A DNA stretch of 64,000 bases from an uncultured Acidobacteriota bacterium (GCA_902826605.1 CADEFM010000002.1:124001-188000), one strand, 5' to 3'. Shown: positions 1 through 64,000, counted from the stretch's first letter. The notes: generated from the sequence alone by a model not told the origin. Numbers and translations: made by a program.

Positions 1-896
1 AGAATACTCTCGGCGGGGTCAGGCGTTCTGCGGTAGTCCGTCACGGCGCCGTCTTTCCGGAGAACAAGAAGCGTTCCGCCGTAAGGGCCGTTGCGTGCCG
101 GATCGGTCGGACCAAAAATCCCAACTCCTGGTTTTCCTAGAGCAGCGGCCAAATGCAAGGGGCCGCTGTCCACACCGACCACGCCCTGCGCTCTCCGTGT
201 AGCGTGGATCAAGCCGTCGATACCTGAGACGTAAGCCCGCGCGCCACGGATTTCAGCCAACTGCGGCTCCGTGCCGGGCGGACCATTGACTACTAGAGGC
301 AGTGGCAGCAGACCAGCCAGCGCTGCCCAACGGTCCATGGGCCATTGCTTCGATCCCCAACCTGCGAACGGATTGGCGAGAATGAATGGACCTTCGGGGA
401 GAGGTCCCTGGTCCGAGCATTCCGGTGCGCCGGCAGGCAATGGAAATACGCGCAGAAGGTTCTGCGCGCCCGCTCCTGCGGCTAAATCCAGGTTGCGATC
501 GACCACATGGTTGGAGCGCGTTTCGATGCCAGAAGAATAGAACAGGGCGGCAGGAAGCTCTCGAACGGATTTGCGGTCGAATCCTACGAACTTCTCGCTC
601 CGAATGGCAGCGCCAATAAGGGCCGACTGCACTAATCCTTGAAAATCGACGATCAGATCGAAGCCTTGCACGTGTAAGCGGCGCGCGCAGGCCAGGGAAG
701 ACTTGAGGGAACGCTCCAGCGGGATGATTTCATCCAGGTACGGATTACCAGCGAGCAGTGGGGCCCATTTCGGCCGCACAATCCAGCTCACGTGACTGTG
801 TGGAAAACTGTGCTTCAGACTGGCTGCGGCGGGCAGGGTATGAATGACGTCGCCCATGGAACTCATTCGGATGACGAGAATGCGGGCTGGCTGCAT
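1..896 (-). CDS. waaC: lipopolysaccharide heptosyltransferase I-like glycosyltransferase (GT9), 3' end outside window
   Basis: Transfers a heptose from ADP-heptose to the LPS inner core on the cytoplasmic side of the inner membrane. Reading the minus strand from the ATG at 896 gives an open frame to the window edge. It starts MQPARILVIRMSSMGDVIHT, the nucleotide-sugar binding start typical of WaaC/WaaF, and later shows a GVDSGPLHLAAALGKPGVGIFGPTDP-like C-terminal donor-site region. It lies 7 bp downstream of the small nucleotidyltransferase-like gene and after waaF, so the three form one minus-strand LPS operon. About 298 residues are visible of a usual 320-350. The exact acceptor (first or second heptose) is inferred from the closer match to WaaC. 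Confidence 0.85.
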   Translation of the reverse strand, partial: MQPARILVIRMSSMGDVIHTLPAAASLKHSFPHSHVSWIVRPKWAPLLAGNPYLDEIIPLERSLKSSLACARRLHVQGFDLIVDFQGLVQSALIGAAIRSEKFVGFDRKSVRELPAALFYSSGIETRSNHVVDRNLDLAAGAGAQNLLRVFPLPAGAPECSDQGPLPEGPFILANPFAGWGSKQWPMDRWAALAGLLPLPLVVNGPPGTEPQLAEIRGARAYVSGIDGLIHATRRAQGVVGVDSGPLHLAAALGKPGVGIFGPTDPARNGPYGGTLLVLRKDGAVTDYRRTPDPAESI

Positions 897-903
897 CGGA
901 AGG

Positions 904-1266
904 TCAGCGCCCGGCTTTGGAAGCCGCCGCCCGCTGCCGCGCATTGACGTGACGTATTAACTGGTTCAATGCAGCGCGATGTTCATCCTGCAGAGACAAG
1001 TGCGGGGTGAGATCGGGGGAATGCTCGCAAACATAGTCAACACAAGCCAGGCCGGCGACGAGTTCGGCCCGCGCGCGAGCCGGGAGTATGCCGTCCGGTG
1101 CGGTGGCGATAACCACGAGCAGAGGCTTTGCGTCTGTTTTGCATTCAGCGAGCCTTTCGGCGGTGGAGGCGATGAGCGGATCGAAAAAGCCGCTCACGAC
1201 CATTGCCCCGTCCCGCGCTAAGAGAGCAGCGGCGGCCGAGCTGATAATTTTCGCGCGTGTGTCCAA
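904..1266 (-). CDS. degenerate HldE/RfaE C-domain-like nucleotidyltransferase fold protein
   Basis: A 120-residue protein between waaF and waaC. Residues about 20-80 resemble the adenylyltransferase half of HldE: GFFDPL stands where the family has NGCFDLLHAGH, and LPARARAELVAGLACVDYV matches the family's RAE-L-A-L-CVDYV segment. The catalytic HxGH motif is gone (the sequence continues IASTAERL) and the C-terminal substrate half is missing. It therefore probably does not make ADP-heptose. It may be a decayed or repurposed domain. The start is a TTG 4 bp after the waaF stop, and translational coupling to waaF is likely. Function unknown; the family link rests on motif reading alone. Confidence 0.6.
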   Translation of the reverse strand: MDTRAKIISSAAAALLARDGAMVVSGFFDPLIASTAERLAECKTDAKPLLVVIATAPDGILPARARAELVAGLACVDYVCEHSPDLTPHLSLQDEHRAALNQLIRHVNARQRAAASKAGR

Positions 1267-1270
1267 GTCT

Positions 1271-2287
1271 CTATTTCAGCAGGTCTAGTGCGGTTAGCGC
1301 CACTCGCTCCGAGCTGACGCGTGTCATGCAGCGGTGATCGATGGGGCATTCGCGCTTCATACAAGGGCTGCATTCCACGGGTTCGCGCACGACGCGCGCC
1401 AGAGGTCCAGTAGGGCCGGTTGTCACCTCATTGGTCGCGCCGAAAATAGACACGGTGGGTACTCCGAGCGCAGAAGCAATATGCATACCGCCGGAATCGT
1501 TGGTGAGGTATATGCGGCAAGCGGCGGCAAGATCGATATATTGGGCAAGCGTAGTCTCGCCTGCGAGGTTTTTCACGGGCGCGTTGATTGCAGCAGCGAT
1601 GCCAGCGCACAATGCGTGCTCGGCCCTCGACCCAAAAATTGCCACCGAGGCCCCGGTTTCCCGCGCGAGGCGTGTGGCGGCAGCAGCGAAGTGCTCAGGG
1701 ATCCACTGTTTAGCGGATCCATACGCCGCGCCGGGACTCATACCGATTACGTCCCCTGCAAATCCCATGTCGCGAAAGGATGCTTGTCCAGCTTCGCGCG
1801 CCGCGGGCGCGCAGTCAAGCTGGATGCGATCCGAGTCAGGAAGGGATTCAAGAATCCCCGCACGGTGCAAAAGCTCCAGATAATAGAAGCGCTCATGCGG
1901 AGGGATTTCGCCCGGGAGGGGAACCGCGACGGCTTTCGTCAGCAACATGCCGCGGCCATCGCGCGCATAGCCAATCCGTTCGGGAATGCGCGCCGCGAAA
2001 GCGACCAAAGCCGCTTCAAATGCGTTCTGAAAAAGAATCGCGCAATCAAAGCCTTCTTTCGCTAGCGCGCGGCCGGCGGCCCATTTGTGGGGCAAAGTCT
2101 GCGGTGTATACGGAATCATGCGATCACAGAAAGGCTCGCGATGATAGAGATCGGCGACCCACGGCTTGGCTAGGATGACGATCTCCGCTTGCGGAAACCG
2201 TTCGCGCAGAGCGCGCAGCGCAGGCAGGGACATAACGGCGTCGCCCACCCAATTGGTTGCACGCACGAGAATCTTGCGGGGGTTCAC
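1271..2287 (-). CDS. waaF: lipopolysaccharide heptosyltransferase II
   Basis: GT9 glycosyltransferase that adds the second heptose to the LPS core. The 338-residue length is normal. The N-terminus KILVRATNWVGDAVMSLPAL is the WaaF hallmark. The C-terminal donor site reads YLTNDSGGMHIASALGVPTVSIFG, followed by a Cys-rich tail (C-SPCMKRECPIDHRCM) that many WaaF proteins carry. The start is GTG at 2287. It is the first gene of the minus-strand LPS operon and is divergent from the NfeD-like gene across a 30 bp gap. Confidence 0.92.
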   Translation of the reverse strand: MNPRKILVRATNWVGDAVMSLPALRALRERFPQAEIVILAKPWVADLYHREPFCDRMIPYTPQTLPHKWAAGRALAKEGFDCAILFQNAFEAALVAFAARIPERIGYARDGRGMLLTKAVAVPLPGEIPPHERFYYLELLHRAGILESLPDSDRIQLDCAPAAREAGQASFRDMGFAGDVIGMSPGAAYGSAKQWIPEHFAAAATRLARETGASVAIFGSRAEHALCAGIAAAINAPVKNLAGETTLAQYIDLAAACRIYLTNDSGGMHIASALGVPTVSIFGATNEVTTGPTGPLARVVREPVECSPCMKRECPIDHRCMTRVSSERVALTALDLLK

Positions 2288-2317
2288 TCTTACCTAGAGT
2301 AACGATACGCTGAAGGT

Positions 2318-2563
2318 ATGCGCGACATGCTGCTCATTACGGCCGGATTTGTAGGGATTTGCGCAGAACTTCTCCGTCCCGGCAAGGTTATTCCTGGCGT
2401 CGTGGGCGGCGTGCTGTTCATGCTGGGCATCGCTGGAGTAGTGCGGGGGCCGATCGAGTGGAGCGCCGTGCTGTGGCTTGGCGCGCCACTAATACTGCTG
2501 AGCGCGGGCTTACTCGCGATCGCTTGGCGAGCCAGACGCAACAAGACCAGATTTGTCCGTTAA
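2318..2563 (+). CDS. small NfeD-like membrane protein
   Basis: An 81-residue protein with two or three hydrophobic helices (about residues 4-20, 26-42 and 48-68) and a basic tail RARRNKTRF. The pattern ELLRPGKVIPGVVGGVLFMLGI resembles the membrane segment of NfeD/ClpP-class proteins (E-x4-PG-x-PG-x-G). No OB-fold or protease part is present, so it is a stand-alone membrane module. It is divergent from waaF and convergent with the VOC gene. A general role in membrane quality control is only a family guess. Confidence 0.6.
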   Translation: MRDMLLITAGFVGICAELLRPGKVIPGVVGGVLFMLGIAGVVRGPIEWSAVLWLGAPLILLSAGLLAIAWRARRNKTRFVR

Positions 2564-2584
2564 AGGTACAAACTGGTCCGGTGT

Positions 2585-3574
2585 TCAGCGAGTCTCCACC
2601 AACTCAATCGCCTCGCGGCTGGGGCCTTCGATCATGACCGCGCGCATTGCGCCGAGTTTGTACGGCTGCTCCAAAAACCTCACGCCCTCGGCCTGAAGTT
2701 TGGTGATCCACGCATCCAGATCGGCGACGCTCAATGCGTAATGATCGGAAAGATGGCCGCGGCTGCTCACTAATGGCGTTTCATCCTGTTGCACATGCCA
2801 GGTGATGGCAACCTCATCGAATGTAACTCCGGCGGGCTGGCGCAGCATGCCGCGGCGTTCGAGAGAAGGCCAGGAAAGATCGGGGCGCGGAACTTTGCAC
2901 GTGGCTTCCGTGTAAGGTGCGCGGCCCGGAGTGCTACGAACGGGGGCGTTCAAGTGCTTCTGATACCACAGCTGCGCGCAGAAAGGGTGGTCCTGAAACA
3001 GGTGGACGTGATTGAACTTTTCGACAGGCATATTGCCCTGGTATTCCACGATCGCGCCGTCGGGGCCTTCCAGGTACGCAAATCCAGCGCCATGCCCGGG
3101 TTGCACACCCTTGGACTTGGCTTCCGCGATCTCGGCTCTTGTCAGGCCCAACGAGCCGCCGTTGCCCGGCCATGTGTCCCCGCTAGTGTAAACAAAACCG
3201 CCCTCATCGGTGGTGTAGAGAGGGAGTAATTTCACTTCCTTGCGCTGCTGGTACATCATGCGGCTCTTCTGCACGTCTGTCACGTGCCATCCGAAGTGCC
3301 ACAAGGCGCTTTGCGGGCGCTGGTCTGACGGAGGGGTGTTCACCTTGTTGAACAGAACGTAGACGTTGCCGGCTTTGAGCGCAGGAAGACCGGCTATGGT
3401 CGCTTGGGAGGTGCTGGGAAATTGCCGTGTGTAGAAATCGATGGCGGCGTCCGGGTTCAATGAGTTCAAGTGCAGATGGTGAAATCCAGGGGCGGGTAAT
3501 TTGGTTGTGGTTTGGGCGGGCAATAGGAATACGACCGAGATGGTCGCGATGAATAGAAGGGTGGAAAGCTTCAT
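2585..3574 (-). CDS. exported VOC (glyoxalase/bleomycin-resistance) superfamily protein
   Basis: A 329-residue protein with a signal peptide (MKLSTLLFIATISVVFLLPAQ) followed by two VOC modules. Module 1 begins PGFHHLHLNSLNPDAAIDFY (about residues 29-190) and module 2 begins KFNHVHLFQDHPFCAQLWY (about 197-328). The paired His residues and the late Glu of each module (VEYQGN, IELVETR) fit metal ligands of this superfamily. The substrate cannot be named. It stands alone, reading away from the cox operon. An acidobacterial secreted dioxygenase or lyase is plausible. Confidence 0.75.
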   Translation of the reverse strand: MKLSTLLFIATISVVFLLPAQTTTKLPAPGFHHLHLNSLNPDAAIDFYTRQFPSTSQATIAGLPALKAGNVYVLFNKVNTPPSDQRPQSALWHFGWHVTDVQKSRMMYQQRKEVKLLPLYTTDEGGFVYTSGDTWPGNGGSLGLTRAEIAEAKSKGVQPGHGAGFAYLEGPDGAIVEYQGNMPVEKFNHVHLFQDHPFCAQLWYQKHLNAPVRSTPGRAPYTEATCKVPRPDLSWPSLERRGMLRQPAGVTFDEVAITWHVQQDETPLVSSRGHLSDHYALSVADLDAWITKLQAEGVRFLEQPYKLGAMRAVMIEGPSREAIELVETR

Positions 3575-3893
3575 GCCGTTGAAGATTATACCTACAACGA
3601 AGTAGGCACGACTGGTTCCTCAAGGTCTTATGAACTTCGGCACGAGCGTCAGTGAGTCGAGATGCCGTTGACGCTCGCTTTGCTGCCTTGTACAAACGCT
3701 GTGCTCGTCGAGATCGCCGTCTTCATGAGAGGAACGATGGGTGGCGTTTCGGAACTTGCTTCGCGTCGAAGATGTTCCTGATGTCCGTGGCAGGCTATTG
3801 AAAGACCGTGAACACGGCCTTTCCAGACCCCCTTTCCGTCCGCTCCCGAAGTTTGATATCTTCAATAGCTTCGCCCCACTTAGGAAGGCCGCC
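3575..3893. other. 319 bp gap between divergent VOC and coxS genes
   Basis: No convincing gene. It holds one perfect inverted repeat, CGAGCGTCA at 3643-3651 and TGACGCTCG at 3669-3677 with a 17-nt loop. There is a ribosome-binding site AGGAAGG at about 3882-3888 in front of coxS. The open frame running into coxS from 3741 has no family resemblance before codon 52. Confidence 0.5.
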
Positions 3894-4358
3894 ATGAAGA
3901 TCCATCTAACCATCAACGGAAAAAACTATTCTCACGACGTCGAACCTCGACTACTGCTCATTCATTATTTGCGCGAGAACGCGGCGCTCACCGGCTCGCA
4001 TGTCGGCTGCGAAACCTCGCTATGCGGCGCGTGCACGATAGAGCTCGACGGCAAGGCCGTGAAGAGCTGCACGATGTTCGCCGTGCAAGCCGACGGCGCG
4101 AAGATCACGACCATTGAAGGACTTGCGAACGACGGCAAGTTGCACGGCGTGCAGGAAGCATTTTGGAACGAACATGGCCTGCAGTGCGGTTTCTGTACGC
4201 CCGGCATGATCATGGCGTCGAAACAGATCATCGACCGCAATCACGCGCCTAGCGATGCGGAAATACGGCATGGTCTTGAAGGCAATCTGTGCCGATGCAC
4301 CGGCTATCAGCACATCGTGAACGCAGTAAAAGCCGCGGCAGCCGCGGCGGGAAAGTAG
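3894..4358 (+). CDS. coxS: CO dehydrogenase/xanthine dehydrogenase family small [2Fe-2S] subunit
   Basis: 154-residue iron-sulfur subunit passing electrons from the molybdenum centre to FAD. The N-terminal plant-ferredoxin-type [2Fe-2S] site is visible as CETSLCGAC plus a later Cys in KSCTMF (about residues 41-62). The C-terminal [2Fe-2S] helical domain shows CGFCTPGM and CRCTGYQ (about 102-140). The ATG at 3894 was chosen over the longer frame because AGGAAGG lies just upstream and the protein then begins like the family ([10 protein letters not shown]). First gene of coxSLMG; coxL starts 9 bp after its stop. Confidence 0.92.
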
Positions 4359-4367
4359 GAGCACGCC

Positions 4368-6701
4368 ATGGCCACCACCATTACTAAGACCGAAACCCTG
4401 GTTGGCAAACGCATCCGCCGCCGCGAAGACCCACGGCTGATTACCGGCACTGCCACGTACGTGGAAGACATTCAGATGCCCGGCATGCACTACGCCGCCA
4501 TCGTCCGCAGCCCGCATGCCGCCGCCAATATTCGTTCCATCGACGTAAAGGCCGCTGCGGCAGCGCCTGGCGTCGTGGCTGTATTCACGGGCAAAGACAC
4601 GGAGAAAGTCGGTCCCGTTCCCTGCGGCGCTTCCTTGCCGGATCTACGCGTGCCGCATCATCATATTATGGCGATCGACCGCGTGTACTACGTGGGTCAC
4701 GCTGTGGCCGTGGTAGTTGCAACGGATCGCTATCTGGCGCGCGACGCGGCGGATCTCCTCGAAATCGATTATGACGTGCTGCCGGCGGTTGCCGATCCTG
4801 AAAAGGCGCTCGCGCCGGGCGCACCGGCGGTGCATCCGCAGTGGCCCGACAACACCGCCTTCAACTATCACCAAGAGGGCGGCGATATCGCAAAAGCTTT
4901 CGCCGACGCGGATGTCGTCGTGAAGCAGCGTATCACCAGCCAGCGCCTGGTGCCGAACGCGATGGAGACGCGCGGTGTAGTGGCGGAGTGGCGCGGCGCT
5001 GACCGCCAGTTGAATCTCTACACCTCCACACAGGTTCCTCACCTTGTGCGCACGCTGGTCGCGGGCATGCTCGGTCTGGAAGAAAATCGAATGCGGGTGA
5101 TTGCGCCGGAAGTTGGAGGCGGCTTCGGAAGCAAGCTCAATATCTACGCCGAAGAGGCGTTGATGGGCTTTGTAGCAATGAAAATCGGCAAGCCCGTGAA
5201 GTGGATCGAGTCACGCCGCGAAAACTTCCTGACGACCATTCATGGCCGCGGTCATGTGGACTATTATGAGGTGGCCGCGAAGAAGGACGGCACAATCCTC
5301 GGTATCAAACTGAAGATTATCCAAGACTTGGGCGCTTATCATCAGCTGCTCACGCCAGCGATTCCGACGCTGAGCGTATTGATGATGCCGGGATTGTATA
5401 AGACGAAGAACGTCAGCGCCGATATCGTGGGCGTTTTTACAAACTGCGTTCCAACGGACGCGTATCGCGGCGCGGGCCGTCCGGAAGCCACTCATGGAAT
5501 CGAGCGCATGGTAGATATTCTTGCGGACGAACTGGGCATGGATCCGGCCGAGATTCGCCTGAAGAATTTCGTGGCGAACGAAGAATTTCCGTATCCCACC
5601 GCCACCGGCTTGACTTACGATTCCGGTAATTATGCCGCGCCGCTCGACAAGGCGATGGCCCTGGCGGATTATTCGAAAATCTTGCAGGAGCAAGTGGAAG
5701 CGCGCAAGCAAGGCAAGCTTGTCGGCATAGGCATTTCCACGTACGGTGAAATTTGTGCCATCGGTCCTTCGCCCGCGACGCCGGCCGGCGGATGGGAGAG
5801 CGCCACGGTGAAGATTGAGCCTTCCGGCACCGTCACCGTCATGACCGGAACCTGCCAAACGGGGCAGGGCGAGGAAACAACTTTCGCGCAAATTGCCGCC
5901 GATGAACTGGGCGTGGACATCGACAATATTCTGGTGCTTCGCGGCGACACCTCGATTGTTCAATACGGCATAGGGACGTTCGGGAGCCGCGCGACTGCCA
6001 TCGGCGGAACGGCGCTATACTTTGCTCTGCAAGAACTGAAGGCCAAGGTGAAACTGTTCGGTGCGATGTTGTTGGAATCGGATGACGTTACCTTCTCCGG
6101 CGGCCAGGTGACCTGCAATAAGAGTGGCAAGACCAAGGGGCTCGCGGAAATCGCGGGCGCCACTTATCGCGCTATGAAGCTGCCGCCCAACACGGAACCG
6201 GGCTTGGTCGCCACGCACTTCTGGGAGCCTCCCAATTTCACCTTCCCGTTCGGAGCGCATATTGTGATCACCGACATCGACAAGGAAACAGGAGATATCG
6301 CTATCCGCCGCTACATTGCCGTGGACGATTGCGGAAATATCATCAACCCGCTGATCGTGGATGGGCAGGTGCATGGCGGCGTGGCGCAGGGGCTGGGGCA
6401 GGCGCTGTGGGAGCAGGCGGTCTATGACGACAACGGCCAGCTAATTACCGGCGAATTCATGGATTATGCCATGCCGCGGGCGCATATGATGCCGTGGATC
6501 GAAAGCTCGCATACCATCACCCCAACCAATGTCAATCCTCTAGGAGTGAAAGGGGTAGGCGAAGCGGGCACCATCGGCTGCTCGCCTGCCGTCGTCAATT
6601 CAGTAGTGGATGCGCTCTCGCATCTGGGTGTGCGGCATATCGACATGCCTCTCACACCCGAAAAAATCTGGAAGCTGGCTAATGCCGGAGGCACCAACTA
6701 A
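4368..6701 (+). CDS. coxL: form II CO dehydrogenase-like molybdopterin subunit
   Basis: 777-residue catalytic subunit of a molybdenum hydroxylase. It starts VGKRIRRREDPRLITGTATYVEDI, standard for CoxL/xanthine dehydrogenase large chains. The active-site loop at residues 365-371 reads AYRGAGR, the form II (BMS) signature. True aerobic CO oxidisers (form I) carry AYXCSFR with the Cys that binds copper. Further family blocks are GGGFGSK (Moco domain) and GVGEAGTIG near the C-terminus with the catalytic Glu. The real substrate may therefore be an aldehyde, purine or other heteroaromatic compound rather than CO. Gene order S-L-M also matches form II clusters. Confidence 0.9.
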   Translation: MATTITKTETLVGKRIRRREDPRLITGTATYVEDIQMPGMHYAAIVRSPHAAANIRSIDVKAAAAAPGVVAVFTGKDTEKVGPVPCGASLPDLRVPHHHIMAIDRVYYVGHAVAVVVATDRYLARDAADLLEIDYDVLPAVADPEKALAPGAPAVHPQWPDNTAFNYHQEGGDIAKAFADADVVVKQRITSQRLVPNAMETRGVVAEWRGADRQLNLYTSTQVPHLVRTLVAGMLGLEENRMRVIAPEVGGGFGSKLNIYAEEALMGFVAMKIGKPVKWIESRRENFLTTIHGRGHVDYYEVAAKKDGTILGIKLKIIQDLGAYHQLLTPAIPTLSVLMMPGLYKTKNVSADIVGVFTNCVPTDAYRGAGRPEATHGIERMVDILADELGMDPAEIRLKNFVANEEFPYPTATGLTYDSGNYAAPLDKAMALADYSKILQEQVEARKQGKLVGIGISTYGEICAIGPSPATPAGGWESATVKIEPSGTVTVMTGTCQTGQGEETTFAQIAADELGVDIDNILVLRGDTSIVQYGIGTFGSRATAIGGTALYFALQELKAKVKLFGAMLLESDDVTFSGGQVTCNKSGKTKGLAEIAGATYRAMKLPPNTEPGLVATHFWEPPNFTFPFGAHIVITDIDKETGDIAIRRYIAVDDCGNIINPLIVDGQVHGGVAQGLGQALWEQAVYDDNGQLITGEFMDYAMPRAHMMPWIESSHTITPTNVNPLGVKGVGEAGTIGCSPAVVNSVVDALSHLGVRHIDMPLTPEKIWKLANAGGTN

Positions 6702-7549
6702 TGTTCCCGCAAACGTTCGATTACACCGCGCCCACAACGCTGGATGAAGCAGTGAAACTTCTGGGTGGAGGGGCCAAAGCATTGGCAGGCGGCATGAGCC
6801 TGATCCCGATGATGAAGCTGCGCCTAGCCTCGCCAGAACATTTAGTGGATCTGGGACGTATCAAGGAGTTGAATTATATTCGCGAGGAAAGCGGGGCATT
6901 GCACATTGGCGCGACGGCCACGCATTACGCGGTTGAAAGCTCACCGTTGGTGCGTACGAAGTGTCCGTTGCTGGCGGAGACCGCTGCGGCGATTGGCGAC
7001 GTGCAAGTCCGCAATATGGGCACCCTCGGAGGCGCCGTCGCGCATGCTGATCCGTCGGCCGATTATCCGGCGGCGCTGCAGGCCCTGGAAGCAAAGATCG
7101 TGCTGCGGGGTGCTGGCGGCGATCGCACCGTTTCCGCCGCCGAATTTTTTGTGGACGCATTTACCACCGTACTGAATGAAGGAGAAATGGTGCGCGAAGT
7201 CATCGTGCCTGTTGACACTTCGGGCGTGAGTTATCAGAAAGTGCCGCAACCAGCGAGCGGTTTCGCCATGGTAGGCATCGCCGCGCGAGTGAAGAAGGCC
7301 GGTGGCAAGGTGACGGAGGCGCGGATTGGCGTTACGGGTTTGACAAACTCCTCATTCCGGGCGACTGCAGCTGAAAAGGCGCTGGAAGGCACCAATGGCT
7401 CGGCCGCCGATATTCAGAAAGCGGCCGCGTTGGTCGCCCAAGGCTCGGACGCCAATTCCGACATACACGCGTCAGCGGATTATCGAAAGCATCTCGCCGT
7501 CGTCTATACCGGCCGTGCACTGATTGCCGCGATGGGCAGAGCGCAGTAG
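6701..7549 (+). CDS. coxM: CO dehydrogenase family FAD-binding medium subunit
   Basis: 282-residue FAD subunit that takes electrons from CoxS. The FAD pyrophosphate-binding blocks are visible as AGGMSLIPMMKLRL (about residues 27-40) and the later VRNMGTLGGAVAHADPSADYPAAL (about 104-126). The start ATG overlaps the coxL stop by one base (TAATG), indicating translational coupling. The C-terminal CO_deh_flav_C domain ends in DYRKHLAVVYTGRAL. Length is normal. Confidence 0.92.
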   Translation: MFPQTFDYTAPTTLDEAVKLLGGGAKALAGGMSLIPMMKLRLASPEHLVDLGRIKELNYIREESGALHIGATATHYAVESSPLVRTKCPLLAETAAAIGDVQVRNMGTLGGAVAHADPSADYPAALQALEAKIVLRGAGGDRTVSAAEFFVDAFTTVLNEGEMVREVIVPVDTSGVSYQKVPQPASGFAMVGIAARVKKAGGKVTEARIGVTGLTNSSFRATAAEKALEGTNGSAADIQKAAALVAQGSDANSDIHASADYRKHLAVVYTGRALIAAMGRAQ

Positions 7550-7561
7550 AACGAGGAACGC

Positions 7562-8014
7562 GTGAAAATTTCAGGATCTTACACTCTTCCTCTGCCTATC
7601 GAGCGAGCTTACGCCGTGATGCAGGACCCTGCCGTTCTCGGCCGCGCCATTCCCGGCTGCGAGGGACTTGAAAAAACAGGCCCGGATGAATACCGGATGA
7701 AGATGAAAATGGCCCTGGCCAGCCTTTCCGGCGCTTTCGAAGGCAAGGTTCGAATTACCGATCAAGCTCCACCGTCAAGCTTTCGGCTGGTGGTGGAAGG
7801 CACCGGCCGCGTCGGCTTCGTGAAGGGCGACGGGCTGTTGAAGCTGGCCACGGTGGACGGCGGCACGGAAGTATCCTACGAAGGTGATGCACAAGTGGGC
7901 GGAACGATGGCTGCCGTGGGGCAGCGCCTGATTGACGGAACCGCCAAGATGATGATCAAGAAGTTTTTCGATCGATTGGCGCAAGAGGCTAACGCGCAAG
8001 ACGCCACCGAGTAG
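7562..8014 (+). CDS. coxG: CoxG-like SRPBCC (START-fold) protein
   Basis: 150 residues, GTG start, 12 bp after coxM. The pattern MKISGSYTLPLPIERAYAVMQDPAVLGRAIPGCEGL is the CoxG family start. The middle shows SGAFEGKVRITDQAPP and the helix VGQRLIDGTAKMMIKKFFDRL closes the fold. Family members help recruit or anchor the CODH complex at the membrane, usually by a C-terminal tail, which is short here. Last gene of the cox operon. No maturation genes (coxD, coxE, coxF) or XdhC-like insertase follow. Confidence 0.85.
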   Translation: MKISGSYTLPLPIERAYAVMQDPAVLGRAIPGCEGLEKTGPDEYRMKMKMALASLSGAFEGKVRITDQAPPSSFRLVVEGTGRVGFVKGDGLLKLATVDGGTEVSYEGDAQVGGTMAAVGQRLIDGTAKMMIKKFFDRLAQEANAQDATE

Positions 8015-8296
8015 ATCCCTGGCCCAGCGGCGCAGAGGGCCGCGCACGCGCCACGATCCCCAGCCAGAACCGGTCGATTGCCTTGACCACTTCCAGCAGC
8101 TTTTCCAAGTCCGCCGGCTTCGCGATATAGCAGTTGGCGTGCAGGTCGCAGGCCCTGCTAATATTTTCCTCGCGGGTCGAGCTGGAAAGGACGATCACTG
8201 GAATGCGCCGCAGCGTTTCAGCCATATTTCCGCGAGCAGATCGCGTCCCTTCTTGAGAGGCAAGTTCAAATCCAGCAGAATCAGGTCCGGCGTGGG
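7989..8296 (-). pseudogene. truncated, frameshifted response-regulator receiver domain
   Basis: Right after the pccB stop and in the same frame, the minus strand reads PTPDLILLDLNLPLKKGRD with the phosphoacceptor-Asp block (LLDLNLP). The match then jumps by one frame near 8225 to LRRIPVIVLSSSTREENI and later CYIAKPADLEKLLEVV, which contain the Ser/Thr and the conserved Lys-Pro of receiver domains. The first 40-45 residues, with the acidic Mg-binding pair, are missing and the two halves are out of frame. This is therefore a relic. The only start in the second frame would give a 78-residue fragment overlapping the coxG 3' end by 26 bp. Confidence 0.75.
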
Positions 8297-9841
8297 CTAG
8301 AGGGGAATATTCCCATGTTTTTTGTGGGGCATGGTGTCGACTTTAGTTTCCAGCATTCGCAATGCCCGGATGACACGGGGACGCGTCTGGCGAGGCTCGA
8401 TCACGTCGTCCACAAATCCGTTCTCGGCCGCGACAAACGGACTAGCGAAGCGCTCACGAAATTCTTCTACTTTTGCGGCGCGGACCGCGCCTGGATTTTC
8501 TGCAGCGGCGATCTCCCGGCGGTACACAATACCGGCCGCTCCTTCGGCGCCCATTACCGCGATCTCCGCCGATGGCCACGCGAGATTCACGTCAGTCCGA
8601 AGATGCTTGGACCCCATCACGCAATAGGCTCCACCGTACGCTTTGCGGGTGATGACCGTGATCTTAGGCACCGTCGCCTCAGCATAGGCGTATAGCAATT
8701 TAGCGCCGTGCCGGATAATTCCTCCGAACTCCTGAGCTGTGCCTGGAAGAAATCCAGGAACATCTTCAAAGGTTAGGATCGGAATGTTAAAGGCATCGCA
8801 GAAGCGGACGAAGCGCGCGCCTTTGGTGGAGGAATCGATATCCAGACATCCAGCCAGGAATGCCGGCTGATTGGCCACGATCCCGATGGTCGCGCCATCC
8901 ATGCGCGCGAATCCCACCACGATGTTGCGCGCCCAGCGCTCATGCACTTCGAAAAAATCGCCGCTATCGACGACGCGCCGAATGACGTCCTTCATGTCAT
9001 AGGGTTGATTCGATTCTGTGGGGACGATGGAATCGAGCGCGGGATCCTCGCGCGTCGCCGGATCGTCCGCGGTTCGCCTCGGCGCTCCATCGCGGTTATT
9101 TTGGGGCAGGTAGCTCATCAGTTCGCGGATCATGCGGAGGCACTCACTGTCGTCCTGCGCCTGGAAATGTGCCACGCCGCTGGTGACATTGTGCGTGGCC
9201 GCGCCCCCCAGGTCTTCTTTGGTGACATCCTCATGCGTGACGGTCTTAATTACATCGGGACCGGTGACGAACATATAGCTGGATTTATCCACCATGAAGA
9301 TGAAATCGGTGAGGGCCGGCGAATAGACGGCGCCACCCGCGCACGGTCCCATCACTGCGGAAATTTGCGGGACCACGCCGCTTGACAGCGTGTTCCGCAG
9401 GAAAATATCGGCATAACCTCCAAGTGAGAGCACACCTTCCTGAATCCGTGCTCCGCCTGAATCGTTCAAACCGATTACAGGCGCGCCGGTCTTCAGCGCA
9501 AGGTCCATGATCTTAACGATTTTTCGTGCATTCGACTCCGACAGCGACCCGCCAAACACCGTGAAATCCTGCGCGAAAACATAAGCGAGGCGGCCATGAA
9601 TCATTCCATAGCCGGTGACGAATCCATCGCCATCGATCACCTGTTCATCCATGCCAAAGTCGCGGCAGTGATGGCGCACCATTTTGTCCATCTCTTCGAA
9701 CGTGCCTGCATCCAGCAGCAGGTCGATGCGTTCACGTGCGGAAAGTTTGCCTTCCTGATGCTGCTTCGCACGGCGTTCCTCGCCGCCCCCGGCTTCGGCT
9801 ACGGCATGACGCCGGCGCACTTCTTCGATGCGGTTTGGCAT
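8297..9841 (-). CDS. pccB: acyl-CoA (propionyl-CoA) carboxylase beta subunit, carboxyltransferase
   Basis: 514-residue biotin-dependent carboxyltransferase subunit that moves CO2 from carboxybiotin to propionyl-CoA, giving methylmalonyl-CoA, or to acetyl-CoA. Crotonase-fold halves are visible: the N-half has [22 protein letters not shown] and [16 protein letters not shown]; the C-half has [30 protein letters not shown] and [15 protein letters not shown]. It ends KKHGNIPL, the usual PccB tail. The ATG at 9841 ([11 protein letters not shown]) was preferred over the start 18 codons upstream because family proteins begin here. The alpha (biotin carboxylase) subunit is not in the window. Confidence 0.9.
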
Positions 9842-9934
9842 AAACAACCAGTGTAGCGGCGCAATCACTTTTCCGCCCATCCAAGATGAAATCAAGGCGG
9901 AATCCCCGGCGGACGCGCTAAACTACTCCCTTAC

Positions 9935-11383
9935 ATGCGCTGGCTTGATTTGGCCGTTATCATCGTCTATCTTGCAGGCATCACCTGGTTCGGCGTCCGC
10001 TTTCGTCAGTCCCAACGGACGCTGCGCGATTACTTCTTAGGCGGGAAAACGGTCCCGTGGTGGGCGATCGCGCTGTCGATCGTCTCAGCCGAAACTAGCA
10101 CGCTGACCGTGATCGGCACGCCGGTTCTGTCGTTTCAAGGGGACTTCGGGTTCCTGCAATTGGTGCTGGGGTACCTGTTGGCGCGGGTGGTTATCGCAAC
10201 ACTATTCATCCCTGCTTATTTTCGCGGAGAGATGTATACCGCATATGAACTGATGCGAGTTCGTTTCGGTGAACGTATTCGCAAGCTGACAGCGGCAACG
10301 TTCCTGGTGCTGCGAGCGCTTGCGGAAGGCGTGCGAGTCTTCGCCATCTCTATTGTGATCTCGGTGATTTTGGGATCAGGGGAGATGACTTCCATCGTCG
10401 TGATCATCGCGTTGACGCTGCTTTATACCTATGAGGGCGGCCTGACAGCGGTCATTTGGACGGACGTTGTGCAGATGGTTCTATACGTAATCGGCGCTGT
10501 CGCGAGCCTAGTCGTTCTGCTCAAGCAGATTCCCGGCGGGTGGGGACATGTAGTGGCGGTCGCCGAGCCGCTCGGTAAACTGCGCGTGTTCGATTTCCGG
10601 CTCGCCGAGCCTGCCGTATTTTTCACGCGCACCTATAGTTTTTGGGCAGGGATCATCGGCGGCTGCTTTCTGACTACGGCCAGCCACGGAACGGAACAAT
10701 TGCTGGTGCAGCGTCTGCTCGCGGCCAAGAATCAGCGGCAGAGTCAGGCGGCGTTGATGGCGAGTTGGGTGGTGATTTTCATCCAATTTTCCATGTTTTT
10801 GATCATTGGCGCGTGCCTTTTCGTTTTGTACCAGGATCGCGGCATGCCGCCGCCTGCAATTGCGGACCGCCTCTACCCGCTCTATATCTGGCAGAATCTA
10901 CCGACCGGCGTGGCGGGTCTGGTGATGGCGGCGATTTTGGCGGCGTCGATGTCCAATTTGAGCGCCGCGCTGAATTCGCTGGCATCGACCACGGTGCTGG
11001 ATTTGTGGCGGCCGTGGTCAGGCGTCCAAAGGGACGATATTGCTTGGCTGCGATTGTCACGCATGGCCACGGTTGGGTGGGGCGTCATCCTATTTTGTGT
11101 CGCCTTGGTGGCGCGTCGCTGGGGCAGTGTATTGCAGGCCGGATTGTCCATCGCTTCCATTGTTTATGGCGCGCTTTTGGGGGTTTTTCTGCTCGGGCTG
11201 TTGACGAAACGAGTACGCGAGGGTGCGGCCATGGTCGGAATGTCGGTAGGTCTAGTCCTGATGCTCTACGTGCGGTTCGCTACACCCATCGCTTTTACCT
11301 GGTACGTAGTCATTGGGTCAGCGGCGACGTTTCTTACCGGTTTGGCGATTTCTTACGTAAAGGTCACACGTAAAAGCGCTTAA
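9935..11383 (+). CDS. sodium:solute symporter (SSS) family transporter
   Basis: 482-residue inner-membrane protein with about 13 hydrophobic helices. It begins with RWLDLAVIIVYLAGITWFGVRF, followed by DYFLGGKTVPWWAIALSIVSAETSTLTVIGTP. The helix-1 unwinding region and Na+ site of the SSS fold (ALSIVSAETS) are clear. Family members couple Na+ entry to uptake of sugars, amino acids or carboxylates, and the substrate cannot be assigned here. Divergent from pccB across 93 bp. Confidence 0.88.
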   Translation: MRWLDLAVIIVYLAGITWFGVRFRQSQRTLRDYFLGGKTVPWWAIALSIVSAETSTLTVIGTPVLSFQGDFGFLQLVLGYLLARVVIATLFIPAYFRGEMYTAYELMRVRFGERIRKLTAATFLVLRALAEGVRVFAISIVISVILGSGEMTSIVVIIALTLLYTYEGGLTAVIWTDVVQMVLYVIGAVASLVVLLKQIPGGWGHVVAVAEPLGKLRVFDFRLAEPAVFFTRTYSFWAGIIGGCFLTTASHGTEQLLVQRLLAAKNQRQSQAALMASWVVIFIQFSMFLIIGACLFVLYQDRGMPPPAIADRLYPLYIWQNLPTGVAGLVMAAILAASMSNLSAALNSLASTTVLDLWRPWSGVQRDDIAWLRLSRMATVGWGVILFCVALVARRWGSVLQAGLSIASIVYGALLGVFLLGLLTKRVREGAAMVGMSVGLVLMLYVRFATPIAFTWYVVIGSAATFLTGLAISYVKVTRKSA

Positions 11384-11550
11384 CAACCTTCATTCCCCTG
11401 CAGCACGTCGACGCGGAATACGAAATCGAGTATGGCAACCGTTGCTGCGTGAACCTTTGTTAATTCTTTTTTAAATCCCGGCACAGAAGATGCCCCGTAG
11501 TGTTCTTCGGGCCGCCGCGCCGCGCTGTAAAGCGGTACGATCAGTTTAAG

Positions 11551-11572
11551 TTTGTTCTGATATCAGAACAAA
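11551..11572. promoter_or_regulatory. palindromic operator copy 1
   Basis: A 22-bp perfect palindrome with core TTGTTCTG-ATAT-CAGAACAA, flanked by T on the left and A on the right. It lies 125 bp upstream of the AT-hook gene, just before a possible -10 TATGAT at about 11595. The same 8-4-8 architecture recurs at 11636 and 24567. Confidence 0.7.
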
Positions 11573-11635
11573 ACCGTTAAAACTACCTATATTTATGATA
11601 GAATCGAAAAAGGACCGACGGGACGTGAGTGGTGT

Positions 11636-11661
11636 GTCTTGTTCTGTTTTCAGAACAAGAC
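11636..11661. promoter_or_regulatory. palindromic operator copy 2
   Basis: Perfect inverted repeat with 11-bp arms (GTCTTGTTCTG and CAGAACAAGAC) around TTTT. Its inner 20 bp are TTGTTCTG-N4-CAGAACAA, identical in both half-sites to copy 1. It ends 36 bp before the AT-hook start codon, so it could cover the promoter or 5' leader. It could also fold as an RNA hairpin, but the match to copies 1 and 3 favours a protein-binding site. Confidence 0.7.
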
Positions 11662-11697
11662 GCCCTTCACGATTGCCGGAGAGAATGGAGTCAATTC

Positions 11698-11892
11698 ATG
11701 GACGTACTTAAAATGTTGGCGGATTTACGCCAGGAACGTGAGCAGATTGAAGAGGCGATTGTGACTTTGGAGCGCTTGGCTCGTGGACGCGGGCGTCGGC
11801 GCGGCCGACCACCAGCTTGGATGGCAACGATCAAACGTCGGGGCCGTCCGCCGGGCAGCAAGAACCGAGCAAAAGAATCGATGGCGGCCTAG
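11698..11892 (+). CDS. small AT-hook protein
   Basis: 64 residues. Residues 1-28 form an amphipathic helix (DVLKMLADLRQEREQIEEAIVTLERL) suited to coiled-coil dimerisation. Two AT-hook cores follow: GRRRGRPPA (about 33-41) and RRGRPPGSKN (about 49-58). AT-hooks bind the minor groove of A/T-rich DNA, so a small nucleoid-associated or regulatory protein is likely. The ATG at 11698 is preceded by AATGGAG with 7-nt spacing. The 314 bp in front hold two operator palindromes. Small acidobacterial proteins of this layout are poorly described; the target is unknown. Confidence 0.75.
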   Translation: MDVLKMLADLRQEREQIEEAIVTLERLARGRGRRRGRPPAWMATIKRRGRPPGSKNRAKESMAA

Positions 11893-11976
11893 CTATCTAG
11901 GCGATACTCTGACTCAGACCGTACTCTATTGACGGCGGCGACGTTCTCTCTTCTCCATTCGCCGCCCACTCCTCAT

Positions 11977-14259
11977 TTAGTTGGTGTTGCTTCCCGGAAT
12001 AGCTCTCGTCGTGCGCGACTTCTCGGCTGCGGGCAAATTCTCACCTCCAGACGTCTTTAGTGAAAGAACGTCGCTTTCCGAAGACATAGAGTCTGCTGAT
12101 GGGCTACGCACCACAGGATACACGGCCTGAGAGTCTGGGGAAGACGGTTCCCACTGCTGATTCTTGAATGCCTCAAGCACGGATTCTGGCGGTGGCGGGA
12201 ATTGGAATGCGGCGAAAAAACCATCGGTATTGCCAACTTGCAGTTCGCGGGTGGCTTGTCCGGCGGGGAAGATGTTGTTGCTTGCGGACCCTACTATAAA
12301 CGCCATATTTGTCAGATCAACATCTACCCCGTAGGCGATTTGGCTGCCCGGGCTGGTGATGTATGTGGAATAAACCAGCGAAGCGAACGCACCCGCCGCG
12401 GGGTCCAGCACAGTGAAAAAGCCATCGGTGGATCCCAGCGCCGAAACCTGGTTCATTGCATCGATTGTCGTCGCCAAGTTCTCCGACAGAGTGTAGCCGA
12501 CGATGTAGTACTTTCCGCTAATGTCGCGCGCCATGTCATAGGCGACTTCCGCGTTGCTCCCGCCGAAATAGGTGGAATAAGCCAATGCGTCCAATCCAGA
12601 TTTAGACGGGTCGACAATGGTGAGGAAGGCGTTCGCGATACCGTTCAACTGAGGCTGATAAGCATCCTGGGTGACTGGGAAGTCGGCTGACATGGTATAG
12701 CCAGTGAGCGCAACGCGCCCCGAAGGCTCGACAATCACCTTCTTGATTTCGTCATAGCCGGAACCCCTCAAATAGGTGCCGTAGAGCACGGTTTGCGCTT
12801 CCAAATCGAGCTTTAACAGGAATCCTTCGCCACCATCCAGATAATCGCCTTGGAAAGCATTTGCTGTCGTCGGAAGGCCTGGCGAATACGTTATTCCTGC
12901 GATATAGACCTTTCCTTGTGCGTCCACGGCAATGCTACGGGCATAATCGTTGGCTCCGCCAGTGATGAAGGTGCTTGAGATCAGGGCGTCGTCGCCCGTT
13001 TTCGTAGGGTCGAATTCCGAGACGAATATTTCCGCGCCGGCCACCAATGTGCCTTGAATCGCGTTCTTCACGGGGAAATTGGACGAAGCGGTTTGGCCGG
13101 TGATATATGCTTTACCGTTGAATACTGCAATACCCCGGCCCTCATCGGTACCAGTGCCTCCGACAAACGCGAGGTGCACTACGCTGGCAAACAATGTCTT
13201 TGTTGGGTCCAACACTGCAAGGAAGGCATCGGTGCCCCCCTGGTTGGTGCGTTGGAAGCTTGTGACTTCCGGGAACTGGGTGGCGGTGGTCGTAGATCCC
13301 GTAAGATACACCAGTCCTGTGACTGGATCGACAGCCATGGCACGCACGGTTTCAATGCCCAATCCCCCCACGTAGGTAGAGTAGGGAACCCTGGTGGATT
13401 CGTCGGCAGATCGCGGATCCAATTTCATCACCCAAATATCTTGCCTGCCGGAGTTGGTATTAAAATACGTCTCTCCCAAGAGGTAAAAATCCGTGGACTG
13501 CGTGTTGCCCGCGATATACACGAACCCATGATTGTCGTGCCCAACGGAGATTGCGGTATCAGTGCGGGTACCGAAGAAGAATCGGGTCATGACAAGTTCC
13601 GGGTCAATCACCAGGCGGGCGGAGTGATCGTAGGTCCCCAGAGCGATTGAAACGAAGCCACCCTGGTTCATTTGGTAGGCCGCTTTGACGGGGGTCCGAT
13701 TCCCAGAGGGCGTGACCTGATAGGCGACAGGCGCGCGCTGCGTCAACGTTTGAGCTCCCATGGAAATCAGCAGGTCTCCGGCCGGGCTAAGACGAACATG
13801 CTCGGCGCCTTCAAAAAGAATGCGGATGCGAGACGGATCCGCTCCGGGGGCGACCTCAAAGTCATACTCAAGATGTTCGCCGTTGCCGTAGTACAGGACG
13901 TCAATTCCCGGATACGCGTCCGCGCGGCGAAGACGGCTGTAGGTGGGAACGCTTTCCTGCAAATCGGCTGTCAAATAGCCGGTGTTGCCTGTGGTCTGAC
14001 TTGCCGGCTGATATACAGCGGCCTTGGCGCCTTCAAGCTGCATACCAATCGTATGACCGCCCACATTCAATATGGAGGATTGCGAGTTGAAAAGGAATGC
14101 ATAGTCCAGCCCGCGGGCAAGCCATTGGACAGGATCCTTCGACGTGGTTCTGATTTGGCCGCGATTTGGCTCGAAACGTATTGGCACGGAGGACGCCAAT
14201 TGGCTGGGAGAGGCGGCGAACACACTCACAGCGAGTAGAAAGGAGACAGCAAAACGCAT
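11977..14259 (-). CDS. secreted SBBP-repeat beta-propeller protein
   Basis: 760 residues with signal peptide MRFAVSFLLAVSVFAASPSQ. The N-terminal domain (about 25-225) begins VPIRFEPNRGQ and has RRADAYPGIDVLYYGNGEHLEYDF, as in the module that precedes SBBP repeats. Five or more SBBP propeller units of about 55 residues follow, with the pattern YSTY-GG....A..I.VD..G..Y..G.T. Examples are YSTYVGGLG, ITGGANDYARSIAVD, YGTYLRGSGYD and YSTYFGGSNAEVAYD. The last 60 residues are low-complexity. Such proteins are abundant in Solibacter-like genomes and presumably act outside the cell. No catalytic residues are seen. Confidence 0.82.
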   Translation of the reverse strand: MRFAVSFLLAVSVFAASPSQLASSVPIRFEPNRGQIRTTSKDPVQWLARGLDYAFLFNSQSSILNVGGHTIGMQLEGAKAAVYQPASQTTGNTGYLTADLQESVPTYSRLRRADAYPGIDVLYYGNGEHLEYDFEVAPGADPSRIRILFEGAEHVRLSPAGDLLISMGAQTLTQRAPVAYQVTPSGNRTPVKAAYQMNQGGFVSIALGTYDHSARLVIDPELVMTRFFFGTRTDTAISVGHDNHGFVYIAGNTQSTDFYLLGETYFNTNSGRQDIWVMKLDPRSADESTRVPYSTYVGGLGIETVRAMAVDPVTGLVYLTGSTTTATQFPEVTSFQRTNQGGTDAFLAVLDPTKTLFASVVHLAFVGGTGTDEGRGIAVFNGKAYITGQTASSNFPVKNAIQGTLVAGAEIFVSEFDPTKTGDDALISSTFITGGANDYARSIAVDAQGKVYIAGITYSPGLPTTANAFQGDYLDGGEGFLLKLDLEAQTVLYGTYLRGSGYDEIKKVIVEPSGRVALTGYTMSADFPVTQDAYQPQLNGIANAFLTIVDPSKSGLDALAYSTYFGGSNAEVAYDMARDISGKYYIVGYTLSENLATTIDAMNQVSALGSTDGFFTVLDPAAGAFASLVYSTYITSPGSQIAYGVDVDLTNMAFIVGSASNNIFPAGQATRELQVGNTDGFFAAFQFPPPPESVLEAFKNQQWEPSSPDSQAVYPVVRSPSADSMSSESDVLSLKTSGGENLPAAEKSRTTRAIPGSNTN

Positions 14260-14381
14260 AATGTTTTTTTCGACGTAACGAACGCGAGACCGGGTACGAA
14301 AATCGGTAACTCTTATGTTACCGCGAAGCCCTTGTGGAGGAGATGGGAGGATCGTCAGATGATGTCAACCTGCCCACTCAA

Positions 14382-15413
14382 CTAATTCAAATAGTAGGTA
14401 CGGTACAGGGTGTCGCGTTGCTTGGGTATAAATCCCGCATCGCGAATCAAGCGCCGCAATTCTTCTTCGGTGGCCCGGTTATGAGTGCCAGCAGCACTTA
14501 CCACGTTCTCTTCAATCATGATGCTGCCGACGTCATTCCCGCCGAAGCGCAAGCCGATCTGACAGGTCTTCAGGCCGGGTGTCACCCAGGATGATTGAAT
14601 ATTCGGGACATTCTCCAGGTACAGGCGTGAAAGCGCGAGCATCTTCAGATACTCCACCGCCGTCGCCTCTTCCTTGACAAAGCGACCGAGGGAGGTATAT
14701 TCGCGTTGGAACGCCCATGGAATAAACGCCGTAAACCCGCCGGTATCCATTTGGATCTGGCGTACGACGTCCAGATGGTTCATGCGCTGTTCAATGGTTT
14801 CGCCCGTGCCGAACATCATGGTTGCGGTGCTGGCGATGCCCAAGTCATGGCATGTACGATGAACGTCGATCCAATCCTGAGTGGAGCACTTTAGGCGGCT
14901 GATGCGCTTACGGACGTCTTCATCCAGAATTTCAGCGCCACCGCCGGGAAGGGAATCCAGGCCGGCATCTCGCAGACGTTTCAGAGTGTCATGCAGAGAA
15001 AGGCCGCTTACTTCAGCGATGCAGCAGATTTCTGGAGCCGAAAAACAATGCGTCCAGATATTGAACCGCTGCTTGATCCCGCGCAGCAGATCCTCGTACC
15101 ATTCGATCTTCAAATCCGGGTTAAGGCCGCCCTGCATCAGAATCCCGGTGCCGCCCAAATCCATGGTTTCCCGGATCTTCTGAAAAATGGCTTCCTGCGG
15201 CAGTACGTAGCCTTCTTCATGCCCCATGGGCCGGTAGAAGGCACAGAAGCTACAGTATTCCGTGCAAAAATTCGTATAGTTGATGTTGCGGTCGATGATG
15301 TAGCTGACGACGTTATCCGGGTGTAGTTTGCGGCGCATCGCATCGGCGGCCATGCCGATGCCGATCAGGTCGTCGCTGTGAAACAGGTCGATCGCTTCTT
15401 CGCGGGTCATCAT
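14382..15413 (-). CDS. mqnC: cyclic dehypoxanthinyl futalosine synthase (radical SAM)
   Basis: Converts dehypoxanthinylfutalosine to its cyclic form in the futalosine route to menaquinone. The 343 residues carry the radical-SAM cluster motif CTEYCSFC (CX3CX2C, about residues 50-57). MqnC-typical blocks include DSLPGGGAEIL, FGTGETIEQRMNHL, FTAFIPWAFQ and RFGGNDVGSIMIEENVV. The start ATG overlaps the mqnA stop by 4 bp (ATGA). Transcribed after mqnA. The presence of mqnA-mqnC implies menaquinone-based respiration. Confidence 0.93.
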   Translation of the reverse strand: MMTREEAIDLFHSDDLIGIGMAADAMRRKLHPDNVVSYIIDRNINYTNFCTEYCSFCAFYRPMGHEEGYVLPQEAIFQKIRETMDLGGTGILMQGGLNPDLKIEWYEDLLRGIKQRFNIWTHCFSAPEICCIAEVSGLSLHDTLKRLRDAGLDSLPGGGAEILDEDVRKRISRLKCSTQDWIDVHRTCHDLGIASTATMMFGTGETIEQRMNHLDVVRQIQMDTGGFTAFIPWAFQREYTSLGRFVKEEATAVEYLKMLALSRLYLENVPNIQSSWVTPGLKTCQIGLRFGGNDVGSIMIEENVVSAAGTHNRATEEELRRLIRDAGFIPKQRDTLYRTYYLN

Positions 15414-16225
15414 GCCGAAACACCTCCCTGAACCATTACGCGTTCCAGCGCTGCCGCGCGCTGCCAGTACAGTTCCAAGCCCGCGTAGTGGCGGTCTGTG
15501 AGTTCAAAAATAATGTGGCGAGTCAAATATTCGCGCACGAGCGCTTCCGGCAGGCATCTGCGCGGCGACTCGATTTTCACTATTTCGTCAACGTGAGAGA
15601 GGCCAAAACGGCAAGATGCAACGAACTGCTCGTCATAGGGCGCGTGAATCATTTCCTTTTGCCCGGCCCATACGGCGAACACCATGGGAAAGCCGGTCAC
15701 ACGGGTCCATTGTTCACCCAGGTCCAGCGTTTCAAAGGGAAGTGCGGCTGGATCCACGTGAAGCGCCGCGTCGCCGATCAGCAGCGCTGCGTCCGCCGCG
15801 CCCAGCATGGAAGCAAGATCGGGTGCCAGTGAGATGCACTTCGGTTCCACGCCGTACAATTCCGACAAAAGAATACGCGCTAACATCACCGAGGTGCGCG
15901 ATCCCGAATCCGTGGCCAGCGTACGAATGGCACGGAATGGAACTTTCGAGATCAACAAGATACTGCGCACAGGGCCATCTGAAGCGATGCCAGTACCGCG
16001 GAAATATCCGAGCTTTTGCCGCACCACTTCGATCGCCGGCACAATGCCGATTTGGGCTTCTCCGGACGCAAGCTGATCGGCACATTCCGAAGGAACAGCG
16101 AAGCGAAGATCCAACGTGCCGCGCTGCGCGGGATCGTTCAGAAACCCCCACACCAACGGCATCGTGTTGAGATAGCTCACGGCGCACACGCGGGGACGGT
16201 TTGCTGGAATTTCGGTGGGAATCAA
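15410..16225 (-). CDS. mqnA: chorismate dehydratase (menaquinone biosynthesis)
   Basis: First step of the futalosine pathway: chorismate to 3-enolpyruvyl-benzoate. 271 residues with the periplasmic-binding-protein-like fold. Family blocks are VCAVSYLNTMPLVWGF (about 13-28), GEAQIGIVPAIEVVRQ, SVMLARILLSELYGV, ALLIGDAAL and TGFPMVFAVWAG. The annotated start is a TTG at 16225 with AGAGGG too close upstream; a GTG 12 codons in is an equally good start. Coupled to mqnC by overlap. Confidence 0.9.
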   Translation of the reverse strand: MIPTEIPANRPRVCAVSYLNTMPLVWGFLNDPAQRGTLDLRFAVPSECADQLASGEAQIGIVPAIEVVRQKLGYFRGTGIASDGPVRSILLISKVPFRAIRTLATDSGSRTSVMLARILLSELYGVEPKCISLAPDLASMLGAADAALLIGDAALHVDPAALPFETLDLGEQWTRVTGFPMVFAVWAGQKEMIHAPYDEQFVASCRFGLSHVDEIVKIESPRRCLPEALVREYLTRHIIFELTDRHYAGLELYWQRAAALERVMVQGGVSA

Positions 16226-16292
16226 CCCTCTAGTCTAACAGGCGGAGGGGCGAGATCGATAAGGCGCAGTCGATTGGAGTAAGCCAGTAGTA

Positions 16293-17693
16293 TCAGCCAA
16301 GAGTGACGCTTTCTCCGCGCGAGGGCAGTATGGTTTCAATGCCATAGGCGGACTTGATCGCGCGGGCCAAGGCCTCGCCTTGCCGCGGCTCGCCGTGCAC
16401 CAGGAATACTCTTTTCAGCCCTGGAGTGATCGGGCGCATCCATTCCAGGAGTTCCCGCTGATCGGCATGTCCGCTCAGCTCGTCCAAATGTTCCACTTCG
16501 GCGCGGAGACGCATCGGTTCGCCGAAAATCTTGACCTCCGGTTGCCGCTCCAGGATCTTACGGCCGAGGGTGTTCTCAGCCTGGAACCCGGTGATCAAAA
16601 TAGTATTGCGCGGATTTTCGATATTGTTCCGAAGATGATGCAGGATGCGCCCCGCCTCGCACATGCCGGAGGCGGAAATGATCACACACGGACCGCGCAG
16701 GTCGTTCAGCTTTTTCGATTCCGTGACATCGCGGACATATGTGAGGCGGAAAAAACCGAACGGATCGTGGCCGTCCGTGAGAAAGCGGCGTGCTTCCTCG
16801 TCATAACACTCGGGGTGTTTGCGAAACACTTCTGTCGCGTTCAGCGCGAGAGGACTGTCGACGAATATGGGGATCGATGGGATGCGGTTCGCGTCCATCA
16901 ATTGATGCAATAGCAGAACGATTTGCTGGGTGCGGCCCACGGCAAAGGCAGGGACGATGATTTTTCCTCCACGGGCGGCAGTGCGGCTGACCACTTCGGC
17001 CAGGAATTCCGCGGCATTACCCAAGGGCTTGTGGAAGCGGTCGCCGTACGTGCTCTCCATGATCAGGTAATCGGCGGGCGGAAGAGGCTGGGGGTCGCGA
17101 ATAATGGGCAGGCCGGGACGCCCAACGTCGCCCGAAAAAGCGAGCCGCACGCCGTCGCCTTCCAGGACCATGGAAGTGGCTCCCAGCATATGCCCGGCGT
17201 CGTAGGTTTTGTAAGAAATTCCGTCGGCGATCTGTCTTTGCTCGCCGAGAGAAACGGCTTGGAACATTGGGAATGTGCGCTCGGCGTCCGCCATGGAATA
17301 AAGCGGCATCACGATGCGATCGTCGCCTCCAGCGGCTTTGCGGTTGGCGCGGCGCTTGTTGACGAACTCGGCATCTTTTTCCTGCAGATATGCAGAATCA
17401 GCGAGCATCGCCAGACATAGATCGACGGTGGCGGGCGTGGTGTAGATTGGCCCATTGAAATTGTTGCGAACGAGCGTCGGCAGGTTCCCGCTATGGTCGA
17501 TATGGGCGTGAGAAAGAACCACCGCGTCAATGCTGGACGGGGGGAAAGGGAATTGACTGTTGCGTTCGAAAGCTTCCTGCCGGCGACCTTGATAAAGACC
17601 GCAGTCGAGCAGAATGCGCTTGCCGCCAGCGAACTCCACGTGGTGCATGGACCCCGTTACGGTTCTCGCCGCGCCCCAAAATGTAATTTTCAT
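16293..17693 (-). CDS. MBL-fold beta-CASP RNA-processing-type hydrolase
   Basis: 466 residues. The metallo-beta-lactamase core shows HAHIDHSGNLP (motif 2), DAGHMLGATSMVLEGD and FSGDVGRPGLPI. A beta-CASP domain follows with FAVGRTQQIVLLLHQL, ISASGMCEAGRILHHLRNNIENP and the terminal SGHADQRELLEWM plus LVHGEPRQGEALARAI. This is the layout of CPSF73-like/RMMBL RNA exo- and endonucleases. The ATG at 17693 (MKITFWGAARTVTGSMHHVE) is the family start; the frame runs 77 codons further upstream without similarity. The 52 bp in front are shared with the divergent S9 peptidase. Confidence 0.88.
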   Translation of the reverse strand: MKITFWGAARTVTGSMHHVEFAGGKRILLDCGLYQGRRQEAFERNSQFPFPPSSIDAVVLSHAHIDHSGNLPTLVRNNFNGPIYTTPATVDLCLAMLADSAYLQEKDAEFVNKRRANRKAAGGDDRIVMPLYSMADAERTFPMFQAVSLGEQRQIADGISYKTYDAGHMLGATSMVLEGDGVRLAFSGDVGRPGLPIIRDPQPLPPADYLIMESTYGDRFHKPLGNAAEFLAEVVSRTAARGGKIIVPAFAVGRTQQIVLLLHQLMDANRIPSIPIFVDSPLALNATEVFRKHPECYDEEARRFLTDGHDPFGFFRLTYVRDVTESKKLNDLRGPCVIISASGMCEAGRILHHLRNNIENPRNTILITGFQAENTLGRKILERQPEVKIFGEPMRLRAEVEHLDELSGHADQRELLEWMRPITPGLKRVFLVHGEPRQGEALARAIKSAYGIETILPSRGESVTLG

Positions 17694-17745
17694 GATTGCC
17701 CGCCGGTGTAGTGTAAAATCCAATATACGAGAGGCCGGACCCCGA
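17694..17745. promoter_or_regulatory. short divergent promoter region
   Basis: Only 52 bp separate two divergent start codons. TAAAAT at about 17714-17719 could serve as a plus-strand -10. The complement of AATATA at about 17722-17727 gives TATATT for the minus strand. The two RNA-polymerase sites would overlap, so the genes may compete for transcription. No clear -35 boxes are visible. Confidence 0.3.
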
Positions 17746-19953
17746 ATGCGAAAGCCGAAGCCCGCCGCAGTTTGTGCCGCCGTCTTTTGTGCTGTCTCGT
17801 GTGTCGCACCTGTTGCTCCCTCACTGTTTGGCCAGCGCAAGCCGGTTACGCTGGACGCTCTGCATGAATTTCGCAGCAGGATTCGAGAGATTCCCGGAGA
17901 GCCCGTCTGGGCGCCCGGTGGCAAGACGTTTGCCTATCGCCAGGGCAAACGGCTCATGTTGTACGACGTTCCCGAGAAGCGCGGCCACGAAATCACAGGT
18001 CTTCAAGCCATGGACGAGGCGGCGCTGACGCCGCCATCTCCCGAACGCAACGATTGGGAGAATAGGCGCGTCGATGAGGCGACGCTGCAGTGGGACGCGA
18101 CTGGCAGGGAACTGCTGTATCTTTCGTCGGGCGATTTGTTTCTGATCGACGTCCGGGACGGGCGGTGGCGCCAACTGACCAGGACTCGCGCGGCCGAACA
18201 CGATCCTAAATTCTCCCCAGATGGCAAACGTGTGGGTTTCTATCGGGACTGGGATTTGTATACGCTGGACCCCTCCACGGGCACGGAAACGCGCCTGACC
18301 AAGGGGGGATCGGAGATTATGCGCAATGGTGCGACAGATTGGGTGTATCCAGAAGAACTGGAATTGGGGACGGCCTATTGGTGGTCTCCGGATTCCCGTG
18401 CGATCGCCTACTTGCAATTCGACGTAAGCCGCGAACCGCTCTATCCTCACAGCGATCTGCGCGGCACGCGTGCGATTGCCGAGCCGCAGCGCTATCCGCA
18501 AGCCGGAGAGAATAACGCATCCGTCCGCTTCGGCGTGGTGGGAGTGCAGGGAGGCGACACGAAGTGGTTCGACGTAGGTGACACTGTAAACCGCTTTCTA
18601 TTGGCCCGCGCGGGTTGGACGACGGATTCCAAGCGCGTCTTCGTCGTGCGCACCAATCGGATTCAGAATGAGCTTGAATTTCTGACGTTTGAAACGTCGT
18701 CGGGCAAGGCATCCGCTGTTTATAAGGAATCTGACACGTACTGGGTAAACGTGGAAGGTCATCCTTTGTTTTTGAAGAACGGACGCCAGTTCGTCTGGAC
18801 CAGTGAGCGCGACGGGTACCGCCACCTGTACCTCTATTCATTGGACGGCAGCGCTCCGAAACAGCTTACCAAAGGGGAATGGCAAGTGACTGCCATTTCC
18901 GGGATGGACGAGGCGCGTATTTACTACGTGTCGACGGCGGTGAGTCCACTGGAGCGGCAACTGTATTCGGTGGGGATCGATGGCGGCGCGCCACAGCGAG
19001 TCACGGTTGGCGCGGGGTCGCACCGCGTTTCCATGGCACCGGGATGTGCCTACTTCCTTGATGTCTACTCTTCGCTCCAATCGCCTCCTGCGGCCACGCT
19101 GCGTTCCATTGATGGCGCTGAAATCGTGGTGCATCGGGAAGCCGACCGTCGAGTCTTCGATGAGTTTGAGATCCTTCCGGCCGAAATCGTAGAGTTTAGA
19201 AATGCTGGTGTCACGCTTTACGCAAGCATGATCAAGCCTGCGGGCTTCGACCCATCGAAGAAATATCCGGTGATCGTCAACGTCTACGGAGGACCGCACG
19301 TCCAGGCAGTCCGCAATGTCTGGCCCGGGCTGACGGTGGATCAAGTATTTGCGCACAGTGGCTATGTCGTATGGCAGTTGGATAACCGCGGCACGGCGGG
19401 GCGCGGGCACGCATTTGAAAGCGCGGTTTACCGCAACCTGGGCGTGGTTGAATTGGAGGATCAGCGTGCGGGCATTCGGCGCCTGTTCTCGATGGGTTTC
19501 GTCGATGCGGCGCGGATCGGCGTCACTGGCTGGAGTTACGGCGGGTTCATGACGCTCAATATGCTCTTGAACGCCCCCGATGTCTTACGTGCCGGTTTCG
19601 CCGGGGCGCCGGTGACCAGCTGGATGAACTACGACACCATTTATACGGAACGGTATATGGGTTTACCGAAAGACAATGGGGCCGCCTATGGCAGCACCGC
19701 GCTTCCGGCCAAAGCCGGAAATCTGAAGGGCGCTCTGATGCTGGTCCACAATATTGAAGACGACAATGTGCTGTTCCAGAACAGCCTGCAGATGATCAAT
19801 GCACTGCAGTCGGCGGGTAAACAGTTCGAAATGATGTTGTACCCGCAAAAGAGCCACGGTGTTTCCGGTTTCGCGAGCCGTCAGATGGATTTCGCGATGT
19901 TCAATTTTTTCGCGAGGCATTTGAAGCCGGACGTCTCTCGCGCGGTAGAATAG
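17746..19953 (+). CDS. secreted S9B dipeptidyl-peptidase IV-like serine peptidase
   Basis: 735 residues with signal peptide (MRKPKPAAVCAAVFCAVSCVAPVAPS). The N-terminal beta-propeller spans about 40-500. The alpha/beta-hydrolase domain follows, with the nucleophile in GWSYGGFM (Ser597), an Asp in EDDNV (about 672-673) and the catalytic His in KSHGV (His704). The DPP-IV propeller signature DWVYPEELELGTAYWWSPDS is present, with the Glu-Glu pair that anchors the substrate N-terminus. It should remove N-terminal dipeptides, usually after Pro or Ala, in the periplasm. The ATG at 17746 gives a good signal peptide; upstream codons overlap the divergent gene. Confidence 0.9.
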   Translation: MRKPKPAAVCAAVFCAVSCVAPVAPSLFGQRKPVTLDALHEFRSRIREIPGEPVWAPGGKTFAYRQGKRLMLYDVPEKRGHEITGLQAMDEAALTPPSPERNDWENRRVDEATLQWDATGRELLYLSSGDLFLIDVRDGRWRQLTRTRAAEHDPKFSPDGKRVGFYRDWDLYTLDPSTGTETRLTKGGSEIMRNGATDWVYPEELELGTAYWWSPDSRAIAYLQFDVSREPLYPHSDLRGTRAIAEPQRYPQAGENNASVRFGVVGVQGGDTKWFDVGDTVNRFLLARAGWTTDSKRVFVVRTNRIQNELEFLTFETSSGKASAVYKESDTYWVNVEGHPLFLKNGRQFVWTSERDGYRHLYLYSLDGSAPKQLTKGEWQVTAISGMDEARIYYVSTAVSPLERQLYSVGIDGGAPQRVTVGAGSHRVSMAPGCAYFLDVYSSLQSPPAATLRSIDGAEIVVHREADRRVFDEFEILPAEIVEFRNAGVTLYASMIKPAGFDPSKKYPVIVNVYGGPHVQAVRNVWPGLTVDQVFAHSGYVVWQLDNRGTAGRGHAFESAVYRNLGVVELEDQRAGIRRLFSMGFVDAARIGVTGWSYGGFMTLNMLLNAPDVLRAGFAGAPVTSWMNYDTIYTERYMGLPKDNGAAYGSTALPAKAGNLKGALMLVHNIEDDNVLFQNSLQMINALQSAGKQFEMMLYPQKSHGVSGFASRQMDFAMFNFFARHLKPDVSRAVE

Positions 19954-19965
19954 GACACTCTCTTC

Positions 19966-20985
19966 ATGACTCCTAAAATCATCGCGATAGCCCTCTTGCT
20001 GGCGGGTTCGCCTGCCTGCAATCGCGCCGTGCCCGCAAACGTGGCTGCCACCGTGAATGGGCGTCCGGTGACCTACGCCGATGTGGATAAGCAGTATGAA
20101 GCGCAGTTCGGCGGAGCGGGCCAATCCGCCAGCGGCGATCAGGTGCAAATTCAAAAACTGGAAGTGTTGCGCACGCTGGTGGACAACGAGATCATGCTGC
20201 AGCGCGCCGAGAAGCTGGGCCTGATGGCCGTCGATTCCGACGTCGAAGCCAAGTTCAACGAACTGAAGGCGCCCTACACGCAGGAAGAATTTCAAAAGCA
20301 GATCGCCGCGCGCAAGTTGTCGGTCGACGATTTGCGCGCACAGATCCGCCGTGATCTGAGCGTGCAAAAACTCTTCAACAAAGAAATCACGTCGCAAATC
20401 GAAATTACCGACAAGGACATTACGGATTTCTATAACGCCAATAAAGCCAGCTTTAATCTGGCCGAACGTCAAATCCATATGGCGCAGATTCTGGTGACGC
20501 CCGTGCCCGATCCCAACGTGCGCAATCTGAAAAACGACAAAGCCCGTGACGAAGAGCAGGCGCGCCGCAAAATACAGAGCATTGCGGCCCGTCTTCGGCA
20601 AGGCGAGGACTTCGCCATGCTTGCTCAGAATTATTCAGAAGACCCCAATTCCGCGCCAAACGGCGGCGACCTGGGTTTTATTCCTGAATCGGCGCTGGAA
20701 AAAGCCAACGTGGAATTGCGGAAAGCCATTACGTCGCTGCGCCCCGGTGAAACCACTCCTGTGCTGCACACCACCGAGGGATACCGGATTTTGAAGTTCA
20801 TTACGCGCGAACCCGCTGGGCAACGCGATCTCTCCGATCCCAAGGTTCAGCAGACTATCCGTGAAACTCTCATCAACCGCAAAGACCAATTGCTGAAAGC
20901 GGCGTACTATGAGATGGCACGGAATGACGCTAAGGTCGTGAATTTCCTGGTAAACGGCATTGTGGCCGACCGTCAGAAGAAGTAG
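19966..20985 (+). CDS. periplasmic peptidyl-prolyl isomerase, SurA/PrsA-like lipoprotein
   Basis: 339 residues, 12 bp after the S9 peptidase. The N-terminus MTPKIIAIALLLAGSPACN is a signal sequence with a lipobox-like Cys at 19. The SurA_N-type chaperone domain (about 27-160) starts VAATVNGRPVTYADVDKQYE. The parvulin domain (about 172-285) shows IHMAQILVTP, RLRQGEDFAMLAQNYSEDPNS, GGDLGFIPE and VLHTTEGYRILKF. It assists folding of exported and outer-membrane proteins, fitting the many secreted proteins nearby. Confidence 0.87.
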   Translation: MTPKIIAIALLLAGSPACNRAVPANVAATVNGRPVTYADVDKQYEAQFGGAGQSASGDQVQIQKLEVLRTLVDNEIMLQRAEKLGLMAVDSDVEAKFNELKAPYTQEEFQKQIAARKLSVDDLRAQIRRDLSVQKLFNKEITSQIEITDKDITDFYNANKASFNLAERQIHMAQILVTPVPDPNVRNLKNDKARDEEQARRKIQSIAARLRQGEDFAMLAQNYSEDPNSAPNGGDLGFIPESALEKANVELRKAITSLRPGETTPVLHTTEGYRILKFITREPAGQRDLSDPKVQQTIRETLINRKDQLLKAAYYEMARNDAKVVNFLVNGIVADRQKK

Positions 20986-21108
20986 TACCCGAGCGCCGCC
21001 CTGATCCCGCGAACGGAACATCTGCCGTGACCGCAGTACAGGGGGGGGTGACCGGCATCCGTCAAGTTCACTTTTCGCGTCGCCGCCAAAAATGCTAGTG
21101 TGTGAACG

Positions 21109-22365
21109 ATGCAAGCCGCCCCGGACGATCCATTCATACTCAGACAGCCCCACACGCTTCAGGAACTCGGTCTTTCGTTCAGCCTGGTGTTGGAGTTGGT
21201 GCTCAAACATGCATACTTCGAAGGCACAGCCACACTGTCCCGTCTTGCGGAACGTTCTAAGCTAAGTCCAAACATCATCCATGCCGTGTACCGCCATCTG
21301 CACAAAGAGCAACTGTGCGATACGCGGGCAATGATCGATAACGATTATGAAATATCATTGAACAGCCGGGGCCGTGCCGCGGTGGAAGTAGCAATTCGCA
21401 AGAGTCAATACGCCGGTCCAGCGCCGGTTCGTTTGACTGACTATCGGAAAACGGTCTCGCGTCAGGCACTCAAATTGGACTTGACCGCGTCCCGTCTGCG
21501 CCGCCATCTGAACGATCTGGTGATCTCCGATGAGATTACAAAGGAGCTAGGCACCGCACTGGTAACGGGGGGTGCGATTCTCTTGTACGGCTCGACGGGC
21601 AATGGCAAGACCAGCATAGCGGAGCGGCTCCCCAGGCTCTTTACGGATCGCATTCGTATTCCCTATGCAGTGGAAGTCGCGGGCGAGATCGTCACGGTGT
21701 ACGATCCCTTGCTGCACCGTTCCGGCGATGGTGAAGACGCCGTTGAAGAGGAAGCCGAAGACCCGCGCTGGATGTCGTGTCACAGGCCCATGGTGAAAGT
21801 GGGCGGGGAAATGCGTGTGGAAATGCTAGATACGCAGCTTGATGAAGTCACACGGGTATGCAACGCGCCGCTTCAGATGAAAGCCAACAATGGAATTCTA
21901 TTGATCGACGACTTCGGCCGTCAAGGAATCACTCCACGCCAACTGTTGAACCGGTGGATTGTCCCACTCGACCGCCGCGTGGACATTCTGTCGTTGTGGT
22001 CCGGCGTTAGTTTTGAAATTCCTTTTGAAGTGCTGGTGGTGTTCGCGACCAATCTGCCACTAAGCGACCTGGCTGAAGATGCTTTTATGCGCCGGCTCAG
22101 GAACAAGATCAAGATAGAGGGGGTCAGCGAAGAATTGTTCAGGGTGATTGTTCGCCGTGTGTGCGAACAGACAAACATGACGTGCCCGCCGGGAATGGAC
22201 GACTACATGTTGCGCGAGTGTCTGAAACGCTCCGGTCTCCTGAGGGCGTGTTTTCCCAGGGACCTGCTGGAAATCCTTCGCGGAACGGCTGCGTTTGAGC
22301 AGCGAACGCCGTACTTCGGCCAAGCGGATCTGGATCAGGCGATGAAGGTGTACTTCGCGCACTAG
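21109..22365 (+). CDS. AAA+ ATPase with N-terminal winged-helix-like domain
   Basis: 418 residues. Residues about 18-110 look like a helix-turn-helix unit (ATLSRLAERSKLSPNIIHAVYRHLHKEQLC). The ATPase core has Walker A GSTGNGKTS at about 161-169, Walker B GILLIDDFG at about 262-270, a sensor-1-like VVFATN and an Arg-finger region FMRRLRNKIKI. The long insert between Walker A and B (about residues 180-255) is unusual for simple AAA+ proteins. No partner gene is adjacent; the TPR gene converges 8 bp downstream. The function cannot be named. A regulatory or pilus-assembly-type ATPase is a guess. Confidence 0.7.
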   Translation: MQAAPDDPFILRQPHTLQELGLSFSLVLELVLKHAYFEGTATLSRLAERSKLSPNIIHAVYRHLHKEQLCDTRAMIDNDYEISLNSRGRAAVEVAIRKSQYAGPAPVRLTDYRKTVSRQALKLDLTASRLRRHLNDLVISDEITKELGTALVTGGAILLYGSTGNGKTSIAERLPRLFTDRIRIPYAVEVAGEIVTVYDPLLHRSGDGEDAVEEEAEDPRWMSCHRPMVKVGGEMRVEMLDTQLDEVTRVCNAPLQMKANNGILLIDDFGRQGITPRQLLNRWIVPLDRRVDILSLWSGVSFEIPFEVLVVFATNLPLSDLAEDAFMRRLRNKIKIEGVSEELFRVIVRRVCEQTNMTCPPGMDDYMLRECLKRSGLLRACFPRDLLEILRGTAAFEQRTPYFGQADLDQAMKVYFAH

Positions 22366-22372
22366 GCGGGCG

Positions 22373-23059
22373 TCATTGAACCGGAGTCTTTTCCAATTGC
22401 TGGTTGGCCCACACGCGTGCGGGATTCAGCGTTACTGATTTTTGAAAGGCCTGTCGCGCCTCCGCGTTGCGGCCGGCTTTTCTCAACGCTACGCCGAGCC
22501 ACAGATACGCATCGGCGGATTTGGTATCCAATGCAATGGCCTTCTTAAAATCTTGAATCGCCAGATCCACTCCGCCGCCCAGCGCTGCCGGCAGGTAGTA
22601 ATTACCGACGCCCCGGCTTATGTAATTTACAGCAGCCTGAGGGTCGAGCTTAACAGCCCTTTCGACCTCTTCCAGCGCACAGCGCCCGAATTTTAACGCT
22701 CCGAGCCCTCCCACGGCTGCAGCCGCCTGCCCGCACAACGTCCCACTAATCCGGTGAAATTCGGCTTTGTCCATACCAAGCTCCACTGCCCGTTCGGCTA
22801 CCCGCATTCCAGCCTCCGATGCCGAACGCGCTTGGTTCTTGTCGCGCAGTTCCTGGGCCACCTCCGCTAGAGTGGATTGTGCCACGGCGGCTCGATATTG
22901 CGCGTCCGCATTGCCCGTTTGCTTCACGGCTTCCGCTGTCAGTGCGGCCGCGATCTGTTGCAGCGCGTTACGGTCCTGAGAGTCGCGGGCCTTGTGGATG
23001 GCGGAGGGAGACGAATCCAGTGCGAGCCACAATGCGATCACGAACCCAGCGGTACTCAT
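22373..23059 (-). CDS. exported TPR-repeat protein
   Basis: 228 residues. The ATG at 23059 (MSTAGFVIALWLALDSSPSA) gives a short signal-like N-terminus; a longer frame begins 15 codons upstream but overlaps pheA. Helical repeats run from about residue 25. A clear TPR pair sits at the C-terminus (AIQDFKKAIALDTKSADAYLWLGVALRKAGRNAEARQAFQKSVTLNPA, about 165-213). It probably scaffolds protein contacts in the periplasm. It starts 16 bp after pheA and is likely co-transcribed with ubiX and pheA. Confidence 0.7.
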   Translation of the reverse strand: MSTAGFVIALWLALDSSPSAIHKARDSQDRNALQQIAAALTAEAVKQTGNADAQYRAAVAQSTLAEVAQELRDKNQARSASEAGMRVAERAVELGMDKAEFHRISGTLCGQAAAAVGGLGALKFGRCALEEVERAVKLDPQAAVNYISRGVGNYYLPAALGGGVDLAIQDFKKAIALDTKSADAYLWLGVALRKAGRNAEARQAFQKSVTLNPARVWANQQLEKTPVQ

Positions 23060-23075
23060 ACTTCTGATTCTATCG

Positions 23076-23954
23076 CTAAGCCGCTCTGTAGCTCCCCAGC
23101 ACACGCAGGAAATCAGCGAGCTCGCTCAAATGAGCCAGGGCATTGCGCACGTTCTTATCATCGCGGTGACCGATCAGGTCCAGATAGAACAGGTATTCCC
23201 ATGGTTTTCCGCGCAACGGACGCGATTCGATTTTAATCAAATTAAGATCGCGCAGCGCCAGGGCGCTCAATGCACGAAACAGCGCTCCGGGAACATTTTT
23301 CGTGGTGAAGACCAGCGATGTCTTCCATGGATTGCTGGCGCCGCCAGGAATGGACCGGGGCTTGGCCCCTGCCGGCTCCAATAGAAAGAAACGCGTGAAA
23401 TTCTGGCGGTCGTCTTCGATGCCGCGCTTTAGAATATTCGCTCCGTATGTTTGTGCCGCCAACTCGGATGCGATGGCAGCGGCTCCGCGAGGTTTTTGCT
23501 CCATCACCATCTTTACACTGCCTGCCGTGTCATAGAAAGGGATCCGTTCTATTTGTTGGTGTTTGGCGAAAAAGTCCAGACATTGACTGAGCGCAACCGG
23601 GTGCGAGTAGACCGTGCGAATGGAACGAAATGTCACGCCAAGCGGGGCGATCAGGTTGTGGATGACGCGCACGCTTGTCTCCGCAGTGATCTCAAACGGA
23701 TATTTCAGCAGCAGGTCGAAGTTCTCGTGCACGGAACCCGCTAAAGTATTCTCCAGGGGCAGCACGGCGACGTCGACACTGCCCGCCTTTAATGCAGCGA
23801 AAACCTCATCGAAGCGTTGATGGGCCACGGGCTGCGCGCGCATGCCCAAGAGCTGGCGGATGGCCTGCTGGCTGAACGCGCCCAATTCGCCTTGAAATCC
23901 GACGCGGAGTTGGCCGCTCTTAGGCACCGTTTTCCGAGCGGATTTTGTTATCAT
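23076..23954 (-). CDS. pheA: prephenate dehydratase
   Basis: Converts prephenate to phenylpyruvate in phenylalanine synthesis. 292 residues, no chorismate-mutase domain. The catalytic domain shows VGFQGELGAFSQQA, VDVAVLPLENTLAGSVHENFDLLL and NFTRFFLL, the TRF motif with the catalytic Thr. The C-terminal ACT domain has KTSLVFTTKNVPGALFRALSALALRDLNLIKIESRPLRGKPWEYLFYLDL, including the ESRP motif that binds phenylalanine for feedback control. The ATG at 23954 overlaps the ubiX stop as ATGA; a longer start at 23966 also exists. Confidence 0.93.
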   Translation of the reverse strand: MITKSARKTVPKSGQLRVGFQGELGAFSQQAIRQLLGMRAQPVAHQRFDEVFAALKAGSVDVAVLPLENTLAGSVHENFDLLLKYPFEITAETSVRVIHNLIAPLGVTFRSIRTVYSHPVALSQCLDFFAKHQQIERIPFYDTAGSVKMVMEQKPRGAAAIASELAAQTYGANILKRGIEDDRQNFTRFFLLEPAGAKPRSIPGGASNPWKTSLVFTTKNVPGALFRALSALALRDLNLIKIESRPLRGKPWEYLFYLDLIGHRDDKNVRNALAHLSELADFLRVLGSYRAA

Positions 23955-24511
23955 TTTCCGTCCCACCTTCGGGCGTCGGGGGCGGGAACTCCCGCTAGCG
24001 CCAAAGCACGGTCGACACTATGCTCCACCACATCCGCCACGCTTTGCGGATGGAAATAAAACGCAGGCATGGGCGGGGCGATCACCGCTCCCATTTCGGC
24101 CAATGAAGCCATGGTTCGAAGGTGACCCAGGTGCAGCGGGGATTCCCGTACCATCAACACCAGGCGCCGACGTTCCTTCAATGTAACATCGGCGGCTCGC
24201 ACAATTAGGTTAGAACTGATGCCATGCGCGATGGCCGACATCGTGTGGATGGAACATGGCGCCACGATCATCGCATCCATGCTGAAGGAGCCGCTGGCCA
24301 ACCGGCAACCGATGTCCTCCACCGGATAGGTGCATGTGGCCAGCGCTTTGAAGTCAGCTGCGGACTTACCCATCTCCAGATACGCAGTACGCTCGCCCGA
24401 GCGGGACACGATTAGGTGGCATTCCACTCCTTCCTGTTGCCGGAGTTTTTCGAGGACTCGCCAACCATAAATGGACCCGCTGGCCCCTGTAACCGCAATA
24501 ATAACTCTCAA
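23951..24511 (-). CDS. ubiX: flavin prenyltransferase
   Basis: Makes prenylated FMN, the cofactor of UbiD decarboxylases. With the TTG at 24511 the protein is 186 residues and begins RVIIAVTGASGSIYGWRVLE, the UbiX start. Other blocks are DAMIVAPCSIHTMSAIAHG, NLIVRAADVTLKERRRLVLMVRESPLHLGHLRTM and PPMPAFYFHPQSVADVVEHSVDR. Upstream TTG codons extend the frame into the operator at 24567-24586, so the shorter start is preferred. UbiX/UbiD pairs are thought to serve late menaquinone decarboxylation in futalosine users, which suits mqnA-mqnC here; that link is inference. Confidence 0.88.
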   Translation of the reverse strand: MRVIIAVTGASGSIYGWRVLEKLRQQEGVECHLIVSRSGERTAYLEMGKSAADFKALATCTYPVEDIGCRLASGSFSMDAMIVAPCSIHTMSAIAHGISSNLIVRAADVTLKERRRLVLMVRESPLHLGHLRTMASLAEMGAVIAPPMPAFYFHPQSVADVVEHSVDRALALAGVPAPDARRWDGK

Positions 24512-24566
24512 TGTGGGATGACTCTTTAGCGCTAAAGTGGTCCGGATTACGTAACGGACGTGTCTT

Positions 24567-24586
24567 CTGTTCTGCAATCAGAACAA
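24567..24586. promoter_or_regulatory. palindromic operator copy 3, upstream of the XRE/S24-like regulator
   Basis: CTGTTCTG-CAAT-CAGAACAA: 15 of 16 half-site bases equal the operators at 11551 and 11636, with the same 4-bp spacer length. It lies between divergent ubiX and the regulator gene, 42 bp upstream of a TATAAT box, so it could control either gene. Autoregulation by the adjacent regulator is the simplest reading. Confidence 0.65.
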
Positions 24587-24627
24587 GTCTGTCGAAAAAA
24601 TCCCATCCCTCCGATTTTTCCACAGGG

Positions 24628-24633
24628 TATAAT
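24628..24633 (+). promoter_or_regulatory. -10 box of the XRE/S24-like regulator gene
   Basis: A perfect TATAAT 18 bp before the start codon, followed by AGAGG as ribosome-binding site. No good -35 is seen at 17 bp upstream, which suggests activator help or a weak promoter. The short leader places the operator at about -60 to -80 relative to transcription start. Confidence 0.45.
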
Positions 24634-24651
24634 CGGAGCTATCAGAGGCAT

Positions 24652-25482
24652 ATGCCCTTTCCTTCCCAGCGGCCACCGGACGAGTCTTTCCAGACCTCCA
24701 TGATGAGGGATGGCGGTCAGAAACTCAAGCGCGCGAGAGAACGCTTGGGATTGCGTTTTCGCGACGTGGAAGAAGCGAGCGTGAAAATCGCGCGAACCAG
24801 GGGAAACGACGAGTATATAGTGGCCCTCAGCCGGCTCGCGGACATTGAAAATAAGGCGACGATACCGTCCATCTATCGCTTGTATTCATTGTGCGCGATC
24901 TATCGCCTGGATCCGCATGAAGTTCTTATCTGGTATGGGCTTACGTTCGAGACACTTCCTGCGGATGCGATGCTGGTGGCTCAGGAGCGCACGCATTTGG
25001 TTGGATTTCGGCCCGAAAGCGGCGACGCGCAAGTGCCCATCGCGCTTGACCCCGGGCTGGATTTGACCAGGACCGTCTATCTGAGCCGCTTGATCCAGCG
25101 GTGGGGTTCGTTACCTCTGATGTTGTTCAAGAATCTCGATTTGAAACAATATAGGTACGGTCTAATCGGGACCGAAGATCGTTCCATGTTTCCCATCGTT
25201 CCGCCCGGGGCGCTTGTGGTGATCGACGATTCGAAACGGCGCGTCATCAATTCCGGCTGGACAAACGAGTTTCAGCGGCCCATCTATTTTCTGGAACATC
25301 GCGATGGATACGCATGCGGTTGGTGCTCGTTGAAAGGCAACCGGCTGACGGTTCAACCCCATCCTGCGTCACACTGCAGTCCGGAGATTTATAATTATCC
25401 GGAGGACATTGAAATTGTTGGCCAGGTTACAGCGATTGCGTTGACTCTGGAGGACGCCCCAATAGCGCCGGATCGTTCCTGA
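24652..25482 (+). CDS. XRE-type HTH regulator with C-terminal S24/LexA-like domain
   Basis: 276 residues. Residues about 20-100 form a helix-turn-helix (GQKLKRARERLGLRFRDVEEAS... LSRLADIENKATIPSIYRLYSLCAIYRL). Residues about 165-262 fit the S24/LexA C-terminal fold: EDRSMFPIVPPGALVVID holds a Ser-Met pair (Ser178) where LexA has its nucleophile, and DIEIVGQVTAIAL closes the fold. In the strand that carries the catalytic Lys in LexA, the sequence is YACGWCSLKGNRL (Cys222, Cys225), so self-cleavage is unlikely. It may be a dimerising or ligand-sensing domain. An operator stands in front. The 3' end overlaps the convergent next gene by 56 bp. Confidence 0.72.
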   Translation: MPFPSQRPPDESFQTSMMRDGGQKLKRARERLGLRFRDVEEASVKIARTRGNDEYIVALSRLADIENKATIPSIYRLYSLCAIYRLDPHEVLIWYGLTFETLPADAMLVAQERTHLVGFRPESGDAQVPIALDPGLDLTRTVYLSRLIQRWGSLPLMLFKNLDLKQYRYGLIGTEDRSMFPIVPPGALVVIDDSKRRVINSGWTNEFQRPIYFLEHRDGYACGWCSLKGNRLTVQPHPASHCSPEIYNYPEDIEIVGQVTAIALTLEDAPIAPDRS

Positions 25483-25894
25483 AAATTTCAAGCAGGGTTC
25501 CCATGTCGCGTTCGAAATGTTCGCGCTGCGCAAGGAAAGACTGCTCTGGGATCAAGTTGCGTGGTTGTCCAGACCGCAACCAAAAAGCGGCAACGTTGCC
25601 GGGTCCTTCGTCAGTAGAGGCCAAGTAATCCCTAACGTCCCCTGCCTTCCCCTGAAGCGGTAATGCGAGCCATTCGACAAATACCTGCAAATGGCTTTCC
25701 TGCATGGCTCTTGCGCTTTCATCCCGACCGAATGCGGCGGCCAACCCGTGGTGGCGGTAAGCGCCTGAGTTTGAATCCCGCAGGGAGGACAAGTAGACCA
25801 GCCTGCCACACAACGTGGGAATTCGCGAAAGTGAATGCTTCCACAAATCCGTCAAAGCGTCGCGTTCCAATACGTTGGGTCTGACTCGGGGCAT
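25427..25894 (-). CDS. hypothetical acidobacterial-type protein
   Basis: 155 residues, ATG start. No recognised domain. It contains RLVYLSSLRDSNSGAYRHHGLAAAFG (about 31-56), a segment rich in aromatic and His residues, then helices with HLQVFVEWLALPLQGKAGDVRDYL and a C-terminal EIFRNDPALLGRPPES. No signal peptide or membrane segment. Convergent with the regulator gene, overlapping its last 56 bp, and divergent from the secreted peptide gene. Confidence 0.6.
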   Translation of the reverse strand: MPRVRPNVLERDALTDLWKHSLSRIPTLCGRLVYLSSLRDSNSGAYRHHGLAAAFGRDESARAMQESHLQVFVEWLALPLQGKAGDVRDYLASTDEGPGNVAAFWLRSGQPRNLIPEQSFLAQREHFERDMGTLLEIFRNDPALLGRPPESTQSL

Positions 25895-26053
25895 CGCTTG
25901 AAATCTATTTTACGCCACCACGCAGATGTAAGGAATCCGGCGATCCTGGTTCTGAAATCCGAAAAGCTCTCTCACACGGAAAATTCCGCATGCCATACAC
26001 CTTAAGCTACCTCCATCGCTCTAGTCCTATTACCGAATGCATGGAGGTTTCGA

Positions 26054-26179
26054 ATGTTCAAAAGAATCATGTTGTTGACCATGTTGCTCTTCTCGATGGG
26101 CACAGCTGTGATCGAGGCTGCCGTTCCGGGTCCCATCCCGCCGTGTCTGCCCTGCGATCCTAGCGGGGGCGGAAACTAG
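26054..26179 (+). CDS. secreted 41-residue microprotein with CxxC motif
   Basis: A short frame with a strong ribosome-binding site (GGAGG at 26043-26047). It encodes an evident signal peptide (MFKRIMLLTMLLFSMGTAVIEA) followed by only about 19 residues rich in Pro and Gly with a PCLPC motif and a GGGN end. The basic start, long hydrophobic core and small-residue cleavage site argue for real export. The mature peptide could be a signal, a metal- or disulfide-binding peptide, or a bacteriocin-like product; nothing proves any of these. A long hairpin follows 17 bp after the stop and a 7TM gene 125 bp after it. Confidence 0.6.
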   Translation: MFKRIMLLTMLLFSMGTAVIEAAVPGPIPPCLPCDPSGGGN

Positions 26180-26196
26180 TTTCACTTCAATCCGGG

Positions 26197-26246
26197 GAAA
26201 CTCACGCAATTGATCCCATGCTCGGGACCTCTTGTGCGTGAGTTTC
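26197..26246 (+). terminator. long stem-loop after the microprotein gene
   Basis: Arms GAAACTCACGCA (26197-26208) and TGCGTGAGTTTC (26235-26246) are perfectly complementary over 12 bp. The 26-nt loop can form a smaller TCCC/GGGA stem. There is no U-run after it, so it may be a transcript-stabilising or attenuating structure rather than a classical intrinsic terminator between the peptide and the 7TM gene. Confidence 0.5.
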
Positions 26247-26304
26247 GCCCATTTAGCTTCACGTCGCTTGACTGGCTCGCGGCAACTCTTCAGATGCTAA
26301 ACTG

Positions 26305-27105
26305 ATGAAGAGCCGTTGGCCAATGAGCGAAAGTCTCACGGAGTTCAATTACGTCATGACGGTGGCCATTTGGGTGGCCACTATTGTTCTCATGATTCGT
26401 CTTGCGCGGGCCAACCTGGCGCGCTGCTACCCGTTTCTATTTCTTTATCTGCTGATTGACTCCCTCGCTTCCGCGAGCGGGATACTGATCCCCATTCGGT
26501 CGAATTTATACGCTTACGTCTACATGGTTGTACAAGTCGCTAGCCTGGCCGCAGCCGCCGGTGCGATCCTGGAAATGTCCCAACTCGCATTGGCCGACCA
26601 TCCCGCACTCGCGGTTTTTAGCAGAGCGACGGCAGGATATGTCGTACTATTGTCGTGCGTAGTTGCCGTGGCGACGGTGTTCGTCGACAACGAGATACTT
26701 CCGGCCCAGTCGGTAATCCTGCATCGCTTCTTGGCGGTGGAGAGAATCCTGGACTTTGCAATAGTTTTGTTTCTGCTAGCGATCAGTGCGTTTCTGATGT
26801 GGTTTCCGATAAAAGTCCGCCGCAATATTTCCAGTTATATAGCAGGTTTCGCGGTCTATTTCTGTGCGCGCTCGGGGTTGCTCTTGGTGGGCAACTTTCT
26901 CCCTTCGAGCGGGGCCGGCTTGATCAGCGCCCCTATGTTGTGTATCTCCTTTACCTGCCTGATTTTGTGGAACTGGAGGTTAGGCGAGGAAGGTGAGCGT
27001 ATTGTCACTGTCACCGGTCATCGCTGGAATCCCGCGGCTTTTGAGCAGCTGAACCGCCAGCTGAGTTCCATCAATGGGGCGGTGGCCCGGTTCGTACGGG
27101 AGTAA
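26305..27105 (+). CDS. predicted 7TM membrane protein
   Basis: 266 residues. About seven hydrophobic helices (about 17-33, 43-62, 69-92, 103-125, 140-163, 172-192 and 200-222) are followed by a 45-residue cytosolic tail (RLGEEGERIVTVTGHRWNPAAFEQLNRQLSSINGAVARFVRE). An alternative ATG is at codon 7. No catalytic motif is visible. Located after the secreted peptide and before a single-pass protein; a sensor or transporter role is possible but not shown. Many acidobacterial genomes carry uncharacterised proteins of this kind, by general knowledge. Confidence 0.7.
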   Translation: MKSRWPMSESLTEFNYVMTVAIWVATIVLMIRLARANLARCYPFLFLYLLIDSLASASGILIPIRSNLYAYVYMVVQVASLAAAAGAILEMSQLALADHPALAVFSRATAGYVVLLSCVVAVATVFVDNEILPAQSVILHRFLAVERILDFAIVLFLLAISAFLMWFPIKVRRNISSYIAGFAVYFCARSGLLLVGNFLPSSGAGLISAPMLCISFTCLILWNWRLGEEGERIVTVTGHRWNPAAFEQLNRQLSSINGAVARFVRE

Positions 27106-27108
27106 TAT

Positions 27109-27151
27109 CGGTAATAAGAGTTATTATTTATTGCAAGATGCATGATTACCG
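27109..27151. other. A/T-rich structured spacer
   Basis: A low-GC stretch in an otherwise GC-rich region. It contains a small hairpin TAATAA-GAG-TTATTA (27112-27126) enclosed by CGGTAAT (27109-27115) and ATTACCG (27145-27151), two mutually exclusive foldings. It separates the 7TM gene from the next gene and could be an AT-hook target or a leader structure. Confidence 0.35.
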
Positions 27152-27200
27152 CTTATGCTTTATTGAGATATAGGATCGCTTTCTGGTGGATGAATAAACT

Positions 27201-27728
27201 GTGGAATTGAATCTTTTCATCATCGCTGTATGGACTGTCGCAGTGGCCGGGGCGGCGGGACTAGCGGCTGTTTTAGGCTGGATGTACGGGCGAGGACGCC
27301 GCGATGCGGAACGCACATACGAAGACATCCCGGTTTCTTTTTCACGGGAAAAATACTATCCCATGAACGTGCTGCTTTCGCTGGATGAGGAGAATTTCCT
27401 AGCGACATTGCCAGGATACCGGCCGGAAATGCGGACCCGTTTTCGACGCGACCGGCGTAGGATTTTCCGCATGTATTTACGGGATCTGCGCCGCGATTTC
27501 GGACGGCTACACTCCCAGGCGAGGGCGCTGGCTGCGCACTCGGGAGCGGAGGGTGCCGGGCTGGTGAGTGCCCTATTGCGCCAGCAAGTGGCCTTCTGGG
27601 CCTCCCTCGCGATGCTTGAAGTCCGGCTTGCTCTGCATTGGGCCGGTGCTGACTCGGTCGCTGTAAGAGATGCAGTCGAGTGCGTGGAGCGGATGCGCTT
27701 GAATGTCTCGCAGTTCGAAAATGCCTAG
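27201..27728 (+). CDS. hypothetical single-pass membrane-anchored protein
   Basis: 175 residues, GTG start. Residues 5-28 form one hydrophobic helix followed by the basic RGRRDAERT, so the rest is cytoplasmic. The soluble part has EDIPVSFSREKYYPMNVLLSLDEENFLATLPGY, a very basic stretch RTRFRRDRRRIFRMYLRDLRRDFG, then helices rich in Ala and Leu. No known domain. Stop codon shared base-for-base with the convergent SprT-like gene (CTAG). Confidence 0.62.
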   Translation: MELNLFIIAVWTVAVAGAAGLAAVLGWMYGRGRRDAERTYEDIPVSFSREKYYPMNVLLSLDEENFLATLPGYRPEMRTRFRRDRRRIFRMYLRDLRRDFGRLHSQARALAAHSGAEGAGLVSALLRQQVAFWASLAMLEVRLALHWAGADSVAVRDAVECVERMRLNVSQFENA

Positions 27729-28471
27729 TCCGGTTGATTCGTTCCCAATAACTTTTTAAGAATCGCTTTGGCTTCTTCCAGGCGGGGATACTGACGCTCT
27801 GCTTCTTTGAAATCCTTAGTATGCACGCGACGTCTTGAACCTTTATGTTCCACCGGGTATCTCAGGTGTAACATTTCATGGAACATGATGTATTCCACCG
27901 CCAATTTCGGCACCATCGCTCTATCCAGTACCCGGCTGATAACGATCGCGTGATGAGAAGGGTCATAGTGGCCAAGCATGGTGCGTGACGCTTGTGGGCT
28001 CCAGCCAAGTGCGGGGCGCGCCATCAGGCCGAAAAAGTGCCGGCGATTCAGATCCTCGAAGATCTCCTCCAGATTGTGCGCACGGCCCTGAGGCGGACTC
28101 ATGCGCTTGCGGCCGCGTATCTGGCGTACGGCATCCAGATTATTCCGAACCTCCCGGCGGTTCAAATAGCGCCTGTAGCGGTCATTACTTGCTGCAGGCA
28201 CTGGGTGGCGAAAGAGTTTCGCAAGAAGGATCTCCGCCAATGCTTCCATGATTTCAAGAGGCGCAGGTCCCAAAGTGTCGGCCAGACGCACGAGAAGTAC
28301 CCCGTGCTCCAATTTGATCTGCGCGTTCGCATTCGCGTAGGCTCGAAACTCCACACGGACTTCCGGGAGCGGGGTGCGGGGACGCAGTTGGCGGAACGTC
28401 CGAAGGTAGATTTCGCGTATCGGTTCAGTAGCTGCCGCGGAGGGCTCCCAACGCGCGCGCTCGACTTGCAT
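27725..28471 (-). CDS. SprT-like zinc metalloprotease-fold protein
   Basis: 248 residues with the zincin motif HEMLH at 198-202 inside YIMFHEMLHLRYP, followed by HTKDFKEAERQYPRLEEA, as in SprT/WLM-like domains (HExxH plus a downstream His). The N-terminal half contains RYRRYLNRREVRNNLDAVRQIRGRKR, a basic helix. Eukaryotic relatives clear DNA-protein crosslinks; bacterial roles are unclear. No signal peptide, so cytosolic. Confidence 0.75.
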   Translation of the reverse strand: MQVERARWEPSAAATEPIREIYLRTFRQLRPRTPLPEVRVEFRAYANANAQIKLEHGVLLVRLADTLGPAPLEIMEALAEILLAKLFRHPVPAASNDRYRRYLNRREVRNNLDAVRQIRGRKRMSPPQGRAHNLEEIFEDLNRRHFFGLMARPALGWSPQASRTMLGHYDPSHHAIVISRVLDRAMVPKLAVEYIMFHEMLHLRYPVEHKGSRRRVHTKDFKEAERQYPRLEEAKAILKKLLGTNQPD

Positions 28472-28546
28472 TTCACTCCGAATGTAACATAGCGGTAACA
28501 GTCAAGATAAGGTTGACGGATTTTGTTCACAGCAAAGGAGAATCGA

Positions 28547-29530
28547 TTGCCAGAAGCTATCATCAGCGCGCTGGGCTGCTACGTGCCGCCGCGCGTGCTG
28601 ACCAACGCCGATCTAGAGAAGATGGTGGAGACGAACAATGAATGGATCATGCAGCGCGTTGGAATTGCCGAGCGTCACATAGCCGCCCCGGAAGTCGCCA
28701 CGTCAGATATGGCGGTAGAGGCGGCGCGGGCCGCATTGGCGCAACGCGGCATTGATGCAAAGGAAGTCGATTGCATCATCGTCTGCACCGTGACACCGGA
28801 CATGTTCTTCCCCTCGACGGCGTGCCTGGTTCAGGAGCGGATTGGCGCAAAAGGCGCTTGGGGTTTCGACCTGATCGCCGCGTGTTCGGGATTCATTTAT
28901 GGGCTTACCACGGCGGCCCATTTCGTAAAAGCTGGAACCCACAAGAAAGTGTTGGTGATTGGGGCGGACACCATGTCGCGCATTATCGACTACACGGACC
29001 GCAACACCTGTATTCTGTTCGGTGACGCCGCCGGCGCGATGCTGGTGGAACGTGCGGACGAGCCCGGCTTTCTAGGCTTTCTAAATGAAATCGACGGCTC
29101 CGGCGCCGATGCCCTCAAGATGCCTGCGGGCGGTAGCCGCTTGCCCTCCAGCGTGGAGACAGTGGCGCAGCGGCTCCACTACGTGAAGCAAGAAGGTCAA
29201 CAGGTCTACAAGTTCGCGGTAACTAAGATGTATGAGACCTGTAAGGCACTACTGGAACGGCATGGTCTCACGCCTGCCGATGTTAAACTGTTGATTCCGC
29301 ATCAGGCGAACAAGCGCATCATCTTGGCGACGGCGGAACGCCTAGGCATGGCGCCGGAGCAGGTGATCATCAACATTGACCGCTTTGGCAATACTACGGG
29401 GGCCACCATCCCGTTGGCAACGCATGACGCCTTGGGCTGTGGAAAACTCCACAAAGGCGATTTGGTTCTTTTCGCCGCAGTGGGAGCTGGTTTCACCGTG
29501 GGTGCGAACTTGTGGCGGTGGGCATATTGA
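28547..29530 (+). CDS. fabH: 3-oxoacyl-ACP synthase III
   Basis: Starts fatty-acid synthesis by condensing acetyl-CoA (or a branched acyl-CoA) with malonyl-ACP. 327 residues from the TTG at 28547, which has AAAGGAG 6 nt upstream and gives the family N-terminus (PEAIISALGCYVPPRVLTN). Catalytic Cys in IAACSGFIYGL, His in PHQANKRI, Asn in FGNTTGATIPLA; GAGFTVGANLWRW near the end is the FabH tail. It stands alone rather than in a fab/plsX cluster. It could serve primary metabolism or branched-chain lipids. Confidence 0.92.
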   Translation: MPEAIISALGCYVPPRVLTNADLEKMVETNNEWIMQRVGIAERHIAAPEVATSDMAVEAARAALAQRGIDAKEVDCIIVCTVTPDMFFPSTACLVQERIGAKGAWGFDLIAACSGFIYGLTTAAHFVKAGTHKKVLVIGADTMSRIIDYTDRNTCILFGDAAGAMLVERADEPGFLGFLNEIDGSGADALKMPAGGSRLPSSVETVAQRLHYVKQEGQQVYKFAVTKMYETCKALLERHGLTPADVKLLIPHQANKRIILATAERLGMAPEQVIINIDRFGNTTGATIPLATHDALGCGKLHKGDLVLFAAVGAGFTVGANLWRWAY

Positions 29531-29653
29531 ACTGCTTACCGGAAAAGAAAACTGGCTGCGGCAAGTTTTACCGGACCGTGATCGTCGCACAGAGTAAAAT
29601 TGTTGAAAGCAAGACGAGCCTCACTGGCACACCGATTGCTCAACCGTCCGCAA

Positions 29654-30109
29654 ATGCGAACGGATCAGTACGAAGAGGCTTTTCAGACAGGATTCGGTGC
29701 GACGCGCCGCTTTCTGATTTCGCGCGGAGCGCAGAAAGAGGACGCAGAAGAAATCGCTCAGGCGGCGTGGGTGCGCGGCTGGGAATATCGCGATCAACTG
29801 CGTGCACCGGAGCTAGTTGGCTATTGGGTAAATGCAATCGCGCGCAATCTATTTCGCGCCCGATTCCGCGCGCACTCTGAGGTTTGGCTGGGCGAACATT
29901 GGGATCCTTCCTATTCAATGAGCCTCGATTGGATTGAGGTGGGCCGCATGCTCGAGCGTTGCCCCGGCCGGGATCGCGAGTTACTGGAGCAAATTCTGGA
30001 AGGATATTCGGCTGAGGAGATTGCCAAAGAGAGCGGCATCACGTCCACCGGCATCCGGGTTCGTTTGCTGCGTGCCCGGCAGGCGCTTCGCCGTCAGTGT
30101 TCCGGGTGA
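29654..30109 (+). CDS. RNA polymerase sigma-70 family (ECF-like) factor
   Basis: 151 residues from the ATG at 29654 (MRTDQYEEAFQTGFGATRRFL). Region 2 shows EDAEEIAQAAWVRGWEYRDQLRAPELVGYWVNAIARNLFRARFR. Region 4 shows LLEQILEGYSAEEIAKESGITSTGIRVRLLRARQALRR, a typical sigma-4 helix-turn-helix. No anti-sigma factor follows; potA starts 45 bp downstream. The frame extends to 29600 without an ATG. Targets unknown. Confidence 0.82.
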   Translation: MRTDQYEEAFQTGFGATRRFLISRGAQKEDAEEIAQAAWVRGWEYRDQLRAPELVGYWVNAIARNLFRARFRAHSEVWLGEHWDPSYSMSLDWIEVGRMLERCPGRDRELLEQILEGYSAEEIAKESGITSTGIRVRLLRARQALRRQCSG

Positions 30110-30154
30110 TTTCATTCCAGATCTAGGGCGCTTTCCATTATCATGTGAGTTCGG

Positions 30155-31117
30155 ATGAATGCTGCCCTCGAACTCCGTTCCGTTTCAAAAAGCTACGGAA
30201 ACCAGCGTGCGGTTGAGCGGGTTTCCTTAACCATTCCACGCGGTACTTTCTTTTCATTGCTGGGCCCATCCGGGTGCGGCAAAACTACCACGCTGCGCGC
30301 AATTGGCGGCTTTGAATCTGTAGATTCCGGAGAAATATGGCTGAATGGCGAGCGAATAGACTTGCTTCCTCCGCACCGCCGCAAAGTTAATACCGTCTTT
30401 CAGAACTATGCCCTTTTTCCACACCTGACGGTGCTGGGGAATATCGAATTCGGTCTGCGGCAAAGAGGAGCCGGACCATTTGATGAGCCTGTCCGGCGGG
30501 TATTGGAGCAGCTACAGCTCGCGGGAAAGGAATCGCGCAGGCCATCCGAGCTTTCCGGCGGCGAACGGCAGCGGGTGGCCTTGGCGCGCGCGCTTGTCTT
30601 GTCCCCCGAATTGCTGCTGCTGGACGAGCCGCTGGCCGCGCTCGATCCGCAACTTCGAAAACAGGTGCGCGCGGAACTGAAAGACTTACAACGACGTACG
30701 GGTATCTCATTCCTATTTGTCACGCACGACCAGGAAGAAGCACTCGCTCTTTCCGATGCGCTGGCCGTCATGAATCATGGTGCGATTGAACAAATAGGCG
30801 CTCCAACGGATCTCTACCTCCGGCCTGCGACACGCTTCGTCGCATCGTTCCTGGGAACGATGAACTGGTGTAATGGCGTGGGCGTCCGTCCGGAGGCTCT
30901 CAAGATTTGCCGCGGGGCGCCTCCGGACGGTCACACGCCGGTGCATGCCGTAATCAGCCGTGCGATATTCCTGGGTCCAGTAACGCAAATCGAATTGCGG
31001 ACCGCGAGCGGAGATGTTCTTCTGGCACAAGTAGCGCAAGGTGGCGACGTCTACAAGCCTGGTGAAGCCGTGCAGAGCTGGTGGAATCCTGCGGACGAGT
31101 TGAGGCTGACGCCGTGA
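30155..31117 (+). CDS. potA: spermidine/putrescine-type ABC transporter ATP-binding protein
   Basis: 320 residues. Walker A GPSGCGKTT (about 37-45), signature LSGGERQRVALARAL, Walker B LLLLDEPLAALD and switch His in FVTHDQEEALAL. A C-terminal TOBE-like regulatory domain (about 240-315) follows, as in PotA. It heads a tight potABCD operon with 4-bp overlaps at each junction. The polyamine substrate is inferred from PotD; related importers take other cationic compounds. Confidence 0.87.
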   Translation: MNAALELRSVSKSYGNQRAVERVSLTIPRGTFFSLLGPSGCGKTTTLRAIGGFESVDSGEIWLNGERIDLLPPHRRKVNTVFQNYALFPHLTVLGNIEFGLRQRGAGPFDEPVRRVLEQLQLAGKESRRPSELSGGERQRVALARALVLSPELLLLDEPLAALDPQLRKQVRAELKDLQRRTGISFLFVTHDQEEALALSDALAVMNHGAIEQIGAPTDLYLRPATRFVASFLGTMNWCNGVGVRPEALKICRGAPPDGHTPVHAVISRAIFLGPVTQIELRTASGDVLLAQVAQGGDVYKPGEAVQSWWNPADELRLTP

Positions 31118-31947
31118 CGCGCCTTCGCCAGCTGTTTCTTGCGCCTGGAGCCGGCTTGATGGTGCTCACCCTGGCGGCGCCGCTGCTCATTGTATGCGCT
31201 TATAGCATGCTTAGCCGGGGAGCCTATGGCGGCGTGGAATTGCCGGTGACACCCGAGAACTACGCGCGTTTATTCACGCCACTCTATGCGGGCATTTTCC
31301 TGCGTTCATTCGCGGTGGCGGGCATCGCGACGGCGCTGTGTGTGGCCCTGGGATTTCCTCTGGCGCTCTTTATCGCGCGATCCCGCAGGCCAAATCTCTG
31401 CCTCGCGCTCGTGATTTTGCCGTTCTGGACCAGTTTCCTTATTCGCATTTATGCCTGGATTTTCCTGCTCCGCGACACCGGACTAATAAACACGGTTTTG
31501 CTGCGGCTCCACGTAATTGGTGAGCCATTGCCCCTGCTATACACAAATGGCGCGGTAGTGCTGGGGCTGGTTTATGGCTTTCTGCCATTCGCGGTGTTGC
31601 CACTCTATGCCGTGATCGAACGGGTGGAGCGGCAGGACAAAGTATTACTCGAAGCCGCTGCCGATCTTGGGGCCTCCTCCACGGCGGTATTTTGGCGCAT
31701 GTTGGTGCCGCTGTGCATGCCCGGAATCCGCGCCGCTTCATTGCTAGTGTTTGTACCTTGCCTAGGCACATATCTTGTGTCGGACTTGCTTGGCGGCAGT
31801 AAGACAGTGCTCATCGGGAACGTGATTCAAAACCAGTTCACCGCATCGCGCGATTGGCCGTTCGGGGCGGCGTTATCTATCGTGTTGATTGTGGCCGCGG
31901 CCGCGATGCTGTATGCCGGGCGTCGCGGCGGAGCGGAGCTAGCATGA
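31114..31947 (+). CDS. potB: polyamine-type ABC transporter permease 1
   Basis: 277 residues starting at GTG 31114, which overlaps the potA stop (GTGA). About six helices; the EAA-type cytoplasmic loop DKVLLEAAADLGASSTAVFWRMLVPLCMPGI (about 181-211) docks on PotA. The first helix GLMVLTLAAPLLIVCAYSML and the region VILPFWTSFLIRIYAWIFLL are PotB/PotH-like. Confidence 0.87.
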   Translation: MTRLRQLFLAPGAGLMVLTLAAPLLIVCAYSMLSRGAYGGVELPVTPENYARLFTPLYAGIFLRSFAVAGIATALCVALGFPLALFIARSRRPNLCLALVILPFWTSFLIRIYAWIFLLRDTGLINTVLLRLHVIGEPLPLLYTNGAVVLGLVYGFLPFAVLPLYAVIERVERQDKVLLEAAADLGASSTAVFWRMLVPLCMPGIRAASLLVFVPCLGTYLVSDLLGGSKTVLIGNVIQNQFTASRDWPFGAALSIVLIVAAAAMLYAGRRGGAELA

Positions 31948-32702
31948 GGCTCGTCCTGGCACTTTACGCGTTACTGGTTTTCGCGTTTCTTAACGTGCCT
32001 TTGCTAATTCTGGCGGTGTTCAGCGTAAACGCTGGGCGATTTACGTCGTGGAGCGGGTTTTCACTGCGTTGGTACCAGGCGATGCTTGCCGACGGAAACC
32101 TGATGGAATCCGCAATGAATAGTCTGGTGATCGCGGGCGTGTCCACGGTCGCCGCTACCCTTTTGGGAACGATGGCCGCGTATGCCGTCTGGAAGCGCAA
32201 GTCGAACTGGTTTTCGGGTTCGCTCTATCTCTCCCTTGTCATGCCGGAGATTATCACTGGCATTTCCTTGCTCGCATTGTTTCAGTGGGCGTTCCGGTTT
32301 CTGCGCTTACAGCTGGGAATGCATACGGTGGTTCTGGCGCATGTGTCGTTTTCATTAGCCTTCGTTGTCGTGGTGGTGCTGGCCCGGCTGCGCTCGTTTG
32401 ACCCTTCGCTGGAAGAAGCAGCGCGAGATTTGGGTGCGACAGAATACAGCGCTTTCGCGCGCGTGACGCTGCCTTACATGATGCCGGCGATTATTGCGGC
32501 TGCGCTCCTGGCGTTTACGGTGTCAATCGACGACTACGTGATCACAAGCCTGGTGGCCGGCATCGATTCCCAAACGCTACCGATGGTCATCTACGCCATG
32601 GCTCGGCGAGGAGTGAGTCCGGTATTGAACGCGGTCTCCACAACGTTGGTTGTTGCGCTCGGTGTCCTGATCTTGATCTCACATCGGCTGCGATCCTTAT
32701 GA
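31944..32702 (+). CDS. potC: polyamine-type ABC transporter permease 2
   Basis: 252 residues from the ATG at 31944, which overlaps the potB stop (ATGA). The N-terminus LVLALYALLVFAFLNVPLLILAVFSVN and FSLRWYQAML are PotC-like. The EAA loop is DPSLEEAARDLGATEYSAFARVTLPYMMPAIIA, and IDDYVITSLVAG is the usual PotC/PotI block (FTLSxDDFVI). Six helices. Confidence 0.88.
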   Translation: MRLVLALYALLVFAFLNVPLLILAVFSVNAGRFTSWSGFSLRWYQAMLADGNLMESAMNSLVIAGVSTVAATLLGTMAAYAVWKRKSNWFSGSLYLSLVMPEIITGISLLALFQWAFRFLRLQLGMHTVVLAHVSFSLAFVVVVVLARLRSFDPSLEEAARDLGATEYSAFARVTLPYMMPAIIAAALLAFTVSIDDYVITSLVAGIDSQTLPMVIYAMARRGVSPVLNAVSTTLVVALGVLILISHRLRSL

Positions 32703-33721
32703 AACGGCGTTCATTTCTCCTTGGAGGGGCGGTATTTGCGGCGGCGTGCACTCGCGGGCCACGGCTGAACGTCTACAACTGGTCTGATTATGTTGCCCCC
32801 GGGACGGTTCCCGCTTTCGAACGGGAATTCGGCGTTAAGGTACGCTACTCCACATTTGAGAGCGAAGAGGAAATGCTGGCCCAGGTGATGAGCGGAAACT
32901 CTGGCTGGGACGTAGTCTTCCCGGCGGAGGATTTTGTTGGTCCCATGCTGAAGCTGGGTTTGCTCGCTCCGCTGCGTCACGACTGGATTCCGCATCTGGA
33001 CCAACTGGATCCGGCTTTCCGGATGCCTCCCTGGGACCCGGAATTGCGCTGGAGCATCCCCTACATGCACGGCGCTACGGGCATTCTGTACCAAAAATCC
33101 ATGACGCCCGCGCCCACTCGATGGGCGGATCTCTGGGACCCGCGCCTGCACGGGAAGATCACCATGCTGGATGATCCTGCTGAAGTGCTGGGTGCGTGTC
33201 TAAGGAAACTGGGGTTTTCGTTGAATTCGGGTGATCCATCGCAACTGCGCGCCGCCAACGCGGAGGCGCTCGCGCAAAAGCCGCTGTTGCGCGCTTATCT
33301 GAATGCAGAGGCGCGGGATCAAGTAGTGGCTGGCGACATCGTAGCGGCGCAAGCGTGGACTACCACTGCCGCGCAAGCGATGGCTGCGGCGCCGGGCCAC
33401 CTTGCGTTCGTGCTTCCGGCCGATGGTTTTGCGCGTTTCGCGGACAATGTGGCGATCCTTCGTGAAAGCCGCCGCGTGGAGTTGGCGCACCAATGGATCG
33501 ACTATCTGCTGCGTCCCGCCGTGGCTGCATCCATCGTCGCGGCCACCCGAACTGCCACCGCGAACGCGGGCGCGCAGCGATTGTTGCCTGCACAAGTTCG
33601 CGATGATGCAGTACTCTATCCCCCGGCCGACGTCCTAGCACGGGCGGAATGGCTGGAGCCGCAACCCGTGGCATCGCAGAAATTGCGGGACCGGCTGTGG
33701 ACCGAATTGAAATCCGCCTAG
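32699..33721 (+). CDS. potD: polyamine-type periplasmic binding lipoprotein
   Basis: 340 residues, overlapping potC by 4 bp. The N-terminus MKRRSFLLGGAVFAAACTRG has a twin Arg and a lipobox Cys at 17, so a lipid-anchored, possibly Tat-exported binding protein. LNVYNWSDYVAPGTVPAFEREFGVKVRYSTFESEEEMLAQV and WDVVFPAEDFV are PotD/PotF hallmarks. Acidic and aromatic binding residues (WSDY, E in the FESEEE stretch) are in place. Confidence 0.88.
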   Translation: MKRRSFLLGGAVFAAACTRGPRLNVYNWSDYVAPGTVPAFEREFGVKVRYSTFESEEEMLAQVMSGNSGWDVVFPAEDFVGPMLKLGLLAPLRHDWIPHLDQLDPAFRMPPWDPELRWSIPYMHGATGILYQKSMTPAPTRWADLWDPRLHGKITMLDDPAEVLGACLRKLGFSLNSGDPSQLRAANAEALAQKPLLRAYLNAEARDQVVAGDIVAAQAWTTTAAQAMAAAPGHLAFVLPADGFARFADNVAILRESRRVELAHQWIDYLLRPAVAASIVAATRTATANAGAQRLLPAQVRDDAVLYPPADVLARAEWLEPQPVASQKLRDRLWTELKSA

Positions 33722-33780
33722 TGGACCAGCCGGCAACGTTTGCCTAGCCGTGCTGGTGTACTCTCAAACGAGGTCCTGAA

Positions 33781-35049
33781 ATGACGCCGGTAGGCATGAC
33801 TCCCGCGAGCGACGCACCGCGCACTGTGGCTATGACCAACAATGCCAAGTGGGTCATGATGGGCTTGTTGTTCATCTCCGCGTCCATCAACTATGTGGAT
33901 CGTGGAAGTTTGTCAGTGGCCGCACCGGTGCTGTCGTCGGAATTGTCCCTTTCGCCGGTACAGTTGGGCACGCTGCTCTCGGCATTCTTCTGGTCCTATA
34001 CGGCACTGATGATCGTGGCCGGCTGGCTGGTGGATCGCTACCCTGTAGCGATCGTATTTGCGGGCGGCTACCTGGTCTGGTCCATCGCCACGTTGCTATG
34101 TGGATTCGCGGGGGGCGTGGGCTCGCTGATGGCCTTTCGCTTATTGCTGGGCGCGGGCGAAACGGTTTCGCAGCCGGCTTATGCGAAGATGATCGCGTCC
34201 AACTTTCCTCCGTCTCAAAGGGGTTTGCCCAGTTCACTGATTGAAGCGGGAGTCCGCGTGGGCCCTGCTATCGGGACTTTTGCGAGCGGAATGCTCGTGG
34301 CTACCCTGGGCTGGCGGCCGATGTTCTGGGCGCTTGGGATTGCCAGTCTGCTATGGCTGATCCCGTGGATGTTTTTCGCTCCAAAGCCGGCGAACACGAA
34401 CGCTCCACGGGTTTTGGGCCGAAAAGGTCCGAGCTTCGCGGCGATCTTGCGGAGGCGCGATGCATGGGGTACCTTCCTGGGAAGTTCCTGCTATACCTAT
34501 CCGTCGTACTTCATTCTGACTTGGCTGCCATCCTACTTGGTTCGCGAAAGGCACGTGAGTATGCGCGAGCTCAGCGTGCTGGGCACATTGCCCTACATCG
34601 CGGCGGCGGTTACAACGACTGCGTGCGGGTGGTTGTCGGATTACTGGATTAAACGCGGCGGTTCTCCCACTCTGGTGCGCAAGACCTTCGTGGTCACGGG
34701 CATGCTGCTATCCAGCATGATCGTAGGCGCTACGGTGGTGGACGATTTGAGCACTTCGCTCGCATTGATTGTCGGGAGCTTCGCGGCGCTGGGGATTTTC
34801 GGTTCGAATCAGTGGGCGATCACTCAGACCCTCGCCGGTGCGGAAGCCATCGGCCGATGGGGAGGGCTCAAGAATACCATCGCAAGCGTCTCCGGGATCG
34901 TCGCGCCCATCTTCACAGGGTTCATTGTGGAAAAGACGGGCGGTTTCTTCTGGGCCTTCGCGTCGCCGGCCATCCTGGCATTGGTAGGAGCGTGCGCGTA
35001 CCTGTTCATCATCGGCAAAGTTGAGCCGGTGGACTGGGACAAAACCTAG
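33781..35049 (+). CDS. MFS transporter, anion:cation symporter type
   Basis: 422 residues, 12 predicted helices. The early motif FISASINYVDRGSLSVAAPVLSSELSLSPVQLGTLLSAFFWSYTALMI is typical of the ACS family (hexuronate, glucarate, sialate, phthalate transporters). DRYPVAIVFAGGYLVWSIATLL is the loop 2-3 region, and the FRLLLGAGETVSQPAYAKMIASNFPPSQRGLPSSLIEAG block is also ACS-like. The substrate is probably an organic or sugar acid. Convergent with panC. Confidence 0.85.
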   Translation: MTPVGMTPASDAPRTVAMTNNAKWVMMGLLFISASINYVDRGSLSVAAPVLSSELSLSPVQLGTLLSAFFWSYTALMIVAGWLVDRYPVAIVFAGGYLVWSIATLLCGFAGGVGSLMAFRLLLGAGETVSQPAYAKMIASNFPPSQRGLPSSLIEAGVRVGPAIGTFASGMLVATLGWRPMFWALGIASLLWLIPWMFFAPKPANTNAPRVLGRKGPSFAAILRRRDAWGTFLGSSCYTYPSYFILTWLPSYLVRERHVSMRELSVLGTLPYIAAAVTTTACGWLSDYWIKRGGSPTLVRKTFVVTGMLLSSMIVGATVVDDLSTSLALIVGSFAALGIFGSNQWAITQTLAGAEAIGRWGGLKNTIASVSGIVAPIFTGFIVEKTGGFFWAFASPAILALVGACAYLFIIGKVEPVDWDKT

Positions 35050-35053
35050 TTCT

Positions 35054-35914
35054 TCAGCCGCTCGGGGGAGCAGCCAAAACATTGTCGATGAGTCTCGTTG
35101 TTCCCACATACATCGCTCCGGCGATCAGCACGGGTGTCGCGATCGTCTCAACTGGCGTGAGGGTCTCGACATCGACGATGGAAAAGTACTCCAGACGGAC
35201 TTCAGGGTGGGTGTGGAAGATCGGCAGGACACTAGTCCGAATAGTTCCCGCTGAGCGCTCGCCATTCTGCACGGCTTTTCCTGCCGTAAACAGCGCTTGC
35301 GAGAGCGTGACGGCTATGTTTCGTTCCGCTGCCGTGAGGCGCTGATTGCGCGAACTCAAAGCCAGGCCATCGGATTCCCGCACGGTGGGAATCGCGACGA
35401 TTTCGATGGACATGTTGAGATCGCGCACCATGCGGCGAATTACAGCGAGTTGTTGTGCGTCTTTTTCTCCAAAGTAGGCACGGTCCGCTTGAGCGATCTG
35501 AAAGAGCTTCATCACCACGGTAGCCACTCCGCGAAAATGACCCGGACGAGAGGGCCCGCACAGATGCTCGGTAAGCGCAGGGACGTCCACCCATGTAAGT
35601 TGCTCACTTGGGTACATCTCCGCGGAGTCCGGGGCGAAAACAAAATCAACGTGCTGCTCGCCGCACACCGCCATGTCATCCGTGAGAGTGCGCGGGTAAC
35701 GTTCCAGATCGTCTTTCCGATCGAATTGCGTGGGATTGACGAAGATAGTTACCACCACAGCGTCGTTGTCACGCCGCGCGCCCTCGATCAAACGGCGATG
35801 GCCCAGATGCAGCGCGCCCATCGTCGGTACCAAGCCGATGGTCTGGCCGCTGCGCCGGATCGGCAGGAGGCGTGCGCGTAAAGCTGCAATGGACGTGATC
35901 AACTCCGGCGTCAT
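35054..35914 (-). CDS. panC: pantothenate synthetase (pantoate-beta-alanine ligase)
   Basis: ATP-dependent joining of pantoate and beta-alanine to pantothenate. 286 residues, with [21 protein letters not shown] (HxGH-type nucleotide site), [66 protein letters not shown] and [16 protein letters not shown]. Overlaps panB by 4 bp. Last gene of the minus-strand panG-like-panB-panC operon; panD is not here. Confidence 0.95.
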
Positions 35915-36696
35915 GCCGAGCCTGCCGCCCTTACCTCTTCGGCGAATTTTCTGACTGCTTCGACGACAATTTGGTCCAGGTTCGCCTTGCGCTTCGCGAA
36001 AGGCGGGGCGCTACTGGTCAGGCCCAGTAGATCGTAGCTCACCAGAACCTGACCGTCGCAATCCGCACCGGAGCCAATTCCGATGACCGGGATATGAAGT
36101 CTTGCGGACGCCTCTCGCGCCAATTCAGCCGGAATGCATTCCAGCACAATGGCGAACGCTCCAGCCCGCTCGATGGCGACGGCGTCTTCGAGCAATTGCC
36201 GCCCGGCTTCGACCGTAGTCGCCTGGCGCTTGAATCCGCCCATGCGGTGCACCGATTGCGGCGTCAACCCCAGGTGGCCGACTACCGGAATACCCAGCGA
36301 CACCAGACGCTCGATGGTCGCGATCATGGGTGCTCCACCCTCGAGTTTGACCGCCATCGCGCCACCTTCCTGCAAGAGACGCCCTGCGTTGCGAATGGCG
36401 TCCTCCATGCTGGCCTGATAGCTCATGAAGGGCATATCCGCAACTACCAGGGCGCGGCGAGTGCCGCGCTGCACGGCTCGTGTATGCCGGATCATGTCGT
36501 CCATAGTGACTTCCAGCGTGTCTGCGCCGCCCAAGATCACCATTCCAAGCGAATCCCCCACCAGCAGAACGTCGGCGCCTGCCTGATCCAGCAGGTGCGC
36601 CATAGTGGCGTCATATGCGGTGAGCATCACGATCTTCTCGCCGCGGCTTTTCATCGCGGGCAGGTCAGGCGCCCGCAGCGGTTTAGTGTTTGTCAT
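35911..36696 (-). CDS. panB: ketopantoate hydroxymethyltransferase
   Basis: Adds the hydroxymethyl group of methylene-tetrahydrofolate to 2-oxoisovalerate. 261 residues. [33 protein letters not shown] and the [19 protein letters not shown] region hold the Mg-binding Asp residues. [19 protein letters not shown] and [24 protein letters not shown] complete the barrel. Overlaps its neighbours by 4 bp on both sides. Confidence 0.95.
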
Positions 36697-37568
36697 GTTT
36701 CGGTCAATGCGAGTTCGAGTTCAGCAAGCAACGGCTCGGGCAATCCGCGCCGCCGCGCGATTGGCAAAGTTCGAAGCCCCGCGGCGCAGTATGCATCCTG
36801 TGATTCTTTGCTGATGGCGCGCAATCCTTCGCGATTGCGGCGGACGGTCTGCGCGTCACCGCGCGAGATAGGGCCTGTGAGCGCGGCGTCCGGTCCTAGG
36901 GTTAGAGTATTTGCGACCGCGGCCTGACACAATGGCGACAGCGCCGCGAGTGCGTCACTACGCGTGACGCCTGCGGCTTCCATCGCTTCGAGTGCGGCGT
37001 CGATTGAGCTGATCAGATAGTTTGATGCGAATACCGCTGCTGAGTGATACAACCCCCAGCGTTCGGCTGGAATACGCAAGGGGTGGCCGTGCAAGACTGT
37101 GATGATCTCATGAGCCCACGCGACCGCGCGCTCCTCACCGCACGTGGCGAAATATGAGCCCGGCAACGCGGTCATGCCTTGCTGCGCACTAGGAACCGTC
37201 TGCAAAGGATGGATGGCTCCTGTCGCGACACCCGCAGTTCTTAGCGCGTCTAATTCGCTCGGCCCCCGGCTTCCAGAGGTGTGAAGCGCAATTCCATCCT
37301 GGAAGCCGGCACGGTGCAATTGTGCGGCGACGGTGGCGATGGCTCCGTCCGACACAGCGATGAGCAGGTGGGTCGCGTAGTGGGGCACTTGATCGATGGA
37401 GATTGCCTGGACCTGGCCAACAAATTCCGCGGCGCAACGGGCGTTATCCGGGGAACGGCTGGCGATTGCTGCCAACGGCGCGCCATTCTCGCGCAGAAGG
37501 CGGCCCAACGCCGTGCCCAGGCGGCCCGCGCCGATGATGGCAATGTTGGGACTTGATGTGCTCACCAC
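36693..37568 (-). CDS. Rossmann-like/DUF2520 reductase, candidate ketopantoate reductase
   Basis: 291 residues. N-terminal NAD(P)-binding Rossmann fold [21 protein letters not shown] (about 9-29, GxGxxG variant), then a DUF2520-type helical domain with [40 protein letters not shown] and [15 protein letters not shown]. First in a 4-bp-overlap operon with panB and panC, where the missing step is reduction of ketopantoate to pantoate. That role is inferred from context. A non-PanE reductase (PanG) is known from Francisella; I cannot confirm that it is the same family. Starts with GTG or ATG near 37568. Confidence 0.75.
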
Positions 37569-37707
37569 CTTACATCATCACACTCAACGGACCTGAAGGG
37601 CGGCAGGGCCATCTTGCACGGCCTCTGCTTGATAGTCCGGCCTCCGGAACGCTATCCTCAAGAATAACTCCCACATTTTCGAATCTCAGCAGGAGCCCAG
37701 CAACAGA

Positions 37708-38496
37708 ATGTCCTCTATCGATGTCCCGCTTACCAAGCGGGGGTTCGGCGTAACCAGCCGCAAAGATAACTGGTGGGTGGAGCCGCTCGTCGTTTTTCTT
37801 GGGTACATGAGCTTCGTCGTGTACGCAACCTGGGCTGGGATGGCAGGCAACAACTATCTTTACACCGGAGGCGGTGCGGATTACCTTTCGCCGATGTATT
37901 CGCCTCTCCTTACGGAAACCGCGCCTTCGTGGTGGCCCGCGTTCCTGCCGTTCTCAGCCGCGATGCTAATACTTCCGTTCCCTGGAGGCTTTCGATTCAC
38001 GTGCTACTACTATCGCGGCGCGTACTATAAAGCGTTTTGGGCGGATCCAATTTCCTGCTCCGTCGGCGAACCTCGCAACGCATACCGAGGGGAAAAGAAG
38101 TTCCCACTGGTTTTTCAGAACATCCACCGTTACTTTTTGTACTTCGCTATTATTTTCGTTTTCATTCTGCTCTATGACGGATACCGTGCGCTGTGGTTCA
38201 CCGGAGCCGACGGCCAGAAGCATTTCGGTATAGGTGTGGGATCGCTGGTTCTCATCCTCAATCCAATCCTCCTCGGCATGTACACCTTTGGCTGCCACTC
38301 TTTCCGCCACCTGATTGGCGGCATCAAGGACGTGATTTCGGCCTCACCGGCCCGCAAGGCGGCGTATGATTGCGTCTCCTGCCTGAATCGCAATCACATG
38401 AAGTGGGCTTGGATCAGTATGTTCTTTGTCGGTTTCGCGGACTTATATGTGCGGATGTGCGCCATGGGCGTCTGGACCGATTGGAGAATTCTCTAA
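37708..38496 (+). CDS. sdhC: succinate dehydrogenase membrane subunit, actinobacterial type
   Basis: 262 residues, five hydrophobic helices. The stretch LPFPGGFRFTCYYYRGAYYKAFWADPISCSVGEPR and conserved His residues (NIHRYFLYFA, CHSFRHLIGG) are typical of the single large membrane anchor of mycobacterial/actinobacterial-type Sdh. The His residues likely bind heme or contact quinone. It anchors SdhAB and passes electrons to menaquinone. Two bp separate its stop from sdhA. Confidence 0.85.
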   Translation: MSSIDVPLTKRGFGVTSRKDNWWVEPLVVFLGYMSFVVYATWAGMAGNNYLYTGGGADYLSPMYSPLLTETAPSWWPAFLPFSAAMLILPFPGGFRFTCYYYRGAYYKAFWADPISCSVGEPRNAYRGEKKFPLVFQNIHRYFLYFAIIFVFILLYDGYRALWFTGADGQKHFGIGVGSLVLILNPILLGMYTFGCHSFRHLIGGIKDVISASPARKAAYDCVSCLNRNHMKWAWISMFFVGFADLYVRMCAMGVWTDWRIL

Positions 38497-38498
38497 TC

Positions 38499-40313
38499 AT
38501 GGCGGATTATCCGGTTCACACTTACGACGTGTTAGTGATAGGCGCGGGTGGCGCGGGCTTGCGCGCGGCTATTGAGGCTTCAGCCGCTGGCTGCAGAACC
38601 GCTGTGGTCACCAAATCCCTACTGGGCAAGGCTCACACTGTAATGGCGGAAGGCGGAATGGCGGCTGCGATGGGGCACGTAGATGATCGCGACAATTGGC
38701 GCGTCCACTTCGCCGATACCATGCGCGGGGGCCAATATTTGAATAATCCTCGCATGGCCGAATTGCACGCCAAAGAAGCGCCCGCCCGCGTGAGGGAACT
38801 GGAAGCGTGGGGCGCGATCTTCGACCGCACCAAGGACGGTCGCATTCTGCAGCGCAACTTCGGAGGGCACCGCTATCCCCGGCTGGCGCACGTGGGCGAC
38901 CGCACCGGTCTCGAAATGATCCGCACGCTTCAGGACCACGGTATTCATCAAGGCATGGATGTGTATGCCGAGCACACTGTCGTCAAACTGTTCATCGATG
39001 GGAATCGCGTGGCGGGAGCGTTCGCATACGATCGAGAACGCGGCCGCTTCAAGGTATTCCATGCGAAGGCCGTGGTGCTCGCAACCGGCGGTGTCGGCCG
39101 ATCCTTTAAGGTCACATCGAATAGCTGGGAATACACGGCGGATGGCCAGGCGCTGGCCTACAACGCAGGGGCGGCGCTGCTCGATATGGAATTCGTTCAG
39201 TTCCATCCTACTGGCATGGTGTGGCCTCCCTCGGTCAAGGGCATACTGGTCACCGAGGGCGTACGAGGCGAAGGCGGCGTGCTCAAGAATAATCAGGGCA
39301 AGCGGTTCATGTTCGACGACATTCCGGAAAATTACCGCAGCTCTACTGCCGACAACCCGGAAGAAGGCTGGCGTTACACGCAAGGCGATAAGAGCAGCCG
39401 CCGTCCACCGGAATTGTTGACTCGCGATCACGTGGCCCGCTGTATCAATCGCGAAGTGAAAGCAGGGCGGGGAAGTCCGCATGGCGGGGTCTTCCTGGAT
39501 ATTTCCTGGATCAAAGAAAAGCTCCCCAATTCAGTCGAGCACATCAAGAAAAAGCTGCCCAGCATGTACCACCAGTTCAAACAGCTGGCCGATTTGGATA
39601 TTACCAAGGAGCCCATGGAAGTGGGCCCCACCACGCATTACATCATGGGCGGCATTCAGGTAGATGCAGATACGCAGATGACTGCCGTAGAGGGCTTGTT
39701 CGCCGCGGGGGAATGCGCCGCTGGCCTGCACGGGGCTAATCGGCTGGGAGGGAACTCGCTCTCCGATCTGCTGGTATTTGGCAAACTTGCCGGCGAGTAT
39801 GCCGCCAAATTCGCGAAGGTCCAAGCCACGGGTAGCGTGAATCAGTCGGAGATTGAAACTGCAGGGAAGGATGCCCTGGCGCCCTTCGAACGTGGCGCTG
39901 CCGGTGAAAATCCATTCACGATACAAAGCGAACTTCAGGACATTATGCAGAATCTGGTGGGCATCGTCCGTGTAGAAAACGAAATGGCAGAGGCGCTCGA
40001 CAAAATCGCGAAACTGCGTGAGCGTGCCGCCCGGGCCGGTATCACGGGCAACATCGAATACAACACGGGATGGCACACCGCGCTCGATTTGGAAAACATG
40101 CTTGCCATATCCGAGATGATCGCGCTCGCCGGCATCGAGCGTAAGGAAAGCCGGGGAGGGCACTTCCGCGACGATTACCCAGCGAAGAGTGAGGAATGGG
40201 GCAAGTTCAACTTGCGGATCGTCAGGGGCGCCGACGGCCACCCCAAACTGGAACGGGTCCCCGTCGTTCCAATGACGGAAGAGATGAAGCAAATCGTCCA
40301 GGAGAACCTCTAA
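38499..40313 (+). CDS. sdhA: succinate dehydrogenase/fumarate reductase flavoprotein subunit
   Basis: 604 residues from the ATG at 38499. FAD-binding DVLVIGAGGAGLRAAIEA (about 10-27), KAHTVMAEGGMAAAMG (covalent-FAD His region), VQFHPTGM, EGVRGEGGVLKNNQGKRFM, the catalytic Arg region RDHVARCINREV, THYIMGGIQV and LHGANRLGGNSLSDLLVFGKLAG are all present. Oxidises succinate in the cytoplasm as part of the sdhCAB complex. Confidence 0.95.
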   Translation: MADYPVHTYDVLVIGAGGAGLRAAIEASAAGCRTAVVTKSLLGKAHTVMAEGGMAAAMGHVDDRDNWRVHFADTMRGGQYLNNPRMAELHAKEAPARVRELEAWGAIFDRTKDGRILQRNFGGHRYPRLAHVGDRTGLEMIRTLQDHGIHQGMDVYAEHTVVKLFIDGNRVAGAFAYDRERGRFKVFHAKAVVLATGGVGRSFKVTSNSWEYTADGQALAYNAGAALLDMEFVQFHPTGMVWPPSVKGILVTEGVRGEGGVLKNNQGKRFMFDDIPENYRSSTADNPEEGWRYTQGDKSSRRPPELLTRDHVARCINREVKAGRGSPHGGVFLDISWIKEKLPNSVEHIKKKLPSMYHQFKQLADLDITKEPMEVGPTTHYIMGGIQVDADTQMTAVEGLFAAGECAAGLHGANRLGGNSLSDLLVFGKLAGEYAAKFAKVQATGSVNQSEIETAGKDALAPFERGAAGENPFTIQSELQDIMQNLVGIVRVENEMAEALDKIAKLRERAARAGITGNIEYNTGWHTALDLENMLAISEMIALAGIERKESRGGHFRDDYPAKSEEWGKFNLRIVRGADGHPKLERVPVVPMTEEMKQIVQENL

Positions 40314-41053
40314 TGGCGGAGCAGGCAACTTTCCGCATATGGCGTGGCAGCCGCGGCGAAGGTAAGTTCGTTAACTACACCACTCCGATCACGAGCGGAA
40401 TGGTGGTGCTCGACGCCGTTCACGGTATCCAAGCGTCGGACGCAAACGACTTGGCCGTGCGTTGGAATTGTAAAGCGGGCAAGTGCGGATCGTGCTCGGC
40501 TGAAATCAACGGCAAGCCCAGGCTCATGTGCATGACACGGCTCAACACGCTAGATCTTACCGAGCCTGTCACCGTCGAACCCATGCAGACCTTCCCGCAC
40601 GTGAAGGATCTGGTGACAGACGTTAGCTGGAATTTCGCCGTCAAGAAGAAGATTCAGAAATTCACGCCGCGTGCGGCCGATGCCGCCGATGGCACTTGGC
40701 GCGTTAAGCAGGCTGACGTTGACCGGCCACAGGAATTCCGTAAGTGCATCGAATGCTTCCTTTGCCAGGACGTCTGCCACGTGCTGCGGGACCACCACCT
40801 GCACGATGAGTTCGCCGGTCCGCGCTTTTTCGTCTATGCTGCGAATCTGGAAATGAATCCCATCGATTCCGGCGATCGCGTGAAAGCGATCAAAGAAGAT
40901 CTTGGCATCGGTTACTGCAACATCACGAAATGCTGCACCAAGGTCTGTCCGGAAGAAATCAAGATCACCGATAACGCAATCATTCCGCTAAAGGAGCGCG
41001 TGGTAGACGATTTCTTCGACCCGCTGGGCGGGCTGATCAAGATCTTCCGGTAG
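40313..41053 (+). CDS. sdhB: succinate dehydrogenase iron-sulfur subunit
   Basis: 246 residues; start overlaps the sdhA stop by one base (TAATG). N-terminal [2Fe-2S] ligands in CKAGKCGSCSAEINGKPRLMC (about 59-79). C-terminal clusters in CIECFLCQDVCHVL and CNITKCCTKVCPEEIKI. Electron wire from SdhA flavin to the membrane subunit. Confidence 0.94.
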   Translation: MAEQATFRIWRGSRGEGKFVNYTTPITSGMVVLDAVHGIQASDANDLAVRWNCKAGKCGSCSAEINGKPRLMCMTRLNTLDLTEPVTVEPMQTFPHVKDLVTDVSWNFAVKKKIQKFTPRAADAADGTWRVKQADVDRPQEFRKCIECFLCQDVCHVLRDHHLHDEFAGPRFFVYAANLEMNPIDSGDRVKAIKEDLGIGYCNITKCCTKVCPEEIKITDNAIIPLKERVVDDFFDPLGGLIKIFR

Positions 41054-41097
41054 TGGGTTCGGACTGTTCGAACAAGGACCGTGCGAAGATTTAGAGG

Positions 41098-42402
41098 GTG
41101 GAACGGTTTGTCGTCAGAAATTTCGGATGCAGGGCGTCACAGGCCGATGGCGCTGCCATCGAAGCTGGACTCTTAGCGAAGGGTCTTCGGGCGGCGGATG
41201 ATCCGTCGGGCGCCGAGCTGGTCGTCCTCAATACTTGTACAGTGACCGCTACCGCGGACGACGAAGTGAAGCAAGTCATTCGCCGGGTTCGGCGTGAGAC
41301 GCCAGGGGCGCGTATCGTGGTCACGGGCTGCTACGCGCAGCGCGCACCGGAGGAGATCGCGAACCTGGAAGGCGTTAGTCTGGTGGTGGGCAACTCGCAC
41401 AAAGCACGCCTTGCGGATCTGGTTGCCGAGCCTCACTACCACGGACAAATTGAAATCGGCGATATTTTCGCGCAGACAGACTTCCTGTCGGCGCCAGTGG
41501 AAGACGCCGCAGGTGATCGGACGCGACCCAACCTCAAAATTCAGGATGGCTGTAATAACCGCTGTTCGTTTTGCATCATCCCCTTCGTTCGCGGCCGAAG
41601 CCGCAGCGCTCCACCGGATCGCGTAGTGGAACAAGTCACGACGCTCGCCTCAAAGTATCGCGAAGTAGTTCTGAGCGGCATCAATCTTGGACGCTGGGGG
41701 CGCGAGTTTTCCGGAGCGTCACAGCATGCAAAGCCGCGGCTCGCGGGTCTAATCCGGCGCTTGTTGGATGAAACACCGGTCGAGCGTCTGCGGTTGAGCT
41801 CCATAGAGCCAATGGATCTCTCCGACGATCTGCTGGAGCTCATGGCCGCTTCACCGCGCATTGCGAAACACGTGCATGCACCTCTGCAATCCGGTTCCGA
41901 TGCGGTGTTGGGACGTATGCACCGGAAGTATCGTCCGAGGCATTACGCCGATCGCATCGCCCAGGCGCGTATGTTGATGCCGGATTGTGCCGTCGGCGCG
42001 GACGTGATGACCGGGTTTCCCGGCGAGATGGAGGCCGAATTTCAAGAGAGCCGGACCTTCATCGAAAGCCTGCCCTTCACCTACCTGCATGTGTTCACTT
42101 ATTCCGAACGCCCAGGGACGCCTGCCGCGGAATCGGCGGCGCAAATTCCAATGCCGGTGCGCCGCGAACGCACGCGAATTCTGCGGGAACTGAGTGCGCG
42201 CAAGAATCTGGAGTTCCGCAAGTCCGCAGTCGGCAAGACGCTGAGTGTCGTCACGCTGGAGAGCGGACAAGCACTGAGTGAAAATTACCTGAAGGTGACG
42301 CTTCAAGGCCGCTACCCTTCCAACCGAATCGCTGAGATTCAAATCGGTGGACTAACCACGGATGGAGTTTGCGAAACTGGCGCGTTTCCAGTCATGCAAT
42401 AG
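41098..42402 (+). CDS. mtaB: tRNA t6A37 methylthiotransferase
   Basis: Radical-SAM enzyme making ms2t6A at position 37 of ANN-decoding tRNAs. 434 residues, GTG start. UPF0004 domain with Cys in NFGCRASQAD, NTCTVT and VTGCYAQR. The radical-SAM motif CNNRCSFCIIPFVRGRSRS follows, then RLSSIEP, HVHAPLQSGSD and YLHVFTYSERPGTPA, the MtaB type. A C-terminal TRAM-like stretch follows. Convergent with recR. Confidence 0.9.
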   Translation: MERFVVRNFGCRASQADGAAIEAGLLAKGLRAADDPSGAELVVLNTCTVTATADDEVKQVIRRVRRETPGARIVVTGCYAQRAPEEIANLEGVSLVVGNSHKARLADLVAEPHYHGQIEIGDIFAQTDFLSAPVEDAAGDRTRPNLKIQDGCNNRCSFCIIPFVRGRSRSAPPDRVVEQVTTLASKYREVVLSGINLGRWGREFSGASQHAKPRLAGLIRRLLDETPVERLRLSSIEPMDLSDDLLELMAASPRIAKHVHAPLQSGSDAVLGRMHRKYRPRHYADRIAQARMLMPDCAVGADVMTGFPGEMEAEFQESRTFIESLPFTYLHVFTYSERPGTPAAESAAQIPMPVRRERTRILRELSARKNLEFRKSAVGKTLSVVTLESGQALSENYLKVTLQGRYPSNRIAEIQIGGLTTDGVCETGAFPVMQ

Positions 42403-42415
42403 CTCGCGGGCTAAC

Positions 42416-43015
42416 CTACATTTCCCGCCGGTTCTCCAGAGATTTGGAAATGGTCACTTCGTCGGAAAATTCCAGATCGCTGCCTACGGGTATGCCCATG
42501 GCGATGCGTGTAACACGCAGGCCCAGCGGCTTCAGCAGGCGCGACAGATAGACCGCGGTGGCTTCGCCCTCCACGTTCGGGTTGGTGGCGAGGATGATCT
42601 CTTTAGCCTCTCCGCGTGCGATGCGGTCCAGTAATCCCTTGATCTTGAGCTGCTCCGGACCAATACCGCGCAGGGGGGAAATGGATCCGTTCAGCACGTG
42701 GTACAGGCCATTGAAGGTGCGCGTAGTTTCGATGGGCATGATGCTGTGCGATTCCTCAACGACGCATATCTGCGCGCGGTCGCGCTGCGCATCGCGACAA
42801 TAGGGGCAGAGATCGCCGTCGCTGATGTTATTGCACTCCCCGCACAGACCCAGGTGATCCTTGACATCCAGAAGTGCATCCGCCAGGCGTGCGGCGTCTT
42901 CTCGCGATGTGCGCAAAACATGGAACGCAAGCCGTTGGGCGGATTTCTGCCCGACTCCAGGCAAGCGGCGGAACTCATCGATCAATCGTTGCAGTGGTGC
43001 GGCAAAGTCTGGCAT
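42416..43015 (-). CDS. recR: recombination protein RecR
   Basis: 199 residues. Helix-hairpin-helix start ([25 protein letters not shown]), C4 zinc finger [16 protein letters not shown], then a Toprim domain [43 protein letters not shown]. Works with RecO/RecF in gap repair. Last gene of the ffs-dnaX-ybaB-recR block, 31 bp after ybaB. Confidence 0.95.
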
Positions 43016-43046
43016 GGAAATGGACTGACGCCCTCGCCCGCCCCCG

Positions 43047-43355
43047 TTAGAACATTCCCGGAGGCAGACCGAGCCCGCCCAGCATCCCGCTCATTTTCTG
43101 TTTTGTTTCCTCGTCCACTTTATGAGTAGCGTCGTGAAAAGCGGCCAGCACTAGATCTTGCAGCATCTCCACATCACTGGTGACTTCGGCTTCGATCTTG
43201 ACGCCAGTGACGTTCTTGTGGCCATCCATCTTGACGGTTACCATGCCGCCGCCTGCGGAGCCTTCCACGCGGATCAGCGCGATCTCCTCCTGCATCTTCT
43301 GCTGCATCTTTTGGGCCTGCGCCATCATGGACTGCATGTTTCCGGGCATCTTCAT
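43047..43355 (-). CDS. ybaB: YbaB/EbfC nucleoid-associated protein
   Basis: 102 residues: N-terminal coiled coil ([26 protein letters not shown]), [24 protein letters not shown] and a C-terminal helix [25 protein letters not shown], all family-typical. Binds DNA as a dimer. Three bp after dnaX. Confidence 0.93.
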
Positions 43356-43358
43356 AAG

Positions 43359-44969
43359 TTAAGTGTCCTTCAGATTCCTGACCGTTCGCACCTGGCTGCC
43401 CGGGAACATTTCCTGGAAGCGCTGAACTTCGGGATGCGCCATCGCGCGCGTTGCGGCATCATCGCCGGAAACCGGAGTCACAATTCCCGGCTGCGGAGCG
43501 GCCTCCCCTATTTTGACGGTCACCCGGACCGGGCGTCCGGCCACCCGCTTTGCGGCTGCCTCAAATTCGGGTTGCTTGAGAAACATCAGATACATCTTCG
43601 GTGTGGTGAAAATCAGTTCGCCTGGTGTTTCCGCTACGCTAGAATGCTCCAGTGCGTCGGCCAAGTGCGTGAGCTTGCCTTGCGCTAGCGCCGAAAAAAG
43701 CCGCGAACGGAAATCGCCGGATTCTGGAGGTGGAGGCGCATTCGCCGCAGTCGCCGGTGGAATGGATCGCACCTCGGCCGAGGGCACATAACCTGCCTGG
43801 ACCTGGCCTATGGGCCTGCTCGGCGCGCGCAATCCGGACGCGGGAGCGGTCAAGCCCGCTAGCGCTTCTTCAATCGGCTGCAACCGGCTCGCATGCACCA
43901 TTCGAAGCAGCCCCATCTCCAAATGCAGGCGGGGTTGCAGGGAAACCTGCAAGGCACTGAACAATTCGAGCGTCAATTGAAGATAACGCGTCAAATCCTC
44001 TTCACTAAACCGCCCGGCTGTACCGGCGAGCTTCTCCTGCTCAGCGGGAGAAGCCGCCACCAGCCGCGTGGACGATCCCGCTATTTTCACTACGAGCAAA
44101 TTACGGAAATACCGCGCCAGTTCCCGTGCGAAATGTTGCAGGCTGCGGCCGTTGGATTCAAGCTCTGCGGCAATGTCGAACATTTTCCGCACGTCGCCCG
44201 CCGTCAAGGCTTGCGCAACCTGATCCAGCGATTCCAGCGCGAACATCCCGAGCAAAGTGCGTACCTGGGAAGCTTCGAGAGTAGTACCGCAACAGGCGAT
44301 CGCCTGATCCAGGGCCGAAAGCGAATCCCGGACACTGCCCTCGCCGGCCAGCGCCAGCACGCTCAGCACCTCGGCGTCGGCAGTGATTCCTTCTTGCTTG
44401 GCGATCCATTCCATACGCGCGGCTAAAGATGCGAAATCAACAGACCGAAAACTGAACTGCTGACAGCGCGATTGAATGGTGGTTGGAATCTTGTGCGATT
44501 CGGTGGTGCACAAAATAAAAACCACCCATTCGGGCGGCTCTTCCAGCGTCTTGAGCAGCGCGTTGAAGGCTTCGCTGGTGATTTGATGCGCCTCATCGAC
44601 GATAAATATCTTGTAGCGGTCCCGCGCCGGCCGGAAGCGTACGCTTTCGCGCAGCTCCCGCATTTCATTGATGCCGCGGTTGGATGCGGCGTCGATCTCA
44701 ATCACGTCGATTGCGCCTCCCGCCGTAATTTCCTTGCAGCTGGCGCACACGCCGCACGGATGGGCCGTCGGACCCTGCTCGCAATTCAAACATCGCGCCA
44801 TGATCCGCGCGACCGTGGTTTTGCCGGTTCCGCGCTGTCCTGAAAAGATGTAGCCGTGCGCAATGCGGCGCTGCGCGATGGCGTTTTCAAGCGTGGTCTT
44901 GACGTGTTCCTGGCTGATCAGCTCCTCAAATGCCTGGGGACGGTATTTGCGGGCGATAACCTGGTACAT
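43359..44969 (-). CDS. dnaX: DNA polymerase III subunits gamma/tau
   Basis: 536 residues from the ATG at 44969 (MYQVIARKYRPQAFEELISQEHVKTTL), the standard start. Walker A SGQRGTGKTT, zinc finger CLNCEQGPTAHPCGVCASC, Walker B IFIVDEAHQIT, sensor FILCTTESHKIPTTIQSRCQQF. Clamp-loader core to about residue 360, then a Pro/Ala-rich linker and a tau-like C-terminus. Starts 22 bp downstream of the SRP RNA and probably shares its transcript. Confidence 0.94.
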   Translation of the reverse strand: MYQVIARKYRPQAFEELISQEHVKTTLENAIAQRRIAHGYIFSGQRGTGKTTVARIMARCLNCEQGPTAHPCGVCASCKEITAGGAIDVIEIDAASNRGINEMRELRESVRFRPARDRYKIFIVDEAHQITSEAFNALLKTLEEPPEWVVFILCTTESHKIPTTIQSRCQQFSFRSVDFASLAARMEWIAKQEGITADAEVLSVLALAGEGSVRDSLSALDQAIACCGTTLEASQVRTLLGMFALESLDQVAQALTAGDVRKMFDIAAELESNGRSLQHFARELARYFRNLLVVKIAGSSTRLVAASPAEQEKLAGTAGRFSEEDLTRYLQLTLELFSALQVSLQPRLHLEMGLLRMVHASRLQPIEEALAGLTAPASGLRAPSRPIGQVQAGYVPSAEVRSIPPATAANAPPPPESGDFRSRLFSALAQGKLTHLADALEHSSVAETPGELIFTTPKMYLMFLKQPEFEAAAKRVAGRPVRVTVKIGEAAPQPGIVTPVSGDDAATRAMAHPEVQRFQEMFPGSQVRTVRNLKDT

Positions 44970-44991
44970 GGTGGGGTCGCTGAGTGAACAT

Positions 44992-45098
44992 GCCAGACCC
45001 CGGGTAATCCGCGGCACACGGGTTAAACCACTACCGTTGCTTCCTTCCGGACCTGGCGGGGTTTGCAGCCGCCCGTTGCACGAAGCCCGGAGCCTGAC
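44992..45098 (-). ncRNA. ffs: bacterial small (4.5S-type) signal recognition particle RNA
   Basis: The minus strand contains CAGGTCCGGAAGGAAGCA, the universal symmetric and asymmetric loop of domain IV that binds Ffh. The ends pair almost completely: GTCAGGCTCCGGG at the 5' side (45098 down) with CCCGGGGTCTGGC at the 3' side (to 44992). About 107 nt, normal for a 4.5S-type RNA. Placement directly before dnaX is common in bacteria. Its promoter must lie in the 75 bp before the divergent mcrB gene. Confidence 0.92.
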
Positions 45099-45173
45099 AA
45101 CTTCCTATGCTAGCAGATCGACCCAGGGCGCTACGCTGTATATTAGAACCTTTATGTTAGGCATAGAGAGCAA

Positions 45174-47735
45174 ATGCAAATGAGTAGAATCCTCAACTTC
45201 GCGGACGCGCTTGCCTCGTACAATCGCGAAACTGATCGAGAATACATCGCCCTCGGCGAGAACGAACGTAAAGAGATCCTTGGTCGGTTCCCGCGCAGCG
45301 ACTGGCCCACGATGCCAATCGAAAAGTACGCGCTCGGCCAAGACGGAAGCGAAAGCACTTTCTGCGCCTGGGTAGAATACCAGTCTCAGCACCTCGGCAG
45401 CATCGCTGGCGGAAGTGCAAAGAAGCTACTTATCTACAAAAGGAGGACAGGCGAGGGTTGGTATTTTGAGCCCACATATGGGTCCGTAGAGCAGGCTTGG
45501 GAGGAAGTTCGAGGTTCCTTTGTCCGTGCGCTCGAGCTTGCCGAAGCAGGCGAGTGGGCGGCCATCGACGAGCTAAAACCAATCGGCGCGGGTCCAGCTC
45601 TGAAAGTGAAGACGCTTCATATTTACTTCCCGGAGCATGTAATGCCTGTAGCGGCACGGGAACATGTCCTGCATTTTCTCAAGAAGCTCGAGGCATTCAC
45701 CCCGGAGTTGGAAGCGGCCGAGCGAATTACGCTGAACAGAGCACTCACTACGACGGTTCTCTCGATTCCGGATTTCAAGGGTTGGACGACCAATGAGATT
45801 GAGCGCTTCCTCTACTGGTGGGCCGACCCAAGGGAAACCAGAAGAGTTGTAAAAATAGCGCCCGGCGAAGGCGCGAAATATTGGGCGGAATGCCTTGAGC
45901 GCGGATACATTCGAGTTGGCTGGGACGAGGTTGGGGATTTGCGTCGTTTCGCCGGGAAGGAAGAATTTGAAGAGGAATTTGGAAGACAGTTTAGCGAACT
46001 GTATAGAAGCCACGCACCAACGATCAAGAAAAAGGGTAACGAGGTATGGCAACTGGCCGAGCTCGAAGAGGGCGACATTGTCGTAGCAAACAAGGGCATC
46101 TCGCGGGTTCTCGCCATAGGCGAAGTAGTCAGTCCTGGTTACGAGTGGAACGCTGGTCTAACTGAATTCCGTCATACCGTCCGGGTGAAATGGGACCTCT
46201 CGTATGCTCAAGACATTGAACCCCAAAAGCGCTGGGCGTTAGTTACCGTGGCGAACGTTCCAGCAGAGCTCTACGAATCGATTCTTACGAAGCCGGGTAA
46301 GAAAGCGCCGGGTGGGATCGCTCCGCCGTCCGGCGTTGCAGATCCGGTGCACAGTGCCATAGCCAATGCACTTGGGCGCAAGGGCCAGTTAATTCTTTAT
46401 GGCCCACCCGGAACTGGAAAGACGTATATTGCACGCCGTTTTGCTGTCTGGTGGATGCTAAAGGATACCAGCGAGGATGCAAATGCTGTCCTTGCCAGCC
46501 ATGAGCTATTTAGGGCAGCAGAGCGACTGCTCACTACGACTGTAAGTTCTCGACGAGTATGGTGGGTCGTCGCGAATCCGAAGGAATGGAAGTGGGACGT
46601 TCTCTTTAGCAACGGAAGCGAGGTCTTTCGACGGGGCCGCATGCAGAAGCACTATTCGCTCATTCGCCCTGGAGATCTCGTCGTCGGGTATCAGGCAACG
46701 CCGGATAGACGCATCATGGCCATTGCAAAGGTCAGCAAGAACGCAGCTCAAATGTCCGGCGATGCCCCTGGCTTCGAAATCGTTCCAATCCGGAAGTTGA
46801 GCAATGGTCCCACGTATGAGCAACTATTAGAGCGCCCAGTGCTGAAGAACTCAGAGCCTCTGCGCTTCAACAATCAAGGGACGCTCTTTGCTCTAACGCC
46901 GGAAGAGGTGGATGATCTCGCCGACATGATCGGCGACAAAGACCCTGAAAGCGCGAGGGTTCTAACGGAAGATAGTCTTGGTGCGCTGACGTGGACAACT
47001 TTCCATCCTTCGTACTCTTACGAAGACTTCGTCGAAGGACTTCGGCCATTCGACGCGGGCGAGGGCCGAGTCGGACTGAAGCTCGACGACGGGCTCTTTA
47101 AGCGTCTTTGCCGGACGGCGGAGAGCAGGCCGAACCAGAGATACCTCCTCATAATCGACGAGATTAATCGGGCGAACGTGTCAAAGGTATTTGGAGAGTT
47201 GATTACGGTTCTGGAACGCGATAAGAGGGGCCTGCCGGTGGTTCTTCCGCAGAGCAAGCAATCGTTTGTCGTACCGCCGAATGTTTATATTCTGGCGACG
47301 ATGAACACCGCCGACCGAAGCATCCGTTTGCTGGATGCAGCGCTCAGACGCCGGTTCGCGTTTCTTGAATTGATGCCTGATTCACAGAAGCTGCAAGGAG
47401 CGGCAGTAGGCGGGCTCGCATTGGATGAGTTGATGGAGACACTCAATGCCCGGATCTCAAAACACGTCGGGAGAGAAAAGCAACTGGGGCATTCCTATTT
47501 TCTCGATGGCGGCCAGCCAGTGACAGACCCGGATCAGTTCGCGCAGAGGTTCCGCCAAGAGATTCTTCCGGTGCTTCAAGAGTATTGCTATGAGGATTAT
47601 CGTTTACTCACTGATTATCTTGGTTCAAAACTTGTTGACGCAGACGCTCAACGGTTAAATGACGCCGTCTTGAACGACCCGACCGAGCTGATTGCCGCAT
47701 TGATACAGCTGGTAGATGGGGATAAGACAGCGTGA
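45174..47735 (+). CDS. mcrB: McrB-family GTPase with PUA/EVE-like readers, one inserted in the GTPase domain
   Basis: 853 residues. Residues about 1-180: N-terminal domain seen before some McrB-like ATPases (FPRSDWPTMPIEKYALGQ, GGSAKKLLIYKRR). About 205-345: PUA/EVE-like module (YWAECLERGYIRVGWDEV, EGDIVVANKGISRVLAIGEVVS). Walker A GPPGTGKT at 410-417. About 462-580: a second EVE-like module (VWWVVANPKEWKWDVLF, LIRPGDLVVGYQATPDRRIMAIAKV) inserted before FHPSYSYEDFVEGLRP. Walker B LLIIDEI ends near 663; the McrB guanine-specific motif MNTADRS is at 710-716. EVE/PUA domains read modified cytosines, so this would recognise modified foreign DNA and drive McrC. A second ATG two codons in is an alternative start. 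Confidence 0.85.
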   Translation: MQMSRILNFADALASYNRETDREYIALGENERKEILGRFPRSDWPTMPIEKYALGQDGSESTFCAWVEYQSQHLGSIAGGSAKKLLIYKRRTGEGWYFEPTYGSVEQAWEEVRGSFVRALELAEAGEWAAIDELKPIGAGPALKVKTLHIYFPEHVMPVAAREHVLHFLKKLEAFTPELEAAERITLNRALTTTVLSIPDFKGWTTNEIERFLYWWADPRETRRVVKIAPGEGAKYWAECLERGYIRVGWDEVGDLRRFAGKEEFEEEFGRQFSELYRSHAPTIKKKGNEVWQLAELEEGDIVVANKGISRVLAIGEVVSPGYEWNAGLTEFRHTVRVKWDLSYAQDIEPQKRWALVTVANVPAELYESILTKPGKKAPGGIAPPSGVADPVHSAIANALGRKGQLILYGPPGTGKTYIARRFAVWWMLKDTSEDANAVLASHELFRAAERLLTTTVSSRRVWWVVANPKEWKWDVLFSNGSEVFRRGRMQKHYSLIRPGDLVVGYQATPDRRIMAIAKVSKNAAQMSGDAPGFEIVPIRKLSNGPTYEQLLERPVLKNSEPLRFNNQGTLFALTPEEVDDLADMIGDKDPESARVLTEDSLGALTWTTFHPSYSYEDFVEGLRPFDAGEGRVGLKLDDGLFKRLCRTAESRPNQRYLLIIDEINRANVSKVFGELITVLERDKRGLPVVLPQSKQSFVVPPNVYILATMNTADRSIRLLDAALRRRFAFLELMPDSQKLQGAAVGGLALDELMETLNARISKHVGREKQLGHSYFLDGGQPVTDPDQFAQRFRQEILPVLQEYCYEDYRLLTDYLGSKLVDADAQRLNDAVLNDPTELIAALIQLVDGDKTA

Positions 47736-49015
47736 CTGTGGCGGTCGCAAAATGTGTCGTTGAGCTGAGTGAATGGGAAGAACGGCTTATCCCAGCAATC
47801 CTTACCCCTAGTGATCGCCATCTCGCCGAACAGCTCTCTACGGCTGGGAGACTGGTTGTCGAGGAGCTCACGACCGGTTTCCGAATTCGTTCGCAATCCT
47901 GGGTGGGCCTCATAAGCTTCGAGAGATTTGACCTCCGAGTTGTTCCAAAGTTGAAGGACGGCAACACTCGCTTGGTGCAGATGCTTGCCCTCACTGGGGG
48001 GATAAAAGCGGCTTGGCAGAACGAGGCGGTTCGGACGCTGCAGGCCGAACGAGTATCGGATCTGCTCGATCTGTTGTTACTGCTGCTCGTTCGAGAATCC
48101 GAGCGTATTCTTGCTGGAGGTGTGCTCCACGATTACATCGAGCGAGAAGAGGCGCTTCACGTCGTTCGTGGTCGCTTCCTGGCCGACCGGCAGTGGCAAA
48201 GACGCTTCGGTCAATTCGATCTTTTGGAATGCCGGTTTGACGACCACGATAGCGACATTGATGAGAACCGCCTCGTAGCGTTTGCGCTTGGCGCGTGCCG
48301 GGCACTAGTTCGTGACGGTTCTTTGCGGAGGCGTGTCCTGAGTCTTCATGAACAGTTCGCTTCGATCTGCGAGAGCGACAAGATTGACCCGCGAGAACTT
48401 CGAACTCGCCTCGTCTATCACCGCCTAAACTCGCACTATGCCGGTGCGCACGAACTATGCTGGCTGATTTTGGACGCCATGGGCGTTGCTGACCTGCTTG
48501 TGAGTGGTTCTGTTCGAAGTAATGTATTTCTGATCGACATGAACGTGGTCTTTGAGCGCTTCGTAAGAAAGCTGATCGAATTCAGCGTCGGAGCGGCTTA
48601 TCGAGTACAGTACCAGCTGAAGACTCGATCTATCCTCTGGGACACCGATCGTAACCGCCCCTACAGTGCGGTCATCCCCGATTTCGTACTGACGGGGTCG
48701 AGTGGAAACATAGTGATAGACGCGAAATACAAACTGGGCAAGCTGGACAACGCGGATATCTATCAATGTTTTTTGTACGCTCAAGCCTTCGGAAGCGCTT
48801 CGTCAGCGTCGCGAGCATTTCTTGTGGTGCCATCAACGAGCAGCACACTGGAATATTCAACATTGGAAGTCCGGGGCGTTCAAGGCGTTAGAAAAGCGGT
48901 TCTCCACCGTGTTGGTGTGCCCGTTGCGACTGCGGTGGATGAGCTTCGGGAAAACAAGCTCGGGCCCACCTGCGCGAAATTGGCAGGACTATTCTCGCAG
49001 CCCGCAAGCGTCTAG
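47732..49015 (+). CDS. mcrC: McrC-family nuclease subunit
   Basis: 427 residues, GTG start overlapping the mcrB stop (GTGA). The N-terminal McrC domain includes SWVGLISFERFDLRVVPKL. The C-terminal PD-(D/E)xK nuclease has IPDFVL (Asp317) and IVIDAKYK (Asp330, Lys332), preceded by NVVFERFVRKLIE. It stimulates McrB GTPase and cuts DNA between modified sites. Complete catalytic set, so the system looks functional. Confidence 0.88.
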   Translation: MTVAVAKCVVELSEWEERLIPAILTPSDRHLAEQLSTAGRLVVEELTTGFRIRSQSWVGLISFERFDLRVVPKLKDGNTRLVQMLALTGGIKAAWQNEAVRTLQAERVSDLLDLLLLLLVRESERILAGGVLHDYIEREEALHVVRGRFLADRQWQRRFGQFDLLECRFDDHDSDIDENRLVAFALGACRALVRDGSLRRRVLSLHEQFASICESDKIDPRELRTRLVYHRLNSHYAGAHELCWLILDAMGVADLLVSGSVRSNVFLIDMNVVFERFVRKLIEFSVGAAYRVQYQLKTRSILWDTDRNRPYSAVIPDFVLTGSSGNIVIDAKYKLGKLDNADIYQCFLYAQAFGSASSASRAFLVVPSTSSTLEYSTLEVRGVQGVRKAVLHRVGVPVATAVDELRENKLGPTCAKLAGLFSQPASV

Positions 49016-49017
49016 CG

Positions 49018-49224
49018 ATTTTCTCATCAGGCCTCGACGTAGATTGGCGATCCGCCAACCGCCTGGCGTGCCCTTGCTGACCCTCTCTTCCCGCTCAGAG
49101 CCTGCGAGGCAACCGCACGCGAGCCGAATACTCCCGTCATGTCCACGGGCCGCAATTCGTTTTGTTCCATCAGAAACCTCAGAGTATCGAAGGGTGTGGC
49201 TCCCGGCGGCGCAACCGTGCGGTC
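49018..49224 (-). pseudogene. HigA-type (XRE) antitoxin relic
   Basis: The minus strand reads DTLRFLMEQNELRPVDMTGV then FGSRAVASQALSGKRG, the characteristic HigA/COG5499 pattern (LRFLME-x-GL-x-x-DL ... GSR-x-x-x-SE-x-L-x-GKR). The expected continuation ISK-x-HARRLA is split: SKG lies in one other frame and HARRLADR in a third, so two frameshifts follow GKRG. The N-terminus is cut and no HigB-like toxin is left; nuoB occupies that side. One open frame of 47 codons (49027-49170) remains but ends in nonsense sequence. Confidence 0.68.
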
Positions 49225-49260
49225 CCCTGCCTGACTCCCGCGTTACACTGAATAGTAGCG

Positions 49261-49823
<563 letters not shown>

Positions 49824-49827
<4 letters not shown>

Positions 49828-50432
49828 TCCTGCGTTCGGCTTTGCTCGCGCGATTTGATTGGCTGGAACACGGTTTCGGCACCCGGCACGCCCCCGTCAC
49901 ACAGGATCAGATGGCGAGCCTAAAGCAGATTCATTCCGCCATTGTGCTGGATGCCTCGTTGCCTGGCTGCGTCGGTGAAGGCGATGCGCTGGTGACCGCG
50001 CAGAGCAGCCTGGCGGTTTCAGTGAGAACGGCGGATTGCTACCCTATTCTGCTGGCGGACTCGCGGACGCGTATCGTTGCGGCGGTGCACGCCGGCTGGC
50101 GCGGCACTACTGCTGGCATTGTGCGCACTGCGATCACCGCGATGGCAGCGATGGGTTCGGTCACCGAGGATATTTATGCCGCGATCGGTCCGGGAATCGG
50201 CCGTTGCTGCTTTGAGGTGGGTGAAGAAGTGGCGCGAAGGTTCGGGCTAGACGGGCGCGGCAATATTGATTTGGCGGCGGCTAACCGCGCGTTGCTAATG
50301 GAAACCGGGGTTCCAGAAGCCAATATCGACGTCCTCGGAGGCTGCACGCGTTGCGACGCGGTGCGGTTTCATTCATTCCGTCGGGATCAACAGCGGGCCG
50401 GCCGCATGATTTCCTACATCCGGGCCGTCTAA
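49824..50432 (+). CDS. pgeF: purine nucleoside phosphorylase/laccase-domain protein (YfiH family)
   Basis: 202 residues, GTG start overlapping nuoB by 4 bp. [58 protein letters not shown] and [27 protein letters not shown] hold the His/Cys zinc ligands of the family. Family members act on adenosine/inosine and edit cell-wall precursors. Shorter than the usual 240 residues at the N-terminus. Confidence 0.9.
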
Positions 50433-50453
50433 ACTTCAAACCACAAACAGTTC

Positions 50454-50490
50454 GGGCGCGGATGCCACACCCTGGTGTAGCCCCGCGCCC
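50454..50490. terminator. strong hairpin between convergent pgeF and DksA-like genes
   Basis: GGGCGCGG (50454-50461) pairs with CCGCGCCC (50483-50490), and inside ACAC/GTGT closes a CCTG loop. The stem lies 20 bp after the pgeF stop and 27 bp from the DksA-like stop, so it can end transcripts from both sides. There is no proper U-run on the plus strand. Confidence 0.5.
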
Positions 50491-50516
50491 AGGGCAGAGA
50501 AGAGGAGAAGTTGTCC

Positions 50517-50909
50517 TTAGGCCGCGTTGACCAGCAATTCGTCAAACTCTTCCGCGTCATCACCAGCCATCGCGCGATGGCGATCGGCGGATTCCTGACA
50601 CTGGATGCAAAACGGCGCCCACGGCACGGCTGCAAGCCGTTTGGGGCTGATGTCTTCCTCGCAGTGCAGACACACTCCGAAGGCCCCTTCGTCGATGCGG
50701 CGCAAAGCGGCGCGCACATTCCGAAGCAGGTTGGATTCGCGGTCCAAATTACGGATCGCGAGTTCGCGTTCGGCCGCGTGCTGCACCTCATCGAGAGCGT
50801 CCGGGCTCTTTTCAATGGCGATGCCTTCGCGGTTCCGCACGAACGCCACCAATTCCGCCTGCTTTGCCTCCAATGTCTCTTTATATTTTTTCAATTCGCT
50901 CTTTGTCAT
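50517..50909 (-). CDS. DksA/TraR-type C4 zinc-finger protein
   Basis: 130 residues: an N-terminal coiled coil (MTKSELKKYKETLEAKQAELVAF ... ERELAIRNLDRESNLLRNVRAALRRIDEG) and a zinc finger CLHCEEDISPKRLAAVPWAPFCIQCQE (C-x2-C-x17-C-x2-C). The acidic pair of the E. coli DksA coiled-coil tip cannot be clearly placed, so it may be an rRNA-promoter modulator or another secondary-channel binding factor. Confidence 0.85.
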   Translation of the reverse strand: MTKSELKKYKETLEAKQAELVAFVRNREGIAIEKSPDALDEVQHAAERELAIRNLDRESNLLRNVRAALRRIDEGAFGVCLHCEEDISPKRLAAVPWAPFCIQCQESADRHRAMAGDDAEEFDELLVNAA

Positions 50910-51448
50910 TTTGTTTTCTCCAGTCTCTTCTCTTGTCCATCCACTCGCATTCCGTCTCTTTATCTAGCACTGTTCCGTGCCTTGTCCGCCCTGCACTGTT
51001 CCTCTCACCGAGATTAGACGCCGAATCTGGCGAAAGGGTTCACTACTTTCGCATCGAAATAATTGATCGGCGTGATTCGCAATAGCCGCACGCGACCAGC
51101 CACCAAAGTACATTCCTGCGTTCGGAGCTTGTTGCCCAACCTGAACGGTTGCGCGATTGGCAGCCCAACGGCCCGAGCCGTGGTCGCCTCGATCAGTACT
51201 TTTGGTAGGGTACCACATCACGTTCCTCACTGCAAGCAATCTTGCTGCCATTTCTCCCGCCCTAAAAATCTCCACTTCCTCGAACTGGCCGATGTTTGTT
51301 AGTATCGGCCGATTTCCCGTAAATGATTACAGTTGATTACACCGTTTGGATTACTCCCGACGCATCCCGGCACCCGGAGGTTACGTGCCGCGCTAACGGT
51401 ATACTGTAGGGGATCAGCGCTAATATTCTCACCCCGAAACTACCAGCC
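50910..51448. other. 539 bp intergenic region with GATTAC repeats
   Basis: No convincing gene; the frames present have no family features. It holds three GATTAC copies at 51325, 51335 and 51349 (the first two as GATTACA) and a TATACT at 51400-51405 that could be a -10 for the gene at 51449. GGCCGAT occurs twice at about 51286-51314. Confidence 0.4.
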
Positions 51449-53053
51449 GTGAAGCCGGTCTACGTCCCAATTCCGCTCCTAGGGCTTTGTTGCCTGTTCC
51501 TCTTACTGGGTCTGCTCCTAATTCCATATGCGGGCATTCAGAACGATGAAGCACTGTTTTCAATCCCTATCCATCAGAATCAATTCGAGTTTAAGATTCG
51601 TCTCCTGCGTCATGACATTCCCTTGATGGTGATGTCTTATATCGGCACGCTGAAGACGGGACTCTATTGGGTCTGGTTCAAGCTATGGCCGCCGAGCCCC
51701 TACTCCACACGGTTGCCGATGGTTGCGCTGGGTTCATTCACGATATTTCTTTTCTTCTATTTAGCTCGCAAGATAGTGAATCCCATAGGGGCCTGGGTGG
51801 GGGCTATTCTTCTCGCGACAGATCCTTCTTTCCTCCTAACCAATACATTCGATTGGGGACCCGTGGCGATCGAGCATTTTTTACTGGTTGCGGGGTGTCT
51901 CTTCTTGGCACGTTTCGCCGAAGATGCAGCGCACGGCGAGCCCCGCAGCGCACCCGGCATACAGAATCTCGCATGGGGCTTCTTTGTCCTCGGATTGGCC
52001 CTCTGGAATAAGGCTATCTTTCTGGCCTCGTTGGCAGCCCTTACGGTTGCGGCGGGCACAGTCTGCTGGAGACAGATTGCCTCACTATGGACTGGGCGAC
52101 GGTTACGCGTCGCAATTCTGGCTTTTCTGGCTGGATGCGCCCCGGTGTTGCTTTATAACGCCCGGCGGCCGGCGACCACGTTAAGATCAAACGCCAATTT
52201 GGAAATGCCAGAATGGTCCGTCAAAGTCCCACAACTTCTGGCGACGCTCAATGGCTCCGATGTCTTTGGGTATCTGACCTCGGATGATCGCACGCATCCA
52301 AATCCCGTAGTTTCCCCCCAAGGGCGCGCATCCGAGTGGCTTCAGATGCATTTCGGAGAATGGCGGCGAGGCGGATTGTTGGCGGCTTGCGGCGTATGCC
52401 TGTTGCTGCTTCCTCTCTGGTGGCGGTCCGCGGCAGCTCGATTTTCGCTCATTTTTTGCGCCGTCCATTGGTGTCTTATCATCGTCATGCGCGGGGGTGG
52501 TACGTCAGCCCACCATGTGGTCTTGATGTGGCCTTTCCCACATCTGTTTGTTGCCGCGACTCTGAGTCAAGTGCCATGGAGGCCTCTTGGCAAGGTGGCG
52601 GCGGGCTTGATCGCCTCCACGAATCTATTGGTCATTAGTCAATACATGCTTCAATTCGAGCGAGATGGAGCCGGTCCTATATACTCCGACGCATTGACGA
52701 GGCTATCCGGTCGGCTGCCCCAGTACTCCGCCCACACCATATACGTCATGGATTGGGGTATGCAAAATTCTCTCGCGATGCTGCACGAGGGCAGGATGCC
52801 CCTGTATATAGCGGAGAGCGCATTTCGCGACGAGAACCCGCCGGAGTCCGAGATCGAAGTCCGGCAGAAGATCCTGGTTGATCGGGGCGGAATTCTGCTG
52901 GGGTATCGGGAGGGCTGGGAGATTTTCGTCGGGGGGCGGGCTCGCATCGAGCAAGAGGCCCTGAAAAAGGGGTTGCGAAAGGAGGTCATCGAAATTGTCG
53001 AGGACTCCCATCGCCGTCCGGTATTCGAAATTTACCGGCTGAAGCCTTTCTGA
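51449..53053 (+). CDS. GT39/PMT-like membrane glycosyltransferase
   Basis: 534 residues, GTG start. About ten hydrophobic helices in residues 1-410 and a soluble C-terminal 120 residues. The first extracytoplasmic loop has NDEALFSIPI, with the acidic residues that GT-C enzymes place after helix 1. LARKIVNPIGAWVGAILLATDPSFLLTNTFDWGP resembles PMT_2 proteins. It probably transfers sugars from a polyprenyl donor in the periplasm; the acceptor is unknown. Confidence 0.68.
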   Translation: MKPVYVPIPLLGLCCLFLLLGLLLIPYAGIQNDEALFSIPIHQNQFEFKIRLLRHDIPLMVMSYIGTLKTGLYWVWFKLWPPSPYSTRLPMVALGSFTIFLFFYLARKIVNPIGAWVGAILLATDPSFLLTNTFDWGPVAIEHFLLVAGCLFLARFAEDAAHGEPRSAPGIQNLAWGFFVLGLALWNKAIFLASLAALTVAAGTVCWRQIASLWTGRRLRVAILAFLAGCAPVLLYNARRPATTLRSNANLEMPEWSVKVPQLLATLNGSDVFGYLTSDDRTHPNPVVSPQGRASEWLQMHFGEWRRGGLLAACGVCLLLLPLWWRSAAARFSLIFCAVHWCLIIVMRGGGTSAHHVVLMWPFPHLFVAATLSQVPWRPLGKVAAGLIASTNLLVISQYMLQFERDGAGPIYSDALTRLSGRLPQYSAHTIYVMDWGMQNSLAMLHEGRMPLYIAESAFRDENPPESEIEVRQKILVDRGGILLGYREGWEIFVGGRARIEQEALKKGLRKEVIEIVEDSHRRPVFEIYRLKPF

Positions 53054-53176
53054 CATGCACCACGTGTCCCGGCTTGTCCCAAGACCGTGTCGAAGGTCCA
53101 CATTTCGCCGGTGGCAAGGCGGCTAAATAAAGCATTTTCAATGTATTGATTTGGGTGGGAACGTGCCCCAACAACT

Positions 53177-53746
53177 ATGGCCAAAACTATGTCAGCTCGG
53201 TCGAATCAGCTTTTTCGCGTGGGGCGGATCCCTTGGTGCGGGCTGGCATTGGCGATTACGTTGGGGGGCACTACGCTCGAGCAGCTATCGCTCGCGAGTT
53301 TGGCCAAACAGTCCACTGCGATTGTACGGGCACGCATTGTAGCCTCGACGAATATAGTTCGGGGCGACTACGCATACACGGAATATCGTTTAGCATTGGC
53401 CGACGTCTGGAAAACGTCTCGCTCCACGGGGCGTGCGCCGTCCCAAGTAGCGGTGCCGGGCGGTATCGCCGGAGGTTTGCGCCAAATGGTGTCGGGTGCT
53501 CCTGTCTTGCAGCCGGGGCGCGAGTATGTGCTTTTCCTGTGGACCAGCCCGCGTGGGCTCACACAAATCATGGGTCTCTCACAAGGCCTGTTCTCGGTGG
53601 AAAGTAAAGAAATCGCAGCACGAGCGGCAGCGTCGGAACGGATTGTGGACGCCGCCGGATACCCGGTCCAAAGCAACGAAATTCGATTGCCAGTTTCCGA
53701 GCTAAAAGCTCAAATACTACAAGCCCTGGGCGGGAAGAATCGATGA
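53177..53746 (+). CDS. exported hypothetical protein preceding a matrixin gene
   Basis: 189 residues. A basic N-terminus and hydrophobic segment (GLALAITLGGTTLEQLSLASLA) suggest export. SLASLAKQSTAIVRARIVASTNIVRGDYAYTEYRLALADVWKT and GREYVLFLWTSPRGLTQIMGLSQGLFSV look like one beta-rich domain. Stop/start overlap of 4 bp with the matrixin gene (ATGA) indicates a two-gene unit; it could be an inhibitor, chaperone or anchoring partner of the protease. Confidence 0.65.
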   Translation: MAKTMSARSNQLFRVGRIPWCGLALAITLGGTTLEQLSLASLAKQSTAIVRARIVASTNIVRGDYAYTEYRLALADVWKTSRSTGRAPSQVAVPGGIAGGLRQMVSGAPVLQPGREYVLFLWTSPRGLTQIMGLSQGLFSVESKEIAARAAASERIVDAAGYPVQSNEIRLPVSELKAQILQALGGKNR

Positions 53747-56373
53747 CCTTCCGGGCGACGCACGGATTATTCCTGCCGGTCTGCATACTCCTATCGCTTT
53801 CTACAGTAGCCTCCGCATATCACCATTGGATGTTCTTGACGTCCTCCGGAGCGCCGCCGATAGCGGTACCCGCACGCTTCGATCTGAGCCTGGTCAGATC
53901 CAACACGGTGCAATACTTCATTGCCGGCTCTGGTCCCGCGATCCTCACCCCGGGCGATACCCCGACGGCGGTTCATAGCGAGGTTCAACAGGCCGCCGCT
54001 GTTTGGAACAGCGTTTCCAGTTCGGCGTTGCGGGTTGGCTTTGGAGGAATTGTACCGGTAGGTGCGCCGATCCAAGCGGGCCCCCGGATCGATGTAATTT
54101 TCGATGACGAGATGCCTCCCGGGATACTCGCCCAAACCACGCCCAGTTTTCCGGCGGACCTTAGCTTCCTGACGGCGGAAGGAACCTCATTCGTTCCGTT
54201 AATGCGGTCGAGGATTCAGTTACGAAACGACCTTACAGCGATTGGTCTTGAGCAACCTAGCTATGCGGATCAGTTCTTCCTCACTCTGATTCACGAATTC
54301 GGCCACGCCATAGGGTTGCAGCATACGCTGACGTCGAGCGTGATGTCCACTTCGGTAACGCGCGGGGTAAAACGCGGAACGCCACTGGCTGCAGACGACA
54401 TCGCAGGCGTTTCGACGCTCTACCCCGCGCCAGGCTATCTGGCCAGCACGGGTTGGATCACCGGAAGGGTGATGCTGGACCAATCCCCAGTGAACATGGC
54501 GAGCGTAGTGGCGCTTTCTTCCACGGGAGCAGCAGTGAGCACGCTAACGAACGTGGACGGAACGTATCGCATTGAGGGTTTGAGGGCTGGGGCCTACATG
54601 GTATATGCCCACCCGCTGCCGCCCGCTGCCTTGGGCGAGACATGGCCGGGCGCCATCGCGCCAACCGCCGATAGAAATGGGAACATTTATCCCGCACACA
54701 CCGCGTTCGATACGCAATTTTACCCGGGAACACGGGATTGGCGGCAGGCGAATCAATTCAAGATCTTTCCTGGCCGTCCCGCCGGGGGTATCGACTTCGC
54801 GATGCAGCCGCGCGCGGATCCAGGGATTTATAGCATGGAGACGTACGGCTATCAGGATTCTATTCCGGTCGCCGTGCCTCCTTTGGCTGCCGAATCCCGG
54901 CACTCGGTCGTTTTTCACGCCTCCGGCACCACCGTGAATCAGGAGTCGGAAATAGCTCCAGGATTGAACGTGGATGTTGTAGGGAAGGGCGCCTCGATTG
55001 AGGCGGGAAGCTTGGGATATTACACGCAGGGGTTTCTGCTCATGACGGTTGCCACGGAACAAGCAGACGTGAGCAGGCCTGTCACGCTAGCGGTCTCGCG
55101 AGGTGACGACTTGTATGTGCTGCCGTCCGCATTCTGGGTGGAACCAGCCGCGCCACCAGCGGTTTTTGCAGTGGCATCCGCCGCCACTGACGCGGGCGCA
55201 CAGCTTGCGATTGTGAATGGGGCAAATCTGACGGCGGGTACGCGCTTCCTATTTGACGGGGCGCCCGGCAAGACGATTTCCATCGGGGAAGATAACTCCA
55301 TTCTCATCGCACCTCCGCCCGCGCCTAGCGCCCACCAGGCGGTGGTCGAAGCAGTGAACCCGGATGGACAGACATCGCTTCAGGCTCTGGATGCCGCCAA
55401 CCGCCCATTGTATTTGTATCCCGTTCAGGACGACAGGTCCCTTTCAGCAGAGCCGGCCATACTTCCGGCGGGCGCCGATGGTATGGTCAGGATCAACGGA
55501 GTCAACACGCATTTCACACCGGGGCAGACGCGGGTAGGATTCGGATCCAGCGATCTTTCGCCAGAACGAATTTGGGTGACCGATGCAACGCACATGCTGG
55601 TCAACGTAAAGGTGGATACAGTCGCGAGTGCGGGTCCGCTGGCCGTAACGGTCTCGACCGGCCTGGAGATGATAACGGGTGCCACAGGTTTGGAAATAGC
55701 TCCAGCCGCCGAACCGTTCATCAGTTTACGCACTCCCGCGATTAATGCCGCCACCGGCCTGGCGGGCGTGCCTGCGGGTGGAACGGCGCTGATTCGCACG
55801 ACCGGGTTGCCTTTGGACCGAACGGGTTGGATTCTGCGTATCGGTGGAGTCGACACCGCTTTCACAGCAGACGATCAAGGTGTGATTTCCGCGCATGTTC
55901 CTGATGGGCTGACGCCCGGACCGCAGGTGGTCGAACTCTTCGGCACGGCCGGTCTGGCCGCACCCGGCATTGTCATGCAATTGGATTCGCCGCCACCGGT
56001 GATCCTCGCTGCATTTAATAATTCAGCGGCGGATGGAGTTGGTTTGCCGGTGAGCTGGTTTACACCGGTACTTGCGGGAGACACGGTCACGCTCACGGTA
56101 GAGGGTTTGGCGGAAAGCTTATTCGCTGATCCATCGGGGCTTTCCCTAACGCTTGGTAATTCGGCTGTCGGGGCCATCTTCACGCCTGCGGATGGCAACC
56201 TGGTAACGGTTCAATTCGTCATGCCGATCGTGCCCTTCAATCCGGATTTTCCCGGTCAGGCATTCCTCAGAATCGGCGCCGAGACGCGATTGTCGGATTT
56301 CTTTGCCCTGGACATACAGGTAGATCCGCCACCCTCGCCTAGCCAGGCAGAAAGCCCGTCGTCCTCTAACTAG
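53743..56373 (+). CDS. secreted matrixin-like metalloprotease with Ig-like/IPT tail
   Basis: 876 residues with a signal peptide (FRATHGLFLPVCILLSLSTVASA). The catalytic zincin motif HEFGHAIGLQH is at 184-194, with a Met in SSVMSTSV behind it as Met-turn. Then comes a carboxypeptidase-regulatory-like domain (about 243-345: GWITGRVMLDQSPVNMASVVALS..., TNVDGTYRIEGLRAGAYMVYAHP). About 400-860 are beta-sandwich IPT/TIG-like repeats (VNGANLTAGTRFLFDG, INGVNTHFTPGQTRVGFGSSDL). An extracellular protease with substrate-binding modules. Confidence 0.8.
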   Translation: MTFRATHGLFLPVCILLSLSTVASAYHHWMFLTSSGAPPIAVPARFDLSLVRSNTVQYFIAGSGPAILTPGDTPTAVHSEVQQAAAVWNSVSSSALRVGFGGIVPVGAPIQAGPRIDVIFDDEMPPGILAQTTPSFPADLSFLTAEGTSFVPLMRSRIQLRNDLTAIGLEQPSYADQFFLTLIHEFGHAIGLQHTLTSSVMSTSVTRGVKRGTPLAADDIAGVSTLYPAPGYLASTGWITGRVMLDQSPVNMASVVALSSTGAAVSTLTNVDGTYRIEGLRAGAYMVYAHPLPPAALGETWPGAIAPTADRNGNIYPAHTAFDTQFYPGTRDWRQANQFKIFPGRPAGGIDFAMQPRADPGIYSMETYGYQDSIPVAVPPLAAESRHSVVFHASGTTVNQESEIAPGLNVDVVGKGASIEAGSLGYYTQGFLLMTVATEQADVSRPVTLAVSRGDDLYVLPSAFWVEPAAPPAVFAVASAATDAGAQLAIVNGANLTAGTRFLFDGAPGKTISIGEDNSILIAPPPAPSAHQAVVEAVNPDGQTSLQALDAANRPLYLYPVQDDRSLSAEPAILPAGADGMVRINGVNTHFTPGQTRVGFGSSDLSPERIWVTDATHMLVNVKVDTVASAGPLAVTVSTGLEMITGATGLEIAPAAEPFISLRTPAINAATGLAGVPAGGTALIRTTGLPLDRTGWILRIGGVDTAFTADDQGVISAHVPDGLTPGPQVVELFGTAGLAAPGIVMQLDSPPPVILAAFNNSAADGVGLPVSWFTPVLAGDTVTLTVEGLAESLFADPSGLSLTLGNSAVGAIFTPADGNLVTVQFVMPIVPFNPDFPGQAFLRIGAETRLSDFFALDIQVDPPPSPSQAESPSSSN

Positions 56374-56387
56374 TGCGTGCCGCCCCC

Positions 56388-56420
56388 AAAAAAATGCGAG
56401 GCGATTGTGCATCGCCCCGC
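56388..56420 (-). terminator. intrinsic terminator of the TonB-receptor gene
   Basis: On the minus strand GCGGGGCGAT-GCACA-ATCGCCTCGC folds into a 10-bp stem with one mismatch and is followed directly by seven T. It begins 26 bp after the receptor stop. Confidence 0.8.
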
Positions 56421-56445
56421 TTGATGGGAATCGGAAGATGTGGTG

Positions 56446-59400
56446 TTAGAAGTTATATCGCAGCGAGAACTGGATTTGGCGTTGCGCGCCCAATCCCACG
56501 TCCTTGCTAACCGTGCCGTTGAATACGCCGAACGCTCCGCCGGCCGCTGCGCTGGTGTATGGCTGGCCAGGCTGGATTTGGTTGGCCCCAGTTCCCAACG
56601 CAGCGGCCAGTTGTGCAGGTGGATTCGCGAAATTGGCGCGGTTCAGCAGGTTGTAAATTTCCGCGCGGAATTCGATATTCTGGCTCTCGCGGATCACGAA
56701 GCGCTTGTGCAGCGTGAAGTCGAACTGAGCTATGCCCGGCCCGTGCAGTGCGAAACGCCCCAAGTTGCCGAACTGGCCTGGTTGCGGAATGGAAAAGGCC
56801 GCGGGATTGAGAAAAAAGCGCTTGTCGGCCCCTTGAATGTAAGGGCTCACACCCGCCACCACGTCGGGACGGCGATTGCTGCGGAACGCGCCGCCACCCG
56901 GATTATTGATCACCGCGATCCCGCCGCCCGGGTTCGCCGCCGTGAATGCGCCTGTAGTGGGGTTCTGCCACACGATGTCAGGGCGCGAGATAGTGAGATC
57001 CACTGGCAGGCCGGTGCGGGCGTTTAAGATCCCCCCCACTTCCCAACCACCAAAGACGCCGTTTGCCAGCTTGTTGTTCAGCTTCACCGGAAGTGCATAC
57101 AGAGCCGAGAGATTCATGCTGTGGCGCACGTCGAATGCGTTGTTGCCGCGGTCCTGGGCGAAATTGAGGGGGTTTTGCGTGGTCTGCGCCTCATTGGAAC
57201 CGCCCGTGTTGCCGATGCTGCGTCCCCAGGTCCACTGGAATCCAGCGGTCAACCCCTGCGCGAACCGGCGATTGACGCTGGTTTGCAGTGAATTGTAGTT
57301 GTCCGTGCCGCCGCTTGTTTTGTAGTCGATCTGCGCGAACTGGCTGCCGAACTGTAACAGGGGCGTGCCAGTGGTTGGATTTACGCCAATCACGCGATTG
57401 GTCCAAGAGCGCAGGAACAAGTTACGACCTTGACTGCCTACGTAAGCAACCGTCAGTACAGTATTGCTGGGCAGTTGCTGTTGGATAGAAGCGGTATAGG
57501 AGAGAATTCGCTCCGGCACCGTGTATCCAGGGGCGTACGCGCGCGGCTGGAAGCCCGAGAGATTATTCACATCGAAACCCGCGAGCACCTGCGACGCAAC
57601 CACTGGGAAGATCGCTGCGCTTCCGGTCAGTACCCGGCTGGCGCGGTCCGAGTCAATCGGCTGAATGAGATCTTCCGTCTGTCCCGGTCCGTAGTAAAAG
57701 CCCGATCCAACCCGAAACACGGTTTTGTTCTTGAGCGCTTCCGGGGCCCATGTGAACGCCAACCGGGGAGCGAAGTTCGTCTTGCGAGCCTGATACCACG
57801 GCGTGGTATTCGGCATAATACGGCCTTCATCCGCGTTAAATAACACGGAGAGGTTGCGGTCTTCGCGAAGTGGCGAATAGTATTCGTACCGAAGCCCGTA
57901 GCTCATGGTGAAATTCGGCCGAATCTTCCATTCATCCTGTGCGTACCCGACAAAATACCACTGCTTGGCGAAACGCTCGCCGGTGGCACCCCCGTTGAAT
58001 GGATCGGGAGCGCTGGTATCACCCAGCACCAGCACCTGGCTGGGAGTATTGGTGAGCAGTCCGTTGAGATTCTGGAATGTGTAAGTTGTGCCGCCCAGAC
58101 GGTCCGTAAAGATCTTAACCGGCCTGAACTCGACACCGAATTTGAGTGAGTGGGTACCCTTGACGACGCTCAAGTTGTCAATGAAAGACATAGTGTAATT
58201 GGTATAGGGCTGGCCACGGCCGTTTTGGGTGCTATTGCTGCGGACCAGATTGCCCAGCTGGGCTGCGCCTGCATTTGCGCCTTGGCCCCCCACACCCGGG
58301 ATTGCCACGGTGCCGGTGAAACTAACGGTGAAGGCGCTGGTGTCCACCCCAGGAATCCCAGGTGTGTAGCCGGAGACACGCGTCTTCGCGCCGTTGTAGC
58401 CGATTTTCATTTCATTGACCACCGATGGCGAGAAGATCTGCTGGATTCCCAACACGGCGTTCTGCGGGACCGCAGTCACTAAAGAATAGCTGCCGGTGAC
58501 GTCGAGAGGATGCTGGAGATAACCTTGGTCGCGGTTGTAGCGCAGGTACATGCTTAACCGATCGCTGACGTGATAGTCGACACGCAGACTGCCGAAGTAT
58601 TCATCCAGCGAATCGCTGCCTGAAAAACGAGCTAGGTCGAGGTCTGCATTGCTGGTGGGCGTTCCCGTGGGGTATCCCGCGAGCAAGGGCTGAATGGCAG
58701 GCACGGCGCGTGCCCTTGCCGCCGCGCTAGGCACAGTGGCGATGTAGTTGACCGACGCACGCTGCCGCAACGTTTCAAAGGCCGAAAAGAAAAACAGTTT
58801 GTCTTTCTTGATCGGCCCGCCGATGGAACCTCCGAATTGGTTTAGACGCAGTGAGGACTTAGTGGCGCCATCGAAAAAATTCCGTGCGTCCAGTGCGTCG
58901 TTGCGAATGTACTCGAACAAGCCGCCGTGAAACGCATTGCCGCCGGACTTGGTGACAATACTGATCTGCCCCGAGGAACCCGTGCCGAACTCGGCCGGAT
59001 AGTTGCTCGATTCCACTCGAAATTCGGCCACGGTTTCCAGGCTTGCCTGCAGCCGGAAGCCGGTGGAACTTTCACCGTTCAAATTGCCTGGGGAAGCGTC
59101 GATGATCGAGCTTCCTTCCACGCCATCGAATCGAACCGCATTCTGTTGATTTGCCCTCCCACTAAACCGGATGTTGTCAAACGACCCTCCGCCTGACGTC
59201 TGAGCACCCGGCGTCAATAAGTAGAGCTGAGAAAGCTGGCGCCCATTGAGCGGCAGCGTAGCGACCTCGCGCGAGTTGACGTTCGCGCCGAGTGATGCGG
59301 AACTGGTGTCCACTTGGGTCAGTTCACCGCCGGAGACCGTGATCTCAGAGGCTACCGAGGCCGGATTCAAGGTTAGATTCAGGGTCCTTTCCTGGCCCAC

Positions 59401-59670
59401 CGAAAGGTTCACGCCGCTAATTTCAGTTGGGCCCAAACCATTTCCACTGCCCACCACTTTGTAGCTGGAAGGCGGCAAATTCGTGATGATGTAATAGCCT
59501 TTTTCGTCAGCGGTGGTTTCACGATTCGCACCAGTCTTGTCATTGGTAAGGGTAACGGTTGCCTTAGGAATCACAGCGCCCGTGGAGTCCGTTACTGTAC
59601 CTACTATCCGTGCCTGGTCCTGGGCCAGAGCGTATACACTCAGCGAAAGGAAGAGGAAGAGTTGTTTCAT
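56446..59670 (-). CDS. TonB-dependent receptor-like outer-membrane protein with carboxypeptidase-regulatory domain
   Basis: 1074 residues from the ATG at 59670. Signal peptide MKQLFLFLSLSVYALA. Residues about 20-105: CarboxypepD_reg domain (RIVGTVTDSTGAVIPKATVTLTN, ETTADEKGYYIITNLPPSSYKV). Plug about 110-230 with LPLNGRQLSQLYLLTPGAQ and FRVESSNYPAEFGTGSSGQISIVTKSGGNAFHG. The beta-barrel runs to a C-terminal FSLRYNF. This Oar-like type is strongly amplified in Solibacter-like Acidobacteria and probably handles oligosaccharides, peptides or proteins. No TonB box is obvious. Convergent with the matrixin gene. Confidence 0.88.
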   Translation of the reverse strand: MKQLFLFLSLSVYALAQDQARIVGTVTDSTGAVIPKATVTLTNDKTGANRETTADEKGYYIITNLPPSSYKVVGSGNGLGPTEISGVNLSVGQERTLNLTLNPASVASEITVSGGELTQVDTSSASLGANVNSREVATLPLNGRQLSQLYLLTPGAQTSGGGSFDNIRFSGRANQQNAVRFDGVEGSSIIDASPGNLNGESSTGFRLQASLETVAEFRVESSNYPAEFGTGSSGQISIVTKSGGNAFHGGLFEYIRNDALDARNFFDGATKSSLRLNQFGGSIGGPIKKDKLFFFSAFETLRQRASVNYIATVPSAAARARAVPAIQPLLAGYPTGTPTSNADLDLARFSGSDSLDEYFGSLRVDYHVSDRLSMYLRYNRDQGYLQHPLDVTGSYSLVTAVPQNAVLGIQQIFSPSVVNEMKIGYNGAKTRVSGYTPGIPGVDTSAFTVSFTGTVAIPGVGGQGANAGAAQLGNLVRSNSTQNGRGQPYTNYTMSFIDNLSVVKGTHSLKFGVEFRPVKIFTDRLGGTTYTFQNLNGLLTNTPSQVLVLGDTSAPDPFNGGATGERFAKQWYFVGYAQDEWKIRPNFTMSYGLRYEYYSPLREDRNLSVLFNADEGRIMPNTTPWYQARKTNFAPRLAFTWAPEALKNKTVFRVGSGFYYGPGQTEDLIQPIDSDRASRVLTGSAAIFPVVASQVLAGFDVNNLSGFQPRAYAPGYTVPERILSYTASIQQQLPSNTVLTVAYVGSQGRNLFLRSWTNRVIGVNPTTGTPLLQFGSQFAQIDYKTSGGTDNYNSLQTSVNRRFAQGLTAGFQWTWGRSIGNTGGSNEAQTTQNPLNFAQDRGNNAFDVRHSMNLSALYALPVKLNNKLANGVFGGWEVGGILNARTGLPVDLTISRPDIVWQNPTTGAFTAANPGGGIAVINNPGGGAFRSNRRPDVVAGVSPYIQGADKRFFLNPAAFSIPQPGQFGNLGRFALHGPGIAQFDFTLHKRFVIRESQNIEFRAEIYNLLNRANFANPPAQLAAALGTGANQIQPGQPYTSAAAGGAFGVFNGTVSKDVGLGAQRQIQFSLRYNF

Positions 59671-59831
59671 TCCCCCACACGATAACAATCCATCCGTTAC
59701 GGAACTGTGAATATTAGGTCAATCTTCCGCAAAACGGTGTGGCGTCTAAAGGTAAACCGTTTGAACGGAGCACTCTATCGCATGAAAACGAGGCGCTTGT
59801 GTGGCTCGTGCGTCATCCAACGCCGCGATTA

Positions 59832-59849
59832 CTGTAACAGATTTGTAAC
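59832..59849 (+). promoter_or_regulatory. Pho box upstream of pstS
   Basis: Direct repeats CTGTAAC (59832-59838) and TTGTAAC (59843-59849) are spaced 11 bp apart, the architecture of PhoB/PhoP sites. They lie 24 bp before the pstS start, so PhoB-type activation under phosphate starvation is likely. Confidence 0.65.
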
Positions 59850-59872
59850 ATGACAGTGCCAAAATCGGGTAG

Positions 59873-60901
59873 ATGAGAAGAATGAAATTCATACTCTTTT
59901 TGTTACCTGTGGCGATGGCCCTAACCGCCTCGGGCCAACAGGTATTAATCAACGCGGCTGGCGCCACATTTCCCTATCCGATGTACTCGAAATGGTTTGA
60001 CGAGTATCACAAGAAGTTCCCAAAGCTTCAGTTCAACTATCAGTCGATCGGGTCCGGTGGAGGTATTAAGCAGGTCACTGAGGGCACTGTCGATTTTGGG
60101 GCGAGCGACGGCCCGATGACAGACAAGCAGATCGCGGATTTTAGAGCCAAGCACGGCGGCTCCGGCGTGCTGCACTTCCCAACGGTGCTGGGTGCGGATG
60201 TGCCGGTATACAACCTTCCAGGTGTCGCTCAGCAGCTGAATTTCACACCTGAGGCTCTGGCTGGGATTTTCCTTGGCAAGATCACGAAGTGGAATGACGC
60301 GGAACTCGTGAAGGCTAACCCTGGAGTGAGTCTTCCCGCGAAGGATATTATTGTCGTTCATCGCTCCGATGGCAGCGGAACTACCTACGTATGGGTCGAT
60401 TACCTTTCAAAGGTAAGCAAAGAATGGGAAACCAAGGTCGGACGCGGCACTTCAGTAAACTGGCCCGTGGGTCTGGGGGGTAAGGGTAACGAAGGAGTTT
60501 CGGGCCAGGTAAAGCAAACGCCCAATTCATTGGGATATATCGAATTGGTCTATGCCGTGCAAAACAAGATGGCGTATGGAAAAGTCAAGAATGCCGCTGG
60601 CACTTTCGTGGCTCCTGGGTTGGCGGGCGTGACCGCCGCTGCGGCGTCGGTGAAGGATATGCCGGCCGATTTTCGTGTATCTATTACCAATGCTCCTGGC
60701 AAAGACTCTTATCCCATTGCGAGCTTCACTTGGCTGCTCATACCCGAAAAAATTACCGATCCGACTAAAAAGAAAGCTATCAAGGAATTTCTGGCCTGGA
60801 TGCTGGTGGAAGGGCAAAAGATGTCCGCTGTATTAGGCTATGCGCCTCTGCCGGCGACCATGATCGCGAACGAACAGAAAGCGATCGCGAAAATTCTGTA
60901 A
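59873..60901 (+). CDS. pstS: phosphate ABC transporter substrate-binding protein
   Basis: 342 residues, signal peptide ending near SGQQ. INAAGATFPYPMYSKWFDEYHKKFP, YQSIGSGGGIKQVTEGTVDFGASDGPMTD, HRSDGSGTTYVWVDYLSKVS and KGNEGVSGQVKQTPNSLGYIELVYA hold the phosphate-binding Ser/Thr/Asp residues. A second ATG at 59882 is possible. It heads pstSCAB-phoU. Confidence 0.94.
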   Translation: MRRMKFILFLLPVAMALTASGQQVLINAAGATFPYPMYSKWFDEYHKKFPKLQFNYQSIGSGGGIKQVTEGTVDFGASDGPMTDKQIADFRAKHGGSGVLHFPTVLGADVPVYNLPGVAQQLNFTPEALAGIFLGKITKWNDAELVKANPGVSLPAKDIIVVHRSDGSGTTYVWVDYLSKVSKEWETKVGRGTSVNWPVGLGGKGNEGVSGQVKQTPNSLGYIELVYAVQNKMAYGKVKNAAGTFVAPGLAGVTAAAASVKDMPADFRVSITNAPGKDSYPIASFTWLLIPEKITDPTKKKAIKEFLAWMLVEGQKMSAVLGYAPLPATMIANEQKAIAKIL

Positions 60902-60911
60902 GCCATTACGT

Positions 60912-61886
60912 ATGGCGGCGACATCCACACCTCTGGCCGGCTCCGGACCTTCGCGGTCGGCCCGGTCATTTATTGAGAGACTGCGCTCGGGCGACCAGGT
61001 CGCCCACGCCATCACCCTCGCGGCGGCCGCAAGCATACTGTTGCTGACCGGGTTGTTGGTCTATGAGCTTTTCATCCACTCCTCGGAAACACGGGCAAAG
61101 TTCGGATGGTCGTTCCTGTTTACACAGACCTGGGACCCGGTTGCCGACGAGTACGGCGCTCTTCCATTTATCTACGGAACGTTAGTGTCCTCGGCCTTGG
61201 CTCTATTAATCGGAATCCCGCTGGGTGTAGGGGCTGCGATTTTCCTCGCCGAACTTGCGCCGCCAAAGATTTCCGATGCGCTCACATTCTTGATCGAATT
61301 ATTGGCGGCTGTGCCAAGCGTGATCTATGGACTTCTGGGGATCTTTGTCCTGGTGCCGCTGTTGCGTATTGTCGAACCCGCCATCCGCTCCGTGCTGGGG
61401 TGGACTCCGCTCTTTCAAGGTCCCTTTTATGGGGTCAGTTTGTTCTCGGCGGGCGTTGTTCTTTCGGTGATGATTGTGCCGTTTATCATCTCCATTTCGC
61501 GTGAAGTAATTCGCGCCGTTCCCGCGGACCAGCGGGAAGCCGCGTTGGCGCTGGGAGCGACACGTTGGGAAGCCACTTGGGATGTGGTCATACCTTACGC
61601 GAAGAGCGGCATATTGGGCTCGATCTTTCTCGCCTTGGCTCGCTCTCTGGGAGAGACCATGGCGGTGACGATGGTGATCGGCAACGATCCGAAAATCAAG
61701 GCATCCTTGTTTGCGCCGGGCTACTCGATTGCCGCGGTGATTGCCAATGAATTCACGGAAGCGACGGGTGATATTTACACCAGCGCGCTGATCGAACTAG
61801 GGCTAGTGCTGTTTGGGCTGACCATTGTTATCAACGCACTGGCGCGGGCTTTAGTAGCCACTGGAAATAGGGGAGGGAATGCATGA
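60912..61886 (+). CDS. pstC: phosphate ABC transporter permease
   Basis: 324 residues, six helices. SFLFTQTWDPVADEYGALPFIYGTLVSSALALLIGIPLGVGAAIFL and the EAA loop VPADQREAALALGATRWEATWDVVIPYAKSGI are PstC-typical, followed by ARSLGETMAVTMVIGN. Starts 10 bp after pstS; overlaps pstA by 4 bp. Confidence 0.94.
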   Translation: MAATSTPLAGSGPSRSARSFIERLRSGDQVAHAITLAAAASILLLTGLLVYELFIHSSETRAKFGWSFLFTQTWDPVADEYGALPFIYGTLVSSALALLIGIPLGVGAAIFLAELAPPKISDALTFLIELLAAVPSVIYGLLGIFVLVPLLRIVEPAIRSVLGWTPLFQGPFYGVSLFSAGVVLSVMIVPFIISISREVIRAVPADQREAALALGATRWEATWDVVIPYAKSGILGSIFLALARSLGETMAVTMVIGNDPKIKASLFAPGYSIAAVIANEFTEATGDIYTSALIELGLVLFGLTIVINALARALVATGNRGGNA

Positions 61887-62734
61887 CTTCTCTGCATACT
61901 CTCCGGCGCAAGGCCGTGAATGCAGTAATGCTGTCACTCACAGGACTCTGTACCTTTGCCGCTGCAGGCACCCTCGTGTTCATCTTGGGCTATCTGTTTG
62001 TGCACGGCGCAAAGGATTTGAGTTTGGATTTTTTCACGAAATTGCCCACGCCGGTTGGCGAGACCGGTGGCGGTATGGCAAACGCGATTGTCGGCAGCGC
62101 GAAGCTATTGCTGATTGCAATGCTGGTGGGAGTGCCCATCGGTTTTCTGGGCGGCGTTTACCTGGCCGAATTTGGCGGCGCCACATTTTCGTTTCTGGTC
62201 CGTTACGTGACAGACCTGTTGAACGGCGTTCCATCCATTGTCATCGGTATCTTTGCTTACACACTGATCGTGCTGCCGCAAAAGCACTTTTCGACCATTG
62301 CTGGCGGGCTCGCGCTGGGTGTGATGATGATACCTATTGCCGTGCGTTCCACCGAGGAATTTCTGCGCGCCGTGCCTGCATCTTTGCGCGAAGGTGCGAT
62401 GGCGTTGGGCGCTTCGCGAACGAAATCCATTCTCACGGTTGTCATTCCGGCCGCAAAAAATGGGATCATGACAGGAATCATGCTAAATTTGGCGCGAGTC
62501 GCAGGTGAAACCGCGCCGTTGCTTTTCACTAGTTTTAGCAACCGTTTCTGGAGTCCTGGATGGGAACAACCGACGGCCGCGCTACCCGTGATGATTTTCA
62601 CTTATGCGATTTCTCCGTACGAAGATTGGCACCAGCAAGCGTGGGCCGCCGGATTTGTGCTGCTGATGCTGGTATTGAGTGTCAACATAATCGCGCGTCT
62701 GCTGCTGGCGAAACGAAAGCACGTGGCCCGTTAA
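61883..62734 (+). CDS. pstA: phosphate ABC transporter permease
   Basis: 283 residues. [46 protein letters not shown] and [53 protein letters not shown] are PstA signatures, including the Arg-Glu pair needed for transport. Coupled to pstC by ATGA. Confidence 0.94.
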
Positions 62735-62738
62735 ACCT

Positions 62739-63584
62739 ATGCAAGCCTCCGCTCCTAAGTCTCAAATGGAACTGACCATGCCGACACCCACGAATTCCTC
62801 CGCCTTAGGGGCGTCTGAGGGAACGTCCGCAAGCACTATCAAGCTCAGCGCCACGGACCTCAATTTTCACTACGGCAGTTTTCAGGCTCTGCATGGCATC
62901 TCGATGAAAATCTATGCCAACAGGGTGACGGCGTTCATCGGTCCCTCCGGCTGCGGAAAATCCACATTCCTGCGTACCCTCAATCGATTGAATGAGGCGG
63001 TTCGTAATACGCGTGTAGACGGCACCGTTCTTCTGGATGGACAGGATATTCACGATATCGAGGTGTCCGAGCTGCGCCGCCGCGTGGGCATGGTGTTCCA
63101 GCGCTCCAATCCGTTTCCGAAATCGATTTTTGAAAATGTCGCCTACGGGCTGCGGATCAATGGAATGGCCTCCAACCGCGCGAGGTTGCGCGAGGCCGTG
63201 GAACAGAGTCTGCGCCGCGCGGCGCTGTGGGATGAGGTAAAAGACAAGCTGAACCAGTCTGCCTACGGACTCTCCGGGGGGCAGCAACAGCGGCTGTGTA
63301 TCGCGCGAGCCCTGGCAGTGAATCCCGAGGTACTCTTGCTGGATGAGCCATGCTCGGCGCTTGACCCCATTGCCACGGCCAAGATCGAAGACTTGATTTT
63401 CCAGCTGAAAGATAGCTGCACCATTGTGATCGTCACCCATAACATGCAACAGGCAGCGCGCGTGGCGGACTTCACCGGCTTCTTTCTGCTGGGCCGTTTG
63501 ATTGAGTTCGATGGCACGACGGTCATTTTCAAGAATCCCGCCAAAAAAGAAACCGAAGATTACGTCACTGGACGGTTTGGCTGA
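62739..63584 (+). CDS. pstB: phosphate ABC transporter ATP-binding protein
   Basis: 281 residues. Walker [32 protein letters not shown] (PstB marker), signature [17 protein letters not shown], Walker [13 protein letters not shown], switch [13 protein letters not shown]. The first 30 residues are variable; ATG codons at 62766 and 62781 are alternative starts. Couples ATP hydrolysis to PstCA. Confidence 0.95.
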
Positions 63585-63613
63585 GCATTGCGGAACGGAG
63601 ACTGTGAAATAGC

Positions 63614-64000
63614 GTGCGCCATTTTGTTGAAGAACTAGAGCAGCTTAAGACGAAACTTCTGGAGATGGGAGCATTGGTCGAAGCCTCCATCCAGCGGAGC
63701 ATCAGCGCCGTGACACAGAAGGATCGTAGCGCTTCGGAGGAGGTTTTCCGCAACGAAAAGCGCATCAATGCCATTGAATTGGAGATTGACGACTTCGCGA
63801 TCAACCTGCTGGCGCTGCATCAACCGATGGCAGCGGATCTGCGCTTAATCGTCGCAGCGCTGAAGATCAACACGGATCTGGAACGGATGGGTGATCTTTC
63901 AGTCAACATCGCGCAACGGGCGCTTTCGTTGATGGAGGGACCCATGATCAAGCCCATGATAGACATTCCGCACATCGCGGGACTTGTGCAGTCCATGGTG
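63614..64000 (+). CDS. phoU: phosphate transport regulator PhoU, 3' end outside window
   Basis: 129 codons visible from the GTG at 63614. RHFVEELEQLKTKLLEMGALVEASIQRSISAV begins the first three-helix bundle. The metal-binding motif appears as EKRINAIELEIDDFAINLLALHQPMAADLRLIVAALKINTDLERMGDLSVNIAQRA (E-x3-D-x3 type). Restrains PstSCAB and PhoR signalling when phosphate is plentiful. Confidence 0.93.
   Translation, partial: MRHFVEELEQLKTKLLEMGALVEASIQRSISAVTQKDRSASEEVFRNEKRINAIELEIDDFAINLLALHQPMAADLRLIVAALKINTDLERMGDLSVNIAQRALSLMEGPMIKPMIDIPHIAGLVQSMV

Follow-up and report, generated by a model that had tools for sequence, protein, structure and literature searches.

A candidate McrBC restriction system with an EVE domain inserted in the McrB GTPase motor and a second PUA-type domain in front of it

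Positions 45174-49015 of the window (the whole 64,000-nucleotide stretch of DNA that was analyzed) encode an McrB whose AAA+ GTPase motor is interrupted by an EVE domain, and an McrC nuclease partner. We put at roughly 0.7 the probability that this is an McrBC system with two PUA-type readers of modified bases, one standing before the motor and the other, the EVE domain, set into the AAA+ GTPase between helix alpha1 and strand beta2. What the tools used show directly is the order of the domains, the fold of the EVE, the precise point of insertion, motor and nuclease motifs that are intact, and recurrence of the insert in two McrB lineages. By its gene content the locus appears to be a two-gene Type IV (modification-dependent) restriction system, for which GTP-dependent restriction of modified DNA is predicted. 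Its features are these:

45174..47735, + strand: mcrB, 853-aa McrB-family AAA+ GTPase subunit with inserted EVE (ORF; Pfam AAA_5 and EVE)
45180..45818, + strand: N-terminal helical domain, residues 3-215 (PADLOC PD-T4-1, E 1e-19; model helical to residue 217)
45843..46289, + strand: second reader ("R2"), PUA superfamily, EVE/YTH type, residues 224-372 (model, structure match, PADLOC)
46401..46424, + strand: Walker A, GPPGTGKT, residues 410-417 (sequence)
46539..46982, + strand: inserted block, residues 456-603, missing from relatives L004, L034 and L035 (alignment)
46551..46967, + strand: EVE domain within the insert, residues 460-598 (Pfam EVE; structure match)
46998..47030, + strand: continuation of the AAA+ core after the insert, with the beta2 strand motif TFHPSYSYEDF, residues 609-619 (sequence, alignment)
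47157..47171, + strand: Walker B, DEINR, residues 662-666 (sequence)
47304..47315, + strand: McrB signature NxxD (NTAD), residues 711-714 (sequence)
47732..49015, + strand: mcrC, 427-aa nuclease subunit (Pfam McrBC PF10117, E 4.2e-44; motifs)

The mcrB reading frame is open throughout, without interruption (45174-47735), and overlaps mcrC by 4 bp. Its product matches PRK11331 (McrB) with E 3e-45 and has an AAA+ domain bearing the motifs by which McrB is recognized (Walker A, Walker B and NxxD). The adjacent mcrC carries both PF10117 and the PD-(D/E)xK nuclease motifs, which are intact by sequence (PD at residues 316-317; DxK, here DAK, at 330-332). The architecture of McrB is thus a helical N-terminal domain, a PUA-type reader, and an AAA+ motor holding an EVE domain.

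An EVE domain between Walker A and strand beta2

The two Walker motifs lie where the preliminary description had placed them, Walker A at 410 (GPPGTGKT) and Walker B at about 662 (DEINR), and are 252 residues apart (410 to 662), an excess of about 174 over E. coli McrB, for which a count on alignments gives 78 (from G201 to D279); the spacing of roughly 100 first quoted for E. coli was too high. Across 104 McrBs the number of residues between the motifs is 75-141 in 77 proteins and 208-285 in the other 27, with nothing in the gap between those ranges, and since part of the search patterns was derived from the insert, frequencies among the 104 are biased. In an AlphaFold2 monomer model of McrB (mean pLDDT 86.1, pTM 0.50, 25 sequences), the AAA+ core on both sides of the insert (390-847) matches the McrB of Thermococcus gammatolerans (6ut4) with Z 28.6. 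The placement of domains relative to one another in this model is unreliable because of the pTM of 0.50.

Pfam EVE (PF01878) matches residues 462-578 with 33.6 bits (cut-off 23, E 4.6e-8), and scores above its cut-off in five independent inserted relatives as well (L002, L003, L031, L032, L033). A search with a profile built from six inserts reaches Rpa0253 (2gbs), an EVE protein of known structure, with E 5.8e-4. In the model, residues ~460-600 take an EVE fold, with matches to 1zce (Z 16.8), 2ar1 (16.6), 2gbs (16.4), 2eve (16.0) and 5j3e (15.2), the last being human THYN1 solved with 5mC DNA, at rmsd 2.2-2.8 across 127-136 residues. An EVE-like reader within the GTPase domain had been proposed from two patterns, WWVVANPKEW and RPGDLVVGYQ; these are located at 463-472 and 498-507, and the profile match and the modeled fold together confirm an EVE domain there. 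Segment 462-580 does not belong to the normal AAA+ core, as residues 460-598 are modeled as a separate EVE fold.

Three full-length relatives (L004, L034, L035), about 50% identical and with the same N-terminal half, show in alignment that only block 456-603 is absent from them, and helix 443-454 there joins the TFHPSY strand directly. The existence of relatives that lack exactly this block marks it as a clean insertion. The insertion point is the link from the helix after Walker A (alpha1 plus a short extension) to strand beta2. An origin of the block in assembly error or chance similarity is refuted: nothing was found in its favor, and against it stand eight loci with a clear insert, of which seven show no frame break, distributed over the window's phylum, Chloroflexi, Lentisphaerae and one further bacterium, together with the unbroken mcrB frame, the Pfam E-value and the structural Z scores of 15-17.

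The domain in front of the motor had been described as a second PUA/EVE-like unit at about 205-345. The unit stands, with a fold of PUA/EVE/YTH type, and its boundaries are better drawn at about 224-372, the start having moved because residues 1-217 form a separate helical domain. It is modeled with pLDDT 95.7, and its structural matches (VIA-align Z) are PH1033 (2hd9, 11.0), VcaM4I (6yex, 10.5) and YTHDF2 (7z8w, 9.1), with classical EVE proteins at 8.1-8.4, all over alignments of 108-116 residues. PADLOC places it with the PDC-S02 candidates (E 1.6e-11). Searches by sequence gave no Pfam family match for the front reader of the window's McrB, a Pfam PUA match in one of 25 front-reader relatives (E 0.16), and nothing meaningful from the PDB with front-reader profiles; a comparison of the EVE and front-reader profiles aligned only 26 columns with probability 3%, which does not show the two to be related at the sequence level. 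The helical domain ahead of it, which has no Pfam match, is related to the N-terminus of the anti-T4 (anti-phage) defence protein PD-T4-1 (E 1e-19).

Occupants of the slot and lineages of the motor

It would appear that the alpha1-beta2 slot is a tolerant surface loop, which some lineages fill with an EVE domain, some with another module, and some leave empty. Apart from EVE, its content in relatives is a predicted-helical module of ~100 residues (L052, L056, L060, L062, L064, L067, L070, L073, L077, L082, L084, L091, L097, L098) or nothing. This module looks winged-helix-like by eye (L056, L073 and others) and has no Pfam family match. Three McrBs from Euryarchaeota/Methanoculleus (L046, L049, L051) also fill the alpha1-beta2 site, with an EVE-like insert that has diverged strongly and was detected by an EVE profile; Pfam EVE gives no match to that of L046. 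A second slot lies just before Walker B, after the beta2 region. Its occupant in L110 (E 8e-12) and in L108 (E 2e-4) is a reader of the R2 type, which usually stands ahead of the McrB motor. A different insert occupies the pre-Walker B position in L016 and L022, with no Pfam match in L016, the one of the two that was scanned. The coordinates are as follows:

L056:4835-5509 and L073:5692-6357: helical module in the alpha1-beta2 slot, examples
L046:1134-1586, L049:6127-6579 and L051:6133-6585: diverged EVE-like inserts (EVE profile, E 2e-7 to 3e-5)
L110:6352-6705 and L108:950-1282: R2-type reader before Walker B
L016:1192-1956 and L022:712-1563: different insert before Walker B

Nor is the EVE domain always found between Walker A and Walker B, a point on which the preliminary description had asked for homologs to be collected. 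In L018, L025, L111, L112, L123, L124 and L125, related EVEs immediately precede a motor that carries no insert, unlike the arrangement in the window's McrB.

In a tree of the motor core, built with the insert columns removed, the EVE insert recurs in two or more separate lineages of McrB, divided with support of 100/99. The first contains the window, L002, L003, L031 and L032, among uninserted relatives that bear R2; the second contains L033, L116 and L117, near L066 (no insert) and L067 (a different insert). Gene order is mcrB-mcrC in the first lineage and mcrC-mcrB in the second, as seen in L033 and also in L142 and L143 (wider stretches around L116 and L117), where McrC is recognized by motif only. 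The eight clear inserted EVEs cluster apart from N-terminal EVEs, weakly (85/60), with a single change in 89% of bootstrap trees. Either the exchange of an EVE cassette at this one slot or an early insertion followed by many losses fits these results. A topology placing the eight insert-bearing cores in a single clade was rejected (p 9.5e-49), with the same outcome on a larger set; the rejection suits repeated gain as well as ancestral gain with losses or exchange between lineages.

Candidate mechanism and competing readings

In McrBC systems a reader binds the modified base, and McrB forms a GTP-bound hexamer whose pore McrC enters; McrC then stimulates hydrolysis, and its nuclease cuts. In the system of the window, the readers would most likely capture a modified base of foreign DNA by flipping it out, the ring of McrB would assemble with GTP, and McrC would stimulate hydrolysis and then cut; each subunit would bring two readers, one of them fixed into the motor. 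Strand beta2 is an edge strand of the AAA+ sheet, so the insert should sit on the surface away from the P-loop, and the embedded EVE probably lies on the outside of the ring. The preliminary description held that modified-base binding could be wired directly into the GTPase motor. This is right as anatomy; in function, too, reader and motor may be coupled.

Modified-base binding by the inserted EVE, and its specificity, are what we infer for this domain. EVE domains are able to take up a flipped 5mC/5hmC in a pocket, as shown with VcaM4I, whose pocket residues include P24, W82 and Y130 (PMC7897488). Among the six EVE inserts, of which the others are 40-50% identical to the window's copy, aromatic and proline residues are conserved throughout, and 28 of 156 columns are invariant. 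This retention of EVE core residues in diverged copies argues against a rather improbable alternative, in which the inserted EVE has ceased to read and now serves the ring structurally or as a regulator (in subunit contacts, McrC docking or braking of the GTPase), leaving recognition to the N-terminal reader alone. The relatives L004, L034 and L035 favor such a role, as they share the N-terminal half, lack the EVE, and so show it to be dispensable for the family; the related EVEs that other McrBs carry in the usual reader place before the motor speak against it. An inserted domain might also have assembly as its sole task.

EVE-superfamily domains also read RNA. EVE/YTH-type domains include readers of m6A in RNA, and the structural neighbors of the front reader include many YTH domains, so a system aimed at RNA instead of DNA, as proposed for the CoCoNuTs, deserves mention; CoCoNuT McrBs can carry YTH-like domains, according to the main text of PMC11090510. 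We hold this to be very unlikely for the window. The CoCoNuTs are described in that text as the NxD branch, whereas the signature here, NTAD, is NxxD and so lacks the mark of that group; moreover, no cold-shock or HEPN element was matched with Pfam or PADLOC, and McrC keeps its PD..DxK motifs.

Returning to the reading with two modified-base readers on DNA, we can extend it tentatively, and with more doubt than confidence, to a view of the alpha1-beta2 loop as a swappable sensor slot, with readers exchanged between lineages, up to six of them fixed round the ring, and binding reported straight to the motor. If true, a sensor slot would favor a DNA path outside the ring over one through the pore. 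How DNA contacts the McrB ring is an unsettled question; in the view of Niu et al. 2020 (PMC7680126), the central pore is obstructed by McrC and is not the route of the DNA, and N-terminal domains were seen there on the outer ring edges. An inserted EVE acting as a reader would limit where bound DNA can be, being joined to the motor core through two closely spaced connections and not by one linker, and its position could help to test the DNA path at the ring. The motor of McrB, and not only its N-terminus, is thus a site at which likely recognition domains are added.

Relation to known systems, and distribution

The general phenomenon of specificity-domain insertions in the McrB GTPase is already known. 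In their McrBC census, Bell et al. 2024 (eLife, PMC11090510) state that such insertions are frequent, "likely encoding specificity domains"; the McrB of the window shares with theirs a probable specificity domain set within the GTPase. EVE-McrB is given as the commonest architecture in EVE-containing defence proteins by Bell et al. 2020; these fusions likewise join EVE to an McrB AAA+ domain, with several readers per protein. The remark in the preliminary description that EVE-bearing McrB branches are known from surveys agrees with these publications. The main-text passages of PMC11090510 that were consulted mention neither an EVE placed between the two Walker motifs, nor the alpha1-beta2 site, nor module exchange there, and no description of the exact arrangement was found in the passages of the literature searched; within these the EVE arrangement is apparently new.

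The McrBC of Thermococcus gammatolerans (6ut3-6ut8, PMC7680126) has the nearest solved motor fold (Z 28.6) and also an McrC partner. Its McrB has a single PUA-superfamily (YTH) reader at the N-terminus, where the window's McrB has two readers, and no alpha1-beta2 insert, its Walker A-B distance of ~141 being due to extra length ahead of Walker B. E. coli K-12 McrBC shares with the window an NxxD AAA+ GTPase, an McrC nuclease, and mcrB placed before mcrC; its McrB differs in having an N-terminal DUF3578/ADAM reader, a Walker A-B distance of 78, and no insert. PcdA has an EVE before the motor, a degenerate Walker A and no McrC, whereas the EVE in the window's McrB is inside the motor. VcaM4I (EVE-HNH, 6yex) resembles the system in being a modification-dependent enzyme with an EVE-superfamily reader of 5mC/5hmC, and is among the best matches to the front reader (Z 10.5), but it is a single small protein with an HNH nuclease and no motor.

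In the window's phylum, 31 of the 396 genomes sampled have an McrB match at the threshold used, and three, including the window, have the EVE insert (L001, L002, L003). The phylum of the Chloroflexi locus L032 yields three EVE inserts (L032/L114, L116, L117) in 301 genomes, and that of the Lentisphaerae locus L033 yields, in 241 genomes, one inserted EVE vs. four in front of the motor (L123, L124, L125, L139). The list of the best 80 relatives gives no frequency, as the search patterns bias it toward the insert. In no McrB examined do the two positions, before the motor and inside it, both carry an EVE. Viral contigs scanned for the EVE profile yielded two McrBs, in each of which the EVE precedes the motor, and among plasmids only two records cover at least 80% of the query. 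In all six inserted McrBs checked by BLAST, mcrC adjoins.

Within the Chloroflexi phylum, the McrB at L143:3832-6536 (minus strand) is split over two overlapping frames, the first with the N-terminal domain and reader and the second with the motor and its EVE, by a frameshift that is either real or from assembly. In the window, mcrBC is flanked by dnaX-like and nuoB-like genes (43359-49827). The nearest relative from the same genus (G952) shares nuoB at 97% identity, and the sequence that precedes this gene there is different; its short contig ends 766 bases past nuoB.
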